Origin: Anaerolineae bacterium
GTDB lineage: Bacteria > Chloroflexota > Anaerolineae > Aggregatilineales > J027
Assembly: GCA_019913005.1 (NCBI GenBank)
Contig: JAIOHL010000135.1
Location: 1 to 57,757 of the forward strand
Direction of reading: 5' to 3'
DNA length: 57,757 nt
Shown here: one piece after another, positions 1 to 57,757 of the stretch
Position numbering within the stretch: the first letter of the stretch is position 1
How the letters are laid out: the number at the start of each line of letters is the position of its first letter
Made by a program: the position numbers and the translations under genes
Notes under the pieces: model-generated
What the model was told of the DNA's origin: nothing
Databases searched by the model: none
The model's input: only the letters and a program-made list of their open reading frames with translations

Positions 1-138
1 ATACATCCACAAGCAAAAATCATCAAAATCTTCTATGATCATGCCATCTCTCGCTGGACTCGGTTCTTGTTTGCAACCTTAACCTTATCCAACGAGAGAT
101 TTTTTGCCTATCCCAATTTATCTAGCATAACGCCCTAA
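1..138 (+). CDS. C-terminal end of an unidentified ORF entering the window
   Basis: An open frame runs from base 1 to a TAA at 136-138 and gives 45 residues, including FYDHAISRWTRFLF and a terminal FAYPNLSSITP. The composition (aromatic and basic, no signal or membrane segment) could suit the end of a transposase, but I do not recognise a family and cannot exclude a chance frame. It converges on, and overlaps by 17 bp, the stop of the minus-strand gene at 122-1054. If it is a transposase, that gene was probably truncated by its insertion. Confidence 0.3.
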   Translation: MHPQAKIIKIFYDHAISRWTRFLFATLTLSNERFFAYPNLSSITP

Positions 139-1054
139 TAGCTTTCATCCTATCCAGTTCTGCTCTGAAAGAATCATCAGGTCGATAAATATACTCTCCG
201 TTTTTCCATAACATCCTTTTGTATTGAATCATGATAAAAGCGCGATAGTTTTCATGATAGAAAATGAGATCAACGCCCGTTGTATGTTCTAATTTGTTGC
301 GATTGGCGTTGATAATGGTTATTTTCTTGGAGCCTTTCGTAAAGATTTTGGCACCTATTTGATACGGAATACTTTGCCAATCTTTAAATAAAGTATCCAT
401 ATCATGTCTTATCATATCATCCTCTCTTATCTCAACTGAAGACAGACCAGCAATAAATGAAGGTGGGTTTTCATTCATATCCGTAAAATGATAATTCGTG
501 CTTTCCTTTATCGAGTCAGTGTCAAATCCAACCATTTTTAGGGCGAGGTAAGTTGCATCTTTTTCTTGGGCAAGTATTTCTGGTTTATTCCCCACAAAGT
601 AAGGAATACCCTTCTTTCGCATTTGCTCTAACTTATCAAAGCTATCTTCTATAGTTGGACGTTCATTTTTAATTAGGTTAACAATTTCTTTCCAAGTTTT
701 ATTTGGAATTCGTTTTCCTTCGGAACTTAAAACCTCTTTGAATATGCCTTGGCTTTCTTCTGATAACTGTGCCTCGATAAATCCAAATTCTATAGGAGGA
801 TGGACACTAATATGGTGAGAAAAATGTAATCTACGCTCTGATGTTGCGGTTTTTCCTCCGCGAGTTGCTAAAGCTATGTAGTGAACGGCCTTATCCCCAA
901 ATGATAAGATAAAGATTTCTAATGCTTGTGGTTTCCAATCAGGTTCACTAAAGTTGGCAGTAAAAGCATTATTCTTTTCTATTCGGGTCAAGATAGAACC
1001 AGCAAGACCTTCTTCATTGAAAATTTTTAGGCAACCTGCGTAGTTGTCGCTCAT
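122..1054 (-). CDS. Hypothetical protein with a possible PD-(D/E)XK-like nuclease motif, perhaps 3'-truncated
   Basis: 310 residues from ATG at 1054, preceded by GAGAG 11 nt upstream. I do not recognise the family. Near the C terminus GVDLIFYHENYR followed by AFIMIQYKRM resembles the D...(E/Q)xK core of Mrr-like restriction-type nucleases; the protein stops 30 residues later, which is short for such a domain. It is flanked on its 3' side by another ORF end and on its 5' side by an IS982 element whose target duplication lies only 25 bp before the start codon, so its own promoter is now displaced by about 0.9 kb. A role in defence is a guess from motif and setting only. It may be a decaying gene. 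Confidence 0.55.
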   Translation of the reverse strand: MSDNYAGCLKIFNEEGLAGSILTRIEKNNAFTANFSEPDWKPQALEIFILSFGDKAVHYIALATRGGKTATSERRLHFSHHISVHPPIEFGFIEAQLSEESQGIFKEVLSSEGKRIPNKTWKEIVNLIKNERPTIEDSFDKLEQMRKKGIPYFVGNKPEILAQEKDATYLALKMVGFDTDSIKESTNYHFTDMNENPPSFIAGLSSVEIREDDMIRHDMDTLFKDWQSIPYQIGAKIFTKGSKKITIINANRNKLEHTTGVDLIFYHENYRAFIMIQYKRMLWKNGEYIYRPDDSFRAELDRMKAIRALC

Positions 1055-1078
1055 TTTGTCTAATCTCTCAATTTGATT

Positions 1079-1086
1079 TCTGGTTT
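1079..1086. repeat. Left target-site duplication of the IS982 element
   Basis: TCTGGTTT immediately before the left inverted repeat. The identical octamer lies at 1989-1996, immediately after the right inverted repeat. Perfect conservation suggests a fairly recent insertion. Confidence 0.9.
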
Positions 1087-1988
1087 ACCTTGATTGCTAG
1101 ATGAGGTCGTTCAAGAAGAGTTCGTTAGAATGGAAGTTACCAGACCACCAGACGAACGAGGCATCTCCATGAACGACACCTATATTGTAACGCTGTACGT
1201 GATAATTGAAGATACCTTGAACCTGATGAGCTATGTCGATGATAGCCGTGCGCAAGTGAAAGCGGCGGAGGTGCTGACGGTGGCGATTGTGGCGGCCAAA
1301 TACTTTGAAAATCATCAAGCGCGAGCATTGGGGGTGCTGATCGGGATGGGCTACATCCGGCGGATCAGCGCGTCCCGTTTTAATCGGCGCTTGCACCAAC
1401 TGGGTGGGGTCTTGGAAAGCCTCATGGGGGTGGTGAGTGACTTGTGGAGCGGTGGCGAGGTGTTTGTGATCGATACCCTGCCCGTTCCGGTGTGCAAGCG
1501 TGTGCGAGCCAAACGCTGTCGTAAGGTGCAAGGACGGGAGTTTTATGGCTATTGTGCCAGTAAGGATGAGCATTACTTTGGTTGGCAGTTGCATCTGGTC
1601 TGTGATGCCCAAGGCATTCCGGTCGCTTTTGATTTACTGCCGGCGCGTTGGGACGAACTGGTGGCAGTCCAAGCCTTACTGGCAACCTTAGCCGAAGGGA
1701 GTTGTGTAGTGGCTGATAAAGGCTACATCAGCTATAAGGAGCAGCTTTTGGCTTATCTCAACGGCGGCGTGCGTTTGGTTGCCAAGTTCCGCACCAATAT
1801 GCGGGGTAATAGTGAGGCCGATGCTCGCTTGATCCGTCGCTACCGTCCGCGCATCGAAACCCTCAACAGCCAATTGGAGAAAATGGGCCTTCAGCGCCTT
1901 CATGCTCGTACCAATCAGGGCTTGGCTCTCAAAGTCTTGGCGTCCCTATGCGCTGTTGCCCTTTCCAATGCTCTCTAGCAATCAAGGT
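1087..1988 (+). mobile_element. Complete IS982-family insertion sequence, 902 bp
   Basis: The ends are a perfect 15-bp inverted repeat, ACCTTGATTGCTAGA at 1087-1101 and its complement at 1974-1988. They start with 5'-AC as is usual for this family. An 8-bp direct repeat flanks the element. It holds one DDE transposase gene whose stop codon lies inside the right inverted repeat. The length fits the roughly 1-kb family size. Joining the flanks shows the ancestral site lay between the start of the 122-1054 gene and the 3' end of the DUF4139 gene, 17 bp past its stop. Confidence 0.93.
1169..1978 (+). CDS. IS982-family DDE transposase
   Basis: 269 residues from ATG at 1169. The catalytic triad is visible as D in VIDTLPVP, D in VVADKGYIS and E in RIETLNSQLEKMG, with the IS982-type C terminus LHARTNQGLALKVLASL. 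The frame is open upstream to a TTG at 1094, but that codon sits inside the terminal inverted repeat. ATG at 1130 is possible; ATG at 1169 has GAGG a few bases upstream and gives the usual family N terminus (MNDTYIVTLYVIIED). The enzyme catalyses cut-and-paste movement of the element. No frameshift or internal stop is seen, so it is probably active. Confidence 0.9.
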   Translation: MNDTYIVTLYVIIEDTLNLMSYVDDSRAQVKAAEVLTVAIVAAKYFENHQARALGVLIGMGYIRRISASRFNRRLHQLGGVLESLMGVVSDLWSGGEVFVIDTLPVPVCKRVRAKRCRKVQGREFYGYCASKDEHYFGWQLHLVCDAQGIPVAFDLLPARWDELVAVQALLATLAEGSCVVADKGYISYKEQLLAYLNGGVRLVAKFRTNMRGNSEADARLIRRYRPRIETLNSQLEKMGLQRLHARTNQGLALKVLASLCAVALSNAL

Positions 1989-1996
1989 TCTGGTTT
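1989..1996. repeat. Right target-site duplication of the IS982 element
   Basis: TCTGGTTT, identical to 1079-1086, directly after the right inverted repeat. Confidence 0.9.
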
Positions 1997-2005
1997 CTAA
2001 ATTTA

Positions 2006-4030
2006 TCACCCACGACTAAGAATTTGATTTATCTTGGCGTCGGCATCCACGACGATTTGCTTCAATTCGGCAATGCGTTCAGCAATCGCCTGTAAACGGT
2101 CTTCGCTGGCCTCCAATTGATTCAAGAGGCGGTTGCGGAGGGTGGCTTCTTGGCCGACGGGTTGGAGCGTTTGGAGATTGGCGCGGAGATGCTCCTGCCG
2201 TCTGTAGATTTCTTCGCGCTCGGCATTGAGTTTGGCTTCTTCAGTGGCTGAGGATTCCTGCCGTGCCAATTCAACCGCGATTTCACCCAATATCCCCAAG
2301 AGGGCTTCCCGAATCGTGTAGTTTTCTAGGATGCCGCGCAGCCGTTGATAGTTCATCTTGCGGATTTCTTCCTGCCTGACGAGGGGCGAACGCTCGCGGC
2401 GGGTAAATTCGACGGTGGAATTTGCCTCAACTGCTGTCCGCCAACGCCGTTCATTGAGAGTTTCGGCATCTGGCTTGCGGGTATCGTAAATATCATAGTT
2501 ATTGAGTTTATTGCCTTCTATAGTGACGGTCAGGGGCTTGGTGGTGGTGTTTTCAATGGTGGTAGTCGTGACTCGGAGTTGATATTCGTCAAATATGAGA
2601 TAGGCATCTTTGATCGAGAGGCCAGTAGATTCACGCTTATGACTTACCTCATCTTTGATGTTGACCCCCAATTCGACGGCATAGGGCAAATAAACATCAT
2701 TGCCGTCTTTGGTAAAGGCCACCACCGCCTCCCCTTTATAGTCACCATCTTCGACCAGCGTGACCGGACCGCGTTCGAGGGTCAGGCCCGTCGAATTTTT
2801 GAAACGCAGGGCTGCGACGGGGTGCTTGGCAAATTTGGCGGGATTATAAAGCAGTTCGCGTTGATAGCTGACTTCGGCACTGATAATTGGGACAAGGGCC
2901 GATTCACCACGTTTGACGGATACGGGGGCGGTGACGATATATTGGAAAAACTCGCCTTTTTCGCTTCCTTCGGCGGTGGGTTGCATCGCTCCCCCTGCTG
3001 CACCTATCCCAGAGTGGGGAGGCAAACCTTTCCGAAAGAAACGGGGGGCAGATTCATCGGCTTCTGCCATCAGGAAATCAGCGGGTGCAGGGGCGGCAAA
3101 CATACTATCTACCATCCCTGTTGACTTTGCGGCGGCATATTCAATGGGGCCGGGGGCAATACGCGATTCATCTTGCACAATTGGGCGTTCGGGGATGCGA
3201 GAGGCGTAGAGGTCATAAATAAACGAAATTGGCTGACCTGCCACCAGTGTGACCTGCACATCTTCCAAATCTTCCTCAAGGCGATTATCAAATAAACCCC
3301 AGCCTTGCAGGAGGGCCTTGCCTGTTTCCTGTGTTTTATCATTAGGGTCGGTTTCCGCCACTATGCGATAACTGACGCGCCATGTGGGGCTGGGGGCGAC
3401 ATAATGGACGACTAATTGATGCTCCCCTTCACTCAGTCGCAGGGCCACCGAACGGCGGGAGTCTTCGCTCATGGCGGTGTCGAGAAAATACGTCAGGTCA
3501 TGGGTGGCGAGTTCATCCTGAATTTGCACGGCCCGCAAATCGGATAATTTGAAAAAACGGACTTGTCCGTCCTCCGTCAAAAGAGATACTACCGATGGAG
3601 CAACATTGTCAAAATTGATGAACGCTGCCTCCAGATGGGCGACTTGATGGGCAAAAGATTGACCCATATCATCCAAGCCGATAATGCGTCCAGTATAGGT
3701 TTCGTGGCTGCCGGGGGTGATTTCGATGGTGAAAGTCGCCTGTCGTCCGCGCAGATCTCGTAAGAGGTCACGCAGACTGCCCATATCCGACAGATTGATC
3801 GAGCTATTGGCAAGGCGATCTTCCCGATCCATCGGCGTTTGATAATGGATGCCGAGGATTTGCCCCCCGGCCCGATCAAAAACGGCGAGGCTTTTCAGAA
3901 CATCATTAATTTCATCGTGGCGGAAGGTAAGTGTCACATCTTGACCACTGACGTGACCCTCACGCATAAAAAAGCCGACGCCGTGTTTATATAACACCAT
4001 CTGGCGAACGGGTATGGGTAAATGGCTCAT
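2006..4030 (-). CDS. DUF4139 domain-containing protein
   Basis: 674 residues. The N terminus (PIPVRQMVLYKHGVGFFMRE) and the later region with HYVAPSPTWRVSYRIV and LLQGWGLFDNRLEEDLEDV match the DUF4139 family, whose function is not established. A Gly/Pro/Met-rich linker lies around residues 290-355. The C-terminal third is charged and helical, rich in Glu, Arg and Leu, and likely coiled coil. No signal peptide is seen, so it is probably cytoplasmic. Its ATG overlaps the TGA of the M42 peptidase gene (ATGA), so the two are translationally coupled and probably act together. An IS982 element lies 17 bp downstream of the stop. Confidence 0.85.
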   Translation of the reverse strand: MSHLPIPVRQMVLYKHGVGFFMREGHVSGQDVTLTFRHDEINDVLKSLAVFDRAGGQILGIHYQTPMDREDRLANSSINLSDMGSLRDLLRDLRGRQATFTIEITPGSHETYTGRIIGLDDMGQSFAHQVAHLEAAFINFDNVAPSVVSLLTEDGQVRFFKLSDLRAVQIQDELATHDLTYFLDTAMSEDSRRSVALRLSEGEHQLVVHYVAPSPTWRVSYRIVAETDPNDKTQETGKALLQGWGLFDNRLEEDLEDVQVTLVAGQPISFIYDLYASRIPERPIVQDESRIAPGPIEYAAAKSTGMVDSMFAAPAPADFLMAEADESAPRFFRKGLPPHSGIGAAGGAMQPTAEGSEKGEFFQYIVTAPVSVKRGESALVPIISAEVSYQRELLYNPAKFAKHPVAALRFKNSTGLTLERGPVTLVEDGDYKGEAVVAFTKDGNDVYLPYAVELGVNIKDEVSHKRESTGLSIKDAYLIFDEYQLRVTTTTIENTTTKPLTVTIEGNKLNNYDIYDTRKPDAETLNERRWRTAVEANSTVEFTRRERSPLVRQEEIRKMNYQRLRGILENYTIREALLGILGEIAVELARQESSATEEAKLNAEREEIYRRQEHLRANLQTLQPVGQEATLRNRLLNQLEASEDRLQAIAERIAELKQIVVDADAKINQILSRG

Positions 4031-5091
4031 TCGGCGGCCTCATCCAACAGATACCGGGAAATGAGATGGGCGGTGTGGTTCAGGCTGTCTTGATGGGTGC
4101 GCTCATAGGCATGAGAGGCGTCCACCCCCGGCCCAATTAAACCAACCCGCGCTGGGCCACCCGCGTGCCAATAGGCTGTGCCATCCGAGCCGTAATAGGG
4201 GTAAATGTCCACTTTATGGGGAATTTCAAAGGCCTGAGCCAAACGACGCAGTTTGTTGTTCATCAGGAAATGATAGGGGCCACCGCTGTCTTTAACACAA
4301 ATGCTGCATGAGTATTCATCGCCATTTTGTCCATCGCCTAGCGCTCCCATATCAATCGCTAGGAGTTCGGCTAAATTATCTGGCAGACCCGCCGACCCCC
4401 CATGACCCACTTCTTCATAATTGGCAATCAAAATGGCGGTGTCTTGGGCGGGGCGTAATCCGGCATCGCGTAGGGCGATCATCGCACCGTAAATCGTGGC
4501 GACACTGGCCTTATCATCCAGATGGCGGGAGCGCACAAAGCCTGTATCGGTCACTTCCACACGGGGGTCAAGGAAAACAAAATCACCAACGTCTATGCCC
4601 AATTCACGGGTGTCGGCGGCGCTTTTCACTTTAGCATCAATACGGACTTCCATTAAATCATCGCTGCGTTCGGCTGTGCGGATGTTTTTGTTGACATGCA
4701 CACTGGGATTGGAGGGCAGGATTGTGCCCCGATAGCGCCGATCATCATGGGTGCGGATGGTACAGCCTTCAAATTCAACCGCCTGCCACATAAAACCGCC
4801 TAGCTGGGTTGTTTTGAGGCGACCACTGCCTTTAATTTCCTTGATCATCAGGCCAAGCGTATCGGTATGGGCAGTCAGGCCGCGTGGGGCCTCGCTGGAT
4901 GTGCCCTGCCAATAGGCGATTAATGCGCCTTTGGTGGTTGAGGAGATGGTCAGGCCGGGCAGTTGTAAATCTTCAAAAGCATTGTGGACGTAATTGATAG
5001 CTTCGACATAATACCCGGTGGGGCTGGGGGTGTTGAGCAGGTTGACCAAAAATTCGGTCATGGCTTCGACGTTGATATTTAGATCGCTCAA
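4027..5091 (-). CDS. M42-family glutamyl-type aminopeptidase
   Basis: 354 residues. M42 co-catalytic metal-peptidase motifs occur in order: TAHTDTLG (metal His), RHLDDKAS (bridging Asp), NYEEVGHGG (catalytic Glu pair), AIDMG (metal Asp), and a C-terminal His in DASHAYERTH. The family removes N-terminal residues from peptides in the cytoplasm, as large oligomers. Translation most likely starts at TTG 5091, since AAGGAG (complement of 5100-5105) sits 8 nt upstream. It is the first gene of a two-gene unit with the DUF4139 gene. Confidence 0.92.
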   Translation of the reverse strand: MSDLNINVEAMTEFLVNLLNTPSPTGYYVEAINYVHNAFEDLQLPGLTISSTTKGALIAYWQGTSSEAPRGLTAHTDTLGLMIKEIKGSGRLKTTQLGGFMWQAVEFEGCTIRTHDDRRYRGTILPSNPSVHVNKNIRTAERSDDLMEVRIDAKVKSAADTRELGIDVGDFVFLDPRVEVTDTGFVRSRHLDDKASVATIYGAMIALRDAGLRPAQDTAILIANYEEVGHGGSAGLPDNLAELLAIDMGALGDGQNGDEYSCSICVKDSGGPYHFLMNNKLRRLAQAFEIPHKVDIYPYYGSDGTAYWHAGGPARVGLIGPGVDASHAYERTHQDSLNHTAHLISRYLLDEAAE

Positions 5092-5099
5092 GATAGTGG

Positions 5100-5137
5100 C
5101 TCCTTCAAAAGTGACGGGATATTTTCAGCGTATTATA
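5100..5137 (-). promoter_or_regulatory. Promoter and ribosome-binding site of the M42 peptidase operon
   Basis: On the minus strand a perfect TATAAT (-10) lies at 5132-5137, and the AAGGAG Shine-Dalgarno at 5100-5105 decides the TTG start. The -35 region is weak (TTTCAT with 17-bp spacing). Confidence 0.5.
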
Positions 5138-5326
5138 TGCCCGTGTGGGGGTTTATGAAAATCATATATCCGGCGGGCTAAGAAATATATAACAAAGGCA
5201 TTAGTTCGCGCACTAAAACGGGATGCACTTATCAAGTGATGTCATTTGTTATGGATGATAGCCATAATTGTCCGTTAGAAAAATGGATTTATGGTAGGGG
5301 GTAAATAGCAAACACCTCACCCCCAA

Positions 5327-5484
5327 AGGCTTGTCCAATATTGGTGGAAATCGCATGAATCAGGGACATCAGCCTAGCGACTCGATCAATATCGTAGGGA
5401 CGCAACCTGTTGCGTCCGTACTCAAAACTGTTTACCCATGCGGTTTACCCGAGTATCATCCAAGTTCGAATATCGGACAAGCCT
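5327..5484. repeat. MITE-like segment with 16-bp terminal inverted repeats
   Basis: AGGCTTGTCCAATATT at 5327-5342 is the reverse complement, with one mismatch, of 5469-5484. The 158-bp segment contains a perfect palindrome, GGACGCAAC-CT-GTTGCGTCC, at 5398-5417. No coding capacity or obvious target duplication was found. It could be a non-autonomous element or a pair of short repeats that happen to face each other. Confidence 0.5.
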
Positions 5485-5488
5485 CCAA

Positions 5489-5516
5489 CCCCTCTCCGAA
5501 TGCTTTCAGAGAGGGG
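5489..5516. repeat. CCCCTCTC...GAGAGGGG palindromic repeat, copy 1
   Basis: CCCCTCTC at 5489-5496 pairs with GAGAGGGG at 5509-5516 around a 12-nt loop. Related copies lie at 13251-13290, 26429-26542 and 51807-51848. Here it is between convergent gene ends and upstream regions, where a hairpin could also aid termination. Confidence 0.65.
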
Positions 5517-5539
5517 GAGCAGAGCAACAATGTTCATCA

Positions 5540-6475
5540 TTAAATTTCAATCGGGGCATCGTCAAACGGTTGGCGGCGGGACGAAAATTTGGCACGGGCG
5601 GCGATTAAATCCAGATGGGGCATGTGCTGTTCGACAAGGGCAAAAACCTCGGTGGCAAGCTGGTAAAAATTCGGTATGGCTTGGGTGGGGTCATCACGCA
5701 TCAGGGTATAAATACGTGGTGCAAGATTGGGCGGTTTAATTGCCATTTCATCGGCAAGGCTGGTCAGGCGTTTGAGATCGGGGCGATAGATATGATTGAG
5801 GGCCAAGAGCGCCGCAACCAGATGAAAGGTGGCTTCGGTTAGCATCCGATAGAACTCGAATAGTTCCCTGCGAAACAGGTGCATGTCCAGATTTGTCCCC
5901 ATTGCAGGCAGGTGCATCAGAAGGAGTTTTTCTGCAAGGGCATCGGGATAAATGGCGGCTTGGGTTTGCCATTGTTCAATCAGGGGCGCACCGTGCAAAA
6001 TCAGCACACGCCGGATGGAATAGAGGGTTTCCAATTTATGCCCGTTGGTATCGAGATGCAGGATTACATCCTCCAAAATGTGCTGCATGGCAGTGACGGT
6101 GCGGTGATTGACATCTATTTTAAATCCTGCCCTATCGTCCCCACCGATATGGGCCGATTCTTCCCAGAATAGGCCGTGTTCGGAATCAGGAAAGGCTAGA
6201 TGTGTCTCGAAACCACGTATAAAAACAGGAGTCTTTAAAAGGGGTTCAAATTGCTGCATGGCGGCACGGCGTTCATCTTCGGTAGGAGCACGATACCAAA
6301 AACAGGCGATGTCGAGATCGGAATATTGATCGCCTAGACCACGTGCTACCCCACCTAGCAGGGCGACAGCGGCGATGTCAGGCAGGTTAGCATAAATTGG
6401 GGCAATTTTCTGGGCAAGGGCTATACGCCAGTTGTTCATTTTTATAGTCCGATTGTCCTTTGCAAAACCCACCAT
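5540..6475 (-). CDS. Nucleotidyltransferase-fold protein
   Basis: 311 residues. The N-terminal domain has the polymerase-beta-type signature GG-x(n)-D-x-D in LLGGVARGLGDQYSDLDIACFW (residues about 40-60). The C-terminal half is helical and contains conserved Arg/Tyr/His segments such as FRRELFEFYRMLTEATFHL, resembling the DUF4037-type partner domain. Members transfer a nucleotide to small molecules or proteins; the substrate is not evident. ATG 6475 and ATG 6439 are both possible starts: the first has AAGG 10 nt upstream, the second begins directly with MNNWRIALAQKIA. It stands alone, with no neighbouring substrate gene. Confidence 0.75.
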   Translation of the reverse strand: MVGFAKDNRTIKMNNWRIALAQKIAPIYANLPDIAAVALLGGVARGLGDQYSDLDIACFWYRAPTEDERRAAMQQFEPLLKTPVFIRGFETHLAFPDSEHGLFWEESAHIGGDDRAGFKIDVNHRTVTAMQHILEDVILHLDTNGHKLETLYSIRRVLILHGAPLIEQWQTQAAIYPDALAEKLLLMHLPAMGTNLDMHLFRRELFEFYRMLTEATFHLVAALLALNHIYRPDLKRLTSLADEMAIKPPNLAPRIYTLMRDDPTQAIPNFYQLATEVFALVEQHMPHLDLIAARAKFSSRRQPFDDAPIEI

Positions 6476-6586
6476 GTCACCTATGCCTTATTATGTCATG
6501 CTTCCCATGAAACCGGGGCGGTGTTGGGATAGATTGGTGTTAGGAGAGAAGCCATTATCAAGTGAATAAATTCAGCGAGGTGCATT

Positions 6587-7018
6587 ATGTCGAATGAAGT
6601 AAGAGAGAGAATCCAAGTAGATGATCTTGGCACATATCGGCGCGGACAGCGGGTGGTTGAATATAACCCGTCGGTGGCGGAAGTATTTGTTTCCCGATTG
6701 ACCCAATTGGCGTGGTTGGTAGTCAGCGTGATTGATCTGCTGATCGTGACACGGTTTGTGCTGAAACTGCTGGATGCCAACGCCGCCAACAGCTTTGTAG
6801 ATTTCATCTATGATGTCAGCTACCCGTTTGTCCGCCTATTTAATGGCATTGTCGAGTCCCCCACGTTTGATAATGGGGCGATCTTGGATGTGCCTTCGAT
6901 TATCGCACTGGTGGTGTGGACGCTAGTCGCCGGGGTACTGATTGAGTTGTTTTGGATTCTCTTTGCGGGAACCGGGCGCACGCGACGTGTTACCACAATT
7001 GAGCGCAACGATTACTAA
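6587..7018 (+). CDS. YggT-like integral membrane protein
   Basis: 143 residues. A soluble N terminus of about 38 residues is followed by a hydrophobic helix (TQLAWLVVSVIDLLIVTRFVL), a loop with NPxNPF-like spacing (DANAANSFVDFIYDVSYPFVRLF) and a second helix pair (IIALVVWTLVAGVLIELFWIL). This is the YggT repeat pattern. The family is linked in other bacteria to osmotic tolerance and division-site proteins; here the role is unknown. ATG 6587 has GAGG 7 nt upstream. A strong terminator follows, so the gene is probably monocistronic. Confidence 0.75.
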   Translation: MSNEVRERIQVDDLGTYRRGQRVVEYNPSVAEVFVSRLTQLAWLVVSVIDLLIVTRFVLKLLDANAANSFVDFIYDVSYPFVRLFNGIVESPTFDNGAILDVPSIIALVVWTLVAGVLIELFWILFAGTGRTRRVTTIERNDY

Positions 7019-7034
7019 TTCCCGTAGGGTGTTG

Positions 7035-7072
7035 AAAAAGGACAGGCTTGGTGGTCTGTCCTTTTTGTTTTT
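7035..7072 (+). terminator. Rho-independent terminator
   Basis: AAAAAGGACAG at 7035-7045 pairs perfectly with CTGTCCTTTTT at 7056-7066 around a 10-nt loop, followed by GTTTTT. The stem is symmetric in A/T, so it can also terminate minus-strand transcripts of the 7084-10413 cluster. Confidence 0.9.
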
Positions 7073-7083
7073 GCTGCGAATTA

Positions 7084-7542
7084 TCATCCCCCACCAGCAA
7101 ATATATAGACCGTATAACGTTCCGGATTGCTCGTATCAATCAATATCTCTTGAGTAAAATCTACTGACACATACTTCCCATACAAATAACTCTCCATTTG
7201 AGAGGCTTTTTCGTTTAATCGGCCATTCAAAACGTCCGCACCTGAAGTTTTTCCAGTAAACAAAGATGGCTCAATAGATGTGGAAGCTATAAACATATCT
7301 AGATCTGCCGGACTCATCTCAAATGAGGCATCCGCCCCATATGCTTGCAAACCAAAACAAGAGGATTTTAGGTTGTGTGCGCTTGGCGGTAGCTCAAATT
7401 GGGCTAAATATTCGATCTGTTCAGGATCGGATTCTTCGCATCCCGAGAGGGAGGATATGCCACGAATAGCATATCCTATAATTCCTATTACACAGCAAGG
7501 TATGATGAGAATAAGCAGGCAGAAAAATCGTTTTAAGGTCAT
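7084..7542 (-). CDS. Small secreted or membrane-anchored hypothetical protein
   Basis: 152 residues. The N terminus KRFFCLLILIIPCCVIGIIG is a strong hydrophobic helix that could act as a signal anchor or lipoprotein-type signal. The remainder is acidic and soluble with no family I recognise. It is the last gene of a cluster of three hypothetical genes read toward the 7035-7072 terminator, 23 bp after the 7566-8549 gene. It is most likely exported. Confidence 0.6.
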   Translation of the reverse strand: MTLKRFFCLLILIIPCCVIGIIGYAIRGISSLSGCEESDPEQIEYLAQFELPPSAHNLKSSCFGLQAYGADASFEMSPADLDMFIASTSIEPSLFTGKTSGADVLNGRLNEKASQMESYLYGKYVSVDFTQEILIDTSNPERYTVYIFAGGG

Positions 7543-7565
7543 AATTCAAAAACCTTGATGACTTT

Positions 7566-8549
7566 TTACTCTTGAATTACCCCACCACAGGAAATTATCT
7601 CAAAATCGGTGACGCTGATCCACCCTCCTTCGATAAAACCGCCTCCAACATGAGTGGGATAGCCGTAGTCAGAGTCGTAACTTACCGAGCAGAAATCTAG
7701 ACATTCATCGGCCAATTGAAATAATGTCTCCACCGGGTCTTGCATGGGGTATTCGTATCGGCCTAATTCAGTTTGGCAACCCGTTGATGGGTCATTACAA
7801 TAAGGATTCTCAGCTTTGACCATTATGTCGTCGCAGATAGTAGCTTTTGCTGTACCCATACCATAGATGCCACTCTGCCCAACGGACTCATAGGTGATTA
7901 TGTAATCCTCTGGTTGAAGCGTTTCCCACTTTTCTTGCTGTTGCCTGACTTCAGCGTGATGGTTTTTGACGGCCCGATCTCGCTCAATATACAGCGCCAA
8001 GAAAACCAAGCATATACAGGCCACCGTTAAGGCTAGGCCAGCTAAAATAACCTCTGTCAAACGATAGACGCAGTTATTTAAACGGTTATTCCTCTTTCTA
8101 AGGCTCAACTTATCTTCTATTTGCGAAGGCTCAATCCACAAGTCATCATAAACAACTTTTCCACCATATGCCTCAATTACGATGACAAGAGGCCAGGTTG
8201 AAAGTGGCATGGCCTCAGCGAGAATGTCCAGTTTTAGGTAATCTTCAACAATTGCCGAACTCCACCAAATCCATTCCCGATCATGTAAATCGGAGAGCCA
8301 TGTTTCTAGGTTGAATCTCTGATAATTCAACAACCAATCGGGAAGAAACGATTGGGCCTCATTTGGCTTGATGAAATCCCCTAAATCTTCATCACAAAAC
8401 CTGCCCCAACTTGCAGCTACTTCCCACACGGATTTTAATTTCAAGAGCAAATCGGCGTTATCTACTGACCGCACTAGAATCGTTTTAGCCATTAAAGGCG
8501 GGTGCGTGTCAGGGCGTGTTTCTTGAAGATTTAGCTGCTCGTCGAGCAT
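7566..8549 (-). CDS. Single-pass membrane protein with DUF6174-like C-terminal domain
   Basis: 327 residues. An N-terminal soluble region of about 165 residues contains many tryptophans (SDLHDREWIWWSSAIVEDYL). One membrane helix follows (residues about 168-190, LAGLALTVACICLVFLALYI). The extracytoplasmic C-terminal domain has YIITYESVGQSG, a cysteine-rich stretch, and VETLFQLADEC...SYDSDYGYPTHVGGGFI...SVTDFEI, which matches the DUF6174 pattern (tandem Y-T-Y, VxxLF, YDxxxGYP). Function unknown. It lies between two other hypothetical genes in a probable operon with the SGNH hydrolase. Confidence 0.65.
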   Translation of the reverse strand: MLDEQLNLQETRPDTHPPLMAKTILVRSVDNADLLLKLKSVWEVAASWGRFCDEDLGDFIKPNEAQSFLPDWLLNYQRFNLETWLSDLHDREWIWWSSAIVEDYLKLDILAEAMPLSTWPLVIVIEAYGGKVVYDDLWIEPSQIEDKLSLRKRNNRLNNCVYRLTEVILAGLALTVACICLVFLALYIERDRAVKNHHAEVRQQQEKWETLQPEDYIITYESVGQSGIYGMGTAKATICDDIMVKAENPYCNDPSTGCQTELGRYEYPMQDPVETLFQLADECLDFCSVSYDSDYGYPTHVGGGFIEGGWISVTDFEIISCGGVIQE

Positions 8550-8572
8550 TTGCTGAAGCCTTGTATCTCTAA

Positions 8573-8950
8573 TTATGCCTCGAAGCCGTAACCCAGTAAT
8601 TCGCTAAATTCTAGGTCGAATACTTGATTATCTTTGAGATGAGTCGTTATCAGGTCAAGGCGATATATCTCTTGTTCAATCTCATAGATGCGCCGACACA
8701 ATTGGTCAATTTCTTCACGCTCTTCGCTGGAAATATCATCTTTCCCGTAAAGTGAATAACCTCGACCTCCGCCATGCCCATAGGTTGGCTCGGTACTACG
8801 GATAAGATAGGAACGCACGCGCCGAGAATCCTTTAGGAATTCCTCTAGAGTTTCGTTCCGTTTTCCCAACCGAGCGACTAGCCCCTCGCGTCGTTTTTGA
8901 ATTGCTAATTTGATTTCTCGACCTGTTTTCTGAAAGCGCAAGTTCGACAT
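8573..8950 (-). CDS. Hypothetical charged helical protein
   Basis: About 125 residues from ATG 8950 (MSNLRFQKTGREIK). The longer reading from 8974 would overlap the upstream SGNH hydrolase gene by 22 bp, so the internal ATG, 2 bp after that gene's stop, is preferred. The protein is rich in Arg, Glu and Leu, with two predicted helices and a glycine-rich loop (YGHGGGRGYSLYG). No family recognised. Confidence 0.55.
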   Translation of the reverse strand: MSNLRFQKTGREIKLAIQKRREGLVARLGKRNETLEEFLKDSRRVRSYLIRSTEPTYGHGGGRGYSLYGKDDISSEEREEIDQLCRRIYEIEQEIYRLDLITTHLKDNQVFDLEFSELLGYGFEA

Positions 8951-8952
8951 TT

Positions 8953-10413
8953 TTAATACAGTGCCTTTCGCCAAATGGCATCTAGGACAATCAAGGCGGT
9001 CAGATTACGCATGTTAAAGCCGTAGCGCAGGCCGTCAGCGGTGAAGATGGCCGTTTCTTGGGTGGGGTCGAAACTTGGATGCAGGCCGTCGCCACTCAGT
9101 CCATAATTCGGCAGGGATTGGAGGGATTGCCAATAGTCCCACAGCGGAATGTTGTTGGCGCGGGCCACACTGCGGATGATGTTGTTAAATTCCGCCACCC
9201 GATTGACCCCTGTCCCCAATTGGTCGGGGATGGTGCTGAGGACGGGAATCACGCCCATATCAATGCTGGTTTGCACGATGGTCTGCAAATTGGCGCGATA
9301 GCTGGCGCTGTCTACCCATGTGGTGTCATTTGAGCCGAACATAATCAGCGCGACGGAGGGCTTGACCACACGATATTCACAGGCCAGCGGCGTCTCCCCG
9401 ATTTGGCAAACCCCCGGCACAGCGAGTTCGGGATTGAGGACATCATAGGTTGTCCAACCGCCACGTGCCGCCAAACTTTCGTTATTAAACGAATTGCCGG
9501 TGCGTGCGCCTGTGACCGAGAAAAAATCCACGACAGGCTGCAAATAGCCATAAGATTCGAGACGCAGGCCGCCCGACCCAACCGGATTCAAAAACAAGGG
9601 ACTGGCGGTTACACTGTCGCCGACTTTAGAAAAGACATCGCGGCGGTTGCCCAACTGCTGTCCGCGCACATAAATTTGGCGGGCACGTGCGCCAATATTC
9701 GAGACAATATTGGATGGGGCGGCAGGGGCAGAAGTATTGGTAGACGGCGTTGTCGTATTGCCATTGGTGGTGGTCGGTGGTGCGACTTCGATAACGGGGA
9801 GGCTGTTGACATCACCCGTGACACGCACCAATTGATAAAACAGCCAGCCTTCTTGCCCATCAATTACGGCGCGATACCATTGGCTGTTGGCGGTGCGACC
9901 ATTGGGGGTAAAGGTCGTGCCTCGGCTCAGTTGGCGGAGAATTGAATAATTTGTGCCGGGGCCGCCACGAAAATTCACCTGACCAATGGTTGTGCCGGAT
10001 GCCGCACCGGAAGGAACTGTTGTTGTGCCGGAGTCGGTAGGCGAGGTGGTGGTATTGGTCGGGGCGGTTGAACCTGTGCCAGTGGCGTTGGTGACGGGCA
10101 CGCTATCCAAATTGACACCGGGTTGGAATTCGAGGTAATCAATCAAGACCCAACCTGTTAAACCGCCACCCACCGGGGCGACGTAGACCCATAAGCCGCC
10201 ATTATCGGCTTGATCTTCGCGCCCCTGTACGTTGACGACTGTGCCGGACGGATACTGCCCAATCACAGTGGAATTGGGGCCGGGAACATCACGCACATTC
10301 AATAATTGGGGGATGACACGCGCTTGGATGGGGTCTTGGGCGCGACTGAGGTTGGCAATTGGGAATAGGGCTATTATCAACAGCAGGCCCAGAATGGATT
10401 GAATTTTTCTCAT
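8953..10413 (-). CDS. Secreted protein with two SH3b repeats and an SGNH/GDSL hydrolase domain
   Basis: About 486 residues from ATG 10413, which has GAGAGAG upstream; a TTG 12 bp further up is also in frame. There is a signal peptide (MRKIQSILGLLLIIALFPIA...). Two bacterial SH3 domains follow (LNVRDVPGPNSTVIGQYPSG; FRGGPGTNYSILRQLSRGTT) separated by a Thr/Ser/Asn-rich linker. The C-terminal SGNH domain has block I GDS (KVGDSVTASP), block III GSND and block V DGLHPS, so Ser, Asp and His are present. SH3b domains usually bind peptidoglycan, so a wall-associated esterase or lipase acting on acylated glycans is likely. The substrate is inferred only. Confidence 0.82.
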   Translation of the reverse strand: MRKIQSILGLLLIIALFPIANLSRAQDPIQARVIPQLLNVRDVPGPNSTVIGQYPSGTVVNVQGREDQADNGGLWVYVAPVGGGLTGWVLIDYLEFQPGVNLDSVPVTNATGTGSTAPTNTTTSPTDSGTTTVPSGAASGTTIGQVNFRGGPGTNYSILRQLSRGTTFTPNGRTANSQWYRAVIDGQEGWLFYQLVRVTGDVNSLPVIEVAPPTTTNGNTTTPSTNTSAPAAPSNIVSNIGARARQIYVRGQQLGNRRDVFSKVGDSVTASPLFLNPVGSGGLRLESYGYLQPVVDFFSVTGARTGNSFNNESLAARGGWTTYDVLNPELAVPGVCQIGETPLACEYRVVKPSVALIMFGSNDTTWVDSASYRANLQTIVQTSIDMGVIPVLSTIPDQLGTGVNRVAEFNNIIRSVARANNIPLWDYWQSLQSLPNYGLSGDGLHPSFDPTQETAIFTADGLRYGFNMRNLTALIVLDAIWRKALY

Positions 10414-10501
10414 GGTCTCTCTCAAACTAGATGCTTCAAACGTTAGACTCTAGTAAATCAAGCGGCGGGTGTCAAGTGTTTACCCGGATGGGTCAGGCCC
10501 G

Positions 10502-10507
10502 TATAAT
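10502..10507 (+). promoter_or_regulatory. TATAAT box just upstream of the 10515 ATG (possible leaderless start)
   Basis: A perfect TATAAT ends 7 bp before the ATG at 10515, so transcription starting the usual 6-8 bp downstream would begin at or next to the start codon. There is no Shine-Dalgarno site for this gene. The -35 region is weak. Confidence 0.45.
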
Positions 10508-10514
10508 TGCCGCC

Positions 10515-12515
10515 ATGTCTCACTCAAACTCAAAAAACAACGCCCCTAATCGTAACACCCGTTTTTGGATTCCTACCCTACTTTTGTTCGGCGTTTTCCT
10601 TTGGCTGGCCGTCAACTTTCCGCACGAAAGCCTGTGGTACGACGAAACGGTCAACGCCTATCTTGCCAGTAGTTCGTGGTCAACGATCTGGGATTGGTCA
10701 CGCAATATTGATAATCAGATGCCCCTCCATTTTTGGCTGTTGAAATTATGGGTCGAGCCGATGGGTCAAAGTGAATTTTCGCTGCGGCTGTTTTCGGCGT
10801 TCGGTGCTTGGCTGGCGGCGGCGGGGATTTATGCACTGGGCAAGCGAGTGACTGGAAAAATGATCGGGGGCGTGCTGGCACTCGTTATTTTGGCGGGGTC
10901 GGGCAGTTTTCTTTATGCGGCGGGTGAGGTGCGGACGTATGCGTTGGCGCTGGCCCTGCTGATTTTCTCGTGTTTGCTGCTGTGGGAATTGTGGGGGGAG
11001 GCCGGGCGCATCCGCTGGAAATTGTTGGGGGCATATCTCGTTGTGACGCTGCTGATGGTTTATGCCCATTACACGGCATGGTTGGGCGTGGCAGCACAGG
11101 GGATTTTTGTTGGAGGGCGGCTGCTACAAGAGCGAGGACGGGGATTTAAACAGGCGATTTTGATTCCAGCGGGATTGGCGCTTGGGTTTGCTCCTTGGTT
11201 GATGGCGCTGGCGGGACGGGATTTTAATGCGGGTACGGCGTTTTATGGCGAGGTGTCGTGGCGGACAGCGTTTGAAGCGTATAGCGGGTTCGCGGCGTTT
11301 GGGCAAAAAATTCTGGATGACCCAGCGCGACAAATGATATGGGGCATGGTGGCGGCGACAGGTATTGCGGCGCTGGTCTGGGTGATCGGGAAGCAAAAAG
11401 GGACATATCGGCTCGACGGGTTCATTCTGGCGGCGGCGTTGGTGGTCGTACCGCTGGCCGGGTTGATTTTTTCGGTTAATCAAATCGAGGGCAAACTTTC
11501 GGGGCGTCATGCGTGGGTGATGTGGCCCGCGATTGCGCTGATTTTGGCAGGTGGGTTGAGCCAAATTTATGAGTGGTTGCCGAATCGGGCTGGCAAAGCT
11601 GGCGTGCTGGCGGTGGTTATCATTGGCCTAGCGATGCTGGCGCGAACGGATGCGGTGCTGGAGGATGAATATTCGGGCGATTTTCGGCAGGCATTCTCAA
11701 TTTTGCAGCGGGAGGCCGACCTCGACGATATTTTGATTTTGCAGGACGGCACATTGTTTACGGCTGCTGAATATTATGATGCGCCGATACCCTATACCGG
11801 TATTCCCCGCGATAAATTGACCGATGTCAGCCATGAGGTGGAATTTTTTGAGGCGGTGGACAGCCTCGCATTGATCTTGACCCCACAGACACAATATATC
11901 TGGGTACTGGCGTGGCAGGGGAATACGATGGACCCGACCATGCTGGCGTTTGCGCTGCCGGAATATTTGAGCGATGGACAGCGGCGGGTGTGGATGGGGC
12001 CGACTTTGCCGGATGTGTACAGTGAGGTGACGCTGGTCGAATATCAGATTTCGGAGGACAAGGAGTCGTTATTCGATCATATTGTGGCTTACCCCGGCAT
12101 TTTGCGGGTGCAGCCGGATGGTCCAGCCCTGTTGGGGTTTGAGGTGTTTACCTCATTTGATGAGCGGGTCGAACATGCAACGGAAACGGAAATGGAAACT
12201 GATTTTTGCAGTGTGATGGTGCATACGTGGTGGTGGCGCGGTGACACGGATTATCCGGCGATGATGATGAGCATTAGCCTGCTGGATGCCGAAGAAAAAC
12301 GTATTGCCCAGCGCGATCAACCCTTAGCGGGGTATACCTTTGGACAGGAAAAATGGACGCCGTATGTGCCGACGTTGGGGCGGGTTGAATTGCAATTTCC
12401 GTGCAGTTGGCTGGTCGGTGGACAAGAATATGAGGTCTGGTTGGCAGTCTATGATTTAAATGGAGAAAAAGAGACCCAGACCTATTTGCTGAAAACGTTT
12501 ACCCCCCCGCGTTAA
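10515..12515 (+). CDS. GT-C-type (PMT/GT39-like) membrane glycosyltransferase
   Basis: About 666 residues from ATG 10515. About ten membrane helices follow the first extracytoplasmic loop, which carries the acidic motif LWYDETVNA (the D-E pair typical of the GT39/GT83 superfamily) and MPLHFWLLKLW. The C-terminal third is soluble and extracytoplasmic. Such enzymes move a sugar from a polyprenyl-phosphate carrier to an outside acceptor; donor and acceptor are not determinable here. It converges with the next gene (17-bp overlap of 3' ends). Confidence 0.8.
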   Translation: MSHSNSKNNAPNRNTRFWIPTLLLFGVFLWLAVNFPHESLWYDETVNAYLASSSWSTIWDWSRNIDNQMPLHFWLLKLWVEPMGQSEFSLRLFSAFGAWLAAAGIYALGKRVTGKMIGGVLALVILAGSGSFLYAAGEVRTYALALALLIFSCLLLWELWGEAGRIRWKLLGAYLVVTLLMVYAHYTAWLGVAAQGIFVGGRLLQERGRGFKQAILIPAGLALGFAPWLMALAGRDFNAGTAFYGEVSWRTAFEAYSGFAAFGQKILDDPARQMIWGMVAATGIAALVWVIGKQKGTYRLDGFILAAALVVVPLAGLIFSVNQIEGKLSGRHAWVMWPAIALILAGGLSQIYEWLPNRAGKAGVLAVVIIGLAMLARTDAVLEDEYSGDFRQAFSILQREADLDDILILQDGTLFTAAEYYDAPIPYTGIPRDKLTDVSHEVEFFEAVDSLALILTPQTQYIWVLAWQGNTMDPTMLAFALPEYLSDGQRRVWMGPTLPDVYSEVTLVEYQISEDKESLFDHIVAYPGILRVQPDGPALLGFEVFTSFDERVEHATETEMETDFCSVMVHTWWWRGDTDYPAMMMSISLLDAEEKRIAQRDQPLAGYTFGQEKWTPYVPTLGRVELQFPCSWLVGGQEYEVWLAVYDLNGEKETQTYLLKTFTPPR

Positions 12516-14028
12516 AGGCCATAATCCGGTCCGTGAGAATAATGTAGATGTCGGGAACCAGCAGGGCAATGATGTAGCAGTTGATGAGTGTTACCCAACG
12601 TATGCGCAATCGGGGTGAAATTCCGATTGAGGCGTGGCGTATCACGGGGTCGTTCAGGATAAGGGCCATCAGGAACATAAAGGGTAAAAAAAGACTAAGC
12701 ATAAATCGCTGACCGCCATTAATCGGTACAAACCACGCATACAGCAGCATATAACCTGCGAAGTACAATAGGCAAAAAACCCCCGCGAAAAAATGTTGTT
12801 TTAGCACAGCATATCCCCAAACAGGGAGGGCTAAGATACCAAACAGCAGTGCCACACGGGAATAGAGGCTGACATAACGGCAGTAGCCATAGTTAAATTC
12901 CTCGCAATGCTTGAGTTTGGATTCTTTTAATCCCGTCCTGAAACGCTGCACAATATCATGTGGGGTGTGGGTGTGGAGATAGGCGGCGAGGGTAGGGATT
13001 TGGTCGGCGGGCATGTCGGGCCATCCCTCCCGATCTCCATGTGCGCGTGTCCCTTGCGCGACCTCGGCCCATGAATCGTACCACACGTAAAAGGTCGAAT
13101 TGACATTGTAGAAATAGGACCCAAAAGTTTGCTTGTTGCGATAAAACTGGGGCGAACCCACCAATAGAAACATCAGAATGACACAAAACGCCGTCAGCGC
13201 AGCATATTGGACTGATTGGCGCGTGGTGTGGTGGCGATTGCAGCTATTTACCTCACCCCCCATCCCCCTCGCCATGTTGGAGAGAGGGAGTATGGCTAAT
13301 GGGATGGGATATGATTTAGAGAGAGGATGACGACGATTGGCATAAGCGCGGAAGGCCCATTGCGCGATATAGACCACCGCGAATATCCCGACGGCAGGCA
13401 GAACAGAGGGCTTAATTAGGTGAGCAAAACCTAATAGCTCTCCGGTCAAAATGCCAATCCGCCAATTTGGTTCAACTATGAGTTTCAGCATCCCTAAGAA
13501 GGCACAGAAACTGACAAAGTAGTAGAGGAGTTCTGGCTGAAAATAAGGCGCTTTAAAGACGAATACAGTGAAGGTGACAATCAGAAACAAGTTGATGGCA
13601 GTAAAGGGCTGAAGATAGCGTAAAAAGATCAGATATAACCCCGCCAGCAGCGCCATTGATAGGATGACATTTAACTGCTTACCCCGTTCAAAAAAGATTC
13701 GCTCGGAAAGCCCGGGTGCGTATTGGGTGGCAACCAATGCGGGATATAACGGAGCACGTGCGCCATCACCGGGATAATTACCCTGTGTACGATACATTTT
13801 TTTGGCATAACCCATATAGGCACTTTGATCATGGGCTTTCATGTCAGTGTTGACGGAGGCAAGGCAGCGTTGGGAGGCGTGCCAATACAACACCATTGAT
13901 AAGGCAAAAATGCCATACAATGTGAGGATTCGCGGCCATTTATCATGAATAAATAATTGGAAGTTGGGCAATGGCTGTCTCTCATGCCGAGTTTTCAACA
14001 TTAAATCTCGGATTGCCTCAGAACCCAT
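12499..14028 (-). CDS. GT39-like integral membrane glycosyltransferase or related protein
   Basis: About 509 residues from ATG 14028 (AGGTGA 8 nt upstream; ATG 14001 is an alternative). Around ten membrane helices are seen (TLYGIFALSMVLYWHAS; VILSMALLAGLYLIFL; INLFLIVTFTVFVF and others). The first large loop has acidic and Arg-Pro motifs (MKAHDQSAYMGYAKKMY; GARAPLYPALVA) as in ArnT/GT39 relatives. A short palindromic repeat is inserted in frame (13251-13316), encoding a cytoplasmic-loop stretch around PLSNMARGMGGEV. The exact substrate is unknown. Confidence 0.7.
   Translation of the reverse strand: MGSEAIRDLMLKTRHERQPLPNFQLFIHDKWPRILTLYGIFALSMVLYWHASQRCLASVNTDMKAHDQSAYMGYAKKMYRTQGNYPGDGARAPLYPALVATQYAPGLSERIFFERGKQLNVILSMALLAGLYLIFLRYLQPFTAINLFLIVTFTVFVFKAPYFQPELLYYFVSFCAFLGMLKLIVEPNWRIGILTGELLGFAHLIKPSVLPAVGIFAVVYIAQWAFRAYANRRHPLSKSYPIPLAILPLSNMARGMGGEVNSCNRHHTTRQSVQYAALTAFCVILMFLLVGSPQFYRNKQTFGSYFYNVNSTFYVWYDSWAEVAQGTRAHGDREGWPDMPADQIPTLAAYLHTHTPHDIVQRFRTGLKESKLKHCEEFNYGYCRYVSLYSRVALLFGILALPVWGYAVLKQHFFAGVFCLLYFAGYMLLYAWFVPINGGQRFMLSLFLPFMFLMALILNDPVIRHASIGISPRLRIRWVTLINCYIIALLVPDIYIILTDRIMAFNAGG
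13251..13290. repeat. Palindromic repeat copy 2, inside a coding region
   Basis: CCTCACCCCCCATCCCCCTC followed by GGAGAGAGGGAG resembles the repeat cores at 5489, 26451 and 51807. It falls in frame in the 12499-14028 gene without breaking it. Confidence 0.6.
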
Positions 14029-14034
14029 GCACCA

Positions 14035-14056
14035 TCTCACCTAATCTGAGGTGAGA
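14035..14056. promoter_or_regulatory. 22-bp hyphenated palindrome between divergent genes
   Basis: TCTCACCT (14035-14042), a 6-nt spacer, then AGGTGAGA (14049-14056): a perfect 8-bp inverted repeat. Each arm reads AGGTGAG toward a divergent gene, so it could be a regulator site or a symmetric pair of Shine-Dalgarno sites for ATG 14028 (minus) and ATG 14067 (plus). Confidence 0.5.
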
Positions 14057-14129
14057 CACATGGGGGATGCTGTTTCTGCGAGGAGTCGTTATAAGTGGGA
14101 TTCAAGGCTTAAGAATTGGAAGCACGGCG

Positions 14130-14711
14130 ATGGCAAAACATAATATCTGGCGAAAAAACAAACAAGATTTGGGTTACTTTCGAAGCCTGCTGACGGTGAC
14201 GGTTGGTGGAGCAGCGGGTGTTGCTGCGATGGCCGCCTATTGGAAAGCGGTGACCGCAATTACGGGTGAAGACCCCCGGCAAAACCAAACCGATTATGCT
14301 GGTGAGCAGCCGCTAGATTCGATTTCTGTCGTAGGTAAGCAGCATGAACGAGGGGAGTCTTCGACTGCCGCAATTGGGCGCATTGCCTATCGCACCTTGA
14401 TGGGGCGTCCGCCGCAATCCCAACAGACTCGGACTTTCCTTAGCTACCTTGTGCATTGGATCATCAGCTTAGGGATGAGCGGGATCAGTGGTATATTGCA
14501 AAGACGACGAAATAAACCCAATGCAAAAAATGGCTTGATGCTGGGAAGCAGTCTATTCTTGCTGGGTGATGAGTTGGCGATGCCCCTATTAGGCCTTGCT
14601 GATGGGCCAACTGCCTATCCACCTAAATTATATGTACACAGCTTTGGTGCTCATGTTGCCTATGGATTGGCGTCGTCGTTTGCGACCAAAATCTTGCGAA
14701 AATTTATTTAG
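14130..14711 (+). CDS. DUF1440 (YagU-like) membrane protein
   Basis: About 193 residues from ATG 14130 (GGAAG 8 nt upstream); an in-frame ATG at 14067 would add 21 residues. Hydrophobic stretches occur at SLLTVTVGGAAGVAAMAAYW and FLSYLVHWIISLGMSGISGI. The block GDELAMPLLGLADGPTAYP followed by HSFGAHVAYGLA matches the DUF1440 pattern (G-D-E, P-LGL, P-x-x-YP, A-H-x-x-YG). It is an inner-membrane protein of unknown function. It converges with the SIS gene (4-bp overlap). Confidence 0.62.
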   Translation: MAKHNIWRKNKQDLGYFRSLLTVTVGGAAGVAAMAAYWKAVTAITGEDPRQNQTDYAGEQPLDSISVVGKQHERGESSTAAIGRIAYRTLMGRPPQSQQTRTFLSYLVHWIISLGMSGISGILQRRRNKPNAKNGLMLGSSLFLLGDELAMPLLGLADGPTAYPPKLYVHSFGAHVAYGLASSFATKILRKFI

Positions 14712-15739
14712 GTTGTAATGGTCACTTTGGTGAGGCCACGCGGTTGATCCACTGGATAACCTTTGACTTTGGCTAGACTCATCGCCAAAATTTGACCGGG
14801 CATCACGGCGCAGATAGGGCTTAACCACTCGGCAATGGGTGGGATGGGCATAAAATTCTGGGCAAATGACCCGGCTGACGGCTCATTGGAAATAACCAGA
14901 TTTTCAGCTTGGCGCTCCTGCAATTTCTCCAACAAATCCACCATCAAGGATAGCGTTTTGCCTGCGGGGGCGACACTAATGACCGGGAAGCCGCTGCCAA
15001 CCACCGCAATCGGGCCATGTCGGAAATCCGCCTCACTATATTCTTGACAGGTCAGATAACAAAGCTCCTTTAGCTTCAGGCTGATTTCAAAGGCGGTGCT
15101 GTAATTATAGCCCCGTCCGATCACGGCGCAGCGCTCGGCATAACGATAACGTTCGGCCCACGACCACACATTTTCGGAGAGGCGGAGGGTTTCGACGGCT
15201 TTGGTGGGGAGTTCGGCCAGTGCCTCATTTAATTCGGATTTGTCCACAAGGGCAGCCGTTAGCATCGCCACTGCGGTTAATTCGGCGGTGTAGGTTTTGG
15301 TCGCAGCGATACTCAGTTCTGGCCCACTGTGAAGCGGTAAATGATATTCACCCGTATCGGCCATTAAAGAATCGGGATTATTGGTGATGGTGACGGTCAA
15401 CGCGCCCTGCTCCCGCGCATCTTGAACGACTTGGTTGACATCCACCGATTGGCCGGACTGCGAAATGCCGATGACTAGTGCTTTATTTAGACGGGGGGTC
15501 GTTTCATATAACGTATGGACAGAGGGCGTTGCCAAACCGACGGGTAGACCTGCCTGAATGCCCATTAAATATTGCGCGTAACGACCTGCATTGTCAGACG
15601 TGCCACGTGCCGCAATCCAGACGAAGGCGGGGTCAAAATCTCGGATGGCTTGGGCGATACGACGGGCAGTGCCACTTTCTTCATCTAAAAGGCCTTGAAT
15701 TACGGCAGGCTGTTCGGCAATTTCTTGTTCAATATACAT
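14708..15739 (-). CDS. SIS-domain amino-sugar phosphate isomerase/deaminase (GlmS isomerase-like)
   Basis: 343 residues, two SIS domains. Sugar-phosphate motifs include ARGTSDNAGRYAQY, SQSGQSVDV and ELSIAATKTYTAEL, the last being characteristic of the GlmS isomerase half and of SIS-type glucosamine-6-phosphate deaminases. The N-terminal glutaminase domain of GlmS is absent, so a catabolic deaminase/isomerase role (glucosamine-6-phosphate to fructose-6-phosphate) is the best fit. It is the last gene of the eight-gene operon starting at 24605, 15 bp after the sensor gene. The substrate is inferred from the GH3/GH18 neighbours. Confidence 0.82.
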   Translation of the reverse strand: MYIEQEIAEQPAVIQGLLDEESGTARRIAQAIRDFDPAFVWIAARGTSDNAGRYAQYLMGIQAGLPVGLATPSVHTLYETTPRLNKALVIGISQSGQSVDVNQVVQDAREQGALTVTITNNPDSLMADTGEYHLPLHSGPELSIAATKTYTAELTAVAMLTAALVDKSELNEALAELPTKAVETLRLSENVWSWAERYRYAERCAVIGRGYNYSTAFEISLKLKELCYLTCQEYSEADFRHGPIAVVGSGFPVISVAPAGKTLSLMVDLLEKLQERQAENLVISNEPSAGSFAQNFMPIPPIAEWLSPICAVMPGQILAMSLAKVKGYPVDQPRGLTKVTITT

Positions 15740-15754
15740 GCTCGACTCTCAATT

Positions 15755-16570
15755 CTATGGGGCGGTGGTCTCTCGAATCATCAGTTGTACGCTGAGGGTG
15801 GTGACACCTTGAATGGTCAGGCCGTTTACCTGACCAATCAACTGACGGGCGGCGCGGCGACCCAACTCAATAATATCGGCGGATACCGTTGTTAAGCCAG
15901 CGGCCTGTGCAGCCGGGGCATCACCGAAGCCCGCAACCGAGACATCATCCGGCACTTTAATACCAGCGGTTTGTAATAACTCGACAGCCACAATCGCCAT
16001 TTGATAATCAGCCGCTAAGATAACATCAAAATGGACTTGGTGTTCAAGCAGTTCTCGAATGGAGGCAGCGGCCACTTCCGGGTCAAAATCTCCACGTACA
16101 AAATACATTTCTTCAGCGGCTAGGTTATAACGCATCAGTTCATGACGGAACACCGTTTCGCGCTGGATGCCGTCATCTTGATTGATTTCGCCCCGGATAT
16201 AGACGAATTTGCGCCGATGGCACCCTTTGACCAGATGCCTGACCAGTTCTGCAATACCCTGATTGTTGTTGGAGGTAACACCCGGAATGGGGACGCCGGG
16301 AACGCGATGACTGACCAGCGAAATTGGCTTGCCAGACTCATAAATGTGGCGCAGGAGTTCATCTGAGGCGGCGTTGGCGATGACAATCACCCCGGTCAAT
16401 TTTTGCCATTCTAGAGATACAAGGCGCGGATGCAAGGGGTCTTCGGCTAAGGAATCAATCAACACATCATAACCGTTGGTGCGGGCGATTTCATGTACAC
16501 CGGCCAGAATGTTACGCTGGAAAACCCCATATTGGTTGTTGGTGATGATGCCAATGGTTGGTTTTTTCAT
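15755..16570 (-). CDS. LacI-type ligand-binding domain without DNA-binding domain
   Basis: 271 residues. It begins directly with MKKPTIGIITNNQYGVFQRN, equivalent to the start of the periplasmic-binding-like core of LacI/GalR regulators. VILAADYQMAIVAVELL and DVSVAGFGDAPAA are typical of the core. The helix-turn-helix and hinge helix are missing and there is no signal peptide, so the product is a cytoplasmic sensor with no visible DNA contact. Its ATG overlaps the TGA of the ROK gene (ATGA), so the two proteins are made in a coupled way. I infer that it senses a sugar and acts on or with the ROK protein. Confidence 0.85.
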   Translation of the reverse strand: MKKPTIGIITNNQYGVFQRNILAGVHEIARTNGYDVLIDSLAEDPLHPRLVSLEWQKLTGVIVIANAASDELLRHIYESGKPISLVSHRVPGVPIPGVTSNNNQGIAELVRHLVKGCHRRKFVYIRGEINQDDGIQRETVFRHELMRYNLAAEEMYFVRGDFDPEVAAASIRELLEHQVHFDVILAADYQMAIVAVELLQTAGIKVPDDVSVAGFGDAPAAQAAGLTTVSADIIELGRRAARQLIGQVNGLTIQGVTTLSVQLMIRETTAP

Positions 16571-17733
16571 CGTACCAGCCCCAGTTCATTTTGGAGGGCT
16601 TCGGCGACTGCTCCCAATGCACTCAGTTCATAAGATTCGGCCAGCGAGAATTTTACCGATTGGACTAATTCGGGCTGTACCAGCGATTCGGCTTTATCCA
16701 TAATGCGATTCAACACGGTCTCGCCTAAGTCCACAATCCCCCCCGCCAGCGAAATGTGGTCGGGGCGCAGCATGGCGATAATCCAGCTAAAGACTTGAGC
16801 CAAAATGTCGGTGATTTCTTCGACGAGTGTCTGAGCCGCAACATCACCATGCAGGGCGGCATACTGCATGTGCATAAAGGTCAAGCCTGTAATGGGCAAG
16901 GTGGTGTTTGGATGTTCTTGGCGCAACAGTTCGGCGCGGCGTTTGAGATAGGGCCAACTGAGGAATGTTTCCAAGCGGCCTGTTTCGCTGTGCTGTCCTA
17001 TGTGGCGGCTAACATGTAGGCTGCTGATGTCCCCGCCGTTGTGATAAATTGCACCGCCCAGGACCATGCCGATTTCGATAGTGCTATTGAGCAGAACCAC
17101 CACCGGACTGCGTGAATCGTTGGGCATTCCAAAGGCAAACTGGCCCATCGCCGCCATTTCAGCTTTATTGGCAACATAGACGGGGACATGGAAGCAATCG
17201 GTTAAAATTTCGGCTAGGGGCAGATTTTGCCAACCGAATTGGGGGGCATAACGCACGACCCCAATGCTATTTTCGACAATGCCGGGGACGCCGATGCCGA
17301 TGCACAATAGGGGCGCATCTAGCTGGGCGATTAGGCCATTAATGACATGCTGCACAATATCAATGACGGGGTGACCTTCGATGTCGAGTAGGTTGGCATG
17401 GTGTTGGGCGATAATCTTGCCCGCCATGTTGCAGAGCACCCCGCGCACCCGATCTACATCTAGTGAGATACCAATCACCTGTCGGGCGTCGGGTACGAAT
17501 TGAAGCAAGGTGGGGCGTTTGCCACCGCTGTCAGTAGATTGCCCGCGCCCAACTTCGATGAGCAGGCCTTCATCTATTAGTTCACCGATCAAATCTGAGA
17601 CGGTGGGTTTGGCAAGGCCTGTTTCTTGAGCAAGGGCGGCGCGATTATCTGCCAAGCCCGAATAGACCGCGTGCAGCATGAGCTGTCGGTTATGACGGCG
17701 GAGTTGTTCACGGGTGGCTTTACTGGCGGTCAT
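16567..17733 (-). CDS. ROK-family transcriptional repressor with degenerate kinase core
   Basis: 388 residues. A winged HTH occupies residues about 15-65 (NRAALAQETGLAKPTVSDLIGELIDEGLL), followed by a ROK fold (VIGISLDVDR; CIGIGVPGIVE). The usual N-D-A-N catalytic segment reads VANKAE (Lys190 where the catalytic Asp should be). The zinc-binding Cys cluster of ROK proteins is absent (residues 239-256, SLHVSRHIGQHSETGRLE, contain no Cys), and the glycine-rich GTGVGGG segment is NSTIEIGMVLGG. It can bind DNA but probably neither phosphorylates nor binds sugar normally. It is encoded just after GH18 and overlaps the LacI-type sensor. Confidence 0.85.
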   Translation of the reverse strand: MTASKATREQLRRHNRQLMLHAVYSGLADNRAALAQETGLAKPTVSDLIGELIDEGLLIEVGRGQSTDSGGKRPTLLQFVPDARQVIGISLDVDRVRGVLCNMAGKIIAQHHANLLDIEGHPVIDIVQHVINGLIAQLDAPLLCIGIGVPGIVENSIGVVRYAPQFGWQNLPLAEILTDCFHVPVYVANKAEMAAMGQFAFGMPNDSRSPVVVLLNSTIEIGMVLGGAIYHNGGDISSLHVSRHIGQHSETGRLETFLSWPYLKRRAELLRQEHPNTTLPITGLTFMHMQYAALHGDVAAQTLVEEITDILAQVFSWIIAMLRPDHISLAGGIVDLGETVLNRIMDKAESLVQPELVQSVKFSLAESYELSALGAVAEALQNELGLVR

Positions 17734-17748
17734 GATACAAAGGTTCTT

Positions 17749-18792
17749 TTAGGCCTGCTTACAAGATGCAGGTCGCATGTCACGTATGATACCCCAATTG
17801 GCCGGGTCTTCGCCGCCAATTCCCCAAATTGCTACACCACCTAACTCTGGAAATTCTTCCATAATTAGGTCGAGCTTATATTCCAGCCCAATGGCGTCGG
17901 CCACATAAATGGTTTGGGCAGGCAGACCGGGGGCTTTAAAATCCAGCCGAGCTTCCATATCGGCGGGGTCACGGGTAAAGGCTAGATCAAAGGCTTCGAT
18001 GGAACGCTGCACGCTACTATAGGGAATGGAGATAGCGCGATTGCCGCGTTTCCAACTGAGGCCATAGAAATGCAGACCCAAACGGACTTTGGAAAGATCG
18101 GTGATGGTGGCGGCATAGGCAATGACATCATGCGACCACTGGGGTGGGCCAATGGGGCCAGCTTCGCCGACACTGTTGTGATAATCGTAAGTCATGATTT
18201 GGAAAACGTCTACAGCGGCAGCGATACGTGCCCAATCCTGCGCGGCAGCCCCTTCCGACTGACCCGCGTCATCCGTTTTGGCGTGGACGGCGATGGTCAA
18301 TAGGTAGCCCTTCGCGTGGAGGGCAGTCGCCAAATCTTCAATAAAAATGGAGAAGTTGTCACGGGTCGCCAATTGGAAGGATTCATAATCCGCATCAATG
18401 CCATCGTACCCCATGCGTTCAATCAGGGCAATGATTTCATTGATGTGTTTTTCACGGATGGCGGGGTCGTGAATGCTTTGAGAAAAACCGCCATCCCGAA
18501 TGCTGGGGATAATTTTTAGCCCCACCTCGCGCCATGCCGCCAACTGATCGGCGTCCTCAGCCACCGCTGTGGGCAAAATGGTCCCATCAGCGAGGCCGTT
18601 GTACCAAAAGGGATGGACGGTATCAATCAGGTCGAGGTTGTTCATGATGCTGTCCATGCCCGTTGGCTCTTCGGAGGACGGATACCAGACCGACACACAC
18701 CATGAGGGTTCAGCGTCTTGGGCACGCGACGATCCCCCTACGGACAGAAATATCACAACAACTAGGCTGGTGAGCAGTAATGCACGAATCAT
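17749..18792 (-). CDS. Secreted GH18 glycoside hydrolase (chitinase/YaaH-like)
   Basis: 347 residues with a signal peptide (MIRALLLTSLVVVIFLSVGG). The GH18 catalytic DxxDxDxE reads D130-GI-D133-A-D135-Y-E137, so the proton donor Glu137 is present. MTYDYH and the C-terminal GGVAIWGIGGEDP match the YaaH/SafA-like branch. It hydrolyses beta-1,4-GlcNAc-containing glycans outside the cell. ATG 18792 follows GGAGG at 6 nt, 1 bp after the GH3 stop. It supplies oligosaccharides to the transporter of this operon. Confidence 0.9.
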   Translation of the reverse strand: MIRALLLTSLVVVIFLSVGGSSRAQDAEPSWCVSVWYPSSEEPTGMDSIMNNLDLIDTVHPFWYNGLADGTILPTAVAEDADQLAAWREVGLKIIPSIRDGGFSQSIHDPAIREKHINEIIALIERMGYDGIDADYESFQLATRDNFSIFIEDLATALHAKGYLLTIAVHAKTDDAGQSEGAAAQDWARIAAAVDVFQIMTYDYHNSVGEAGPIGPPQWSHDVIAYAATITDLSKVRLGLHFYGLSWKRGNRAISIPYSSVQRSIEAFDLAFTRDPADMEARLDFKAPGLPAQTIYVADAIGLEYKLDLIMEEFPELGGVAIWGIGGEDPANWGIIRDMRPASCKQA

Positions 18793-18793
18793 A

Positions 18794-20314
18794 TCAGCCT
18801 CCAGAGGTCATCATGCCGGGAATAGCACAGGGTAAAATGCCCGTCGCACCGATTTCGCCAAACAGCACTTTAGCAATCGCTTCGGTGGTTACTTGACGAA
18901 TACCATAGGCACACAGGTAGGTTTCAATCATTGGGAAAGAAGCAAGGTCATAGGGAGTGCGCATGGCGATGACAATAGGCCGCTGACCCCGTTCCCAGAT
19001 GGCCCGAACTAATTCCCCTTGCTGAGGGTCTTGTTCGGCATTGATCGTACCCATAATCAAAATATCGGCTTCATAGGTGGCCTGCAATACTTCAGCCAAC
19101 TCTTTTTCGGAAGCGTGATAGGAAATTTCATAGGTATTGACGTGCGGATGGCGTTTTTTGAGTGCTGCCCCTAGTGTCATGGCGACCTGTGACGAAGTAT
19201 CTGCCGGAGTCAAATCGGTGGGGCGGATGGTGATAACCGTAATTTGCTCATCGGGAGACGGGTGCAGGGGTAAAACTCCGTTATCGCGGACAAGGGTAAT
19301 TGAACGATCCGCGATTTCTTGGGCAATGGCTTGATGTTGCGCACAGCCAACCACACTCAGCGGAGGCAGTTCGGCGGGCGAGGCTTGACGCGCTTTCAAA
19401 ATACGCGCCTCACTTGCGGGGCGATACCATTTACCCAGCAACCGATTCAATTCCAGTTGATTGGGCATATGACCCAGCAGCACCAAGTCGTTACCCGCTT
19501 CAAGGGCGGCCTGCACACTTTCTTGCCAACCATAACGCGCAACGGCATACATATCCATCGCGTCGGAAATGATGAGGCCATCAAAGCCCATTTGTTCACG
19601 TAGCAGTCCTTCCAAAATCTTTGAGGACAGGGTGGCAGGTTTTTGCTCGTCTACGGCGGTGAACAAAATATGGCTGGTCATGACCGCTGTCACACCCGCT
19701 TCAATGGCCGCTTGGAAGGGCAGGAGTTCGATAGAGTGCATCCGGTTTAATGAATGATCTATCACGGGGGCTTCGTGATGGGAATCTACCCCAGTGTCAC
19801 CATGACCCGGAAAATGTTTGGCTGTAGCGATCACACCTTCAGCCTGCATTCCGCGAATCTGGGCAATGCCGAGTTCTGCGACAAGGGCGGGATCGTCGCC
19901 AAAGGAGCGAATCCCGACGACAGGGTTATCCGGGTTGATATTGACATCCAACGAGGGGGCAAAATTGAGATTGACCCCCATCGCCAGCAGTTCTCGCCCC
20001 AAGACACGCCCCGCTTTTTCCGCGAGTTCAGGCGAACGGGCCGCGCCAAGTGCCATGTTGCCGGGGAGTTCCGTTGCGCCACCTGCAATCGCAATCAATT
20101 GACCACCCTCTTGGTCTATGCCAATCAGAGGCGGAGGGTGTCCCCCAGATTGGGCCGCTTGGCGAAGGGATAGGTTGAGTTCGCGCAGTTGGGCAGGGGA
20201 TTCGACATTCTGATAGGTAAATAGGCAGAATGTACCGATGTCCCCGCGTCGGACGGCGGTCAAAATTTCTTGGGGGGCGGTGTAGCCTTTAAAGCTCACC
20301 ATGAGTTGTTTCAC
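18794..20314 (-). CDS. GH3 beta-N-acetylhexosaminidase (NagZ-like)
   Basis: About 506 residues. GTG 20314 is preferred: AAAGGA ends 9 nt upstream; TTG 20320 and ATG 20302 are also in frame. The NagZ signatures KHFPGHGDTGVDSH (general acid/base His-Asp dyad) and SDAMDM (Asp nucleophile) are present. A C-terminal alpha/beta domain (about residues 330-500) is retained, longer than E. coli NagZ and closer to Gram-positive forms. No signal peptide, so it is cytoplasmic, removing non-reducing GlcNAc from imported chito- or muro-oligosaccharides. It is tightly packed with the permease and GH18 genes. Confidence 0.9.
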   Translation of the reverse strand: MKQLMVSFKGYTAPQEILTAVRRGDIGTFCLFTYQNVESPAQLRELNLSLRQAAQSGGHPPPLIGIDQEGGQLIAIAGGATELPGNMALGAARSPELAEKAGRVLGRELLAMGVNLNFAPSLDVNINPDNPVVGIRSFGDDPALVAELGIAQIRGMQAEGVIATAKHFPGHGDTGVDSHHEAPVIDHSLNRMHSIELLPFQAAIEAGVTAVMTSHILFTAVDEQKPATLSSKILEGLLREQMGFDGLIISDAMDMYAVARYGWQESVQAALEAGNDLVLLGHMPNQLELNRLLGKWYRPASEARILKARQASPAELPPLSVVGCAQHQAIAQEIADRSITLVRDNGVLPLHPSPDEQITVITIRPTDLTPADTSSQVAMTLGAALKKRHPHVNTYEISYHASEKELAEVLQATYEADILIMGTINAEQDPQQGELVRAIWERGQRPIVIAMRTPYDLASFPMIETYLCAYGIRQVTTEAIAKVLFGEIGATGILPCAIPGMMTSGG

Positions 20315-20320
20315 AGCCAA

Positions 20321-21217
20321 TTATCCTTTGGAACCTGTCAGCGTGATTCCTTCGACAAAGAACCGCTGGGAAAGGATAAATGTCACCAACACAGGCAGCA
20401 CAAACAACACGCTGGCCGCCATAATATTTTGCCATGGGATGGGTGACTCTTGATTGTTATTCAATAGGGACACATAGATTGGCATGGTGGTCAATTCGGC
20501 CTGCTTGAGATACACAATGGGCCTAAACAGACTGTTCCAGTTGCCAACGAATAGGAAAATCGAAATGGTGGCGATGGCAGGACGGCACAGCGGCATGATG
20601 ATATACCACCAAGTTTGTATCGGATTGGCTCCATCCATCATGGCAGCCTCATCAATTTCTTTGGGGATGGTCATCATGAATTGACGCAGTAAGAAAATGA
20701 GCGCCGCGCCCCCCGCAAAAAAGCCGGGTAGGGTAATGGGGTTAAAACTGCGCAACCAGCCGAGTTTAAAAAACAGCACATATTGAGGCACCATCGTCAT
20801 CTGATCGGGAATCATGAGTGTTCCCAACATCAGCGCAAAGACCACATTGCGGCCTTTCCATTCCAGACGACTGAAAGCGAAGGCCACCAGTGAGACCGAC
20901 ACGGTTGTGCCGATGAGTACCATCGTGGTGACAAAGACGCTGTTGAGATAAGCACGTTGGAAGTTGCTATCTTCTATCAGATGGGTGTAGTTGTCCCATT
21001 GGGCTTCTTCGGGGATGATGTTGAGTTGGGAGCGATTGGCTTCCTCAGCGGTTTTCAGCGATGTACCCGCCATCCAAATGAGCGGGAACAAGGAAAAGGC
21101 CGAAATCGCTACCATTACGACGTAGAAGATGGCCGTGCGAATTCCACCGAGACGATGCCACCAACGCGGCGTTACCTGATCGAGTTTTACAGTTTTGAGT
21201 GTTAGTACATTTGCCAT
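20321..21217 (-). CDS. Carbohydrate ABC transporter permease (MalG/CUT1 type)
   Basis: 298 residues, six membrane helices. The EAA loop motif is EIDEAAMMDGANPIQTWWY...MPLCRPA, which contacts the ATPase. The N-terminal pattern (AISAFSLFPLIWMAGTSLK) and the C terminus (FILSQRFFVEGITLTGSKG) are typical of MalG-type CUT1 permeases. It pairs with the 655-residue permease 4 bp upstream. No CUT1-type ATPase (MsmX/UgpC-like) is encoded nearby, so a shared one is presumably elsewhere. Confidence 0.93.
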   Translation of the reverse strand: MANVLTLKTVKLDQVTPRWWHRLGGIRTAIFYVVMVAISAFSLFPLIWMAGTSLKTAEEANRSQLNIIPEEAQWDNYTHLIEDSNFQRAYLNSVFVTTMVLIGTTVSVSLVAFAFSRLEWKGRNVVFALMLGTLMIPDQMTMVPQYVLFFKLGWLRSFNPITLPGFFAGGAALIFLLRQFMMTIPKEIDEAAMMDGANPIQTWWYIIMPLCRPAIATISIFLFVGNWNSLFRPIVYLKQAELTTMPIYVSLLNNNQESPIPWQNIMAASVLFVLPVLVTFILSQRFFVEGITLTGSKG

Positions 21218-21221
21218 CGCA

Positions 21222-23189
21222 TTACGCCTCGTAGTGGACCCATTTGCTAAACCGGAACTGCATCGCTGTTAAGCCGACAATAATCACGACTAAAATCCAT
21301 GACGCCGCCGAGCCTTGACCAATTTCCAACTGTTGGAAGGTGCGCTGATAGAGGAAAAAGGCCGCCGACATGAGACTTGACTCGGTTTCGGTGGTGCGGA
21401 TGATAAAGACCATCTCAAAGGTTTGCAGCGATGCGATCACCCCAATCACGATGTTGTAGAATAGGGCCGGGGAAATCATGGGCAGTGTAATTTTGAAGAA
21501 TTTTTGCACCCCACTTGCGCCATCTACCTCCGCCGCTTCATAGAGCGAACGTGGCACACCCTTGAGCGCGGCAAGGAAAATTAACATGCCCGCGCCGGAA
21601 CTCCACATCGTAATCAGAACTAGGGACGGTTTTGACCAAATATCGTTGGTCAACCAGAACGGCACACGTCTGTTTTCGGGGTATTCATCAGCAAATTCGT
21701 GGAAGCGGGCAAAATGGTAATTGGGCTTGCCGTTCGCTTCCGCAATGTCACCAAAATCTTGGAAATAGCGACGGGTATCCAAGAAAGAATTGAGGGCAAT
21801 CAGCGCAAAAAAGATGAACGCAGCGAACAAAAACACTTTGCGTTGTTTGGGGTAGCGTTCATGCAACAAAGCGGCTATGGCGGCCACTAAGATGATTGAA
21901 CCATAGAACCACATGGTTGAAATCGTCTCGAATGGGAATACCTCTTCGAGATAGTCCATGTTATTCGGTCGTTCAATCGCGGATTGGAAGGTCAGATAGC
22001 GGAATACCAATTCCAATCGCCCACCATCCAATTGACCGGGGATGAGCAGGGCAAAAATAATCAGACCCAAGACGCCAACCGCCGCTAACATCAATTTGGT
22101 GGTTAAGGCCGTCCAGTTGCCAAAGAAGGGCACCATTAAGGGAAGCGCTGCGACGATGAGAGCAATGAGATATTTAGGAGCATCGCCTTTGGTCGGGTTA
22201 AAATCGGCGGCCTCAAGCGTCATCACCAAACTGGCAGCAATAAACACCAATGCAGTGATTTGGATCGTGCGTATCGCACTCCATTTTTCGGCGCGGGCAT
22301 TTAAAATCATGATACCCACCGCCATAAGACCAAACGCATACGTCCAGACGGGGTTGATCGGGTTGGCAGCAAGCCCCTTGGAAAACAGCACCCCCACCAG
22401 TATCGCCCCCAAGATTTCGATGATGCGTAGGGCACGGTTACGTTTGCTTTCTTCCCATTCTCCAAAGGCGAGCGGGCCGATTAAGAACAGGCCAAGTAGC
22501 GCTGGAAAGGTATATTTTAGCGGGCCAATCGGGTCATCGCGTACTGCCATGCCGATATAGAATCCGTTGAGGCTTTCGACGACATAGACCACCGAACGAT
22601 AAATATAATCAAATAGGAAAAAGCTGTCGGCAAAACGCTGTAAACTTACATTCACAAAACCGCCGTTGGTGGCAAACATATAGCGCCACGCCAACAGCAC
22701 GGCTGGGCCGCCTGCCAAAATGACCGGTAAATAAAAAATGGTGCGGAAAAGTCGAATACCTTTGACCTCACGATTCAGCAGCATTGCCATGCCCAATGAG
22801 GTAACAAGTTGGAGTGGGACACCAATGGCAGCATAATAAAAGGAATTAAACATCGCACCCTTGAAGCGTCCCCCATAGGTGCCTTCACCCTTGAGCAGCA
22901 CGCGATAATTTTCTAACCCAATCCATTCAATGGGTTTGCCCAGCTTGTAATCGGTGAAGCTGTAGTAGAGCGAGACAAGGGTTGGGCCGGCGACAAAGAT
23001 GAAAAAACCGCTGATCCAAGGGCCAGCAAAAAGTGCTCCCCAGAATGCTTTGCGCTGTTCCGTCTCCGAAAATCCGCGCAACTTGACCAGAAACTTTGCC
23101 ACGAGGCCAATGAGGTAGCTGGTAATCGCAATAAAGGCAACCGTCCCTAATGCCCAGAAGATATTTTCGAGACGGTATTGATTTGCCAT
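21222..23189 (-). CDS. Carbohydrate ABC transporter permease (MalF type) with large internal insertion
   Basis: 655 residues versus about 300 for the family. The normal N-terminal part ends around residue 180 (LFRTIFYLPVILAGGPAVLL...RYMFATNGGF). The normal C-terminal part resumes near residue 550 (SKPSLVLITMWSSGAGMLIF) with the EAA motif YEAAEVDGASGVQKFFKITLP. The roughly 350-residue insert adds about eight further hydrophobic helices (for example YLIALIVAALPLMVPFFGNW, VFLFAAFIFFALIALNSF) plus a soluble stretch. ATG 23189 has AAAGG about 9 nt upstream. The frame is continuous, so this is not a pseudogene. Confidence 0.88.
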   Translation of the reverse strand: MANQYRLENIFWALGTVAFIAITSYLIGLVAKFLVKLRGFSETEQRKAFWGALFAGPWISGFFIFVAGPTLVSLYYSFTDYKLGKPIEWIGLENYRVLLKGEGTYGGRFKGAMFNSFYYAAIGVPLQLVTSLGMAMLLNREVKGIRLFRTIFYLPVILAGGPAVLLAWRYMFATNGGFVNVSLQRFADSFFLFDYIYRSVVYVVESLNGFYIGMAVRDDPIGPLKYTFPALLGLFLIGPLAFGEWEESKRNRALRIIEILGAILVGVLFSKGLAANPINPVWTYAFGLMAVGIMILNARAEKWSAIRTIQITALVFIAASLVMTLEAADFNPTKGDAPKYLIALIVAALPLMVPFFGNWTALTTKLMLAAVGVLGLIIFALLIPGQLDGGRLELVFRYLTFQSAIERPNNMDYLEEVFPFETISTMWFYGSIILVAAIAALLHERYPKQRKVFLFAAFIFFALIALNSFLDTRRYFQDFGDIAEANGKPNYHFARFHEFADEYPENRRVPFWLTNDIWSKPSLVLITMWSSGAGMLIFLAALKGVPRSLYEAAEVDGASGVQKFFKITLPMISPALFYNIVIGVIASLQTFEMVFIIRTTETESSLMSAAFFLYQRTFQQLEIGQGSAASWILVVIIVGLTAMQFRFSKWVHYEA

Positions 23190-23253
23190 ATGAGGGCCTT
23201 TCCAAAAAACTTAACAATCATAAGTGCAGTGGAGTATACTGGTGGAAATATCA

Positions 23254-23289
23254 GCGGGGGCGGCTGGAGAACCGATACACCGCCCCTGC
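23254..23289 (-). promoter_or_regulatory. GC-rich hairpin between binding-protein and permease genes
   Basis: A 10-bp stem with one mismatch (23254-23263 with 23280-23289; GGGGCGG/CCGCCCC core) lies in the 114-bp gap after the solute-binding-protein stop. No T-run follows. This placement is typical of a 3' stabiliser or partial terminator that raises binding-protein output over permease output. Confidence 0.6.
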
Positions 23290-23303
23290 GAAGTGAACCT
23301 TAA

Positions 23304-24605
23304 TTAGTCGAGATAGCCGTTGGCTTCGAGGATAGAATCATAGGCTTCCTTGAGGCTGGCCTGTGTATCTTCCAAGCTCTGTTGATCGGTCAGGAACAGC
23401 GTAACCTGTTCGACGATTAGCGGACGCAGTTCGGCACTGGCGCGGATGTCGGAGAAACCACGACCATATTCTTCCGCCAAGCCGAGCAGTTGATCCCACA
23501 CGGGGTCATTGGCGCGGATGTCATCCCAAGCGTCGGTACGGACGGGGGTGAAACCAGCAACGGTGTTCAATTCAATGGCATATTCTTTACTGCCGATGAA
23601 TTTCAGGAATTCGCCAGCGAGTTCTTTGTTTTCGACATATTCAGGAACAGACAGCCAGTCAATGAAGACCTGAATCAGTTGTTCGCCGTTCGCGCCCGCT
23701 GGATATGGGCCGATGGCGACGTTTTCCCAAATGGGGTCGCTGGTTGGGGGCACGTTCCACATGGGGAAGATACCGCTGACGACGACTCCGGAGGCCAGAG
23801 GTGTGCCTTCGATGGGCGGCAGGCCGGGGGTGTCTTCGGTGGGTAGAACGGCGCGGCGGCGGTCATACATGAATTGCAGGGCTTCGGCGGTTGCTTCGCT
23901 GTCGAAGGCGCTCGTGCCGTCTTCGTTATACAGTTCACCACCAGCACTCCAAATGTAGCCAATGAATTCTTGGGCATCGAACAAACCACCACCGATGTCC
24001 ATGAAACCTTGTTTTTCTACACCAGCATCACCCACAACTGTGTTTTCCTGCACGAAAGCAAGGGATTCTTCAAACGTGGCGGGTAGAGCCGCATCCGGAC
24101 TTGCCATCAGGTCACTGCGATAGAAAATCGGACGAGGCGACATCAGCAGGGGCAGACCACGCAGGTGGCCGTCATAAGTCGCGGTTTCCAACGCGGCTGG
24201 CAGGAAGTTCGCAAGGTCTTCCCAATCCGCTAGATAGGCATCCATGTCGGCCAATAGGTCCCCATAAGTCGCGGCATATTCCGAGCCGAGATAGACAATT
24301 TCGGGGCCGTCACCCGTGGTGATCCAGCCAGCAACGTCGGTATCGAACGTGCCCCAACCACCCGTCAGGATTTCCAATTTGACGCCGGGGTGATCGGCTT
24401 CAAAGGCGGGGAAGACAGTCTCACGGAACCACGTTTGGGTATCTTCGGTCAGACCCGTGATGTAGATTTCGAGTGTTTCGGCGTCCTGTGCAGCCACAGC
24501 GGGTTGAGCAGGCGCAGCGGTTTCCTTCGCACTAGCGGGAATCGCAACCGCTGATAGCACGAGGATGACAGCGAGGGTCAAGAACAAATATGACTTGCGC
24601 TTCAA
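23304..24605 (-). CDS. Extracellular solute-binding protein of the sugar ABC transporter (family 1)
   Basis: 433 residues with a signal peptide (LFLTLAVILVLSAVAIPASA). The mature part has family-1 features: VFPAFEADHPGVKLEI near the N terminus, GFMDIGGGLFDAQEFIGYIW in the middle, and a C terminus with EFLKFIGSKEYAIELN and RTDAWDDIRANDPVW. It binds the oligosaccharide outside the membrane and presents it to the two permeases. Translation starts at TTG 24605, with AAGGAG at 24613-24618 (7-nt spacing). It is the first gene of the operon. Confidence 0.92.
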   Translation of the reverse strand: MKRKSYLFLTLAVILVLSAVAIPASAKETAAPAQPAVAAQDAETLEIYITGLTEDTQTWFRETVFPAFEADHPGVKLEILTGGWGTFDTDVAGWITTGDGPEIVYLGSEYAATYGDLLADMDAYLADWEDLANFLPAALETATYDGHLRGLPLLMSPRPIFYRSDLMASPDAALPATFEESLAFVQENTVVGDAGVEKQGFMDIGGGLFDAQEFIGYIWSAGGELYNEDGTSAFDSEATAEALQFMYDRRRAVLPTEDTPGLPPIEGTPLASGVVVSGIFPMWNVPPTSDPIWENVAIGPYPAGANGEQLIQVFIDWLSVPEYVENKELAGEFLKFIGSKEYAIELNTVAGFTPVRTDAWDDIRANDPVWDQLLGLAEEYGRGFSDIRASAELRPLIVEQVTLFLTDQQSLEDTQASLKEAYDSILEANGYLD

Positions 24606-24615
24606 GTTAAAGCTC

Positions 24616-24655
24616 CTTACTAAGTTAGTTAGTTAGATTTCCTTACTTACTTAAA
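24616..24655. promoter_or_regulatory. Operator-like 4-bp-periodic repeats over the transcription start
   Basis: The plus strand reads TTAG three times in tandem (24625-24636) and TTAC twice (24643-24650), with a palindromic CTTACTAAG at 24616-24624. The block spans the predicted start of transcription and the leader before the TTG of the binding-protein gene. It is a good position for a repressor such as the operon's own ROK protein. Confidence 0.5.
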
Positions 24656-24656
24656 G

Positions 24657-24684
24657 AGTATAACCACCTGCGGAATTTTGTCAA
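24657..24684 (-). promoter_or_regulatory. Sigma-70 promoter of the amino-sugar operon
   Basis: Minus strand: TTGACA at 24679-24684 (consensus -35), 16-bp spacer, TATACT at 24657-24662 (-10). The start is expected near 24650, inside the repeats at 24616-24655. Confidence 0.82.
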
Positions 24685-24724
24685 CAATTTCGTGGGAGGA
24701 TTTTTCAAGTTGATTTGAAATTCC

Positions 24725-24742
24725 ATTAGCCAGTTGGCTAAT
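24725..24742. promoter_or_regulatory. 18-bp palindrome in the divergent intergenic region
   Basis: ATTAGCCA-GT-TGGCTAAT, a perfect 8-bp inverted repeat, about 40 bp upstream of the operon's -35 box and 125 bp before the ABC ATPase gene. A half-site like GCCATTAG recurs at 24754-24761. It is a candidate binding site for a dimeric regulator. Confidence 0.55.
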
Positions 24743-24867
24743 CCACGTAGGTCAGCCATTAGTCGGACGAACTTTCAACCACCTGCCCGATGATTACCCC
24801 TCATGAATCACCTAGACTTGCAGTATCACAACGTAACTAAACTGGCGGTTAGGACGCCCAATGAACC

Positions 24868-25647
24868 ATGAGTGAAGCATTCATCCGCATCCATAATTTG
24901 GTCAAGAGCTATAACACACCCGCCGGATCGGTGAGTGTCTTAAACGAAATAAACCTTGAAATTCAACGCGGCGAAATGATCGCCCTCGTTGGCCCATCGG
25001 GGAGCGGGAAAACCACCTTCCTCAATATGCTGACCGGGATTGATAAACCTAACAGTGGGCACGTCGAAATCGGTGGGGTCAACGTTACCCGCAGCCGTGA
25101 ACGCAAGTTGACTAAGTGGCGTGCCCAAAACGTCGGCATTGTATTCCAATTTTTCCAACTGCTGCCGACCCTATCGGTTGCCAATAACGTCGTCGCGCCG
25201 ATGGATTTTTCGGGCGTTTGGAAACCCAGCGAACGGTATGATATCGCATTACAACTGCTAGATCGGCTGGGGATTAAGGAACAAGCCTATAAAACCCCAG
25301 ACATGCTATCAGGTGGTCAGCAGCAACGGGTAGCGATTGCACGGGCGCTGGCGAATAATCCCAGTTTGATCATTGGGGACGAACCCACTGCCAACCTTGA
25401 TCGTATGAGCGCTGCCAATGTGTTCCATATGTTCCGTCAACTGGCCGAACGCGGCAGCACGGTCATCATCGTGACGCATGACCGCGAGTTGGTCAAAAAT
25501 GTGCCGAAGATTCTGGAACTGAGTCACGGGCAAGTTCATGAGACATCACTCGCCGCGATTGCCCGTCACCGTACCGATGAACTCAAGGCTGTGCATACCC
25601 GTACCCAAGAAATGCGGGCGCTCAAATTGGCGAAGGCCACGCACTAA
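24868..25647 (+). CDS. ABC transporter ATPase, LolD/MacB type (1 of 2)
   Basis: 259 residues. Walker [11 protein letters not shown]-loop with [13 protein letters not shown], signature [15 protein letters not shown], Walker [13 protein letters not shown] and H-loop IIVTHD are all intact. The [10 protein letters not shown] block and the N terminus resemble MacB/LolD/FtsE-like exporter ATPases, not sugar-importer ATPases. A C-terminal tail of about 40 residues (after VHETSLAAI) is longer than the minimal domain. It is divergent from the amino-sugar operon and 50 bp before a paralogous ATPase. No FtsX/MacB-type permease is adjacent. Confidence 0.88.
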
Positions 25648-25697
25648 TTTCCCAGATCGACAAAAGCAATCATAAGGCAAGCATAGGAAACAACAGC

Positions 25698-26405
25698 ATG
25701 AAACCACTGATTTCATTGGAAGATGTTCGCAAAATCTATAAGACCAAAGCGGGCCAATTGGAAGTCCTTAAGGGCGTAGATTTTCAGGTCGGGGAAGGTG
25801 AGTTCGTCGCGGTGGTTGGGCCATCCGGCAGCGGTAAAAGTACCCTGATTAACATGATTACCGGGATTGACCGCCCCACCAAAGGCGAGGTGTATGTCGC
25901 TGACCAGCGCCTGACCAATATGGGCGAAAACGCGGTGGCAAAATGGCGCGGCAAAAATGTGGGGGTAGTGTTCCAATTTTTCCAACTGCTACCCACCCTG
26001 ACGGTGCTGGAAAATGTCATGATGCCGATGTATTACACCAATACCTATGGTAATGAGCGGCGTCAGCGGGCGATGGAACTGCTTGAACGGGTAGATTTGC
26101 CAGATGTCGCACTTAAGTATCCCAGTCAGATTTCAGGTGGGCAGCAGCAGAGGGCCGCAATTGCACGGGCACTTGCCAATGATCCGAAGGTGTTGGTTGG
26201 TGACGAGCCGACGGGGAATCTTGATACGGTTTCGGCGGGACTGGTGTTTGGCCTGTTTGAAGAACTGGTCGCCAATGGCACCACGATTGTCATGGTGACG
26301 CATGACCGTGATCTAGCAGGACAAGTGCCGCATGTGGTCGAAGTGCGCGACGGAAGAATCATGAATGCACAGGAAGTTGACCAAAGACTGGTCGCGGGCC
26401 GATAA
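25698..26405 (+). CDS. ABC transporter ATPase, LolD/MacB type (2 of 2)
   Basis: 235 residues. Walker [23 protein letters not shown], signature [15 protein letters not shown], Walker [13 protein letters not shown] and H-loop VMVTHD are intact. It is closely related to the preceding gene but shorter. ATG 25698 has AGGAAA about 9 nt upstream. The pair could form a heterodimer serving unlinked permeases. A palindromic repeat follows the stop. Confidence 0.9.
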
Positions 26406-26428
26406 TCAGATCATCGGAGCAAAATTCA

Positions 26429-26542
26429 AGAGGGCAGATTCTAGTATGTTCCCTCACCCCCCAACCCCCTCTACCAAAGCATTGGGAGAGGGGGAGGAAA
26501 ACCTCTCACCCACCGAGCAGGGTTGAGGGGATGCTGCCCTCT
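26429..26542. repeat. Palindromic repeat cluster, copy 3, with outer inverted repeat
   Basis: AGAGGGCAG at 26429-26437 and CTGCCCTCT at 26534-26542 form a perfect 9-bp outer stem. Inside are a CCCCCTCT...GGAGAGGGGGAGG hairpin and a second CCTCTCACCC...GGGTTGAGGGG part. It fills the gap between the ABC ATPase and the hybrid kinase and could terminate the upstream transcript. Confidence 0.7.
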
Positions 26543-26550
26543 GATCTAGC

Positions 26551-27588
26551 ATGATTAGAGGTATAAAAAACGTCTTGGATGATTTCATCGGGGATATATT
26601 GATTGTTGACGATAACACGGCGAATTTGCAGACGTTATCGGCGATTTTGAAAGAACGCAAACACAAAGTTCGGGCTGTTACCACCGGGCAGATGGCGTTG
26701 ATTGTAGCCCACACGGCGACGCCAGAACTTATTTTGCTGGATGTCAATATGCCGGAAATGAACGGCTATGAGGTCTGCCAACGCCTAAAGACCGACCCCG
26801 CGCTGCATCATATTCCGGTTGTTTTTATCAGTGCATTGGATGAAACCCTCGACAAGATCAAAGCGTTTCGTGTCGGTGGGGTAGATTACATTACCAAACC
26901 CTTCCAGATTGAAGAAGTGCTGGTGCGTGTCGAAAATCACCTCAAACTCTATCGGTTGTATCAGCAATCCCAAGAAATGGCAGCCCTTGAAGAACGCCAG
27001 CGCATCGCCCGCGATTTGCACGATGCGGTCAATCAGACCCTTTTTTCAGCGAGCATGATGGCGGAAACGCTCCTGCTGACGGCTGATTCTGATCCCGCCA
27101 AAATCAAACCCGGCCTAGAGCGGATTCATCAGTTGACACAGGGGGCATTGGCGGAAATGCGAACGCTCTTGTTTGAACTGCGTCCTGATGCCTTGATGAA
27201 CGCGGATTTGGCGACCCTTTTGCCCTATCTAGTGGATTCAGCGATTGCACGAACAAAGGCACATGTGGAATTCAGCTTGGATGGGGATGTCGAATTGACC
27301 CCGGAAGCCAAAGTGGTGTTTTATCGCATCGCGCAGGAAGCCCTCAACAATATTGTGAAACACGCCCACGCGACGGAAATTGCCATTGGCATTTACCAAA
27401 CAGCAACCGAAGTGGTCATGCGAATCGCGGATGATGGGGTGGGATTTGATGCTGGGCAACTACCCCCCGGTCATTTTGGGTTGGGGATTATGCAGGAGCG
27501 GGCACACATGATTGGAGCGGAACTTGAAGTTGACACCGCCCCTGAGCAGGGCACGACGATTGTGTTACACTGGAAACGCCAGCACTAA
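26551..27588 (+). CDS. Receiver-histidine kinase hybrid (REC-HisKA_3-HATPase)
   Basis: 345 residues, cytoplasmic. The N-terminal receiver (residues 15-130) has the acidic pair in LIVDDN, phospho-Asp in LILLDVNMP, Ser in VFISA and Lys in YITKP. The NarX-type dimerisation domain follows with ERQRIARDLHDAVNQTLF (phospho-acceptor His in the RDLHD box), then the ATPase with AQEALNNIVKHA and DDGVGFD. There is no membrane segment or sensor domain, so input probably arrives by phosphorylation of its own receiver. It is followed by a NarL-type regulator. Confidence 0.92.
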   Translation: MIRGIKNVLDDFIGDILIVDDNTANLQTLSAILKERKHKVRAVTTGQMALIVAHTATPELILLDVNMPEMNGYEVCQRLKTDPALHHIPVVFISALDETLDKIKAFRVGGVDYITKPFQIEEVLVRVENHLKLYRLYQQSQEMAALEERQRIARDLHDAVNQTLFSASMMAETLLLTADSDPAKIKPGLERIHQLTQGALAEMRTLLFELRPDALMNADLATLLPYLVDSAIARTKAHVEFSLDGDVELTPEAKVVFYRIAQEALNNIVKHAHATEIAIGIYQTATEVVMRIADDGVGFDAGQLPPGHFGLGIMQERAHMIGAELEVDTAPEQGTTIVLHWKRQH

Positions 27589-27599
27589 ATGGGGAGGGT

Positions 27600-27652
27600 G
27601 CCGAGGAATAGAATTCCCCGGCTACGAAAACAATGTCCACTCCATGTGGACA
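27600..27652. repeat. Double-hairpin intergenic repeat
   Basis: Hairpin 1: GCCGAGGAAT (27600-27609) with ATTCCCCGGC (27613-27622), one mismatch, 3-nt loop. Hairpin 2: TGTCCAC (27634-27640) with GTGGACA (27646-27652), perfect, 5-nt loop. It lies between the hybrid kinase and the regulator and may be a mobile intergenic repeat rather than a regulator. Confidence 0.6.
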
Positions 27653-27713
27653 GGTGTTGCTAGGGCACGTAGGGGATTAGGGGAAACCGGTTTGTTTTTG
27701 AGATGAGGCATTT

Positions 27714-28361
27714 ATGGCAGATAAAACCGTCATTCGGGTGCTGATTGCAGATGACCATAATGTGGTACGTGAAGGTATTGCCGGATTTTTGCGGGCCTTT
27801 GACGATTTCAGCTTAATCGGCGAGGCGTCCAATGGCAAAGAGGCGGTCATGCTGGTCGGGCAATTACAGCCAGATGTTGTGTTGATGGATTTGGTTATGC
27901 CGATGATGGATGGAGTGGCTGCGACGCAGGCCATTCGGCAATCCTACCCCACGACACAGGTGATTATTTTGACCAGTTTTCATGATGAGGACAGCGTTCA
28001 AAAAGGCTTGCAGGCCGGGGCGATTGGGTATCTACTGAAAAACGCCTCGATTCACGATATGGCAAATGCCATCCGCGCTGCACATCAAGGCAAGGCCACC
28101 CTTGCCCCCGAAGCAGCACAGGCCCTCATCAGCGCCCATACCCGTCCTCCCGCCCCAAATTTCAATCTTAAAGACCGTGAATTGGAAGTGCTGGCTTTGA
28201 TGGTCAAGGGCATGAATAACCCTGATATTGCCGAACAGCTTTCGTTAAGTCGCTCCACGATCAAATTTTATGTCAGTTCGATATTGTCCAAGTTAAATGT
28301 CGAAACTCGTACCGAAGCGGTAGCGATTGCGATTGATCAGGGGTTGGTCTCACGCGAGTAG
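27714..28361 (+). CDS. NarL/LuxR-family response regulator
   Basis: 215 residues. The receiver has IADDHN, phospho-Asp in VVLMDLVMP, Thr in IILTSF and Lys in YLLKNA. The C-terminal LuxR-type HTH reads LKDRELEVLALMVKGMNNPDIAEQLSLSRSTIKFYVSSIL, with the usual recognition helix. It is the likely partner of the hybrid kinase 126 bp upstream. ATG 27714 has GAGG at 27705-27708. Confidence 0.92.
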   Translation: MADKTVIRVLIADDHNVVREGIAGFLRAFDDFSLIGEASNGKEAVMLVGQLQPDVVLMDLVMPMMDGVAATQAIRQSYPTTQVIILTSFHDEDSVQKGLQAGAIGYLLKNASIHDMANAIRAAHQGKATLAPEAAQALISAHTRPPAPNFNLKDRELEVLALMVKGMNNPDIAEQLSLSRSTIKFYVSSILSKLNVETRTEAVAIAIDQGLVSRE

Positions 28362-28407
28362 AGTTTGAGTTATAATTTTCTAAAGGAAGATAGATGGAGT
28401 TGGAGCA

Positions 28408-28845
28408 TTGCAGGTGACGGGTAAACGCTCCCGACAATGGCAGGCCGATTTGACATCGCTGGCTGAGATTCGAGAATTTGTTGCAGGGTGTGCTAAAACA
28501 CTGGGTGCGAACGAAAGCCAGACTTCTGACGTCTTATTAGCGGTCAATGAAGCCGTAACCAATTCGATTTTGCACGGTTATGGCGGGGCCGGGCCGGTTC
28601 TAGTCGAAGTTGATCGTGAAAATGGGCAGTTGTGTGTATGGGTGGCCGATCAAGCTCCACCCTTTGACCCGACCCAGCATGTCACTCCGGACATCAATCG
28701 CCCCTTAGATGAATGTGGTCTTGGTGGGATGGGCATTCATATGATGCGTGCCCTCACCGACGAGATGGTGTATCATGCCCCAATTGAGGGGGGTAACGAA
28801 CTTACTCTTAAAAAGAATTTATCAGAAGATGTTCAAGACTTTTAA
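28408..28845 (+). CDS. RsbW-like anti-sigma factor / serine kinase
   Basis: 145 residues, a single GHKL ATPase domain: N-box VNEAVTNSILHGY and glycine box GLGGMGIHM. This is the RsbW/SpoIIAB layout. The family sequesters a sigma factor or other target and phosphorylates its STAS antagonist. TTG 28408 is the best start, with GGAG about 8 nt upstream (28396-28399); the ATG at 28394 is out of frame and stops after 7 codons. It is followed by a STAS gene. Confidence 0.85.
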   Translation: MQVTGKRSRQWQADLTSLAEIREFVAGCAKTLGANESQTSDVLLAVNEAVTNSILHGYGGAGPVLVEVDRENGQLCVWVADQAPPFDPTQHVTPDINRPLDECGLGGMGIHMMRALTDEMVYHAPIEGGNELTLKKNLSEDVQDF

Positions 28846-28896
28846 GAAAGGAACGAAACCCTAGACTCCTTGCAGGGAGCCATACGGGGAATCATT

Positions 28897-29307
28897 ATGG
28901 AAATTACGGTAAGTCAAGCATCAGGCCGTGTGCCTGTGACCATTATTGCGCTGCGTGGGGCTTTGGATGGCTCGAATTATGAGGAATTGATTGCTACCGG
29001 ACGCGCCGCCCATGCCGCCGGAGCCAAAGCGATTCTGCTGGATATTGCCGAACTCACCTTTATGAGCAGCGCGGGATTGGTGGCTCTACATAACCTGTAT
29101 GCCATTCTCAAAGATGAAGTTGAGCCAGACCCTGAAGCGGGATGGGCCACACTCAAAACGGTGGGGAATGCGGGTCAGACGGGCGGTCAGCCGTTTGTGA
29201 AATTGTTGAATCCGCAGCCAGTGGTGATGCGCACTTTGGAAATTACCGGGATGCACAACTTTTTCGAAGTGCATACAGACCGGGAAATCGCGCTTCAATC
29301 ATTTTAA
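28897..29307 (+). CDS. STAS-domain anti-anti-sigma factor (RsbV-like)
   Basis: 136 residues from ATG 28897. The STAS fold includes AILLDIAELTFMSSAGLVAL, in which the Ser in M-S-S-A-G-L is the usual phosphorylation site. A somewhat longer loop than RsbV (DEVEPDPEAGWATLKTVGNAG) precedes the last strand. It forms a partner-switch pair with the RsbW-like kinase 51 bp upstream. Its stop overlaps that of the convergent P1 peptidase gene by 9 bp. Confidence 0.85.
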   Translation: MEITVSQASGRVPVTIIALRGALDGSNYEELIATGRAAHAAGAKAILLDIAELTFMSSAGLVALHNLYAILKDEVEPDPEAGWATLKTVGNAGQTGGQPFVKLLNPQPVVMRTLEITGMHNFFEVHTDREIALQSF

Positions 29308-30270
29308 TGAGTGCTGAAAATCTGCCCCGACGGGTAAACCCGCCAGCGGAGTTGCCCCCTGTACAGCGCGACAAATGGCCTGTGCGGTGATTTCGGCTGC
29401 ATACGCCCCAATCAGACTGATATTGGCTGGGCCGGCACTGCCCGTCGCCAGCGCAAAAATGGTATCGCCGTCCATTAAGGTATGAGCAGGACGAACGGCA
29501 CGCGCTACCCCATCTTGGGACATTTGTGCGACCTTGTTGGTTTCTTCTTTAGTCAATTGGGCATTGGTCGCTACTACTCCGATAATGGTGTTGGCACTTG
29601 GGGCGAGATTGGCAAGGGTGCGTATGGCGTTCAAGCTGCCTGCAAAGGATTTCCCATCGGGTGGCTGGCGTACCCCGGCGAGGATTTGACCTTTTTCATC
29701 TACTACATCCCCGACAGCGTTGACCACCATCAAAGCAGCGACACGGATGTCATTATCAAGTTCAATGACGGCTGTCCCGATGCCCGATTTACAAGCGAAT
29801 TCTATCCCATACATCCCGCCGACCCTTGCGCCTGTACCCGCGCCGACACACCCCTCGGCTACAGAATCTGCGGCAGCATTGGCGCAGGCAGCATAGCCCA
29901 TCGCGGCATCGGGACGGATGGCCGGGTTGCCCACATCAAGATCAAAAATAATAGCGGCGGGGACGATGGGGACAACGCCTACCCGGACATCAAAGCCAAT
30001 GCCGTGTTCTTCCAGATAGCGCATGACCCCGGCGGCGGCATTGAGGCCATAGGCACTGCCCCCGGCTAATAAAACGGCGTGGACATGCTGGACAAGGTGC
30101 ATAGGTCGCAAAAGATCGGTTTCACGAGTTCCCGGCGCGCCACCACGCTGGTCAATACCGCCGACGGTGTTGGGGGGACACAAAATCACGGTGCAACCCG
30201 TAGGTCCGTCCAGATTTTGGGCATGACCCACTCGCAGACCTTGAATGGCTGTAAGGGTTTGTTTGTCCAC
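29299..30270 (-). CDS. P1-family (DmpA/S58) aminopeptidase-like protein
   Basis: About 323 residues. GTG 30270 is preferred (MDKQTLTAIQGLRVGHA), since GGGAG lies 8 nt upstream; in-frame TTG codons further up lack this. Family features are VGHAQNLDGPTGCTVIL, AVLLAGGSAYGLNAAAGVM, KSGIGTAVIEL and the self-cleavage region NTIIGVVATNAQLTK, where the Thr after Asn would become the N-terminal nucleophile. Members are self-processing aminopeptidases or amidases; the substrate is unknown. Confidence 0.82.
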   Translation of the reverse strand: MDKQTLTAIQGLRVGHAQNLDGPTGCTVILCPPNTVGGIDQRGGAPGTRETDLLRPMHLVQHVHAVLLAGGSAYGLNAAAGVMRYLEEHGIGFDVRVGVVPIVPAAIIFDLDVGNPAIRPDAAMGYAACANAAADSVAEGCVGAGTGARVGGMYGIEFACKSGIGTAVIELDNDIRVAALMVVNAVGDVVDEKGQILAGVRQPPDGKSFAGSLNAIRTLANLAPSANTIIGVVATNAQLTKEETNKVAQMSQDGVARAVRPAHTLMDGDTIFALATGSAGPANISLIGAYAAEITAQAICRAVQGATPLAGLPVGADFQHSLK

Positions 30271-30294
30271 TGATCTTGCTCCCACCAACAAACA

Positions 30295-30314
30295 GGGCGC
30301 TGGTGTCTGCGCCC
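30295..30314 (-). terminator. Hairpin after the S1-repeat gene
   Basis: GGGCGC (30295-30300) pairs with GCGCCC (30309-30314) around an 8-nt loop. On the minus strand TGTTTGTT follows. It lies between the S1 stop (30328) and the P1 peptidase start (30270). Confidence 0.6.
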
Positions 30315-30327
30315 TTCACTGACAGAC

Positions 30328-31311
30328 CTAGCGCCGTAAACTTAAGCCCAAACGACGACCCGGTCCATCAATGTGCAAGATTTTGGCTTTGACGGTTTGA
30401 CCTTCACGCACCACATTAAAGGGATGCAGAAAATGACCCTCGGCCAGTTCGGAAATATGCACCAAACCTTCGAGGCCATTTTCGATGCAAACAAAAGCCC
30501 CAAAATCCACTACATGGGTAATGACCCCTTCGACCTCACTGCCGACTTGGTAACGTTTTTCGACGGTTTCCCAAGGGTCAGGTTGGAGACGTTTGACACT
30601 GAGGGCGATACGGCCTTCGGTGGGGACAACATCGAGTACATGGACTTTGATGGTTTGTCCACGTTCCAAAATGTCGGCAGGGTGGCCCACGCGACCCCAA
30701 CTCAGTTCACTGATGTGAATCAACCCTTCGAGGCCACCAAGATCAACAAATGCTCCAAAATGGCATAAATTGGTGACGATGCCTTGACAGACATCACCGG
30801 TTTTTAGGTTCTGTAACACTTGGTCACGTGCCCCGGCATTGGCTTGTGCTGCACGTTCCGAAAGAATCAGGCGGCTTTGTACGCGATCTAATTCAATAAT
30901 GCGTAAGCGGAGTGTCTTGCCCAAATAACTCATAAGGGCCTGACGGCGAGTATTGGGGGATTCATGATCTGAAGGGAATTCGACAAGCTGACTGGCTGGA
31001 ACAAAACCGCGTAGGCTTGCCCATTCGACGAGTATACCCCCTCGGTTGTAGCCAATCGCTGCTAATTCGACCACCGTATCCGAACGAAATACTTGTTCAA
31101 CTTGTTCCCAATCGGCGGATACGCCCGAACCACTCCCCTCTTCATCAAACTTTGAAGCAAAATCGTCTTTGGCTGAATACCCTTTACCATTCGTACCGTT
31201 TTGAGGTATTCCCCCTATCGCAGTATCAGCCTCAGCCAGCAACGCCGTCCAATAACTTTCATCTGGCGGCGGAGCGGGGGCCGTATCGTAGCGACGTACC
31301 TCCGTAGACAT
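30328..31311 (-). CDS. S1-repeat RNA-binding protein (ribosomal protein S1-like)
   Basis: About 327 residues from ATG 31311 (MSTEVRRYD), with AAGGAAGG just upstream. A disordered acidic/Gly/Ser N terminus of about 65 residues is followed by three S1 OB-folds. The second (CQGIVTNLCHFGAFVDLGG...HISELSWGRV) and third (VEGVITHVVDFGAFVCIENG...HISELAEGHF) are canonical; the first is divergent. It probably binds mRNA during translation initiation. It is shorter than E. coli S1, as in many Chloroflexota. A near-consensus promoter precedes it. Confidence 0.88.
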   Translation of the reverse strand: MSTEVRRYDTAPAPPPDESYWTALLAEADTAIGGIPQNGTNGKGYSAKDDFASKFDEEGSGSGVSADWEQVEQVFRSDTVVELAAIGYNRGGILVEWASLRGFVPASQLVEFPSDHESPNTRRQALMSYLGKTLRLRIIELDRVQSRLILSERAAQANAGARDQVLQNLKTGDVCQGIVTNLCHFGAFVDLGGLEGLIHISELSWGRVGHPADILERGQTIKVHVLDVVPTEGRIALSVKRLQPDPWETVEKRYQVGSEVEGVITHVVDFGAFVCIENGLEGLVHISELAEGHFLHPFNVVREGQTVKAKILHIDGPGRRLGLSLRR

Positions 31312-31389
31312 AAGACCTTCCTTGTAACCCAACTCAAAGCAATTGCGCGTTATTTATCTCCGAATCATATGAAATTCCGCAAATTGTGA

Positions 31390-31418
31390 ATTATAGGAGC
31401 CACGCATGGCAGAGTCAA
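31390..31418 (-). promoter_or_regulatory. Near-consensus sigma-70 promoter of the S1-repeat gene
   Basis: Minus strand: TTGACT at 31413-31418, exactly 17-bp spacer, TATAAT at 31390-31395. Start expected near 31383, giving a leader of about 70 nt. Confidence 0.88.
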
Positions 31419-31461
31419 CCGTAGTGCATTCGTCATGGCCCTCCTCAATAAAACTAGAGAG

Positions 31462-31486
31462 AGAGTCCCTTGTGTGAGCGGACTCT
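31462..31486 (-). terminator. Hairpin after the lipoprotein gene
   Basis: AGAGTCC (31462-31468) pairs with GGACTCT (31480-31486); minus-strand sequence after it runs through CTCTCTAGTTTT. A competing pairing exists between GACTCTGCC at 31480s and GGCAGAGTC at 31408-31416, which overlaps the S1 -35 box. Confidence 0.45.
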
Positions 31487-31502
31487 GCCTCATGAACTAT
31501 AA

Positions 31503-32993
31503 CTATTGCAAAACTTGCAGTTGGAAATAGTAGGTGACGGTCATATCCGGCCACACAATTTCCACCGAGAGGATATAGGAACCAGCGGCTACTCCCAGAT
31601 TAAACAACACCACGTTATCGCCTACGCGCGTCTCAGAGGCGAGTGGTTGGAGGGTATCGCGGCTCAGGTAATTGATCTCAATGCTGGTCGGGCGTGAACC
31701 CTCGATCCGAATATTGGCAGCGGCATTACGGGCAGCCCGAATCGAAGTAGAGGTTGACCCGGTAGCGCTGAAGGGTTGTTTGACGCACACCAATTCATTG
31801 GAGGCGTTGCGGCGACAATAATCGTACCCGACGGGCTGATAGTTGCGTCCAGCGACTTTTAATGCCGCAGCGGGTGGGGCATCTCCCTCAAACACCGAGG
31901 TATTGGTCGGGCTGACACCCAGCGTTGGGGTGGCGGTTGGTGTAGAGGTGGCCGTTGGCGGAACAGGCGTCGTCGGAGAAGGTGTTGAAGTCGAAGTGTT
32001 AGTTGGTGGTGCGACGACTTCCGTCACTTCCTCTGTCGGTATAGCCGTAGGAGCTTCGGTAACAACCTCGGTGGCTGCTTCAGTGGGAGTGACCACTGCG
32101 GAGGGTGTCGTGGCAACTGGCGTGACAGGTGTGGCCGATTCCGTAGCTTCCGGTGTTGCAGTAGCGACCTCTTCAGTCGCGGCAGGTTCAGTTACGACCT
32201 CGGTTGGCTCGGCAGTAGGTTCAACGTTTTCTTCAGTTGCCGCTGGAGTCTCCGTAGCATTACCACCGCTTATCCCAGATTCCTCAGTGGCTTCGGGGGT
32301 GATTTCTGTCGGTTCAGGGGTTGCTTCCACTGTAGCGATTTCAGTGGCTTCCTCGGTACTTTCGGCAGTGGCCTCTGGCGTTGCTTCGAGGGTAGCCGCC
32401 TCGGTTGCCACTTCGGTCACTTCAGCGGTGATTTCGGGGGTTGCGGCGGGTGTCGTCACTGCATCCGTCGGTTCGGGGGTGACATTGCCAGCCACGGCCT
32501 GACCCACATCTACCGCAAACACATTGCTGACCGTCGCGCTTGAGCCTTCAATATCGGCATAATAGGCGGTGACATCCAACAAATAGCGTCCACTGGGCAG
32601 GGCTAGTACAAATTCGGTGCTTTGGGCCGGATCAATCTGCATGGTAAACAGCGGGTTTCCGGCGGCATCCATCTCACGCGACGTGATCACCACCTGATTG
32701 GGAAGAGCCACACCTTCAGGATTGGCAATTGCCACTGTCACCGCCTGCCCACCTTGTACCGCTAAGGCCGTTGATGGACTGGGGCTGTCGGCGTTACTGG
32801 TAAATTCGCAACTGACATTGTTTTCGCCTTTGGGCCAGCAGGCAACGGTGCGCAAACCTGCATCACTCTGTTCGCCTGCTTGTAAGCTGAGATTAGGCTG
32901 ATTGGGTGCGGAAAAATCCTCCCCACCGTCACAGGCTGCCAGTATAAATGTCAACAAAAGAAGTGCTAAAGGTAGCAGATATTTTCGGTTCAT
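31503..32993 (-). CDS. Lipoprotein with Thr/Glu/Pro-rich low-complexity stalk
   Basis: About 496 residues from ATG 32993 (MNRKYLLPLALLLLTFILAAC); the lipobox Cys follows ILAA. An Ig-like or beta domain of about 120 residues comes next. A long low-complexity region (residues about 150-370) is built from EAT, TPE, ATE and PTE repeats. A compact C-terminal domain of about 120 residues contains two Cys (YDYCRRNASNELVCVKQ) and ends in beta-strand-like TVTYYFQLQVL. The layout (lipid anchor, stalk, end domain) suits a surface protein holding its final domain away from the membrane. Function unknown. Confidence 0.78.
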   Translation of the reverse strand: MNRKYLLPLALLLLTFILAACDGGEDFSAPNQPNLSLQAGEQSDAGLRTVACWPKGENNVSCEFTSNADSPSPSTALAVQGGQAVTVAIANPEGVALPNQVVITSREMDAAGNPLFTMQIDPAQSTEFVLALPSGRYLLDVTAYYADIEGSSATVSNVFAVDVGQAVAGNVTPEPTDAVTTPAATPEITAEVTEVATEAATLEATPEATAESTEEATEIATVEATPEPTEITPEATEESGISGGNATETPAATEENVEPTAEPTEVVTEPAATEEVATATPEATESATPVTPVATTPSAVVTPTEAATEVVTEAPTAIPTEEVTEVVAPPTNTSTSTPSPTTPVPPTATSTPTATPTLGVSPTNTSVFEGDAPPAAALKVAGRNYQPVGYDYCRRNASNELVCVKQPFSATGSTSTSIRAARNAAANIRIEGSRPTSIEINYLSRDTLQPLASETRVGDNVVLFNLGVAAGSYILSVEIVWPDMTVTYYFQLQVLQ

Positions 32994-33073
32994 CAAGAAT
33001 TTTGGCGTCCGATGGGATTGGACTAAATAAAAGGGCTGCATCGGGCGCTTGGCTCCTTTCTTTTGAAGTGCGT

Positions 33074-33604
33074 TTAACTGTACCATGCAGGTTGCAGAAA
33101 TGGCGCAAGGGCCATCCTGATAAGTGCCTCATATGCTTCTTGGCGAGAGCTTAGGCCGTTGGTCAAAATTCCAATCGCGCCTTCGGCTTGTTTGGTGTTG
33201 TTCTGACCTGTCAGTTGATCCATTGCCGTACCAAGCTCAACACCTTCACGGATGAGTTCGGCAACGCTGTCGGGCAAGCGGATACACGAACTTCCGCCAA
33301 TGCCGATCCGTCCTTGATGGTCAACAATGGCACACCACGCACAGGTCATCATGCCAAATTCGGTTTCTTGAACGCCCCCCTCTAATCCGATACCCATTTC
33401 GGCTTGGGTCGCGTGCATTGCGGCAGTGGCCCGATTGAACGCTCCCCGGCGAGTTTCTTCATCGCCAATCGGCATAACCCGGACATTAGATTCCACCGAA
33501 ATCGGTATAAATTCAGCCTGTGGATAGAGGGCTGACAGGATACGCTGGCTTGCGTTACACTTAACCGGATTGGTTGACCCAATAGCGATACGCGCAATAT
33601 ACAT
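33074..33604 (-). CDS. yjjX: Inosine/xanthosine triphosphatase, YjjX family (DUF84)
   Basis: 176 residues. It begins with IAIGSTNPVKCNAS (substrate and metal-binding N terminus). GIGLEGGVQETEFGM and WCAIVDHQGRIGIGGSSCIRLP match the YjjX/DUF84 fold, and the C-terminal region GAIGILTNGLSSRQEAYEALIRMAL is characteristic. The enzyme hydrolyses non-canonical purine nucleoside triphosphates (ITP, XTP), keeping them out of nucleic acids. It is divergent from rqcH. Start ATG 33604. Confidence 0.88.
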   Translation of the reverse strand: MYIARIAIGSTNPVKCNASQRILSALYPQAEFIPISVESNVRVMPIGDEETRRGAFNRATAAMHATQAEMGIGLEGGVQETEFGMMTCAWCAIVDHQGRIGIGGSSCIRLPDSVAELIREGVELGTAMDQLTGQNNTKQAEGAIGILTNGLSSRQEAYEALIRMALAPFLQPAWYS

Positions 33605-33735
33605 CGTTTTTCCACAGGCAGACGTAATCTAAATTTTACGATTGTGGGCATTGTAGCATTACGTTAAAGAAAACACCAATTATCTGAATTATCCGATTTT
33701 GTCCATTTGTTACTTGTTATGAAGCAGGGTCGTTT

Positions 33736-35463
33736 ATGACGATTGATACATTCACCACCGCCGCTTTAGCAGACGAATTTAATGAATTGCTGGTGGGCGG
33801 GCGGGTTCAAGATACAGTGCAGCTTGACCATGATACGTTTGGGTTGGAAATTTACATTAACCGCGAACGGCGCTATTTGCTGTTGTGTGCTGAGACAACC
33901 GCTCCACGTGCGCTGATTACACCGGAAAAATTGCGACGTGGCGTGATGTCGCCGTCTACAATGGGCTTACTCATCCGCAATCGCTTAGAGGGTATGAAAC
34001 TTATCGCGGTGCGTCAACCCGCATGGGAACGGGTGCTGATTTTTGACTTTCTGGATGAGACAGGCGAAGTCCAGTTGATTCTGGAAATGATTGAGCGGCG
34101 GGCGAATTTGCTGCTGGTCGAAAATGACATCATCGTGGATTGTGTGCGGCGCGTCGGGGCGGATGAAAATCGCTATCGGGTCAGTTTACCCAAACATCCG
34201 TATGTGCCACCGCCGCCGATGGAAGGTAAGACCCATCCGGCTGATCTTAATCCCAAAGTGTTGAACACACTGCTGATGCGTGAACCCGATCAAAAAGCAT
34301 GGTCAGTGCTGGTCAAAAATGTATATGGGTTTAGCCCATTCCTCGCCAAAGAAGCCATTTTCCGCGCCTATGGTCGGGTGGATGTGCGGGCCTCAGAAGT
34401 TAACCCCTATGGGCTGGACGCGGCGTTGGGGTCGTTTTTACGCTCCCTGCTGCGGAATGAATGGCAGCCGGGGGTGGCGGTGGGTGAAGGCGGTCAAGTT
34501 TTGGGTGTAGCAGCCTATCCTTTGACGCATTTAGGCGAATGGGAAACAATGCCGACGATCAGCGAAGCCCTCAGTTCGTACTATGGACGATTGGAAGGCG
34601 GGGCGGTTTATGAGGCAGCCCGCGAACCCATCCGACTGCAAATCCAGAACGCGCAAAAGAAGCTGGAACGCAAGCTGGGGTCGTTGAAAAAATCGCTGGT
34701 GGAAAGGGCCGATGTTGAGCATTTGCGGATGGCAGGCGAGTTGTTGCTGGCCTATCAATACAATATCCAGAAGGGGCAGACCTTATTCGAGGCCGAATAT
34801 GAAGTGGATGCCCCCCCGCTGAAAATCAAACTTAATCCGGATTTGTCGCCGCTGGATAACGCCAAAGCCTATTTTGAGAAATATGAAAAGGCCAAACGGG
34901 GACGCCAGCAAGTGCCGGAGTATATCGCACAGGTGGAACACGAAATCGAATTCCTTGACCAGTTGGCGACTGACCTTGATTTGGCGGAAAACTGGCAGGA
35001 TATTGGTGAAGTGCAAGAGACCCTAATGAAAAAAGGGTTCTGGCAGGGCAAAAAAGTCCAGCATCCCAAAGGGGGGCAATCCGGGCCACTGCGCTATGTC
35101 ACACCCGACGGCTTTGTGATCTGGATTGGGCGGAATGCGCGGCAAAATGAAGATGTGACCTTTAAAAAAGGCGAGGATGTGGATATTTGGATGCACGCAC
35201 GTGGCGTTCCGGGGTCGCATGTGGTTGTCAAAACGAATGGTCGCAAAGTGCCACCCGCGATCATGGAGCAGGCCGCCCGATTTGCCGCGTATTACAGCAA
35301 ACTCCGCACGGAAGAAAAAGTCGATGTCATCACGGCGGAGCGTCGGCATGTGCGAAAATTAAAAGGTGGGCATCCGGGTCAGGTATTATTGCGCGAGGAA
35401 TTGGGCAATCTGCGGGTTAAGCCGATGGCTGTGCCGGAGAAACCTGAGAAGGGCGAGTTTTGA
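33736..35463 (+). CDS. rqcH: RqcH/NFACT ribosome quality-control protein
   Basis: 575 residues in the usual order. NFACT-N begins with TAALADEFNELLVGGRVQDTVQL. A helical coiled region follows (residues about 300-430, IQNAQKKLERKLGSLKKSL). The C-terminal NFACT-R domain contains GFVIWIGRNARQNEDVTFK, WMHARGVPGSHVV and HVRKLKGGHPGQVLL. RqcH binds stalled 50S subunits and recruits tRNA-Ala for C-terminal alanine tailing. The Asp-Arg pair needed for tRNA recruitment in Bacillus aligns with Glu98-Arg99 here (QPAWERVLIF). ATG 33736. Confidence 0.88.
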   Translation: MTIDTFTTAALADEFNELLVGGRVQDTVQLDHDTFGLEIYINRERRYLLLCAETTAPRALITPEKLRRGVMSPSTMGLLIRNRLEGMKLIAVRQPAWERVLIFDFLDETGEVQLILEMIERRANLLLVENDIIVDCVRRVGADENRYRVSLPKHPYVPPPPMEGKTHPADLNPKVLNTLLMREPDQKAWSVLVKNVYGFSPFLAKEAIFRAYGRVDVRASEVNPYGLDAALGSFLRSLLRNEWQPGVAVGEGGQVLGVAAYPLTHLGEWETMPTISEALSSYYGRLEGGAVYEAAREPIRLQIQNAQKKLERKLGSLKKSLVERADVEHLRMAGELLLAYQYNIQKGQTLFEAEYEVDAPPLKIKLNPDLSPLDNAKAYFEKYEKAKRGRQQVPEYIAQVEHEIEFLDQLATDLDLAENWQDIGEVQETLMKKGFWQGKKVQHPKGGQSGPLRYVTPDGFVIWIGRNARQNEDVTFKKGEDVDIWMHARGVPGSHVVVKTNGRKVPPAIMEQAARFAAYYSKLRTEEKVDVITAERRHVRKLKGGHPGQVLLREELGNLRVKPMAVPEKPEKGEF

Positions 35464-35500
35464 TTTATTCGGACACGGGGCTAAAGACGCCGCGCTGAAT

Positions 35501-35520
35501 TTAGCCTATAGGCAGGCTAA
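35501..35520. terminator. Hairpin between convergent genes
   Basis: TTAGCC (35501-35506) pairs with GGCTAA (35515-35520). It sits between the stops of rqcH and the pentapeptide-repeat gene and could serve both, though no clear T-run follows. Confidence 0.4.
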
Positions 35521-35536
35521 GGCATATCAATATCGC

Positions 35537-36127
35537 TCATTCCACCAACACAATATCCAGACTGCGTAAGAGGGAAATCGCTTCGGGGAGGGAGAATTTG
35601 GTCTTTTTGAGCGTGTTGGCGGTAGCATCAATCGTGTAATTGGATGCGCCAGTAAAATCGGCTTTGGTCAGGTCGGTGTGCAAAAAGCGGCTGTCGGCAA
35701 AGTTGCTGTCGGTGCAGTTGGCCTCGGTCAAAATCGTGTCAGCAAAATCCACTTCATGGGCAAGGCATTTTCGCATGACGACCCGGTGCAATTTGATGGC
35801 GCGGAAATTGGAATAACTGAGGTTGCATTCCACAAAACTGACCGAACTCATGGCCTCCCACACAGCGTCAATCCACGCAATGCCGATCATTTTGCAGCGT
35901 TCAAATTGGGTTTTGGTGAAAGCACTCCCTTTGACCGTGACCAGACTTAAATCGCAGTCTACAAAACGGCAGTCTATAAATTTGCAGTTTTGAAAATGGG
36001 CCTCCGGGAAAGAACAGGCTGTAAAGGTGCAGTCTTGAAAGGTGATGCGCTGGATGGTTTCGTGAGAAAAAGTCTCTTTGCGAAATGTCTGGTCAAAATA
36101 TTCGGATTGTTCAGACAGTCGGCTCAT
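35537..36127 (-). CDS. Pentapeptide-repeat protein (Qnr/McbG-like architecture)
   Basis: About 196 residues from ATG 36127 (MSRLSEQSEYF), which overlaps the end of the DUF2007 gene by 17 bp; longer starts would lie entirely inside that gene. Successive (A/C/S/T)-(D/N/x)-(L/F)-x-x units (FQDCTFTACSF, FQNCKFIDCRFVDCDLS, FVECNLSYSNFRAIKL, TDSNFADSRFLHTDLTKADF) form a right-handed beta-helix with a break near the middle, as in Qnr. Qnr proteins mimic DNA and protect gyrase; whether this one does is unknown. It is the last gene of the 38656-35537 cluster. Confidence 0.8.
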   Translation of the reverse strand: MSRLSEQSEYFDQTFRKETFSHETIQRITFQDCTFTACSFPEAHFQNCKFIDCRFVDCDLSLVTVKGSAFTKTQFERCKMIGIAWIDAVWEAMSSVSFVECNLSYSNFRAIKLHRVVMRKCLAHEVDFADTILTEANCTDSNFADSRFLHTDLTKADFTGASNYTIDATANTLKKTKFSLPEAISLLRSLDIVLVE

Positions 36128-36446
36128 CGGGGGTGTCGTCCTCATCATCATAATCATCAGGAAATTGGATGGCGGGTTCGTCAATTAGCGGCGGGGTTTC
36201 ATCTTCGGCTAAAAGGGCCATTGCTTCGGCTTCGTAGGAGGTGGGAACGAGGACACGAATCGCGCCGATACCAATCGTAATGCCCATCGCACGCGCCGCA
36301 CCGTCTTGCTGGATAAACACAGGGATTTCGGCTGTGCGCAGCAGGCCCGCGATGACTTCAGCCTCAAAAGAACTGGTGCAATCCGCGACCACTGACCACG
36401 ATTTTTGGGGTGGCTGACGACGGGGGTGGAGGCGTAGAAATCGCAT
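36111..36446 (-). CDS. DUF2007-like putative signal-transducing protein
   Basis: About 111 residues from ATG 36446, one base after the kinase stop. WSVVADCTSSFEAEVIAGLLRTAEIPVFI...IRVLVPTSYEAEAMALLAED matches the DUF2007 pattern (short alpha/beta fold thought to be a signalling partner). A strongly acidic tail follows (FPDDYDDEDDTPDEP). Coupling to the kinase on one side and the pentapeptide protein on the other suggests one functional unit. Confidence 0.72.
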   Translation of the reverse strand: MRFLRLHPRRQPPQKSWSVVADCTSSFEAEVIAGLLRTAEIPVFIQQDGAARAMGITIGIGAIRVLVPTSYEAEAMALLAEDETPPLIDEPAIQFPDDYDDEDDTPDEPTV

Positions 36447-36447
36447 T

Positions 36448-37464
36448 TCAATGACCGTCCCCATAACAGGGTAGCATGACGGTGAAGGTCGTGCCTTGAT
36501 TGACCTGACTCTCCACCCAAATGCGCCCGCCGTGCTGCTCGACAATGCTCTGGACAATCGAAAGCCCCAAGCCTGTGCCTACCGTATCGCCAACAACATT
36601 GCTGGCGCGGTAGAACTTGCTGAAGATATAGGGTTGATCTTCGGGCAGCACCCCAATGCCAGTGTCCGACACAATCAACAAAACGAAGTCGCTTTCTGAG
36701 GTAAGTTCCACTGTGATGCGCCCACCCGCTTGGGTGTATTTAATGGCGTTATCCAACAACTGATGGACAAGTTGGCGCAGTTGGATGGGGTTGCCCAGCA
36801 CAAAAGGTAATTTTTCCGGCGCGTAAAATTCGACCTGCTGATATTTCTCGTTGATTTGCTGGTGCAGTCCTTCCAACGCATATTGCACCATCATCTGCAT
36901 TTGTACGGCTTTACGATCCGTCTCCAAGACCGCGCCGACCTTTTCGAGTTCCTGCAAATTATTGAGGAGGGCAGTGATGGAATGCACACTGAAAATGATA
37001 CGCCCGATGAAATTGCGCTGTTGGTCATTCAGCGGCCCCATACGCTCCAATAACTCGATGTAACCGATGATGGCGGTCAGTGGTGAACGCACATCGCGGG
37101 TGACGGCGCCAACAAATTCATTACGCAGGCGGCTGAGTTCTTTGAGGTTGGTGATGTCTTGCATCATAACCAACGACCCCACCCCCGGTAATTCCACCCG
37201 TTCAGCACTGTAGACCTGATTGCGCTCGGTGAAATTGATCTCGCGGCGGGTATGTTGACCTTCCCCCTCGGTTAATAGGGCCAAAACATCGGGATTTTTG
37301 ATGATACGGCGGAGGGCTTGACCGATGGTCGAAGCGCTGCCCAGTCCAAATAGATGGGAGGCGGCTTGATTGCAAAACAAAATATGCTCGTGATGGTCAA
37401 TGGCAATCACGGGGGTATTCACATTTTGAAGCAGTATATCTAGTGCGTTAATTGTACCCACCAT
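36448..37464 (-). CDS. PAS-containing sensor histidine kinase lacking the phospho-acceptor His
   Basis: 338 residues, cytoplasmic. The PAS domain (residues about 5-105) contains NTPVIAIDHHEHILFCNQAA. The HisKA H-box reads FVGAVTRDVRSPLTAI, where family members have SHELRTPL: the His is Arg123 (codon at 37096-37098 on the plus strand is the complement of CGC). The ATPase domain is intact: HQLLDNAIKYTQ, SDTGIGV, FSKFYRAS, GTGLGLSIVQS. It can bind ATP but cannot use the canonical His. It lies 31 bp after the REC-GAF gene. Confidence 0.9.
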   Translation of the reverse strand: MVGTINALDILLQNVNTPVIAIDHHEHILFCNQAASHLFGLGSASTIGQALRRIIKNPDVLALLTEGEGQHTRREINFTERNQVYSAERVELPGVGSLVMMQDITNLKELSRLRNEFVGAVTRDVRSPLTAIIGYIELLERMGPLNDQQRNFIGRIIFSVHSITALLNNLQELEKVGAVLETDRKAVQMQMMVQYALEGLHQQINEKYQQVEFYAPEKLPFVLGNPIQLRQLVHQLLDNAIKYTQAGGRITVELTSESDFVLLIVSDTGIGVLPEDQPYIFSKFYRASNVVGDTVGTGLGLSIVQSIVEQHGGRIWVESQVNQGTTFTVMLPCYGDGH

Positions 37465-37495
37465 TAAAACAAGTTGTTCCTTCCAATAGCCGCTC

Positions 37496-38656
37496 TCATA
37501 AGGGTGTGGAGTCGGTAGAGGTTAACTGCCCGATCAACGCACGCATCTGCTCGGCTTTCTGTGTCAAGTCCAACAGTTGGGTCGAGAGTTGGGGCGATAG
37601 TTTGGGGATATTGGCAAGGTTAGCGAGGGCTTCCTGCATTTGACCCAAAGGAACAAATACGCCACTCGAAATTTTCTGGTCGCGCAACTTTAGTGTGTTA
37701 TAGGCAGCTTCAAGGCTTTTGGCACGCTGCTCCAATGCATTAAACAGGCGGGCGTTGACAATGGCAATCGCGGCGTAATCGGCCAATGTGTTAATGACTT
37801 CACCGAGACGGTCTTCAAAGCCCTTTTTGCGGCGATGATTGCCGACAGTTAACACACCAATCGCTTTGCCATTGACTACCATCGGGGCATAGACGGTTGC
37901 CAGAATATCGCGGGAGAGCTTAAAGCGCTTCAATCCATCGCCTTCGACAACAAGCGGCTGCTGGCTGGTCATGACCAATTTCGCCAATTCATCGCGCATG
38001 GGTTCGCCCAATTTTTCCTGCATGACCAGCGTCAAATTTTTGCCTGCACGTAGAATCAAATCCGTCGAATTGGGTTCTTGCAGCAGGAGGGTCGCGTAAT
38101 CCGCCCCACTGACGGCCAATGCACCCGCCAGCACTGCATCAAACATCCCATCAAGGCCGCGCATGGCGGTGAGCGTTTGGCCCAACGTGGCGAGGGTAGT
38201 CAATTCTTTTATACGAGCTTCCAATTCGATATTGCTCTTGCGAAGTTGTTCGGTGAGGCCGTCGCGTTCTTTACGCAGACGCACATCGGCAAGGGCACGC
38301 TGCACCACCGACATCATCTCGGCTTCGCGGATGGGTTTGGTGATGTAATCGGTTGCGCCAAAACGGAACGCTTCTATCGCATCTTTTTCACTACCACGCT
38401 TGACTCCCACGATAATCGGCCCGGTATATTGGCGGGATTTGATTGCCACCAACATATCTTTGCCGGTGAGACCGGGCATGACCAAATCTATATAGATCAG
38501 GTCGGGTTTGCGCTTTTCGACCATCGCCACGCCTTCCACACCATCACGGGCCTCTAATACCTCGTATTGGGTGGGGCGAAAAATTTGGTCTTTTAGGAGA
38601 TCACGTACTTCAACGTCATCATCTACGATTAAGACCCGTTCCATTTGTTTTGTCAT
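37496..38656 (-). CDS. Response regulator with receiver, coiled coil and GAF domains
   Basis: 386 residues. The receiver has Asp12-14 (VDDDVEV), Asp57 (LIYIDLVMP) and Lys107 (YITKP), but the switch Thr/Ser position is Val85 (IIVGVKRGSE), so phosphorylation would not be coupled to the usual switch. A coiled coil (residues 125-155) precedes a GAF domain (about 160-310, LGQTLTAM...VYAPMVVNGKAIGVLTVGN). A second helical tail of about 70 residues contains LEAAYNTLKLRDQKIS. There is no DNA-binding domain. It partners with the His-less kinase downstream. Confidence 0.88.
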   Translation of the reverse strand: MTKQMERVLIVDDDVEVRDLLKDQIFRPTQYEVLEARDGVEGVAMVEKRKPDLIYIDLVMPGLTGKDMLVAIKSRQYTGPIIVGVKRGSEKDAIEAFRFGATDYITKPIREAEMMSVVQRALADVRLRKERDGLTEQLRKSNIELEARIKELTTLATLGQTLTAMRGLDGMFDAVLAGALAVSGADYATLLLQEPNSTDLILRAGKNLTLVMQEKLGEPMRDELAKLVMTSQQPLVVEGDGLKRFKLSRDILATVYAPMVVNGKAIGVLTVGNHRRKKGFEDRLGEVINTLADYAAIAIVNARLFNALEQRAKSLEAAYNTLKLRDQKISSGVFVPLGQMQEALANLANIPKLSPQLSTQLLDLTQKAEQMRALIGQLTSTDSTPL

Positions 38657-38702
38657 AAAAACTTGTCCACAATGATTCCAATTATTTATATTTTAGGTCG
38701 TT

Positions 38703-38730
38703 AGAGAGGGACAATTAGTTGCCCCTCTCT
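38703..38730. terminator. Strong 12-bp hairpin after ndk
   Basis: AGAGAGGGACAA (38703-38714) pairs with TTGCCCCTCTCT (38719-38730), one mismatch or G-U, 4-nt loop. It lies between ndk (stop at 38737) and the REC-GAF start. There is no long T-run, so it may act as a partial terminator or mRNA end. Confidence 0.6.
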
Positions 38731-38736
38731 AAAGAT

Positions 38737-39186
38737 TTATTCAAAAATCCAGCGTTCGGTGTCGCGTGTCCAATTGACCAATTCGGCATCGCTAAAGAAT
38801 AATGCCACTTCACGGGCAGCAGCGGCTTGACCATCGGAGCCATGCACCAAATTGCGGCCAATTTCCATGCCTAGATCGCCACGAATCGTGCCGGGGGCGG
38901 CTTCGACGGGGTTGGTTTTGCCAATCGTGCCGCGTGCCGCTTCAATGGCGTTTTTGCCTTCTAGTGCAATCACGACCACCGGGCCACTGATAATGTAGCT
39001 GACGAGGCTTTCATAAAATTTCTTGCCGACATGTTCGGCATAATGCTTTTCAGCTAATTCACGGCTAATTTGAATAAATTTCATCCCGGCAATACGCAGA
39101 CCACGTGCCTCGAAGCGGCGGATAATTTCCCCGGCTAGGCCGCGCTGTACGGCATCGGGTTTAACGATAATCAGTGTACGTTCCAA
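38737..39186 (-). CDS. ndk: Nucleoside diphosphate kinase
   Basis: 149 residues, normal length. It has RTLIIVKPDAVQRGLAGEII at the N terminus, GKTNPVEAAPGTIRGDLG, and the active-site RNLVHGSDG with the phospho-His. It transfers gamma-phosphate among NTPs and dNTPs. Translation starts at TTG 39186, with GGGAG 9 nt upstream. The product is cytoplasmic. Confidence 0.97.
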   Translation of the reverse strand: MERTLIIVKPDAVQRGLAGEIIRRFEARGLRIAGMKFIQISRELAEKHYAEHVGKKFYESLVSYIISGPVVVIALEGKNAIEAARGTIGKTNPVEAAPGTIRGDLGMEIGRNLVHGSDGQAAAAREVALFFSDAELVNWTRDTERWIFE

Positions 39187-39324
39187 CGTTTGAATCTCCC
39201 TGTTGGTAAAAACATTGCCTACTCAAAACGGGCAATTTTGAAACTTACCTATAAGCATAGCATGTTTCGGGGTCGTCGGACAGTGCGACACTTGGAAAAC
39301 CTTAAAAACCTTGAAAATATGCTA

Positions 39325-39355
39325 GAAAACAAAAAGCGGGCTATAAAAACCCGCT
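39325..39355 (-). terminator. Terminator of the TPR/Trp-motif operon
   Basis: Minus strand: AGCGGG, 9-nt loop, CCCGCT, then TTTTTGTTTT (stem 39335-39340 with 39350-39355). It is placed 28 bp after the stop of the 862-residue gene. Confidence 0.85.
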
Positions 39356-39382
39356 GGGATTGCAGAAAACCGCGCTGGCGAA

Positions 39383-41971
39383 TTAGAGTTGGTTCAACGC
39401 ACCACGATAGGTGTCGAGCGCTTCCTGTAAACGGCCCTGTCGCATATAGGTATCGCCCAACAGACGGCGCACCTTTGGATTTTGCGGCTGACGGGTGGCG
39501 AGTCGGGACAAATCGTCGGCAACCACTTCGAGCGCCGCCGAGGATTCGACCAGCGTCTCGTAATGGTCTAGGCTGGCACCCAGATTGCCCACTTTCTCCA
39601 ATTCACGGGCCAAATTCAGGCGTGTATGGTGATCGCTCGGATTTTGTTCCAGCGAGGCTTGGTATTGTGCAAACCCAGCCGGAACGAGGGCAGGAGATGA
39701 GGGCGGCGGCACAGGTTGGGCCACTTGGCGCGAACTGGCAGCTGGGGCGACCACTGGCATAGGTGATGGCGGTGGTGCCATTGGCGGCACGCTGGGCACG
39801 TGGGTAGGTGTCATCACCACAGGCGGCTGTTGATAGACGGGCTGGGCAGGTGCGACGTAGACAGGCGCAGGGGGTGTCTCAACTACAGGTGCTTGATACC
39901 ATGAGGGCAGACCACCTTCTTGGGCAACGGGAAGATGTTCTTCAACCTCAGCCGAGGCTTCGGATGGCGTCTGAGCAAGGAATGCGAGTTCGGGTTGTGC
40001 AGTGGACGTTTCGGGTGGGGCATTTTCCGCCACAAAACTCAGCGGATCCATGACGGGTTCGCTCAACCAATCCGGGGTGGCGATTTCTGAAATCGCTTCT
40101 GGTTCGACTATTTGTGAGCTAATCAACCATTCCGGCAAATCACTGTCGGCGGGAACGACTTGACTGCTCATTTCTTGCAGCCAGTCGGGTAAATCGGTTG
40201 GTTCAGACGCGATAATTTCGGTTTCAATGGGCACTTCAAACATGCTGATGTCGAATTCCGGTAGGGCTTCGGTTTGAACCATTTCTGGCATGATCTCTTC
40301 GACTTTGGACACTGCCTCGGCGTACCAATCTGGTTCGGCGGGCGGGGTTAGGCTTTCATGCTGTAAGGTATATTCTTCATCGAGTGCCGCTGCCCAGTCG
40401 TCCCCACTTTGGGCATAACCCGCAATAAAATCCGAAGCCGCCAGAATCTCATCTTGCATTGGTGCAAAACTGGTGGTGTCTTCTAGGGTAAATTCGGGTA
40501 GTTCGATTTCGGGCAATTCTTGCACAATCGGGCTTTCAGATAGCCAATCTGGTAAATCGGTTGGGGCTGGCGGCGGCAAAATCTCATCAATCAGGGCCGG
40601 GAAAGTATCTTCTGTCACCGGAGCCGCTTCGAGGTCGGAAGGCATTTGAGCAGCCAACCAGTCTGGGATTTGGCCGGGGGCAATTTCCTCGCTCTCAGCG
40701 GGATGAGTGGCCTCAAATTCGTCATTCAAGGGGGTAAGAGCGGCTAAAGCTTCAGCCTTCTTCATTAGCCATGCCAATTCAGCTTCGGGGGTAATCGTGC
40801 CATGTGCCTGCGCTTCGGCGATTTGCTCATCCGTCAACCCCTCAATGGAAGTGATCATGTGCGGGGTGGTTGGGGTAGGTTCGGGCGTGACTTCATAACT
40901 GAGATCAAAGCCGGGGATGTCATCCGCAGCCATGCTGCTTAGAAAGTCAGTCACCCCTGCGCTCTGATCGCCTGCCAAGTCGCTCAACCACGACAAGGAC
41001 GAAGTATCCTCGCTGAGTTCAGGCGCGGATTCGGGCAGTGGCATGGATGGTGGATAGGATTCACTGCTGGCAAATGACTGTCCCGAAGTGGTCTCAAAGG
41101 GCGAATAGGGGACATAACCGGGTTCGTCAATCACCACACTGTTGGGGTCAATTTCGGGAATTTCATAGTTGGCTGCTGTCATAAATTCATTGGGGTCTGC
41201 CCCCTGACGCGCGGCGAGACTTTCTAGCCATGCCATCGGGTCAACATCCACCGGAATTTCGCCATCTTGAGGCACCCATGCTGCGGCTGGTGTTTCAAAA
41301 CTGAACTCCGGCTGTTCGGCGGGAACTTCGTAGGGTTGCGTTGCCGATGTTTCAAATGCGGCTGGTTCTTGAACTGGATGACTTGGGCCAGCGGCGGCAG
41401 ATAATGGGCGGCTGAATTTTTCGGAGGGGACATAGCCGGGTTCATCAATGACCACGCTGTTGGGATCAACTTCGGGAATTTCATAGTTGGCCGCGGTGGT
41501 GAATTCGTTGGGATTCGCCCCTTGACGCGCCGCCAGACTTTCCAACCACGCCATCGGATCCATGCCACCGAGGGGATCATTGGCATCAAGAGCTGCTGAA
41601 GCCACTGGTTCGATGGGAGGTGGTTCTTGGAATGAATAGTCCATCATCGTCGGCTGTTCGGCATAGCTGTAGTCGTAAGCTGGAGCCTCCACAGGCGGTG
41701 CAGGCGAGACCTCGATAGGCTCGGTAGCCTGCGGGGGTTCTTCGACGGGACGGCTTGGGCCAGCGGCGGCAGATAATGGACGGCTGAATTTTTCGGAGGG
41801 GACATAGCCGGGTTCATCAATCACCACGCTGTTGGGGTCAATTTCGGGCACCGACATATCCGCTGTGGTCATAAATTCTTGCGGATTTGCGCCCTGTCGT
41901 GCCGCAAGGCTCTCCAACCAACGCATTTGCTCTTCAAGTGTCATGTTCTCAAAATCTGGCATGTCGCCCAT
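39383..41971 (-). CDS. Acidic repeat protein with Trp motifs and C-terminal TPRs
   Basis: 862 residues from ATG 41971, AAGGAGG about 10 nt upstream. The N-terminal third has three copies of a long unit: MAWLESLAARQGANPNEF followed by PEIDPNSVVIDEPGYVP and KFSRPLSAAAGPS. The middle is acidic with many [LP]-D-W-L motifs (IPDWLAAQMPSD, LPDWLSESP, LPDWLQEMS). A Pro-rich linker (residues about 690-770) leads to a C-terminal TPR region of about 95 residues (RLNLARELEKVGNLGASLDHYE; RRLLGDTYMRQGRLQEALDTY). No signal or membrane segment. It is downstream of the 1631-residue gene by 69 bp and shares its motif. Probably a scaffold; function not known. Confidence 0.82.
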   Translation of the reverse strand: MGDMPDFENMTLEEQMRWLESLAARQGANPQEFMTTADMSVPEIDPNSVVIDEPGYVPSEKFSRPLSAAAGPSRPVEEPPQATEPIEVSPAPPVEAPAYDYSYAEQPTMMDYSFQEPPPIEPVASAALDANDPLGGMDPMAWLESLAARQGANPNEFTTAANYEIPEVDPNSVVIDEPGYVPSEKFSRPLSAAAGPSHPVQEPAAFETSATQPYEVPAEQPEFSFETPAAAWVPQDGEIPVDVDPMAWLESLAARQGADPNEFMTAANYEIPEIDPNSVVIDEPGYVPYSPFETTSGQSFASSESYPPSMPLPESAPELSEDTSSLSWLSDLAGDQSAGVTDFLSSMAADDIPGFDLSYEVTPEPTPTTPHMITSIEGLTDEQIAEAQAHGTITPEAELAWLMKKAEALAALTPLNDEFEATHPAESEEIAPGQIPDWLAAQMPSDLEAAPVTEDTFPALIDEILPPPAPTDLPDWLSESPIVQELPEIELPEFTLEDTTSFAPMQDEILAASDFIAGYAQSGDDWAAALDEEYTLQHESLTPPAEPDWYAEAVSKVEEIMPEMVQTEALPEFDISMFEVPIETEIIASEPTDLPDWLQEMSSQVVPADSDLPEWLISSQIVEPEAISEIATPDWLSEPVMDPLSFVAENAPPETSTAQPELAFLAQTPSEASAEVEEHLPVAQEGGLPSWYQAPVVETPPAPVYVAPAQPVYQQPPVVMTPTHVPSVPPMAPPPSPMPVVAPAASSRQVAQPVPPPSSPALVPAGFAQYQASLEQNPSDHHTRLNLARELEKVGNLGASLDHYETLVESSAALEVVADDLSRLATRQPQNPKVRRLLGDTYMRQGRLQEALDTYRGALNQL
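41165..41960. repeat. Three diverged in-gene repeats (WLESLAARQGA unit)
   Basis: The segments around 41880-41930, 41480-41560 and 41165-41245 encode the same block of about 60 residues, with near-identical stretches such as PNSVVIDEPGYVP. The copies differ in silent and conservative changes, showing past in-frame duplication. Confidence 0.75.
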
Positions 41972-42040
41972 GACGGACTATCCTCCTTATGGTTGGCTGG
42001 TGTAATGAGAGGCCAACGCGAGATACAAAAAACACAAAAA

Positions 42041-45000
42041 TTATTTAAACCAATCGGGCGGCGTGTCATCGTCCTCGCCAAAATTTGACTCATCAAAGTC
42101 TTCTGACTTATTAAAGTCTATTGAGGGTGCAGCCCCTTTTTGTCGGCGTAACCAAGGTGGGTCATGATCAAAATCAAATGATGCGGGTGTAACCACCGGA
42201 ATTGCCTCTGGTTCCACTTCAACGGTGGTTTCTCGGCGTTTCCCAAACAAGCGCCGACCCCGTTTTTGTTTTGGTTTGGCTGGCTCATCCCATTGGATTG
42301 GGAACGCATCATCAAATTCCATATTAGTATCCGGCAAATCGAGTTTGGTGGCAACTGGTGTCACTTCTGCCTTATCGAAGCCAAAATCTGCCTCGTCTGG
42401 AAATTCTTCGGGCAGCGTGGTTGGCACCGGTGACGAAGGACGGGTAGCCGCTTCCACTTCTTCGGGGGTCAACTCGCGTAGCTTAAAGCCCGTTAGTTGA
42501 TCGAGTTCAGAAATCATGGCCTCGGTTTGGTCGGTGATGCGAATTTGATCCGCGCTTGTAATCGAGGCAAGGAATACATCAATATTGTCTACCGGCTTGC
42601 GCTCCTCAGATTCTTTGGCAGAGGCGCGGGCAGGACGCTCATCAAAATCCACCGCCATTTGAATATCGGAGGTGTCAAGCCGAATATCATCACTCAGCCA
42701 ATCGGGGGCAACCGCACTTTCAACTTCTGATTCTTCCAACAGAAGATCATCTTGCCACTCGGCAGCCAACCCTGCTTCGGTTGATTCTTCAAGCTCTTGT
42801 TCATCCAGATCAAGCCAGTCTGTATGTTCATCAGCAACCGCCGACATATCTTGGAAAAGATCATCGAAGCCTGTAACAGGAGTCTCAGGCTCTTCCTCAA
42901 TTTCCACCCCGGCCAGCCAATCAGGTAGTGCTGCGGCGGGTTCGGCCATCGGGATGGGGGCGCTCGGCTCGGATTTACCAATGGAAGACAGCCAATCGGA
43001 GGCGCTTTCTGGTTCGACGATCTCGGTCTCGACATCCTCTAACCAGCCGGTATGCGGTTCGCCGATTTCGGAGAGGTCGTCAAATAAGGCCTCCATGTCG
43101 GATTTAGCCGTGACTTGCGCCTCTAGTGGTGCAGAGCTATCGTCAGAATCGCCACTTAGCCAATCGGGGATCTGCTCGGCTTGCGGGATGACCTGTGGCG
43201 GTTCAGTCTGTCCAAATGAAGAGAGCCAATCAGAGGCACTTTCTGGTTTGGGGGTGCCTTCTTCCAAGTCATCTAGCCAACCCGTGCGGGGAGCTTCAAT
43301 TTCAGACAGGTCATCGAAAAGACTGCCAAATTCGGGTTGTGAGGTGGCGGTAGTCTGTGGGATGGCTTCTGGCGGTTCAGCTTGTCCAAATGAAGAGAGC
43401 CAATCAGAGGCACTTTCCGGCTTGGGGGTGCCTTCTTCCAAGTCATCTAGCCAACCCGTGCGGGGAGCTTCAATTTCAGACAGGTCATCGAAAAGACTGC
43501 CAAATTCGGGTTGTGGGGTCTGTGGGATAGGAGCAGGTGGTTCAATCTGTCCAAATGAGGAGAGCCAATCGGCAGCACTTTCCGGTTTGGGGGTGCCTTC
43601 TTCCAAATCATCCAACCAACCTGTACTTGGGGTACTGATGTCGGAAAGGTCATCAAAGGCGCTTTCGAAGCTCTGGTTACTGGGCGCACCCACTTCACCA
43701 AAGTCATCCCCTAACAGTCGGCTCAGGTCATCATCGGAAACTTCCGTCCCCAGCGTATTTGACAAGGCTGAGGGCATGGAGAGCAGCCAATCGTCGCTGA
43801 TTTCTTCGCTTAAATCTACGGTTGCCCCGGCGGTGGGCGATTCAAAATCCGTAAGCCACCCGGTGCTGGGTTTATCAATAGCTGAGAGGTCGTCAACCGG
43901 AGCGCCGAACATCTTGTCAAAGTTGGTATCCGAGACATCCATCTTGGCGGATGGGGTTTCCAGCGAAGACCCCCAATCATCGGCGGGGACACTATCCAGT
44001 TCTGTTAGCCACCCAGTGCTTGGTTCACCAATAGCTGAGAGGTCATCTGTCGGAGCGCCGAACATCTTGTCAAAATCGGCGTCTGAGACATCCATCTTGG
44101 CGGATGGGGTTTCTAGCGAAGATACCCAATCATCGGCGGCGGGGGCACTGTCCAGTTCCGTAAGCCACCCGGTGCTTGGTTCGCCAATAGCTGAAAAATC
44201 ATCCACCGGGGTGCTGAACATTGCATCCAATTCACTATCCGTTACTTCTGGGGCGACTGACTGAATCGGCTCGATGTCCCGCATCCATTCGGGAACTTCT
44301 TCATTCTCATCAACGGCGAGGAAGTCGGGCATATCGGGCACAGCGGCTTGCTGAACGTCGTCTAACCAAGCTGTTCCTGGAATCAGATCATCGCTAAATA
44401 GGTCAGTGAATTCTTCATCCGAAACGTCTTGGGCAATGGAGGAAGTCTGTGGTGGAACATTCAGCCATGCGCCAAGATCATCTACAGGTATTTGTTCTGA
44501 AACGGTTTCGAGTGGTTCAGCCGAGACAGGGAGTTCTGGCATGGCTTCACTCTCAAGCACATTCCAGTCCACTTCGTCTAAACTGGACGCTCGACCCGGT
44601 GAGGTGAACACATCACTATCGGTATCCTGTCGCCAAGGAAGATCACCTGTGACACCCAAATGACTTGGGGTGGAGGTGATGGGTTGTTCAGGCAGTTGAC
44701 TGTCGAAGAGGACAGCGAATTCATCAATCGAACCCGTTTCGGCGGATGCTTCGGGCGTACTCTGTCGCCATGGAAGGTCACCTGTCACCCCCAAACGTTG
44801 TCCAGTGGCAGGGGGTGGCGTGACTAATTCATCTTCAAATAACGAGGCGAATTCTTCGGCGGATTCTTGCTCGACTTTTTCGAGAGTCAGTGAAGGGGTA
44901 TCCGGTGCTACGGCATCGGTCAGCCAGTCAATTTCATCACTAGCATCGGGTGATTCCTCATCCAATTGGAAAATTGGCGGGGTGGCCGATACTTCCGTGC

Positions 45001-46936
45001 TTTCTGTTTCCCCCATTAGCCAATCATCAGTTTCGAAAGAAAAAGTGGAATCTTCCCTTGCCGCGATTTCGGGCAGCATGTCAGTGCTGGCTATTGGGGC
45101 GGCTGACTGCGCGGGTACATCGGTTAGCCAATCGGGTGTTTCATCTTCAAATAGGGTCGTAAACTCGGCCTGATCCTCATCCTCAGATAAATCCGGGGCA
45201 TCGGACAGCCAGCTTGGGGTTACGGGAGGTGTGGGGGCAGAGGTTTCGATAGCGCCAAAATCCTCAAACAGCGTTTCTTCGTCCCACAGTGTCTGGATAG
45301 GCTCGTTTGCCGCCCGTGCTGGCGATTCCTCGACCAGCCAATCGGGTAGCGCCTCTTCTGCCTCTTCCGGTTTTCGGCCACCCATTGCCAACAATGCTGC
45401 CACTTCTTCAGCCGATGGTGGACGAGCGGCGGCCCGTAATTGTTCTAATTCCTCGTCGGGATTCTCGCCAAAACTGAATTCTTCGACATCCCCGAAAATG
45501 GATGGTGGTTCATTGTCGGAGGCGATTTGAGGTTCTTCGCTTGACCAACCGGGTAGTTCTTCATCTTCCGCCTGTTGGATTTCCGCCAACAATCCTGTGA
45601 AACCTGTAGATTTGCGTGGCGGCGGTGCTGCTTCAGTGGTGGTGAAATCCGGTATATCATCCAACCAACTGGGGGTTGGCGCTACCACTTCTGGTTTCTG
45701 GCTTGGCGATTCCGCCATCCAATCCGGCAAGGGTGCTTCGGCAGTGGTATCCCCAAATAGGTCACTAGCATTGACGGTTGGGGCGGTTTCGGCGACATCG
45801 GCAAACCAATCGGGTAATTCATCTTCACCCGAAACGGCAGGGGATGGCGTTGGGGTCAGGCTGGCATTGGCCGGACTGGGTTGACTCAATGAGCTTGCCA
45901 TTTCGTTAAACCAGTCATCCGGGGCGGGCAAATCGGCGGTCTTGGGTTTGCCGCCAAAATCCGCGCCGGGGGTAAACCAATCCGGTAAATCATCGGCGGG
46001 GGTCGGACTCACCACTTCACTCATCCAGTCCGGCAACTCTTGGTCGGCGGTACTGCGTCCGGGGCTGCGCGTGGGAGCAATGCTTTCGGGCGTATTGAAT
46101 ACATCGGTGATCTGGCTGATCCAATCCGGGGCAGGGCCAGCCACCGAAGTCGCCGCATCGGCTGTCCATTTGAGACGGGATAATACGAATGCCCCTTCAG
46201 GTAAGGTGGCCTGATTTTCGCTGCTATAAATTAAGCGCAGGCTTTCATATGGCGCAAGGGCTTCCACTTTTTCTAAGAAAGGCTTGGCGTCGTCTGGACG
46301 GCGCGTTTCGATCCACAGTTTTGCCATTAGTAAATTCAATGGCAAACAATCGGGCAGCACCCGCAGCACTTCCAGCGCAAGTTCACCTGCCTCCAATAAA
46401 TGCCCGGCATCCCAAAGGGCGCTTGCTAAACGGACACGCAAATCTAAGCGATTGGGTTGTTCGGCTAGGCTCCGCCGCAGTTCCGTAATGGCCTGCTCGT
46501 GCATCCCGCTGCTGAGATACTGCTGGGCAAGGGCGGCGCGGGTCAATTGGATTTTGCGAGGGCTGGCTTCATCCCGGCGTTTATAGAGGCGCTTGAGTTC
46601 GTTCAGGATGACGTTATTGTTCGGCATCTGTTCATTGGCACGTTCCATATGCCAGATTGCCTGATTTAACTGCTGCTGATTTTCGTAGATGGAACTCATG
46701 CCGACATGGGCCACAAAATCGTTGGGGTCGGCGCTTAAAAGGCGCGGAAAAACTTGGGCGGCCTCTTCATGGCGGGCTTTTTCTAATAAAGCCTTGCCGA
46801 GTAAACGATATGTTTCCACATTTTTGGGGTAATGCTGCAAAATGTGGCGACAATGCCCGATGACTTCCTCTAGGGCTTCACGTTGAAGTAAGAGGTCAAG
46901 TTCATCTAGGTAGGCACGGAGAGTTGTTGTAGACAT
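42041..46936 (-). CDS. Giant acidic protein: N-terminal TPRs plus array of Trp motifs
   Basis: About 1631 residues from ATG 46936; a TTG two codons up is less likely. Residues 1-265 are TPR-like (LGKALLEKARHEEAAQVFPRLL; LASALWDAGHLLEAGELALEVL). The remaining 1300 residues are strongly acidic and contain about 35 [P/S/G]-x-W-[LMF] motifs (LPDWLAG, STGWLTE, ASDWLSS), often preceded by [DE]-F-x-x-[LM]-F and DDLS. Modules of about 51-58 residues repeat in tandem in the middle. A basic patch (KQKRGRRLFGKRR) lies near the C terminus. No transmembrane segment. I infer a multivalent scaffold; the partner is unknown. Confidence 0.82.
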   Translation of the reverse strand: MSTTTLRAYLDELDLLLQREALEEVIGHCRHILQHYPKNVETYRLLGKALLEKARHEEAAQVFPRLLSADPNDFVAHVGMSSIYENQQQLNQAIWHMERANEQMPNNNVILNELKRLYKRRDEASPRKIQLTRAALAQQYLSSGMHEQAITELRRSLAEQPNRLDLRVRLASALWDAGHLLEAGELALEVLRVLPDCLPLNLLMAKLWIETRRPDDAKPFLEKVEALAPYESLRLIYSSENQATLPEGAFVLSRLKWTADAATSVAGPAPDWISQITDVFNTPESIAPTRSPGRSTADQELPDWMSEVVSPTPADDLPDWFTPGADFGGKPKTADLPAPDDWFNEMASSLSQPSPANASLTPTPSPAVSGEDELPDWFADVAETAPTVNASDLFGDTTAEAPLPDWMAESPSQKPEVVAPTPSWLDDIPDFTTTEAAPPPRKSTGFTGLLAEIQQAEDEELPGWSSEEPQIASDNEPPSIFGDVEEFSFGENPDEELEQLRAAARPPSAEEVAALLAMGGRKPEEAEEALPDWLVEESPARAANEPIQTLWDEETLFEDFGAIETSAPTPPVTPSWLSDAPDLSEDEDQAEFTTLFEDETPDWLTDVPAQSAAPIASTDMLPEIAAREDSTFSFETDDWLMGETESTEVSATPPIFQLDEESPDASDEIDWLTDAVAPDTPSLTLEKVEQESAEEFASLFEDELVTPPPATGQRLGVTGDLPWRQSTPEASAETGSIDEFAVLFDSQLPEQPITSTPSHLGVTGDLPWRQDTDSDVFTSPGRASSLDEVDWNVLESEAMPELPVSAEPLETVSEQIPVDDLGAWLNVPPQTSSIAQDVSDEEFTDLFSDDLIPGTAWLDDVQQAAVPDMPDFLAVDENEEVPEWMRDIEPIQSVAPEVTDSELDAMFSTPVDDFSAIGEPSTGWLTELDSAPAADDWVSSLETPSAKMDVSDADFDKMFGAPTDDLSAIGEPSTGWLTELDSVPADDWGSSLETPSAKMDVSDTNFDKMFGAPVDDLSAIDKPSTGWLTDFESPTAGATVDLSEEISDDWLLSMPSALSNTLGTEVSDDDLSRLLGDDFGEVGAPSNQSFESAFDDLSDISTPSTGWLDDLEEGTPKPESAADWLSSFGQIEPPAPIPQTPQPEFGSLFDDLSEIEAPRTGWLDDLEEGTPKPESASDWLSSFGQAEPPEAIPQTTATSQPEFGSLFDDLSEIEAPRTGWLDDLEEGTPKPESASDWLSSFGQTEPPQVIPQAEQIPDWLSGDSDDSSAPLEAQVTAKSDMEALFDDLSEIGEPHTGWLEDVETEIVEPESASDWLSSIGKSEPSAPIPMAEPAAALPDWLAGVEIEEEPETPVTGFDDLFQDMSAVADEHTDWLDLDEQELEESTEAGLAAEWQDDLLLEESEVESAVAPDWLSDDIRLDTSDIQMAVDFDERPARASAKESEERKPVDNIDVFLASITSADQIRITDQTEAMISELDQLTGFKLRELTPEEVEAATRPSSPVPTTLPEEFPDEADFGFDKAEVTPVATKLDLPDTNMEFDDAFPIQWDEPAKPKQKRGRRLFGKRRETTVEVEPEAIPVVTPASFDFDHDPPWLRRQKGAAPSIDFNKSEDFDESNFGEDDDTPPDWFK
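43253..43700. repeat. In-gene tandem repeats, period 174 then 165 bp
   Basis: The block beginning GGTGCCTTCTTCC recurs at 43253, 43427 and 43592 (58 and 55 codons apart), with first and second copies almost identical over about 100 bp. Each encodes FDDLSEIEAPRTGWLDDLEE and a following SDWLSSFGQ. Confidence 0.8.
43860..44210. repeat. In-gene tandem repeats, period 153 bp
   Basis: GCCGAACATCTTGTCAA recurs at 43904 and 44057 (51 codons), with nearly identical surroundings encoding FDKMFGAPxDDLSAI and STGWLTELDS. A third, more diverged copy precedes them in the protein. Confidence 0.78.
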
Positions 46937-46989
46937 GAGCAACGGCCCGCTTCGTTGGTGCGTTATTTACGCTTCCTTACGTTACTTTC

Positions 46990-47018
46990 ATTATCCTATG
47001 ACCAGCGCAAAAATACAA
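46990..47018 (-). promoter_or_regulatory. Promoter of the TPR/Trp-motif operon
   Basis: Minus strand: TTGTAT at 47013-47018, exactly 17-bp spacer, GATAAT at 46990-46995. Start expected near 46983, giving a leader of about 45 nt. Confidence 0.7.
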
Positions 47019-47081
47019 CTCTAGTTCTGGTTCAAACCCCGTTAGGGATTCGCAACAGTTCGGTTAAGTTTTGGTCGGGTG

Positions 47082-47087
47082 TATAAT
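47082..47087 (+). promoter_or_regulatory. -10 box of the radical SAM gene
   Basis: A perfect TATAAT 40 bp before ATG 47128. The -35 region (TTCGGT at 47059-47064, 17-bp spacing) is poor. It is divergent from the preceding promoter. Confidence 0.55.
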
Positions 47088-47127
47088 AGACATAGGTAGG
47101 CAATAGAGAACTTAAGGGACTTTTGCC

Positions 47128-48198
47128 ATGATTACGACTACAACAGATTTACAAACTGCCCTCGACCAAATGACTGTCCCCGGTTCACTATACACCATAG
47201 TAGATAAAGATGAAAAATCGCTACGCTGTACGGCCTGTGGGCATAATTGCCTAATCAAAAATGGCCGACGGGGGATTTGCAAAGTGCGGTTTAATCAAGA
47301 TGGGCAGTTGCGCGTGCCCTATGGCTATGTGGGGGCGTTGCAATGTGATCCGGTTGAAAAGAAGCCGTTTTTTCATGTCGCCCCCGGTACAGATGCGTTT
47401 AGCTTTGGGATGCTTGGCTGCAATTTGCATTGCTCGTACTGCCAAAATTGGGATATTTCCCAGACATTAAAAGATGACGACGCCGGACGCGACCCACTGA
47501 TTATTACGCCTGAGCAGGTGGTGGACTTGGCAAAACAATATCGGGCACGCTCGGTGACTAGTACCTACAATGAACCACTGATTACAACGGAATGGGCGGT
47601 TGATATTTTCAAACTGGCGAAGAAGGCTGGATTGTATACCTTGTATGTATCCAGCGGTAATGCCACCCAAGAAGTCATTGATTATCTACAACCCCACCTG
47701 ACGGGTTACAAGATTGATCTAAAATCCATGCGTGACAAACCCTATCGTCAATTAGGGGCGGTTTTGCAGCATGTCTTGGATACCATCAAGATGGTTTATG
47801 AAGCGGGTATTTGGCTGGAAGTGCTGACGCTGGTCGTGCCGGGGTTTAATGATAGCGATGCCGAACTGTGCGACGCGGCCAATTACATTGCAGGCATATC
47901 CCCCGATATTCCTTGGCATGTGACGGCTTTTCATCCGGACTACAAAATGATGGAACCCCCACCCACCACCACAGCTAAATTGATTCGCGCCTGTGAAATT
48001 GGGGCAGAAGCCGGATTGCGTTATGTATATGCGGGGAATATTCCGGGGCGGGTTGGGCAATGGGAAGATACGCGCTGTCCCACCTGTCAAACCACGTTGA
48101 TTCGACGCATGGGCTACCGGATTATGGAAAACCGCTTATCTGCGACAGACGGTAAATGCCCACACTGCCAAAGTGTGATACCCGGCATCTGGCATTAA
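47128..48198 (+). CDS. amrS: AmmeMemoRadiSam-type radical SAM enzyme
   Basis: 356 residues. The [4Fe-4S] motif CxxxCxxC appears as GCNLHCSYCQNW (residues about 100). An N-terminal Cys pair (CTACGHNCLIKNGRRGICKV) and a C-terminal four-Cys cluster (CPTCQ...CPHCQ) can hold a second metal site. TYNEPLITTEWAVDI and KIDLKSM match the AmrS family. ATG 47128 has AAGGGA 8-9 nt upstream. The partner genes of the AmmeMemoRadiSam set (AMMECR1 and Memo) are not in the window. Radical chemistry is certain by motif; the substrate is unknown. Confidence 0.88.
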   Translation: MITTTTDLQTALDQMTVPGSLYTIVDKDEKSLRCTACGHNCLIKNGRRGICKVRFNQDGQLRVPYGYVGALQCDPVEKKPFFHVAPGTDAFSFGMLGCNLHCSYCQNWDISQTLKDDDAGRDPLIITPEQVVDLAKQYRARSVTSTYNEPLITTEWAVDIFKLAKKAGLYTLYVSSGNATQEVIDYLQPHLTGYKIDLKSMRDKPYRQLGAVLQHVLDTIKMVYEAGIWLEVLTLVVPGFNDSDAELCDAANYIAGISPDIPWHVTAFHPDYKMMEPPPTTTAKLIRACEIGAEAGLRYVYAGNIPGRVGQWEDTRCPTCQTTLIRRMGYRIMENRLSATDGKCPHCQSVIPGIWH

Positions 48199-48276
48199 GC
48201 CACATCTCAGTGTATCATTTCTGGGTTAGGGCAGGCATCCCTGCTCATCCATTATGACGCGCTTGGAATAGGTCGC

Positions 48277-48594
48277 ATGATTAGAATTGTCCCCAAATAT
48301 AAACTGTTGATGTCCTACGATATTAAACCGGAATCACAGGAGGTTTATTATCGCTTTGTAACGACGGATTTTGTGCCGGCCTTGCGACTTATGCACATTT
48401 ATATGACTGATGTGCATCATACGCTGTGGGGCAATTATCCCGTTCGATTGGTCGAATTTGTAGCGGAATCCAAAGAAATTATTCACGAGGCACTCGACAG
48501 TGAGCGGTATAAACAGCTAGAAGAAAAGCTCAAGACCTATACCGAAAATTACAGTCGCAAGGTGATTCGTTACCGCGACGGATTTCAGATGTAA
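48277..48594 (+). CDS. Small conserved-looking hypothetical protein
   Basis: 105 residues. KYKLLMSYDIKPESQEVYYRF, VEFVAESKEIIHEALDSERYKQLEEKLKTY suggest a compact alpha/beta fold, reminiscent of dimeric alpha-beta barrels (ABM/NIPSNAP type) but without a clear match. It lies between amrS and the GT2 gene, all in the same direction with short gaps. ATG 48277. Confidence 0.6.
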   Translation: MIRIVPKYKLLMSYDIKPESQEVYYRFVTTDFVPALRLMHIYMTDVHHTLWGNYPVRLVEFVAESKEIIHEALDSERYKQLEEKLKTYTENYSRKVIRYRDGFQM

Positions 48595-48618
48595 CCCCCA
48601 CTTTTCGAGGCCCATTCC

Positions 48619-49395
48619 ATGAAACTAACTGTTGTATTGCCCACGTATAATGAGGCAGAAAATCTGCCCCGCATTGTTACTGCGTTGTTTGAACTTGAAA
48701 TTCCCGATACCACCCTTTCGGTCTTGGTAGTAGATGATAATTCGCCGGATGGCACAGGCCAGATTGCTGACGATTTAGCGGCTGAATTTCCGGGTCGTAT
48801 GAGTGTTTTACATCGGCAGGGCAAAGAGGGTTTGGGGAAAGCCTATCGTGCCGGATTTTCCAAAGCGATTGAGGATGGCGCGGAAGCCATCTTACAAATG
48901 GACTGCGATTTTTCCCACCAGCCGCGTTATATTCCCCAAATGGTGGAGCAATTGAAAACCCATGATATGGTTTTGGGGTCGCGTTTTGCCAAAGGCGGGA
49001 GTGTAGATATTGCGTGGGCATGGTGGCGCAAACTGCTCAGTTGGTTTGCCAACAGCGTCTATATCCAATTGATTCTGCGGGTGCCGATTCGGGATATGAC
49101 CGGTGGGTACAAGCTATGGCGGCGCGAAACCCTAATTGGCGTCGGGCTAGATCGTATTCACTCCAATGGCTATATCTTCCAAACCGAAATGACCTATGTG
49201 GCCCTGCGTTTGGGGTATAAGGTCAAGGAAATCCCGATCTATTTCCCTGACCGTACCATCGGCGAATCCAAAATGAGTTTCCTCATCAGTTATGAAGCGG
49301 CGGCGCGGGTGTTCCAAGTCTTGGGGCGTCACCGCAAACTGAAACCCACTGATCGGGCTACCCAATTACCCGATATAAACTCGGTTATTCAATGA
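48619..49395 (+). CDS. GT2 glycosyltransferase, dolichol-phosphate mannose synthase-like
   Basis: 258 residues. PTYNEAENLPRIV, VVDDNSPDGTG, DCDFSHQP (metal D-x-D type) and FAKGGSVDIAWAWWRK followed by the MTGGYKLWRRETL acceptor-side motif match polyprenol-phosphate mannose/glucose synthases. No C-terminal membrane helix is seen; it probably acts at the membrane surface and transfers a sugar from GDP- or UDP-sugar to polyprenyl phosphate. Its stop overlaps the convergent deacetylase gene by 11 bp. It could feed GT-C enzymes in this window. Confidence 0.88.
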   Translation: MKLTVVLPTYNEAENLPRIVTALFELEIPDTTLSVLVVDDNSPDGTGQIADDLAAEFPGRMSVLHRQGKEGLGKAYRAGFSKAIEDGAEAILQMDCDFSHQPRYIPQMVEQLKTHDMVLGSRFAKGGSVDIAWAWWRKLLSWFANSVYIQLILRVPIRDMTGGYKLWRRETLIGVGLDRIHSNGYIFQTEMTYVALRLGYKVKEIPIYFPDRTIGESKMSFLISYEAAARVFQVLGRHRKLKPTDRATQLPDINSVIQ

Positions 49396-50398
49396 GAGGC
49401 AGATTGGGAATCGGGCCGATCACGGCGACGTACTTCGCTGACATCCAACCAAGTTGCCCATTCCATTCCACTTGATACCAACCCTTTGCACGCCCTATCA
49501 CGACGACAGGTGTTTCAATCGGCACATCGGTCACCAAAATTTCAGCATTGGTAGATGGGGCGGCACGCAGACGCACATAATCCAGTGTCACACCGGGGAG
49601 TGTTGCGCCGGGAATGCCTTGACCCGTGACTGGGGGCACACCTAAACGAATCGGCATCGTGTTAGGGGTATCAAAGGGACGCGGGAGGGCTTCAAAACTC
49701 GCGCCGACACCTTGCAAATATTCCAAAAAAGTCGGTAGGACACGCTCTGTGACGCGGTTGACATCATGTAGACCAATCACCACGCCATCGCCATATGAAA
49801 ATACACTGAAATAAGCCCGGTCAGCCGATGAGCCACCTGTCAGATTATTAATGACCTGTTCATCAATCTCCGCTGTCGATTTGCCATTATCCCCAAAGCC
49901 GCAGTCATTGCCCGATACATGCCAGTTATAACTGATGATTTGTTCGCCGTCGCGGACAGGAAACGGTTTGACACCCCCGCCGGGCTGCCGGAAAAGTTTA
50001 GGTTGAGCATCGTAACGTGCGAGTTCTGGGCCAAGCGCATCCCGAATGGCGGCTTCAGTACGGTCATAGGAGGCTTGCACAGCGTCATGGGGGGCACCTG
50101 CATAGACTCCCGGTTCTTGCCATAAATGGTTGCCAATGGCGTGGCCTTCGCGGATGATGCGCTGCAAGATGGCCTCATTCCCCTCAATTTGGACGCCAAT
50201 GACAAAAAAGGTCGCTTTGGTGTTGTATTCGGCAAGAATGTCTAGAATTTGCGGGGTATAGGCGGCAGTCGGGCCGTCCTCAAAAGTCAGATACACGCGG
50301 AATGGCCCAGAATCGGCGTGGGCCTGTGGTGGGAAGAAGGACACCCCTAAGATAAAAATGGCGCATACAAGGCTCGTAGACAGTAGATACTTTGGCAT
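49385..50398 (-). CDS. Secreted NodB-type polysaccharide deacetylase with SH3b domain, active site degenerate
   Basis: 337 residues with a signal peptide (LVCAIFILGVSFFPPQAHA). The NodB fold begins with VYLTFEDGPTAAYTPQILDIL; the catalytic Asp of the usual T-F-D-D-G-P is Glu. In GNHLWQEP the second metal His (usual H-x-x-x-H) is replaced. FRQPGG and VIGLHDVN correspond to later motifs. A C-terminal SH3b domain (LDYVRLRAAPSTNAEILV...WMSAKYV) binds cell wall. ATG 50398 with AAGGAG upstream. Activity may be altered or lost. Confidence 0.82.
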   Translation of the reverse strand: MPKYLLSTSLVCAIFILGVSFFPPQAHADSGPFRVYLTFEDGPTAAYTPQILDILAEYNTKATFFVIGVQIEGNEAILQRIIREGHAIGNHLWQEPGVYAGAPHDAVQASYDRTEAAIRDALGPELARYDAQPKLFRQPGGGVKPFPVRDGEQIISYNWHVSGNDCGFGDNGKSTAEIDEQVINNLTGGSSADRAYFSVFSYGDGVVIGLHDVNRVTERVLPTFLEYLQGVGASFEALPRPFDTPNTMPIRLGVPPVTGQGIPGATLPGVTLDYVRLRAAPSTNAEILVTDVPIETPVVVIGRAKGWYQVEWNGQLGWMSAKYVAVIGPIPNLPLIE

Positions 50399-50407
50399 GA
50401 ATCCCCG

Positions 50408-50435
50408 CTCCTTTTTTTAAGTTTTGCCGAGTATA
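50408..50435 (-). promoter_or_regulatory. Promoter -10 and ribosome-binding site of the deacetylase gene
   Basis: Minus strand TATACT at 50430-50435 and AAGGAG at 50408-50413, the latter about 9 nt before ATG 50398. The -35 box is not clear. Confidence 0.45.
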
Positions 50436-50524
50436 ACCTTGTACAGGGGGCACAGGGTTTCAACGCTTGCTTCACGATTGACCTCCGCTGTCAGGTCAGG
50501 TAAGGTTGAGAACGCAATCTAGCC

Positions 50525-50553
50525 GTGACACAAACATCGGATAACCGTATTAT
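50525..50553 (+). promoter_or_regulatory. Sigma-70 promoter of the YfhO-flippase gene
   Basis: GTGACA at 50525-50530, exactly 17-bp spacer, TATTAT at 50548-50553. Start expected near 50560, giving a leader of about 60 nt. Confidence 0.65.
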
Positions 50554-50620
50554 GTAGGTGTTTTATCCGTCGCTACAATTGCCTGCTGTTTATCCATCGG
50601 ATTTATGAAAGTCGTTGAGG

Positions 50621-53600
50621 ATGCCTCGTTTATTACGCCGCCTATTGCTTGATCTTGCCATCATTGTGGGCTTGTTTATCGTACCACTCTTGTTTTTTGC
50701 CCCCGTTACGCTCGGTGGACGGACACTCATCCCCGCTGATAATCTGTATCAAGCTGAACCGTATGCCACCGAACGTGAACAGGCAGGCGCACCGGAGATC
50801 CCTCATAATGCGCTGCTGTCTGACCTTGTACTGCAAAATTATCAATGGAAAACGTTTATCCGCGAAAATCTAAGCGAGGGCGAAATTCCGCTGTGGCAGC
50901 CGAATCAATTTGCCGGGACAACGTTCCTCGCCAATGGTCAGCACAGTATGTTGTATCCCTTCAGCGTGATTTATTATGTACTGCCCCTTGATGCGGCGTA
51001 TGGATGGTTTGCGGTTAGTCAGTTATGGCTGGCAGGCCTTCTGATGTATCTATATGTACGGGGGATTGGCCTGAGTCGGATTGCGGGGATTATCGCGGCC
51101 CTGACCCTTCAACTCAGCAGCTTTTTTGTTGTCGCCACCGTCCACCCGATGATTCAAGCAAGCGCGGCGTGGTTGCCCCTTGAATTGTTGATGATTGAAT
51201 ATGTGTTGGTGCGAAAGCCCTTCCCCGGTACGGGTGGCAGACCGAACCGCCTGACGTGGGTGTTGATTGGCGCGGTGGGTTTGGGCATGGCACATTTGGC
51301 CGGGCATATCGAAATTGTTTATTACACCTTGTTGGTGATGGCCTTTTACGCCGCCTGCCGTCTCATCTGGATGTGGTGGCCCGACAAAGCAAAATGGAAA
51401 AAATTGATTGCCCCATCACTGGCATTGGTGGGTATGGTCGCGCTTGGGTTCGGCATTGGCGCAGTGCAGTTTATTCCGGGGGTGGAGGCCGCGAATAACA
51501 GTTTTCGCACGGATCGCCAAGATTCACTAGATGGGGTGTTGGATTATGCCCTACCGAATCGCCATATCGCCAAATTTTTGATGCCAAACGTTTATGGCAA
51601 TCCGGCGCATCACAACTATTTTGACGTATTTAAATGGGAAACGGTATCGCAAGATTGGCAGCACACCGATTCCAATAATCCTGAAAATAGTACCCGCGTC
51701 ACCCATACCGATTTTGGGATAAAGAATTACGTTGAGGGCGGGGTGTATGTGGGGATTTTGCCCCTGCTGCTAGCGTTGTTTGGGGTGTACGCGGGGATAA
51801 GGAAGAACCCCACCCCTAATCCCCTCCCCATACATGGAGAGGGGACTAATGCACCTTATCGTGGGATATTTGGGTTGCTGGGGCTTGTGTCGCTGACGTT
51901 CATGTTTGGTCTGCCAACCTATGCCGTTCTCTATTATGGCTTACCGGGGGTTGACCAACTGCATACGCCGTTCCGATGGATTTGGCCTTTTACGGTGTGT
52001 GTGGCGGTGTTGGCGGCGTTCGGAGCAGAGGCGCTACAGAAATCGCGTGGCGAGGCCGAACATGGGGAGCAGTATTATCAGACCGAGGCGGCGCGACAAC
52101 CCCTTTATCGCTTGGCAAAACGCGGTGGTTGGGTATTGATTTGGCTAGGGATTGCCATCTTAGTCGCGTTGATGGGCAGTCGGATTTTTTATGATCAAGC
52201 GGATGGCTTGGTCGAACGGATTTTTGATGGACTATCGAAAGCTAAAGGAGTCTTTCCGAACGCCAAAGCCTTTTACAGCTACGAATTTCGCAATGTGCTG
52301 GTTTTGGGATTGATGGTGTTTGGCGCGGGGGTTGTCTTTCGAGTCAGCCGCTGTCCGATTTATTTGCGGCGGCGGGATCGTAAAATTCCCATCTGGCAGG
52401 TACTGGCGGTGCTGTTGATTTTGATTGACCTGTTTGCCGCGACCTTTGATTTTAATACCGCCGCGAAAAAAGAATGGCTGAGTTACAAACCAGAGCCGAT
52501 TGCATGGCTGCAACAGAAAATGGCGGAAGAAGGGCTGTTCCGCATTCATGGCTATAAATGGGGACGCGATCCAATCCCACAAAACGCTGGGTGGCAATAT
52601 GGTCTTCAAGATGTCAGGGGCTATGACAGCTTATTTAGTAAAGAATATGCTGATCTCATGACGCAGACCGTACCCCAGAATGGCCTTGCTTATAACCAGA
52701 TTTTCCCGATCAGCGGTGTCTACGATGATCCCAATGCCCTTGCCAGCCCGATTTTAGATTTACTGAATGTGCGCTACGTCATCACGGATTGGCTAATCCA
52801 AGAACCGGAAAAACTGGGTTATGAGGAAGTCTATGTCAATGCCGGAGTGCGGATTTATCGCAATCTGAATGCCCTGCCACGTGCCTATACCCTGCCGATT
52901 GACGCCCAAACGCCACACCTTGCCTATTTGCCAGCGTTAGACCATCTCGATGCGTCATTGGGGACGGCAACCATTACCAGCTATCAGGACATTACGGTCA
53001 TGGTAGATGCGACGGTTGAGCAGGATTCATGGTTGGTCTTGGCAGACAGCTATGATGAGGGCTGGCGGGCGTTTGTGCGTCCATTGGGAGGCGCGGAAGA
53101 CGACGAAAAGGAAATTGATGTCCAGCGGGTCAATGGCAATTTACGGGCTGTTCAGCTAGAGCCGGGGGCATGGACAATTCGCTTCCGCTATAGCCCGGTC
53201 AGTTTCCAAATCGGGGCATTTAGCAGCTTTGTCAGCGGCATGTTGGTAATTTTTCTCGCCCTGCTGTGGCTATGGATGACTTTTGTTGGCGAACACTCCG
53301 AAGGCGATACCGGACGGCGAGTATTAAAAAACAGCGTTGCGCCGATTGCCCTGAATTTATTTAATCGCCTGATTGATTTCGCCTTCGCGTTTATCATGCT
53401 GCGTATTCTGGCACCGGAAAATGCTGGGATTTATTATTACGCGATTGTCGTGTTTGGCTGGTTCGATATTTTCACCAATTTTGGCCTCAACACCTTGCTG
53501 ACCCGTGATATTTCGCGGGATAAAGACGCAGCGGGGCGTTATCTCTATAATACAACCTTGCTGCGGATTGGACTGGCGGGGTTAGCCGTGCCAGCCTTGA

Positions 53601-54796
53601 TCGCCGTCTTGGTGATTCGCAATGCAACCGTTTCGCCCTCGCTCGACCATACCGCTGTCATTTCCATTTTCCTGCTCTATATTGGGCTTGTACCTAACAG
53701 TCTCAGCACTGGTTTGACCGCGCTATTCTATGCGTTTGAAAAAGCCGAATATCCTGCCGCGATTTCAACCGTGACTACATTATTCAAAGTGACACTCGGT
53801 CTAGGGGCGCTGCTGGCAGGGTGGGGAGTGGTCGGGCTTGCCGGGGCCAGTATCCTCACCAATCTGGCGACACTCTTGATTCTGATGCGTTTGGCGTGGC
53901 CTTTTATCAAGGGCCATTGGAAACCCATCCGTGAAAAAGATTTGCAGCGTATGATGATTCGGGAATCATGGCCGTTGATGATTAACCACCTCTTGGCGAC
54001 AGTCTTTTTCAAGAGCGATGTCATTTTGATGGAAGCGATTAACGGAGTAGCGGTGGTTGGCTCGTATTCAACCGCCTATAAGTGGCTGGATGCGCTGAAT
54101 ATCATCCCGTCGTTTTTCACGATGGCCCTGCTCCCGTTGATGTCGCGCCAAAAATCCGAGGGCAACATCAGCGGATTGGTTCGCAATTACACGCTCGGTA
54201 TCAAGATTTTGGTGATGATTGCTGTCCCAATTGCTGTATTCACGACCTTTTTGGGGCACTCATTGGTTGAATTTTTAGGGGGAAGGGAATACCTGCCAGA
54301 AGGGGCCATCGCGCTGCAAATCATGATCTGGAGTATTTTGGTCGGGTGGATGAACAGCCTCACCCAGTATGTGTTGATTGCGGTAGATCGGCAGCGCCAG
54401 ATTACCCGTACATTTATCGTGGCGGTCAGTTTCAATATCATCATCAATTTGATATTTTTGCCCCGTTACAGCTATAAGGCTGCGGCTGTGACGACCATTC
54501 TATCGGAAGGGGCGCTGTTTATCGGGTTTATCCTGCTGCTACAACCCGTGTTGGGCAAAATTAATTGGTTAGGTCAGTTGTGGCGCTTGTGGGCGGCGGG
54601 TGTGGTCACGTTGGGTGTGACATGGATGCTTTGGCAGTTCGTGCCATTCCTTGCACTATTGATTGGTCTTGGCGTTTATGGTGTGGCGGTGATGGTGTTA
54701 CAACCGTTTAGTGTTGAGGAACAGACACGCATAGGATCATTGATGCCGCGACGAGTGCGCCGCATCATCACACGAAAGAAACTAGCACAATCCTGA
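50621..54796 (+). CDS. YfhO-like GT-C membrane protein fused to a polysaccharide flippase
   Basis: About 1391 residues from ATG 50621 (TTG 50615 also in frame). Residues 1-890 are a YfhO-type protein: many helices, an early loop with PADNLYQAEPYA and LWQPNQFAGTTFLANGQHS, then a soluble domain (LGYEEVYVNAGVRIYRNLNALPRAY...). From about residue 900 (RVLKNSVAPIALNLFNRLID) the sequence is a MOP-superfamily lipid-linked oligosaccharide flippase (RfbX/MurJ-like fold) of about 14 helices with LLTRDISRDKDAAGRYLYNT. A palindromic repeat is inserted in frame (51807-51848, NPTPNPLPIHGEG). No internal stop is present, so it is one frame. Confidence 0.85.
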   Translation: MPRLLRRLLLDLAIIVGLFIVPLLFFAPVTLGGRTLIPADNLYQAEPYATEREQAGAPEIPHNALLSDLVLQNYQWKTFIRENLSEGEIPLWQPNQFAGTTFLANGQHSMLYPFSVIYYVLPLDAAYGWFAVSQLWLAGLLMYLYVRGIGLSRIAGIIAALTLQLSSFFVVATVHPMIQASAAWLPLELLMIEYVLVRKPFPGTGGRPNRLTWVLIGAVGLGMAHLAGHIEIVYYTLLVMAFYAACRLIWMWWPDKAKWKKLIAPSLALVGMVALGFGIGAVQFIPGVEAANNSFRTDRQDSLDGVLDYALPNRHIAKFLMPNVYGNPAHHNYFDVFKWETVSQDWQHTDSNNPENSTRVTHTDFGIKNYVEGGVYVGILPLLLALFGVYAGIRKNPTPNPLPIHGEGTNAPYRGIFGLLGLVSLTFMFGLPTYAVLYYGLPGVDQLHTPFRWIWPFTVCVAVLAAFGAEALQKSRGEAEHGEQYYQTEAARQPLYRLAKRGGWVLIWLGIAILVALMGSRIFYDQADGLVERIFDGLSKAKGVFPNAKAFYSYEFRNVLVLGLMVFGAGVVFRVSRCPIYLRRRDRKIPIWQVLAVLLILIDLFAATFDFNTAAKKEWLSYKPEPIAWLQQKMAEEGLFRIHGYKWGRDPIPQNAGWQYGLQDVRGYDSLFSKEYADLMTQTVPQNGLAYNQIFPISGVYDDPNALASPILDLLNVRYVITDWLIQEPEKLGYEEVYVNAGVRIYRNLNALPRAYTLPIDAQTPHLAYLPALDHLDASLGTATITSYQDITVMVDATVEQDSWLVLADSYDEGWRAFVRPLGGAEDDEKEIDVQRVNGNLRAVQLEPGAWTIRFRYSPVSFQIGAFSSFVSGMLVIFLALLWLWMTFVGEHSEGDTGRRVLKNSVAPIALNLFNRLIDFAFAFIMLRILAPENAGIYYYAIVVFGWFDIFTNFGLNTLLTRDISRDKDAAGRYLYNTTLLRIGLAGLAVPALIAVLVIRNATVSPSLDHTAVISIFLLYIGLVPNSLSTGLTALFYAFEKAEYPAAISTVTTLFKVTLGLGALLAGWGVVGLAGASILTNLATLLILMRLAWPFIKGHWKPIREKDLQRMMIRESWPLMINHLLATVFFKSDVILMEAINGVAVVGSYSTAYKWLDALNIIPSFFTMALLPLMSRQKSEGNISGLVRNYTLGIKILVMIAVPIAVFTTFLGHSLVEFLGGREYLPEGAIALQIMIWSILVGWMNSLTQYVLIAVDRQRQITRTFIVAVSFNIIINLIFLPRYSYKAAAVTTILSEGALFIGFILLLQPVLGKINWLGQLWRLWAAGVVTLGVTWMLWQFVPFLALLIGLGVYGVAVMVLQPFSVEEQTRIGSLMPRRVRRIITRKKLAQS
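51807..51848. repeat. Palindromic repeat copy 4, inside the YfhO part
   Basis: Core CCCCTC (51821-51826) to GAGAGGGG (51837-51844), with the same CCCC-AC-CCC flanks as the other copies. Translated in frame as NPTPNPLPIHGEG, a short loop. Confidence 0.68.
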
Positions 54797-54835
54797 TGCA
54801 ACCGAGAGCAGTCGGTGTATGACTGAGTGTGGAGC

Positions 54836-55165
54836 CTAGCTTTCGATTTTGGCCTCGCTACTCTTCAGTGGCACCACTTCAAGTCGGTATTGGTCAATCA
54901 GTCGGTGTACGACGGGATTGGACTGGACAGGAATTACTAATTTTTGATCCTCTTGAATAACCGTAAAGTGGTAGATGCTGACACTGCGACCCGGTCCATA
55001 GGTGTGCATTTCAACGCGCACAATCGGATCAAGGGTGCAGCCGCGTTGTAGGCGATTGACCAGAATTTCCACTGGGGCAATGGGCTGCGAATGACTTGAC
55101 CAAGGTTTTAACTCAGCGGTGCTGCGTTTATAGTCCCGCAACTGGGACTGTAAATTTTTAGCCAT
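54836..55165 (-). CDS. Hypothetical protein
   Basis: 109 residues from ATG 55165, GAGGAG about 9 nt upstream. The family is not recognised. It is basic at the N terminus (KNLQSQLRDYKRS) and beta-rich after it (VRVEMHTYGPGRSVSIYHFTVI). A TATACT box lies 40 bp upstream on the minus strand. It converges with the YfhO-flippase gene and stands alone. Confidence 0.62.
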   Translation of the reverse strand: MAKNLQSQLRDYKRSTAELKPWSSHSQPIAPVEILVNRLQRGCTLDPIVRVEMHTYGPGRSVSIYHFTVIQEDQKLVIPVQSNPVVHRLIDQYRLEVVPLKSSEAKIES

Positions 55166-55305
55166 TTCAATCTCTCCTCAAACCGTAGCTCAATATTTCT
55201 CCTACTTAACAGTATAAGTGGAAAATGTAAAATTTGGGTAAGGAGAAACCAAAATTGGTTTAAGGCTTAAAAAATTTAGCTTAATTTGCCGTGCTGTTAA
55301 TGAAA

Positions 55306-56307
55306 TTATTCGAGGCGAACACCCGCAGCATTGACGGACAGGGAGAGGACTTGGTAGCCTGCATGGGTGAGGGTTTCACTCAGAAACTGCTGTTCGGTGG
55401 GGGAGATAAGGATAATGGCACAGTCCCCGCCGCCTGCCCCACTCAATTTCGCCCCATATGCGCCCGCCGCACGTGCTTGGAATATGATGTCCGCGAGTGG
55501 CGCAGTATCAACCCCGATGGCGTGCAGTAATCCGTGTTGGATATTCATCAATTGCCCCAAACGAGGCCAATCAGCATGTTCAAGTGCGGGACGACCTTCC
55601 TCGACAACGGTCAACATTAATTCAATAATCGGCGGCACAATATTAGGTAGGCCATCATGCAGTTGGCGTACCTGCTGTACATAATTGACCGTGCCTGCTT
55701 TTTGCCCACTATAGACGACCATCAAAGGCAGCGTTGGAATATCGAGGGGAAAGATTTCGCGGGGGGTGTGATTGGCATAATAGAGTGTCCCCCCCCAGAT
55801 TGCGGCGGCAAGATCGGCCCCCGACCCCAAATGCTGCACCTGTTGGATGGCCTCAACGCCCATATCGAATAATTGGCGGTGGGATAAACCCACCCCAAAC
55901 AGCGATGAAAGCCCGAATAGGGCGGTTGCAACAGTGGCCGATGAACTACCCAGCCCCAAAGTTGCCGCAAAGTCGCTGGCGGTCTCAATTTTTAGCGACA
56001 CGTCGAATGGGAATTGGCGGTGAAAGAGGGCTACACAACTTGCAATAAAACTGGCAGGGCCGCTGAACTGATTTGAATGAACGATTTCATCAAGGGAGCG
56101 CTGCCAATGATCGAGGCCAACTGCTGGAGCAGTGATCGTGAGGGTTGGTTTGGTAGAGGTTTCAGCTTCCAGCGTCATGTAGAGGCGCGAGTCTACGGCT
56201 GTAATCAGGCAAATCCCGTTATATACAATGGCGTGTTCGCCCAACAAAAATAACTTGCCGGGGGCGGAGACTTTGACTCTTGAATGGAAGGGTGAAACGG
56301 CTGGCAC
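55306..56307 (-). CDS. mvk: Mevalonate kinase (GHMP kinase)
   Basis: 333 residues. GHMP motifs: KLFLLGEHAIVY (motif 1, adenosine and mevalonate contacts), GLGSSSATVATAL (motif 2, phosphate loop) and GAKLSGAGGGDCAI (motif 3). The length and the H-A-I-V-Y sequence favour mevalonate kinase over homoserine or galactokinase. It makes mevalonate-5-phosphate for isoprenoids. It starts 1 bp after the Crp gene stop, so the two are probably co-transcribed and coupled. Other pathway genes are not in the window. Confidence 0.85.
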   Translation of the reverse strand: MPAVSPFHSRVKVSAPGKLFLLGEHAIVYNGICLITAVDSRLYMTLEAETSTKPTLTITAPAVGLDHWQRSLDEIVHSNQFSGPASFIASCVALFHRQFPFDVSLKIETASDFAATLGLGSSSATVATALFGLSSLFGVGLSHRQLFDMGVEAIQQVQHLGSGADLAAAIWGGTLYYANHTPREIFPLDIPTLPLMVVYSGQKAGTVNYVQQVRQLHDGLPNIVPPIIELMLTVVEEGRPALEHADWPRLGQLMNIQHGLLHAIGVDTAPLADIIFQARAAGAYGAKLSGAGGGDCAIILISPTEQQFLSETLTHAGYQVLSLSVNAAGVRLE

Positions 56308-56308
56308 G

Positions 56309-56998
56309 TTAGGCCCAACCCGCGATTTCTTCTAGGGCGGCGGGGTCATGCAGCAGCAAGCGCCGACTATCCAACCCGATAAATCCTTCTTCTGACCACT
56401 CGTGCAGAATATTTCTGAGGGTATCTGTATCTATCCCTGCGGCGCGGGCCACTCGATGGGCATGAAAACTGCCGGTGACTAGGCCAGTCCGAACTTTTCC
56501 ATCATGTTCGGCCAAGAGCAAGATGACACTGGCAAGGCGGGCGGCTGGTTGGGTGGCGGCAAGTTCACGGATACGCAGATTAGCAGCTTGCAGACGTAAG
56601 CCCAACTGAACCAATACATCCACCGCCATATTGGGGTTCGCACCAATCGCCTCAAAAAATGTATCACGATCCACCGCGATCAGTTGGGTGTCTTCGGTAG
56701 CAACAACGCGAGCAGTACGCGGCTCACCGACGATCATCGAAAGATCGCCGACGACCTCCCCCGGCCCCAAGGTGGCAAGTACGATTTCTTCTTTGGATTC
56801 GTATTCGCGGATAATCTGAATTCTGCCCTCTTCAATCAGGTAGAGGGTTTTCGCAATATCGCCCTGATTAAATAAAATCTCACCCGCATAGAGGTCAACC
56901 ATGCGAATATTGGCAGCGAGGGGGGCCAACGTCTCTGGTGTTAGATTTTTAAAAATGGGAATTACCGAAAGTTTATGATAATCAATTGTCGCGGCCAT
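56309..56998 (-). CDS. Crp/Fnr-family transcriptional regulator
   Basis: 229 residues. The cyclic-nucleotide-binding-type domain contains LFNQGDIAKTLYLIEEGRIQI and LGPGEVVGDLSMIVGEPRTARVVA, where the cNMP pocket normally has G-E and R-x-A (present as PRTARV). The helical linker is followed by a winged HTH (HRVARAAGIDTDTLRNILHEWSEEGFI). No Cys cluster of the Fnr type. It is transcribed with mvk, so it may control isoprenoid supply or respond to it. Confidence 0.88.
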   Translation of the reverse strand: MAATIDYHKLSVIPIFKNLTPETLAPLAANIRMVDLYAGEILFNQGDIAKTLYLIEEGRIQIIREYESKEEIVLATLGPGEVVGDLSMIVGEPRTARVVATEDTQLIAVDRDTFFEAIGANPNMAVDVLVQLGLRLQAANLRIRELAATQPAARLASVILLLAEHDGKVRTGLVTGSFHAHRVARAAGIDTDTLRNILHEWSEEGFIGLDSRRLLLHDPAALEEIAGWA

Positions 56999-57030
56999 TA
57001 TTCCTACCTATGCTACTCTATTCAACCCAC

Positions 57031-57036
57031 ATTATA
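57031..57036 (-). promoter_or_regulatory. -10 box of the crp-mvk operon
   Basis: Perfect TATAAT on the minus strand, 33 bp before ATG 56998. The -35 region is weak, as expected for a gene that needs an activator. Confidence 0.55.
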
Positions 57037-57115
57037 TGCCGACCCATGCCCGAAAAGTATGGTATCATCGCACAATTAGCTCGCTATCAGATAATACACT
57101 TGACCAAACAAAACG

Positions 57116-57532
57116 GTGCGGCAGTTAAAAATTCCTCAACACACCCTTACCCATAATTTATTGGCAATCGGCTATGGCGGCGGATTAATGATCTGGCTCT
57201 CTACCGAAAGCACTCACGTTGGCTTAACGGCAATGTTGGGATTCGGCTTGGCATTGATGATTGTGGGTTTAAGCGTTTTACATTGGTTGGGTGGACGGAA
57301 TCTCAACCTGATGCGGGGGTGGACGGTATTATTTGGGGCAATCACGGGCGCGTTCACCCCGATTACCACGTTTTTTCTGATGCTGTTCAAAAATGTGCAG
57401 CATTCGCATATCGTACCGGATTTTTCAAACGAAGTGATGTGGGAAATCTTGGCTCGAACCCCGGCATGGACATTAGCGGGCGGATTGATCGGCGGGGCAT
57501 TTTTGATGTTAAGTTTAGCAACTGCTGATTGA
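57116..57532 (+). CDS. Small integral membrane protein of unknown function
   Basis: 138 residues from GTG 57116. Four hydrophobic helices are seen (LLAIGYGGGLMIWL; MLGFGLALMIVGLSVLHWL; MRGWTVLFGAITGAFTPITTFFLMLF; WTLAGGLIGGAFLMLSL). A soluble loop lies between the last two (KNVQHSHIVPDFSNEVMW). Directly upstream of a CcdA gene, which suggests a link to cytochrome or thiol-redox assembly, but the gap is 132 bp and no family is recognised. Confidence 0.6.
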   Translation: MRQLKIPQHTLTHNLLAIGYGGGLMIWLSTESTHVGLTAMLGFGLALMIVGLSVLHWLGGRNLNLMRGWTVLFGAITGAFTPITTFFLMLFKNVQHSHIVPDFSNEVMWEILARTPAWTLAGGLIGGAFLMLSLATAD

Positions 57533-57664
57533 CCTGAATTTCGTGTGCCATTCGACCTTTTTAAGAATTTATTCAGGAAAATCGTGTAATGTAAGAGTGG
57601 GGCGCGGCAGAGCGTCCGCCTAGTAAACAAAACAACCAGTTGTTTCATTGAGGGGTTTATTGCG

Positions 57665-57757
57665 GTGAACTCAGATGTCAGCATTGGGTTAGCATTTTTA
57701 GCAGGACTGGTGTCCTTTATTTCGCCGTGTGTTCTGCCACTCGTCCCGGCTTATGTG
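57665..57757 (+). CDS. ccdA: Cytochrome c biogenesis protein CcdA, N-terminal part
   Basis: 31 codons to the window edge from GTG 57665, with a GAGGGG site about 10 nt upstream. The sequence AFLAGLVSFISPCVLPLVPAY is the first membrane helix of the CcdA/DsbD family, with the reactive Cys in S-P-C-V-L-P. It moves reducing power across the membrane. The remainder lies outside the window. Confidence 0.9.
   Translation, partial: MNSDVSIGLAFLAGLVSFISPCVLPLVPAYV

Follow-up and report, generated by a model that had tools for sequence, protein, structure and literature searches.

The window analysed here, a stretch of 57,757 nucleotides from an Anaerolineae bacterium, carries two adjacent genes that look like a two-component pair in which each partner has lost a hallmark residue, the kinase its phospho-acceptor His and the receiver its switch Thr/Ser. 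An earlier reading of the letters without database searches (hereafter the sequence-only reading) took both losses in one pair as the sign of a non-canonical signalling mode. The locus thus raises the question of whether these losses are genuine, whether they belong together, and how such a pair could signal.

Loss of the H-box histidine and its history

The kinase gene (36448..37464, reverse strand) encodes a protein of 338 aa with the architecture PAS-DHp (HisKA)-HATPase_c (CA), annotated here as a pseudo-histidine kinase from its Pfam matches (PAS 1.1e-7, HisKA 1.7e-13, HATPase_c 2.2e-31), its AF2 model and its dN/dS. On the same strand, the PAS domain (residues 11-67) was placed by Pfam at 37264..37434, the DHp helices (residues 105-178) by Pfam and the AF2 model at 36931..37152, and the HATPase_c (CA) domain (residues 224-332) by Pfam at 36469..36795. 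The H-box reads VTRDVRSPL, with Arg123 (codon CGC, 37096..37098, reverse strand) at the phospho-acceptor position. The AF2 model (mean pLDDT 82.0) has helices at 105-141 and 147-178, and the predicted fold matched many histidine kinases in Foldseek, including DivL (4q20); the histidine-kinase fold is predicted to be kept in the window kinase.

Kinase orthologues were searched for in 154 genomes of the order, 44 of which had a match at E <= 1e-55, one each, and in a class-wide draw of 396 genomes, 100 of which had a match at E <= 1e-58, 92 of these lying outside the order. We read the H-box in all 44 order orthologues and in 40 of the 92 others, 84 sequences in all, among them G105, which has 34% identity and a very long branch and may be no true orthologue. 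The residue was His in 76 sequences, Arg in seven (G000-G004, G005 and G036, from three genera) and Gln in one (G107). Within the order, His is kept by 36 of the 44 orthologues, the exceptions being G107 and the Arg forms. The replacement of the H-box His by Arg123, put forward by the sequence-only reading, was recovered in all five genomes of the genus, with codon 123 identical throughout. The fixation of both Arg123 and the receiver residue Val85 (see below) in these five genomes speaks against a sequencing error or a strain mutation, and we rejected a private mutation or sequencing error behind Arg123, which is fixed in the genus and occurs in 7/84 orthologues. Close orthologues with the His restored, which the same reading had named as counting against it, do not occur inside the genus, yet G008, a member of the same family, has His.

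His-less kinases are rare, both in general and in the source genome. Published counts give 722 HisKA domains without His among 76,471 (PMC12632262). The source genome has 108 HisKA matches, and the 72 distinct domains read at 70 loci comprised 71 with His and one with Gln; the 76 general homologues (L035-L110), collected in a genome scan with peptide patterns that leave out the H-box, all had His. A second orthologue of the kinase was absent from the source genome at E <= 1e-55, the next match being at 1.3e-46. A search of the published literature for His-less kinases of Chloroflexi returned no paper on the subject, as judged by title and start of abstract.

Within the genus, purifying selection acts on the kinase gene. 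Its dN/dS was 0.028-0.047 across five genus pairs, the estimate being rough for G000 versus G002, where dS exceeds 1, and that of the adjoining NDK gene was 0.013-0.075. The kinase gene had no internal stop in any of the seven Arg genomes.

The usual architecture in the order is REC-GAF-PAS-DHp-CA, about 650 aa long, as seen in the alignment with both window proteins, and some orthologous open frames outside the order are about 490 aa long; G034, G021, G352 and a few others, with a cut or frameshifted N-terminus, are uninformative in this respect. These hybrids of the order are orthologues of the window kinase, with 34-49% identity outside the genus, and differ from it in that His is mostly kept, as are N235 and K242 with few exceptions. 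All seven Arg forms are trimmed to PAS-DHp-CA, and G008 is a REC-PAS-DHp-CA protein with His. In the kinase tree, built from the 44 order sequences and 18 of the 40 class sequences, the Arg forms grouped in one clade with moderate support (81/80), with G008 as sister group (81/88), and the H-box state changed twice in all, G107 included. A topology uniting the family without G036 was not rejected (p-AU 0.298), so that a single loss of His and more than one loss are both compatible with the data. The order thus offers a natural series from REC-GAF-PAS-HK with His through REC-PAS-HK with His to PAS-HK with Arg, and the His-bearing orthologues of the pseudokinase, its trimmed architecture and its partner are all visible within one bacterial order. 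The fused orthologues of about 650 aa also made us suspect that one hybrid kinase had been split into the two window genes; this fission was rejected, because REC-GAF orthologues occur as genes of their own next to complete hybrids.

The ATP site of the His-less kinases

The sequence-only reading had described all ATP-site motifs of the kinase as intact, which proved wrong. At the first N-box Asn site, codon 235 (CAG, 36760..36762, reverse strand) encodes Gln in the window and throughout the genus, and this residue is Asn in 74 of the 76 His-bearing orthologues, in which N239 and K242 are invariant. Every His-less lineage has an N-box change: Q235 in the genus, Q242 in G005 (which additionally has Asn124 and Arg296), A242 in G036 and Q242 in G107. 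Such changes were found in 4/4 His-less lineages versus 2/76 His-bearing sequences (Fisher 9.5e-6, for columns 235 and 242 only, which were picked after inspection, and with the sequences treated as independent). The window kinase keeps N239, K242, D267, G269 and the G2 box. Both the G1 (DxGxG) and G2 (GTGLGL) boxes are retained in it and in the genus, so that nucleotide may still bind. Set beside a canonical HisKA kinase, the protein has the G1 and G2 boxes and lacks the H-box His; of the N-box trio it keeps N239 and K242 and has Q235 in place of the first Asn.

Of 59 columns with at least 90% conservation across the His-bearing sequences, nine are altered in the window kinase and seven in G005, the His-bearing sequences themselves having a median of one and a maximum of eight altered columns; general drift may thus explain part of the N-box change in these two. 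G036 and G107 each differ at only three of the 59 columns, the His and K242 being two of these.

Positions 235, 239 and 242 align to the N-box residues N376, N380 and K383 of HK853 (PDB alignment, numbers counted from the H260 anchor), and codon 235 equals N356 of CpxA, the three positions being matched to CpxA by spacing. In CpxA, Asn360 and Arg363 are described as touching the ATP phosphates, and the N356Y change in a CpxA-delta-P background is reported to give 38 Miller units versus 13,523 for the parent (PMC3904827). With the phospho-acceptor His replaced by Arg and an N-box residue changed, autophosphorylation of the window kinase is very probably impossible. For the kinase, a non-canonical mode is supported: the loss of His is fixed in the genus, is under selection, occurs in three genera and goes together with N-box changes. 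These observations suggest a rule that could be tested on thousands of genomes, namely that where His is lost an N-box residue tends to be lost as well, with the fold and the G boxes being retained. Should it prove correct, the rule would offer a sequence test by which working pseudokinases could be told from annotation errors.

The REC-GAF-DHp* protein and its association with the kinase

Directly upstream of the kinase gene lies a gene for a protein of 386 aa (37496..38656, reverse strand; Response_reg 5.7e-25, GAF_2 2.4e-9). On the same strand, its receiver domain (residues 8-118, 38303..38635, from Pfam and alignment) keeps D12, D13, D57 and K107 and has Val at the switch Thr/Ser site (codon 85, GTC, 38402..38404, from the sequence and the orthologue alignment); a GAF domain follows (residues 168-299, 37760..38155, from Pfam). 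The Asp pocket and Val85 had both been noted by the sequence-only reading, and they stand, Val85 occurring in 5/5 genomes of the genus. The AF2 model of this protein, made from an alignment of five rows, had a pLDDT of 37.5 and was put to no structural use.

Val at the switch is unusual among receivers generally, and the absence of Thr is usual in the REC-GAF family. Of 71 distinct receivers sampled in the source genome, 67 have T/S, and alignment shifts seem to account for three of the remaining four. REC-GAF orthologues were found in 26 of the 154 order genomes at E <= 1e-62, and G047, below this cut, was added, so that 27 were read. Their switch residue is Ala in 13, Val in seven, Thr in four, and Glu, Ile and Gly in one each, Thr being thus missing in 23/27; in the seven orthologues of family f3 the second acidic residue is also lost and Arg replaces Lys. 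Eighteen genomes have both genes and a kinase with His, and among these Thr is present in four (G008, G056, G025 and G067) and missing in 14. The REC-GAF tree places the window genus and G009, both with Val, in one starred group, which the Thr-bearing G008 and G056 adjoin. Since Thr is missing family-wide, and mostly beside kinases that have His, its absence is not tied to the loss of His. We thus rejected a coupled loss of the two residues, Thr loss being wider than His loss, and the paired-loss argument of the sequence-only reading falls, leaving its non-canonical signalling to the kinase. The orthologue alignment which that reading had proposed as a check gave a divided answer: the loss of His is genuine (7 Arg and 1 Gln among 84), and Val85 is a family trait.

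The window receiver departs from a canonical response regulator at the switch (Val85), and from the residue set used for pseudo-receivers (DD, D, T, K) it lacks only T. With its DD pair, Asp and Lys retained, it may still be phosphorylated; it can probably take up phosphate but is missing the conserved Thr described as part of the Y-T coupling path (PMC12632262). The REC-GAF family resembles the pseudo-receivers described in the same review in being mostly without Thr, some members lacking also the second acidic residue, Asp or Lys; the window copy differs from them by the retained DD pair, Asp and Lys.

In the REC-GAF proteins, the GAF domain is followed by a tail of roughly 80-115 residues. 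A profile of 27 tails compared by hhalign with a DHp profile of 84 kinases and the window kinase gave a probability of 93.0 and a score of 41.9 (E 3.4e-7, a value for one comparison), and the tail profile matched the whole-kinase profile at the place of the DHp domain with a probability of 85.9. Without family f3, the probability against the DHp profile was 82.0. Sixty column shuffles gave scores of at most 15.6 and probabilities of at most 1.6, and probabilities of at most 0.4 were obtained with the tail reversed, with the DHp reversed and with three further segments of the kinase; the controls consisted of these shuffles, reversals and kinase segments. When ten tails were submitted to the Pfam HisKA model, only that of G011 scored above the cut-off (30.8 bits versus 26.9), those of G018, G014 and G029 fell below it, G014 fitting FlgN better, and six, including the window's own tail, had no match. 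The H column of the tail is never His (27/27). Profile comparison identifies the tail as a DHp domain that is degenerate and without His, with a similarity going beyond composition; in the window protein this tail covers residues about 319-379 (37520..37702, reverse strand, placed by hhalign and by the Pfam match of the G011 tail). We named the protein REC-GAF-DHp* for this homology to DHp and for the absence of His in all 27 tails. The tail is an addition to the REC-GAF description of the sequence-only reading, and a search of the published literature for CA-less or degenerate DHp proteins found none. Other response regulators seemingly without an output domain may likewise hide worn DHp domains below the Pfam cut-offs.

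The two genes occur together. The kinase is present in 23 of the 26 genomes with REC-GAF-DHp* versus 21 of the 128 without it (Fisher 2.2e-12, over 154 genomes, uncorrected for kinship). In all 23 genomes holding both, REC-GAF-DHp* lies upstream of the kinase, on the same strand and within 3 kb, a criterion of distance that allows intervening genes; G018 is such a case, with another REC-GAF-like ORF between them. The association is not an obligate one, as G005 and G036 have the Arg kinase with no REC-GAF-DHp* gene beside it and G009 has REC-GAF-DHp* only. The Arg kinase of G005 adjoins an 862-aa type gene, with no REC-GAF-DHp* or DUF2007 gene there, and that of G036 lies behind a chaperonin gene with no adjacent REC-GAF-DHp*. 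In G009, the 862-aa type gene, NDK, REC-GAF and DUF2007 follow each other in this order, and there is no kinase orthologue at E <= 1e-55. The kinase half of the locus is thus real, selected and rare, and of an already known pseudo-histidine kinase kind, and the receiver half is a family trait; what is new here is the DHp* tail and the REC-GAF-DHp* gene upstream of the kinase.

Mode of action and neighbouring genes

We favour, with moderate confidence, the reading of the window kinase as a DivL-like pseudo-histidine kinase that would act by conformation and contact, from its sequence, selection, gene order and predicted fold. DivL of Caulobacter crescentus is described as a protein with Tyr at the His position that binds nucleotide weakly, is active neither as a kinase nor as a phosphatase, and binds DivK~P through the RR docking surface, with PAS aiding specificity (PMC4211667). 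The window kinase resembles it in its PAS-DHp-CA architecture, in a non-His phospho-acceptor site that is conserved among homologues and in the kept histidine-kinase fold. It differs in having Arg instead of Tyr, an N-box change, a single PAS domain and a length of 338 aa, and in coming from another phylum, where it lies beside REC-GAF-DHp* and DUF2007 and without a known output kinase. This likeness is not orthology: in our searches and in a tree without DivL, the close relatives of the window kinase belong to the hybrids found in its own order and class, and DivL ranked ninth by sequence and 33rd by fold among many histidine-kinase matches. The residue losses, predicted fold, selection and gene order are also in line with the pseudo-histidine kinase class (Collins and Childers, cited in PMC12632262), with the activity loss itself a prediction; the protein shares with this class the missing phospho-acceptor His and the position beside a receiver protein, and differs in having longer His-bearing orthologues in the same family and order, which makes the steps of the loss traceable.

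In the DivL-like reading, the PAS domain and the nucleotide state would set the conformation of the DHp-CA core of the kinase, whose output would consist in binding a receiver or a second DHp domain. The operon partner REC-GAF-DHp* has a receiver with its phosphorylation pocket present and no Thr switch, next to a GAF domain and a DHp hairpin that lacks His. The two proteins might meet by docking of the receiver on the DHp domain or in a mixed DHp bundle, and homology and gene order are consistent with such a DHp-DHp* contact, which would join the GAF and PAS inputs with no phosphate transfer between the two proteins.

The main rival to the DivL-like reading, which we regard as unlikely, is that the window kinase serves as a dedicated phosphatase on a receiver (at Asp57 of the REC-GAF protein or another), stimulated by bound nucleotide. 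The conserved His of HisKA kinases is described as contributing to phosphatase activity, yet not as essential for it, in a review that nevertheless opposes such activity as a general role of pseudo-histidine kinases (PMC12632262), and DivL, as noted above, is described as having none (PMC4211667). ADP is reported to stimulate the activity in HK853 and EnvZ (PMC7005713). The motif E/DxxT/N described beside the His (PMC5727384) has counterparts in the acidic D124 and the polar S127 of the genus, but this polar residue is Ser rather than Thr or Asn and Ser is also the consensus of the His-bearing orthologues, and G005 has Asn at the acidic position.

It seems quite improbable that the CA domain is still active and, in a mixed dimer, transfers phosphate to the His of a second kinase: although the window kinase retains N239, K242 and both G boxes and kinase heterodimers have been reported (PMC9491836), an N-box residue is altered in every His-less lineage, and the N356Y change in CpxA is reported to abolish nearly all activity (PMC3904827). 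Autokinase activity through another H-box residue, for instance Thr122, appears far-fetched. Thr or Ser does precede position 123 in 8/8 His-less forms, but Ser is found there in 91% of the His-bearing orthologues as well, so that it is no replacement, and the N-box changes speak against phosphoryl transfer. We give least credence of all to a decaying remnant without function. The N-terminal REC-GAF part, the His and an N-box residue are lost, 9/59 conserved columns are changed and the whole kinase gene is gone in G009, but the frames of all seven Arg genomes are open, dN/dS is 0.03-0.05 and codon 123 is identical in 5/5 genomes, which disfavours a pseudogene.

As a tentative and rather doubtful extension of the DivL-like reading, the two genes together could make up a complete His-less hybrid kinase, REC-GAF-DHp* plus PAS-DHp(Arg)-CA, whose mixed DHp bundle would integrate GAF, PAS, nucleotide and receiver-phosphorylation inputs into a purely allosteric output. 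If true, this His-less hybrid of two genes would be a two-component pair that gave up phosphotransfer between its own components.

The run of genes continues beyond the kinase, whose end adjoins a DUF2007 gene (36111..36464, reverse strand, with an inferred start codon; Pfam 5.4e-7 for the longer ORF). At 21 of the 84 orthologue loci (five being uninformative), the next gene downstream of the kinase is a DUF2007 gene, close to it or overlapping it, the overlap being measured from stop to stop, so that the true overlap may be smaller. A search of the published literature on DUF2007 found nothing naming that domain among the top-listed papers. The run ends with a gene for a pentapeptide-repeat protein (35537..36184, reverse strand), which has a homologue at the same place in the genus. 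Part of family f4 has two further genes on the upstream side, one for a Roadblock/LC7 protein and one for a REC protein with a weak match to GGDEF, which stand ahead of REC-GAF-DHp*, the hybrid, or both.

The DUF2007 gene and its neighbours

Directly 3' of the gene for the His-less kinase lies, likewise on the minus strand, a DUF2007 gene (36111-36464), and the same arrangement, with DUF2007 directly downstream of the kinase, was recovered in 21 of the 84 orthologue loci read. The orthologue with Gln at the H-box (G107) also has an adjoining DUF2007 gene downstream. The DUF2007 protein is a candidate output partner of the kinase. In genus g4 of the window's family (L162 from G009 and L164 from G007), the gene for REC-GAF-DHp*, the receiver-GAF protein with a degenerate DHp tail, adjoins DUF2007, the REC-GAF part being cut by the contig end in G007; no kinase orthologue was found in these two genomes at E <= 1e-55.

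In four gene clusters of family f4 (L156, L158, L163, and L167), a Roadblock/LC7 gene and a gene encoding a REC protein weakly similar to GGDEF were located upstream of the REC-GAF-DHp* and/or hybrid kinase genes, the Pfam evidence coming from members of L156 and L158.

Degenerate receivers and a second His-less domain

Receivers here degrade independently of the kinase, because seven His-bearing hybrid kinases (L007, L009, L011, L013, L015, L017, and L021) have lost the phospho-Asp of their N-terminal receivers, with Gly, Glu or another residue in its place. The window's genome encodes a second HisKA domain without His (L301, G000:C364:19100-19600), which carries Gln instead in the H-box motif SVAQELRTPL.

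Large acidic and low-complexity proteins

Two large proteins encoded on the minus strand of the window contain extended low-complexity regions that are acidic. The 1633-aa protein (42041-46942) contains 46 Trp and seven copies of a repeat with the pattern DD(L/F)S(A/D/E)I..P.TGWL. TPR matches in the 862-aa protein (39383-41971) fell below the Pfam cut-offs, and its relatives occur near the kinase gene or the NDK gene in the genus (G000-G004), G005, and G009. A 527-aa protein (31503-33086, minus strand) has a Thr/Pro/Glu-rich low-complexity middle and, as judged by eye, an apparent lipoprotein signal.
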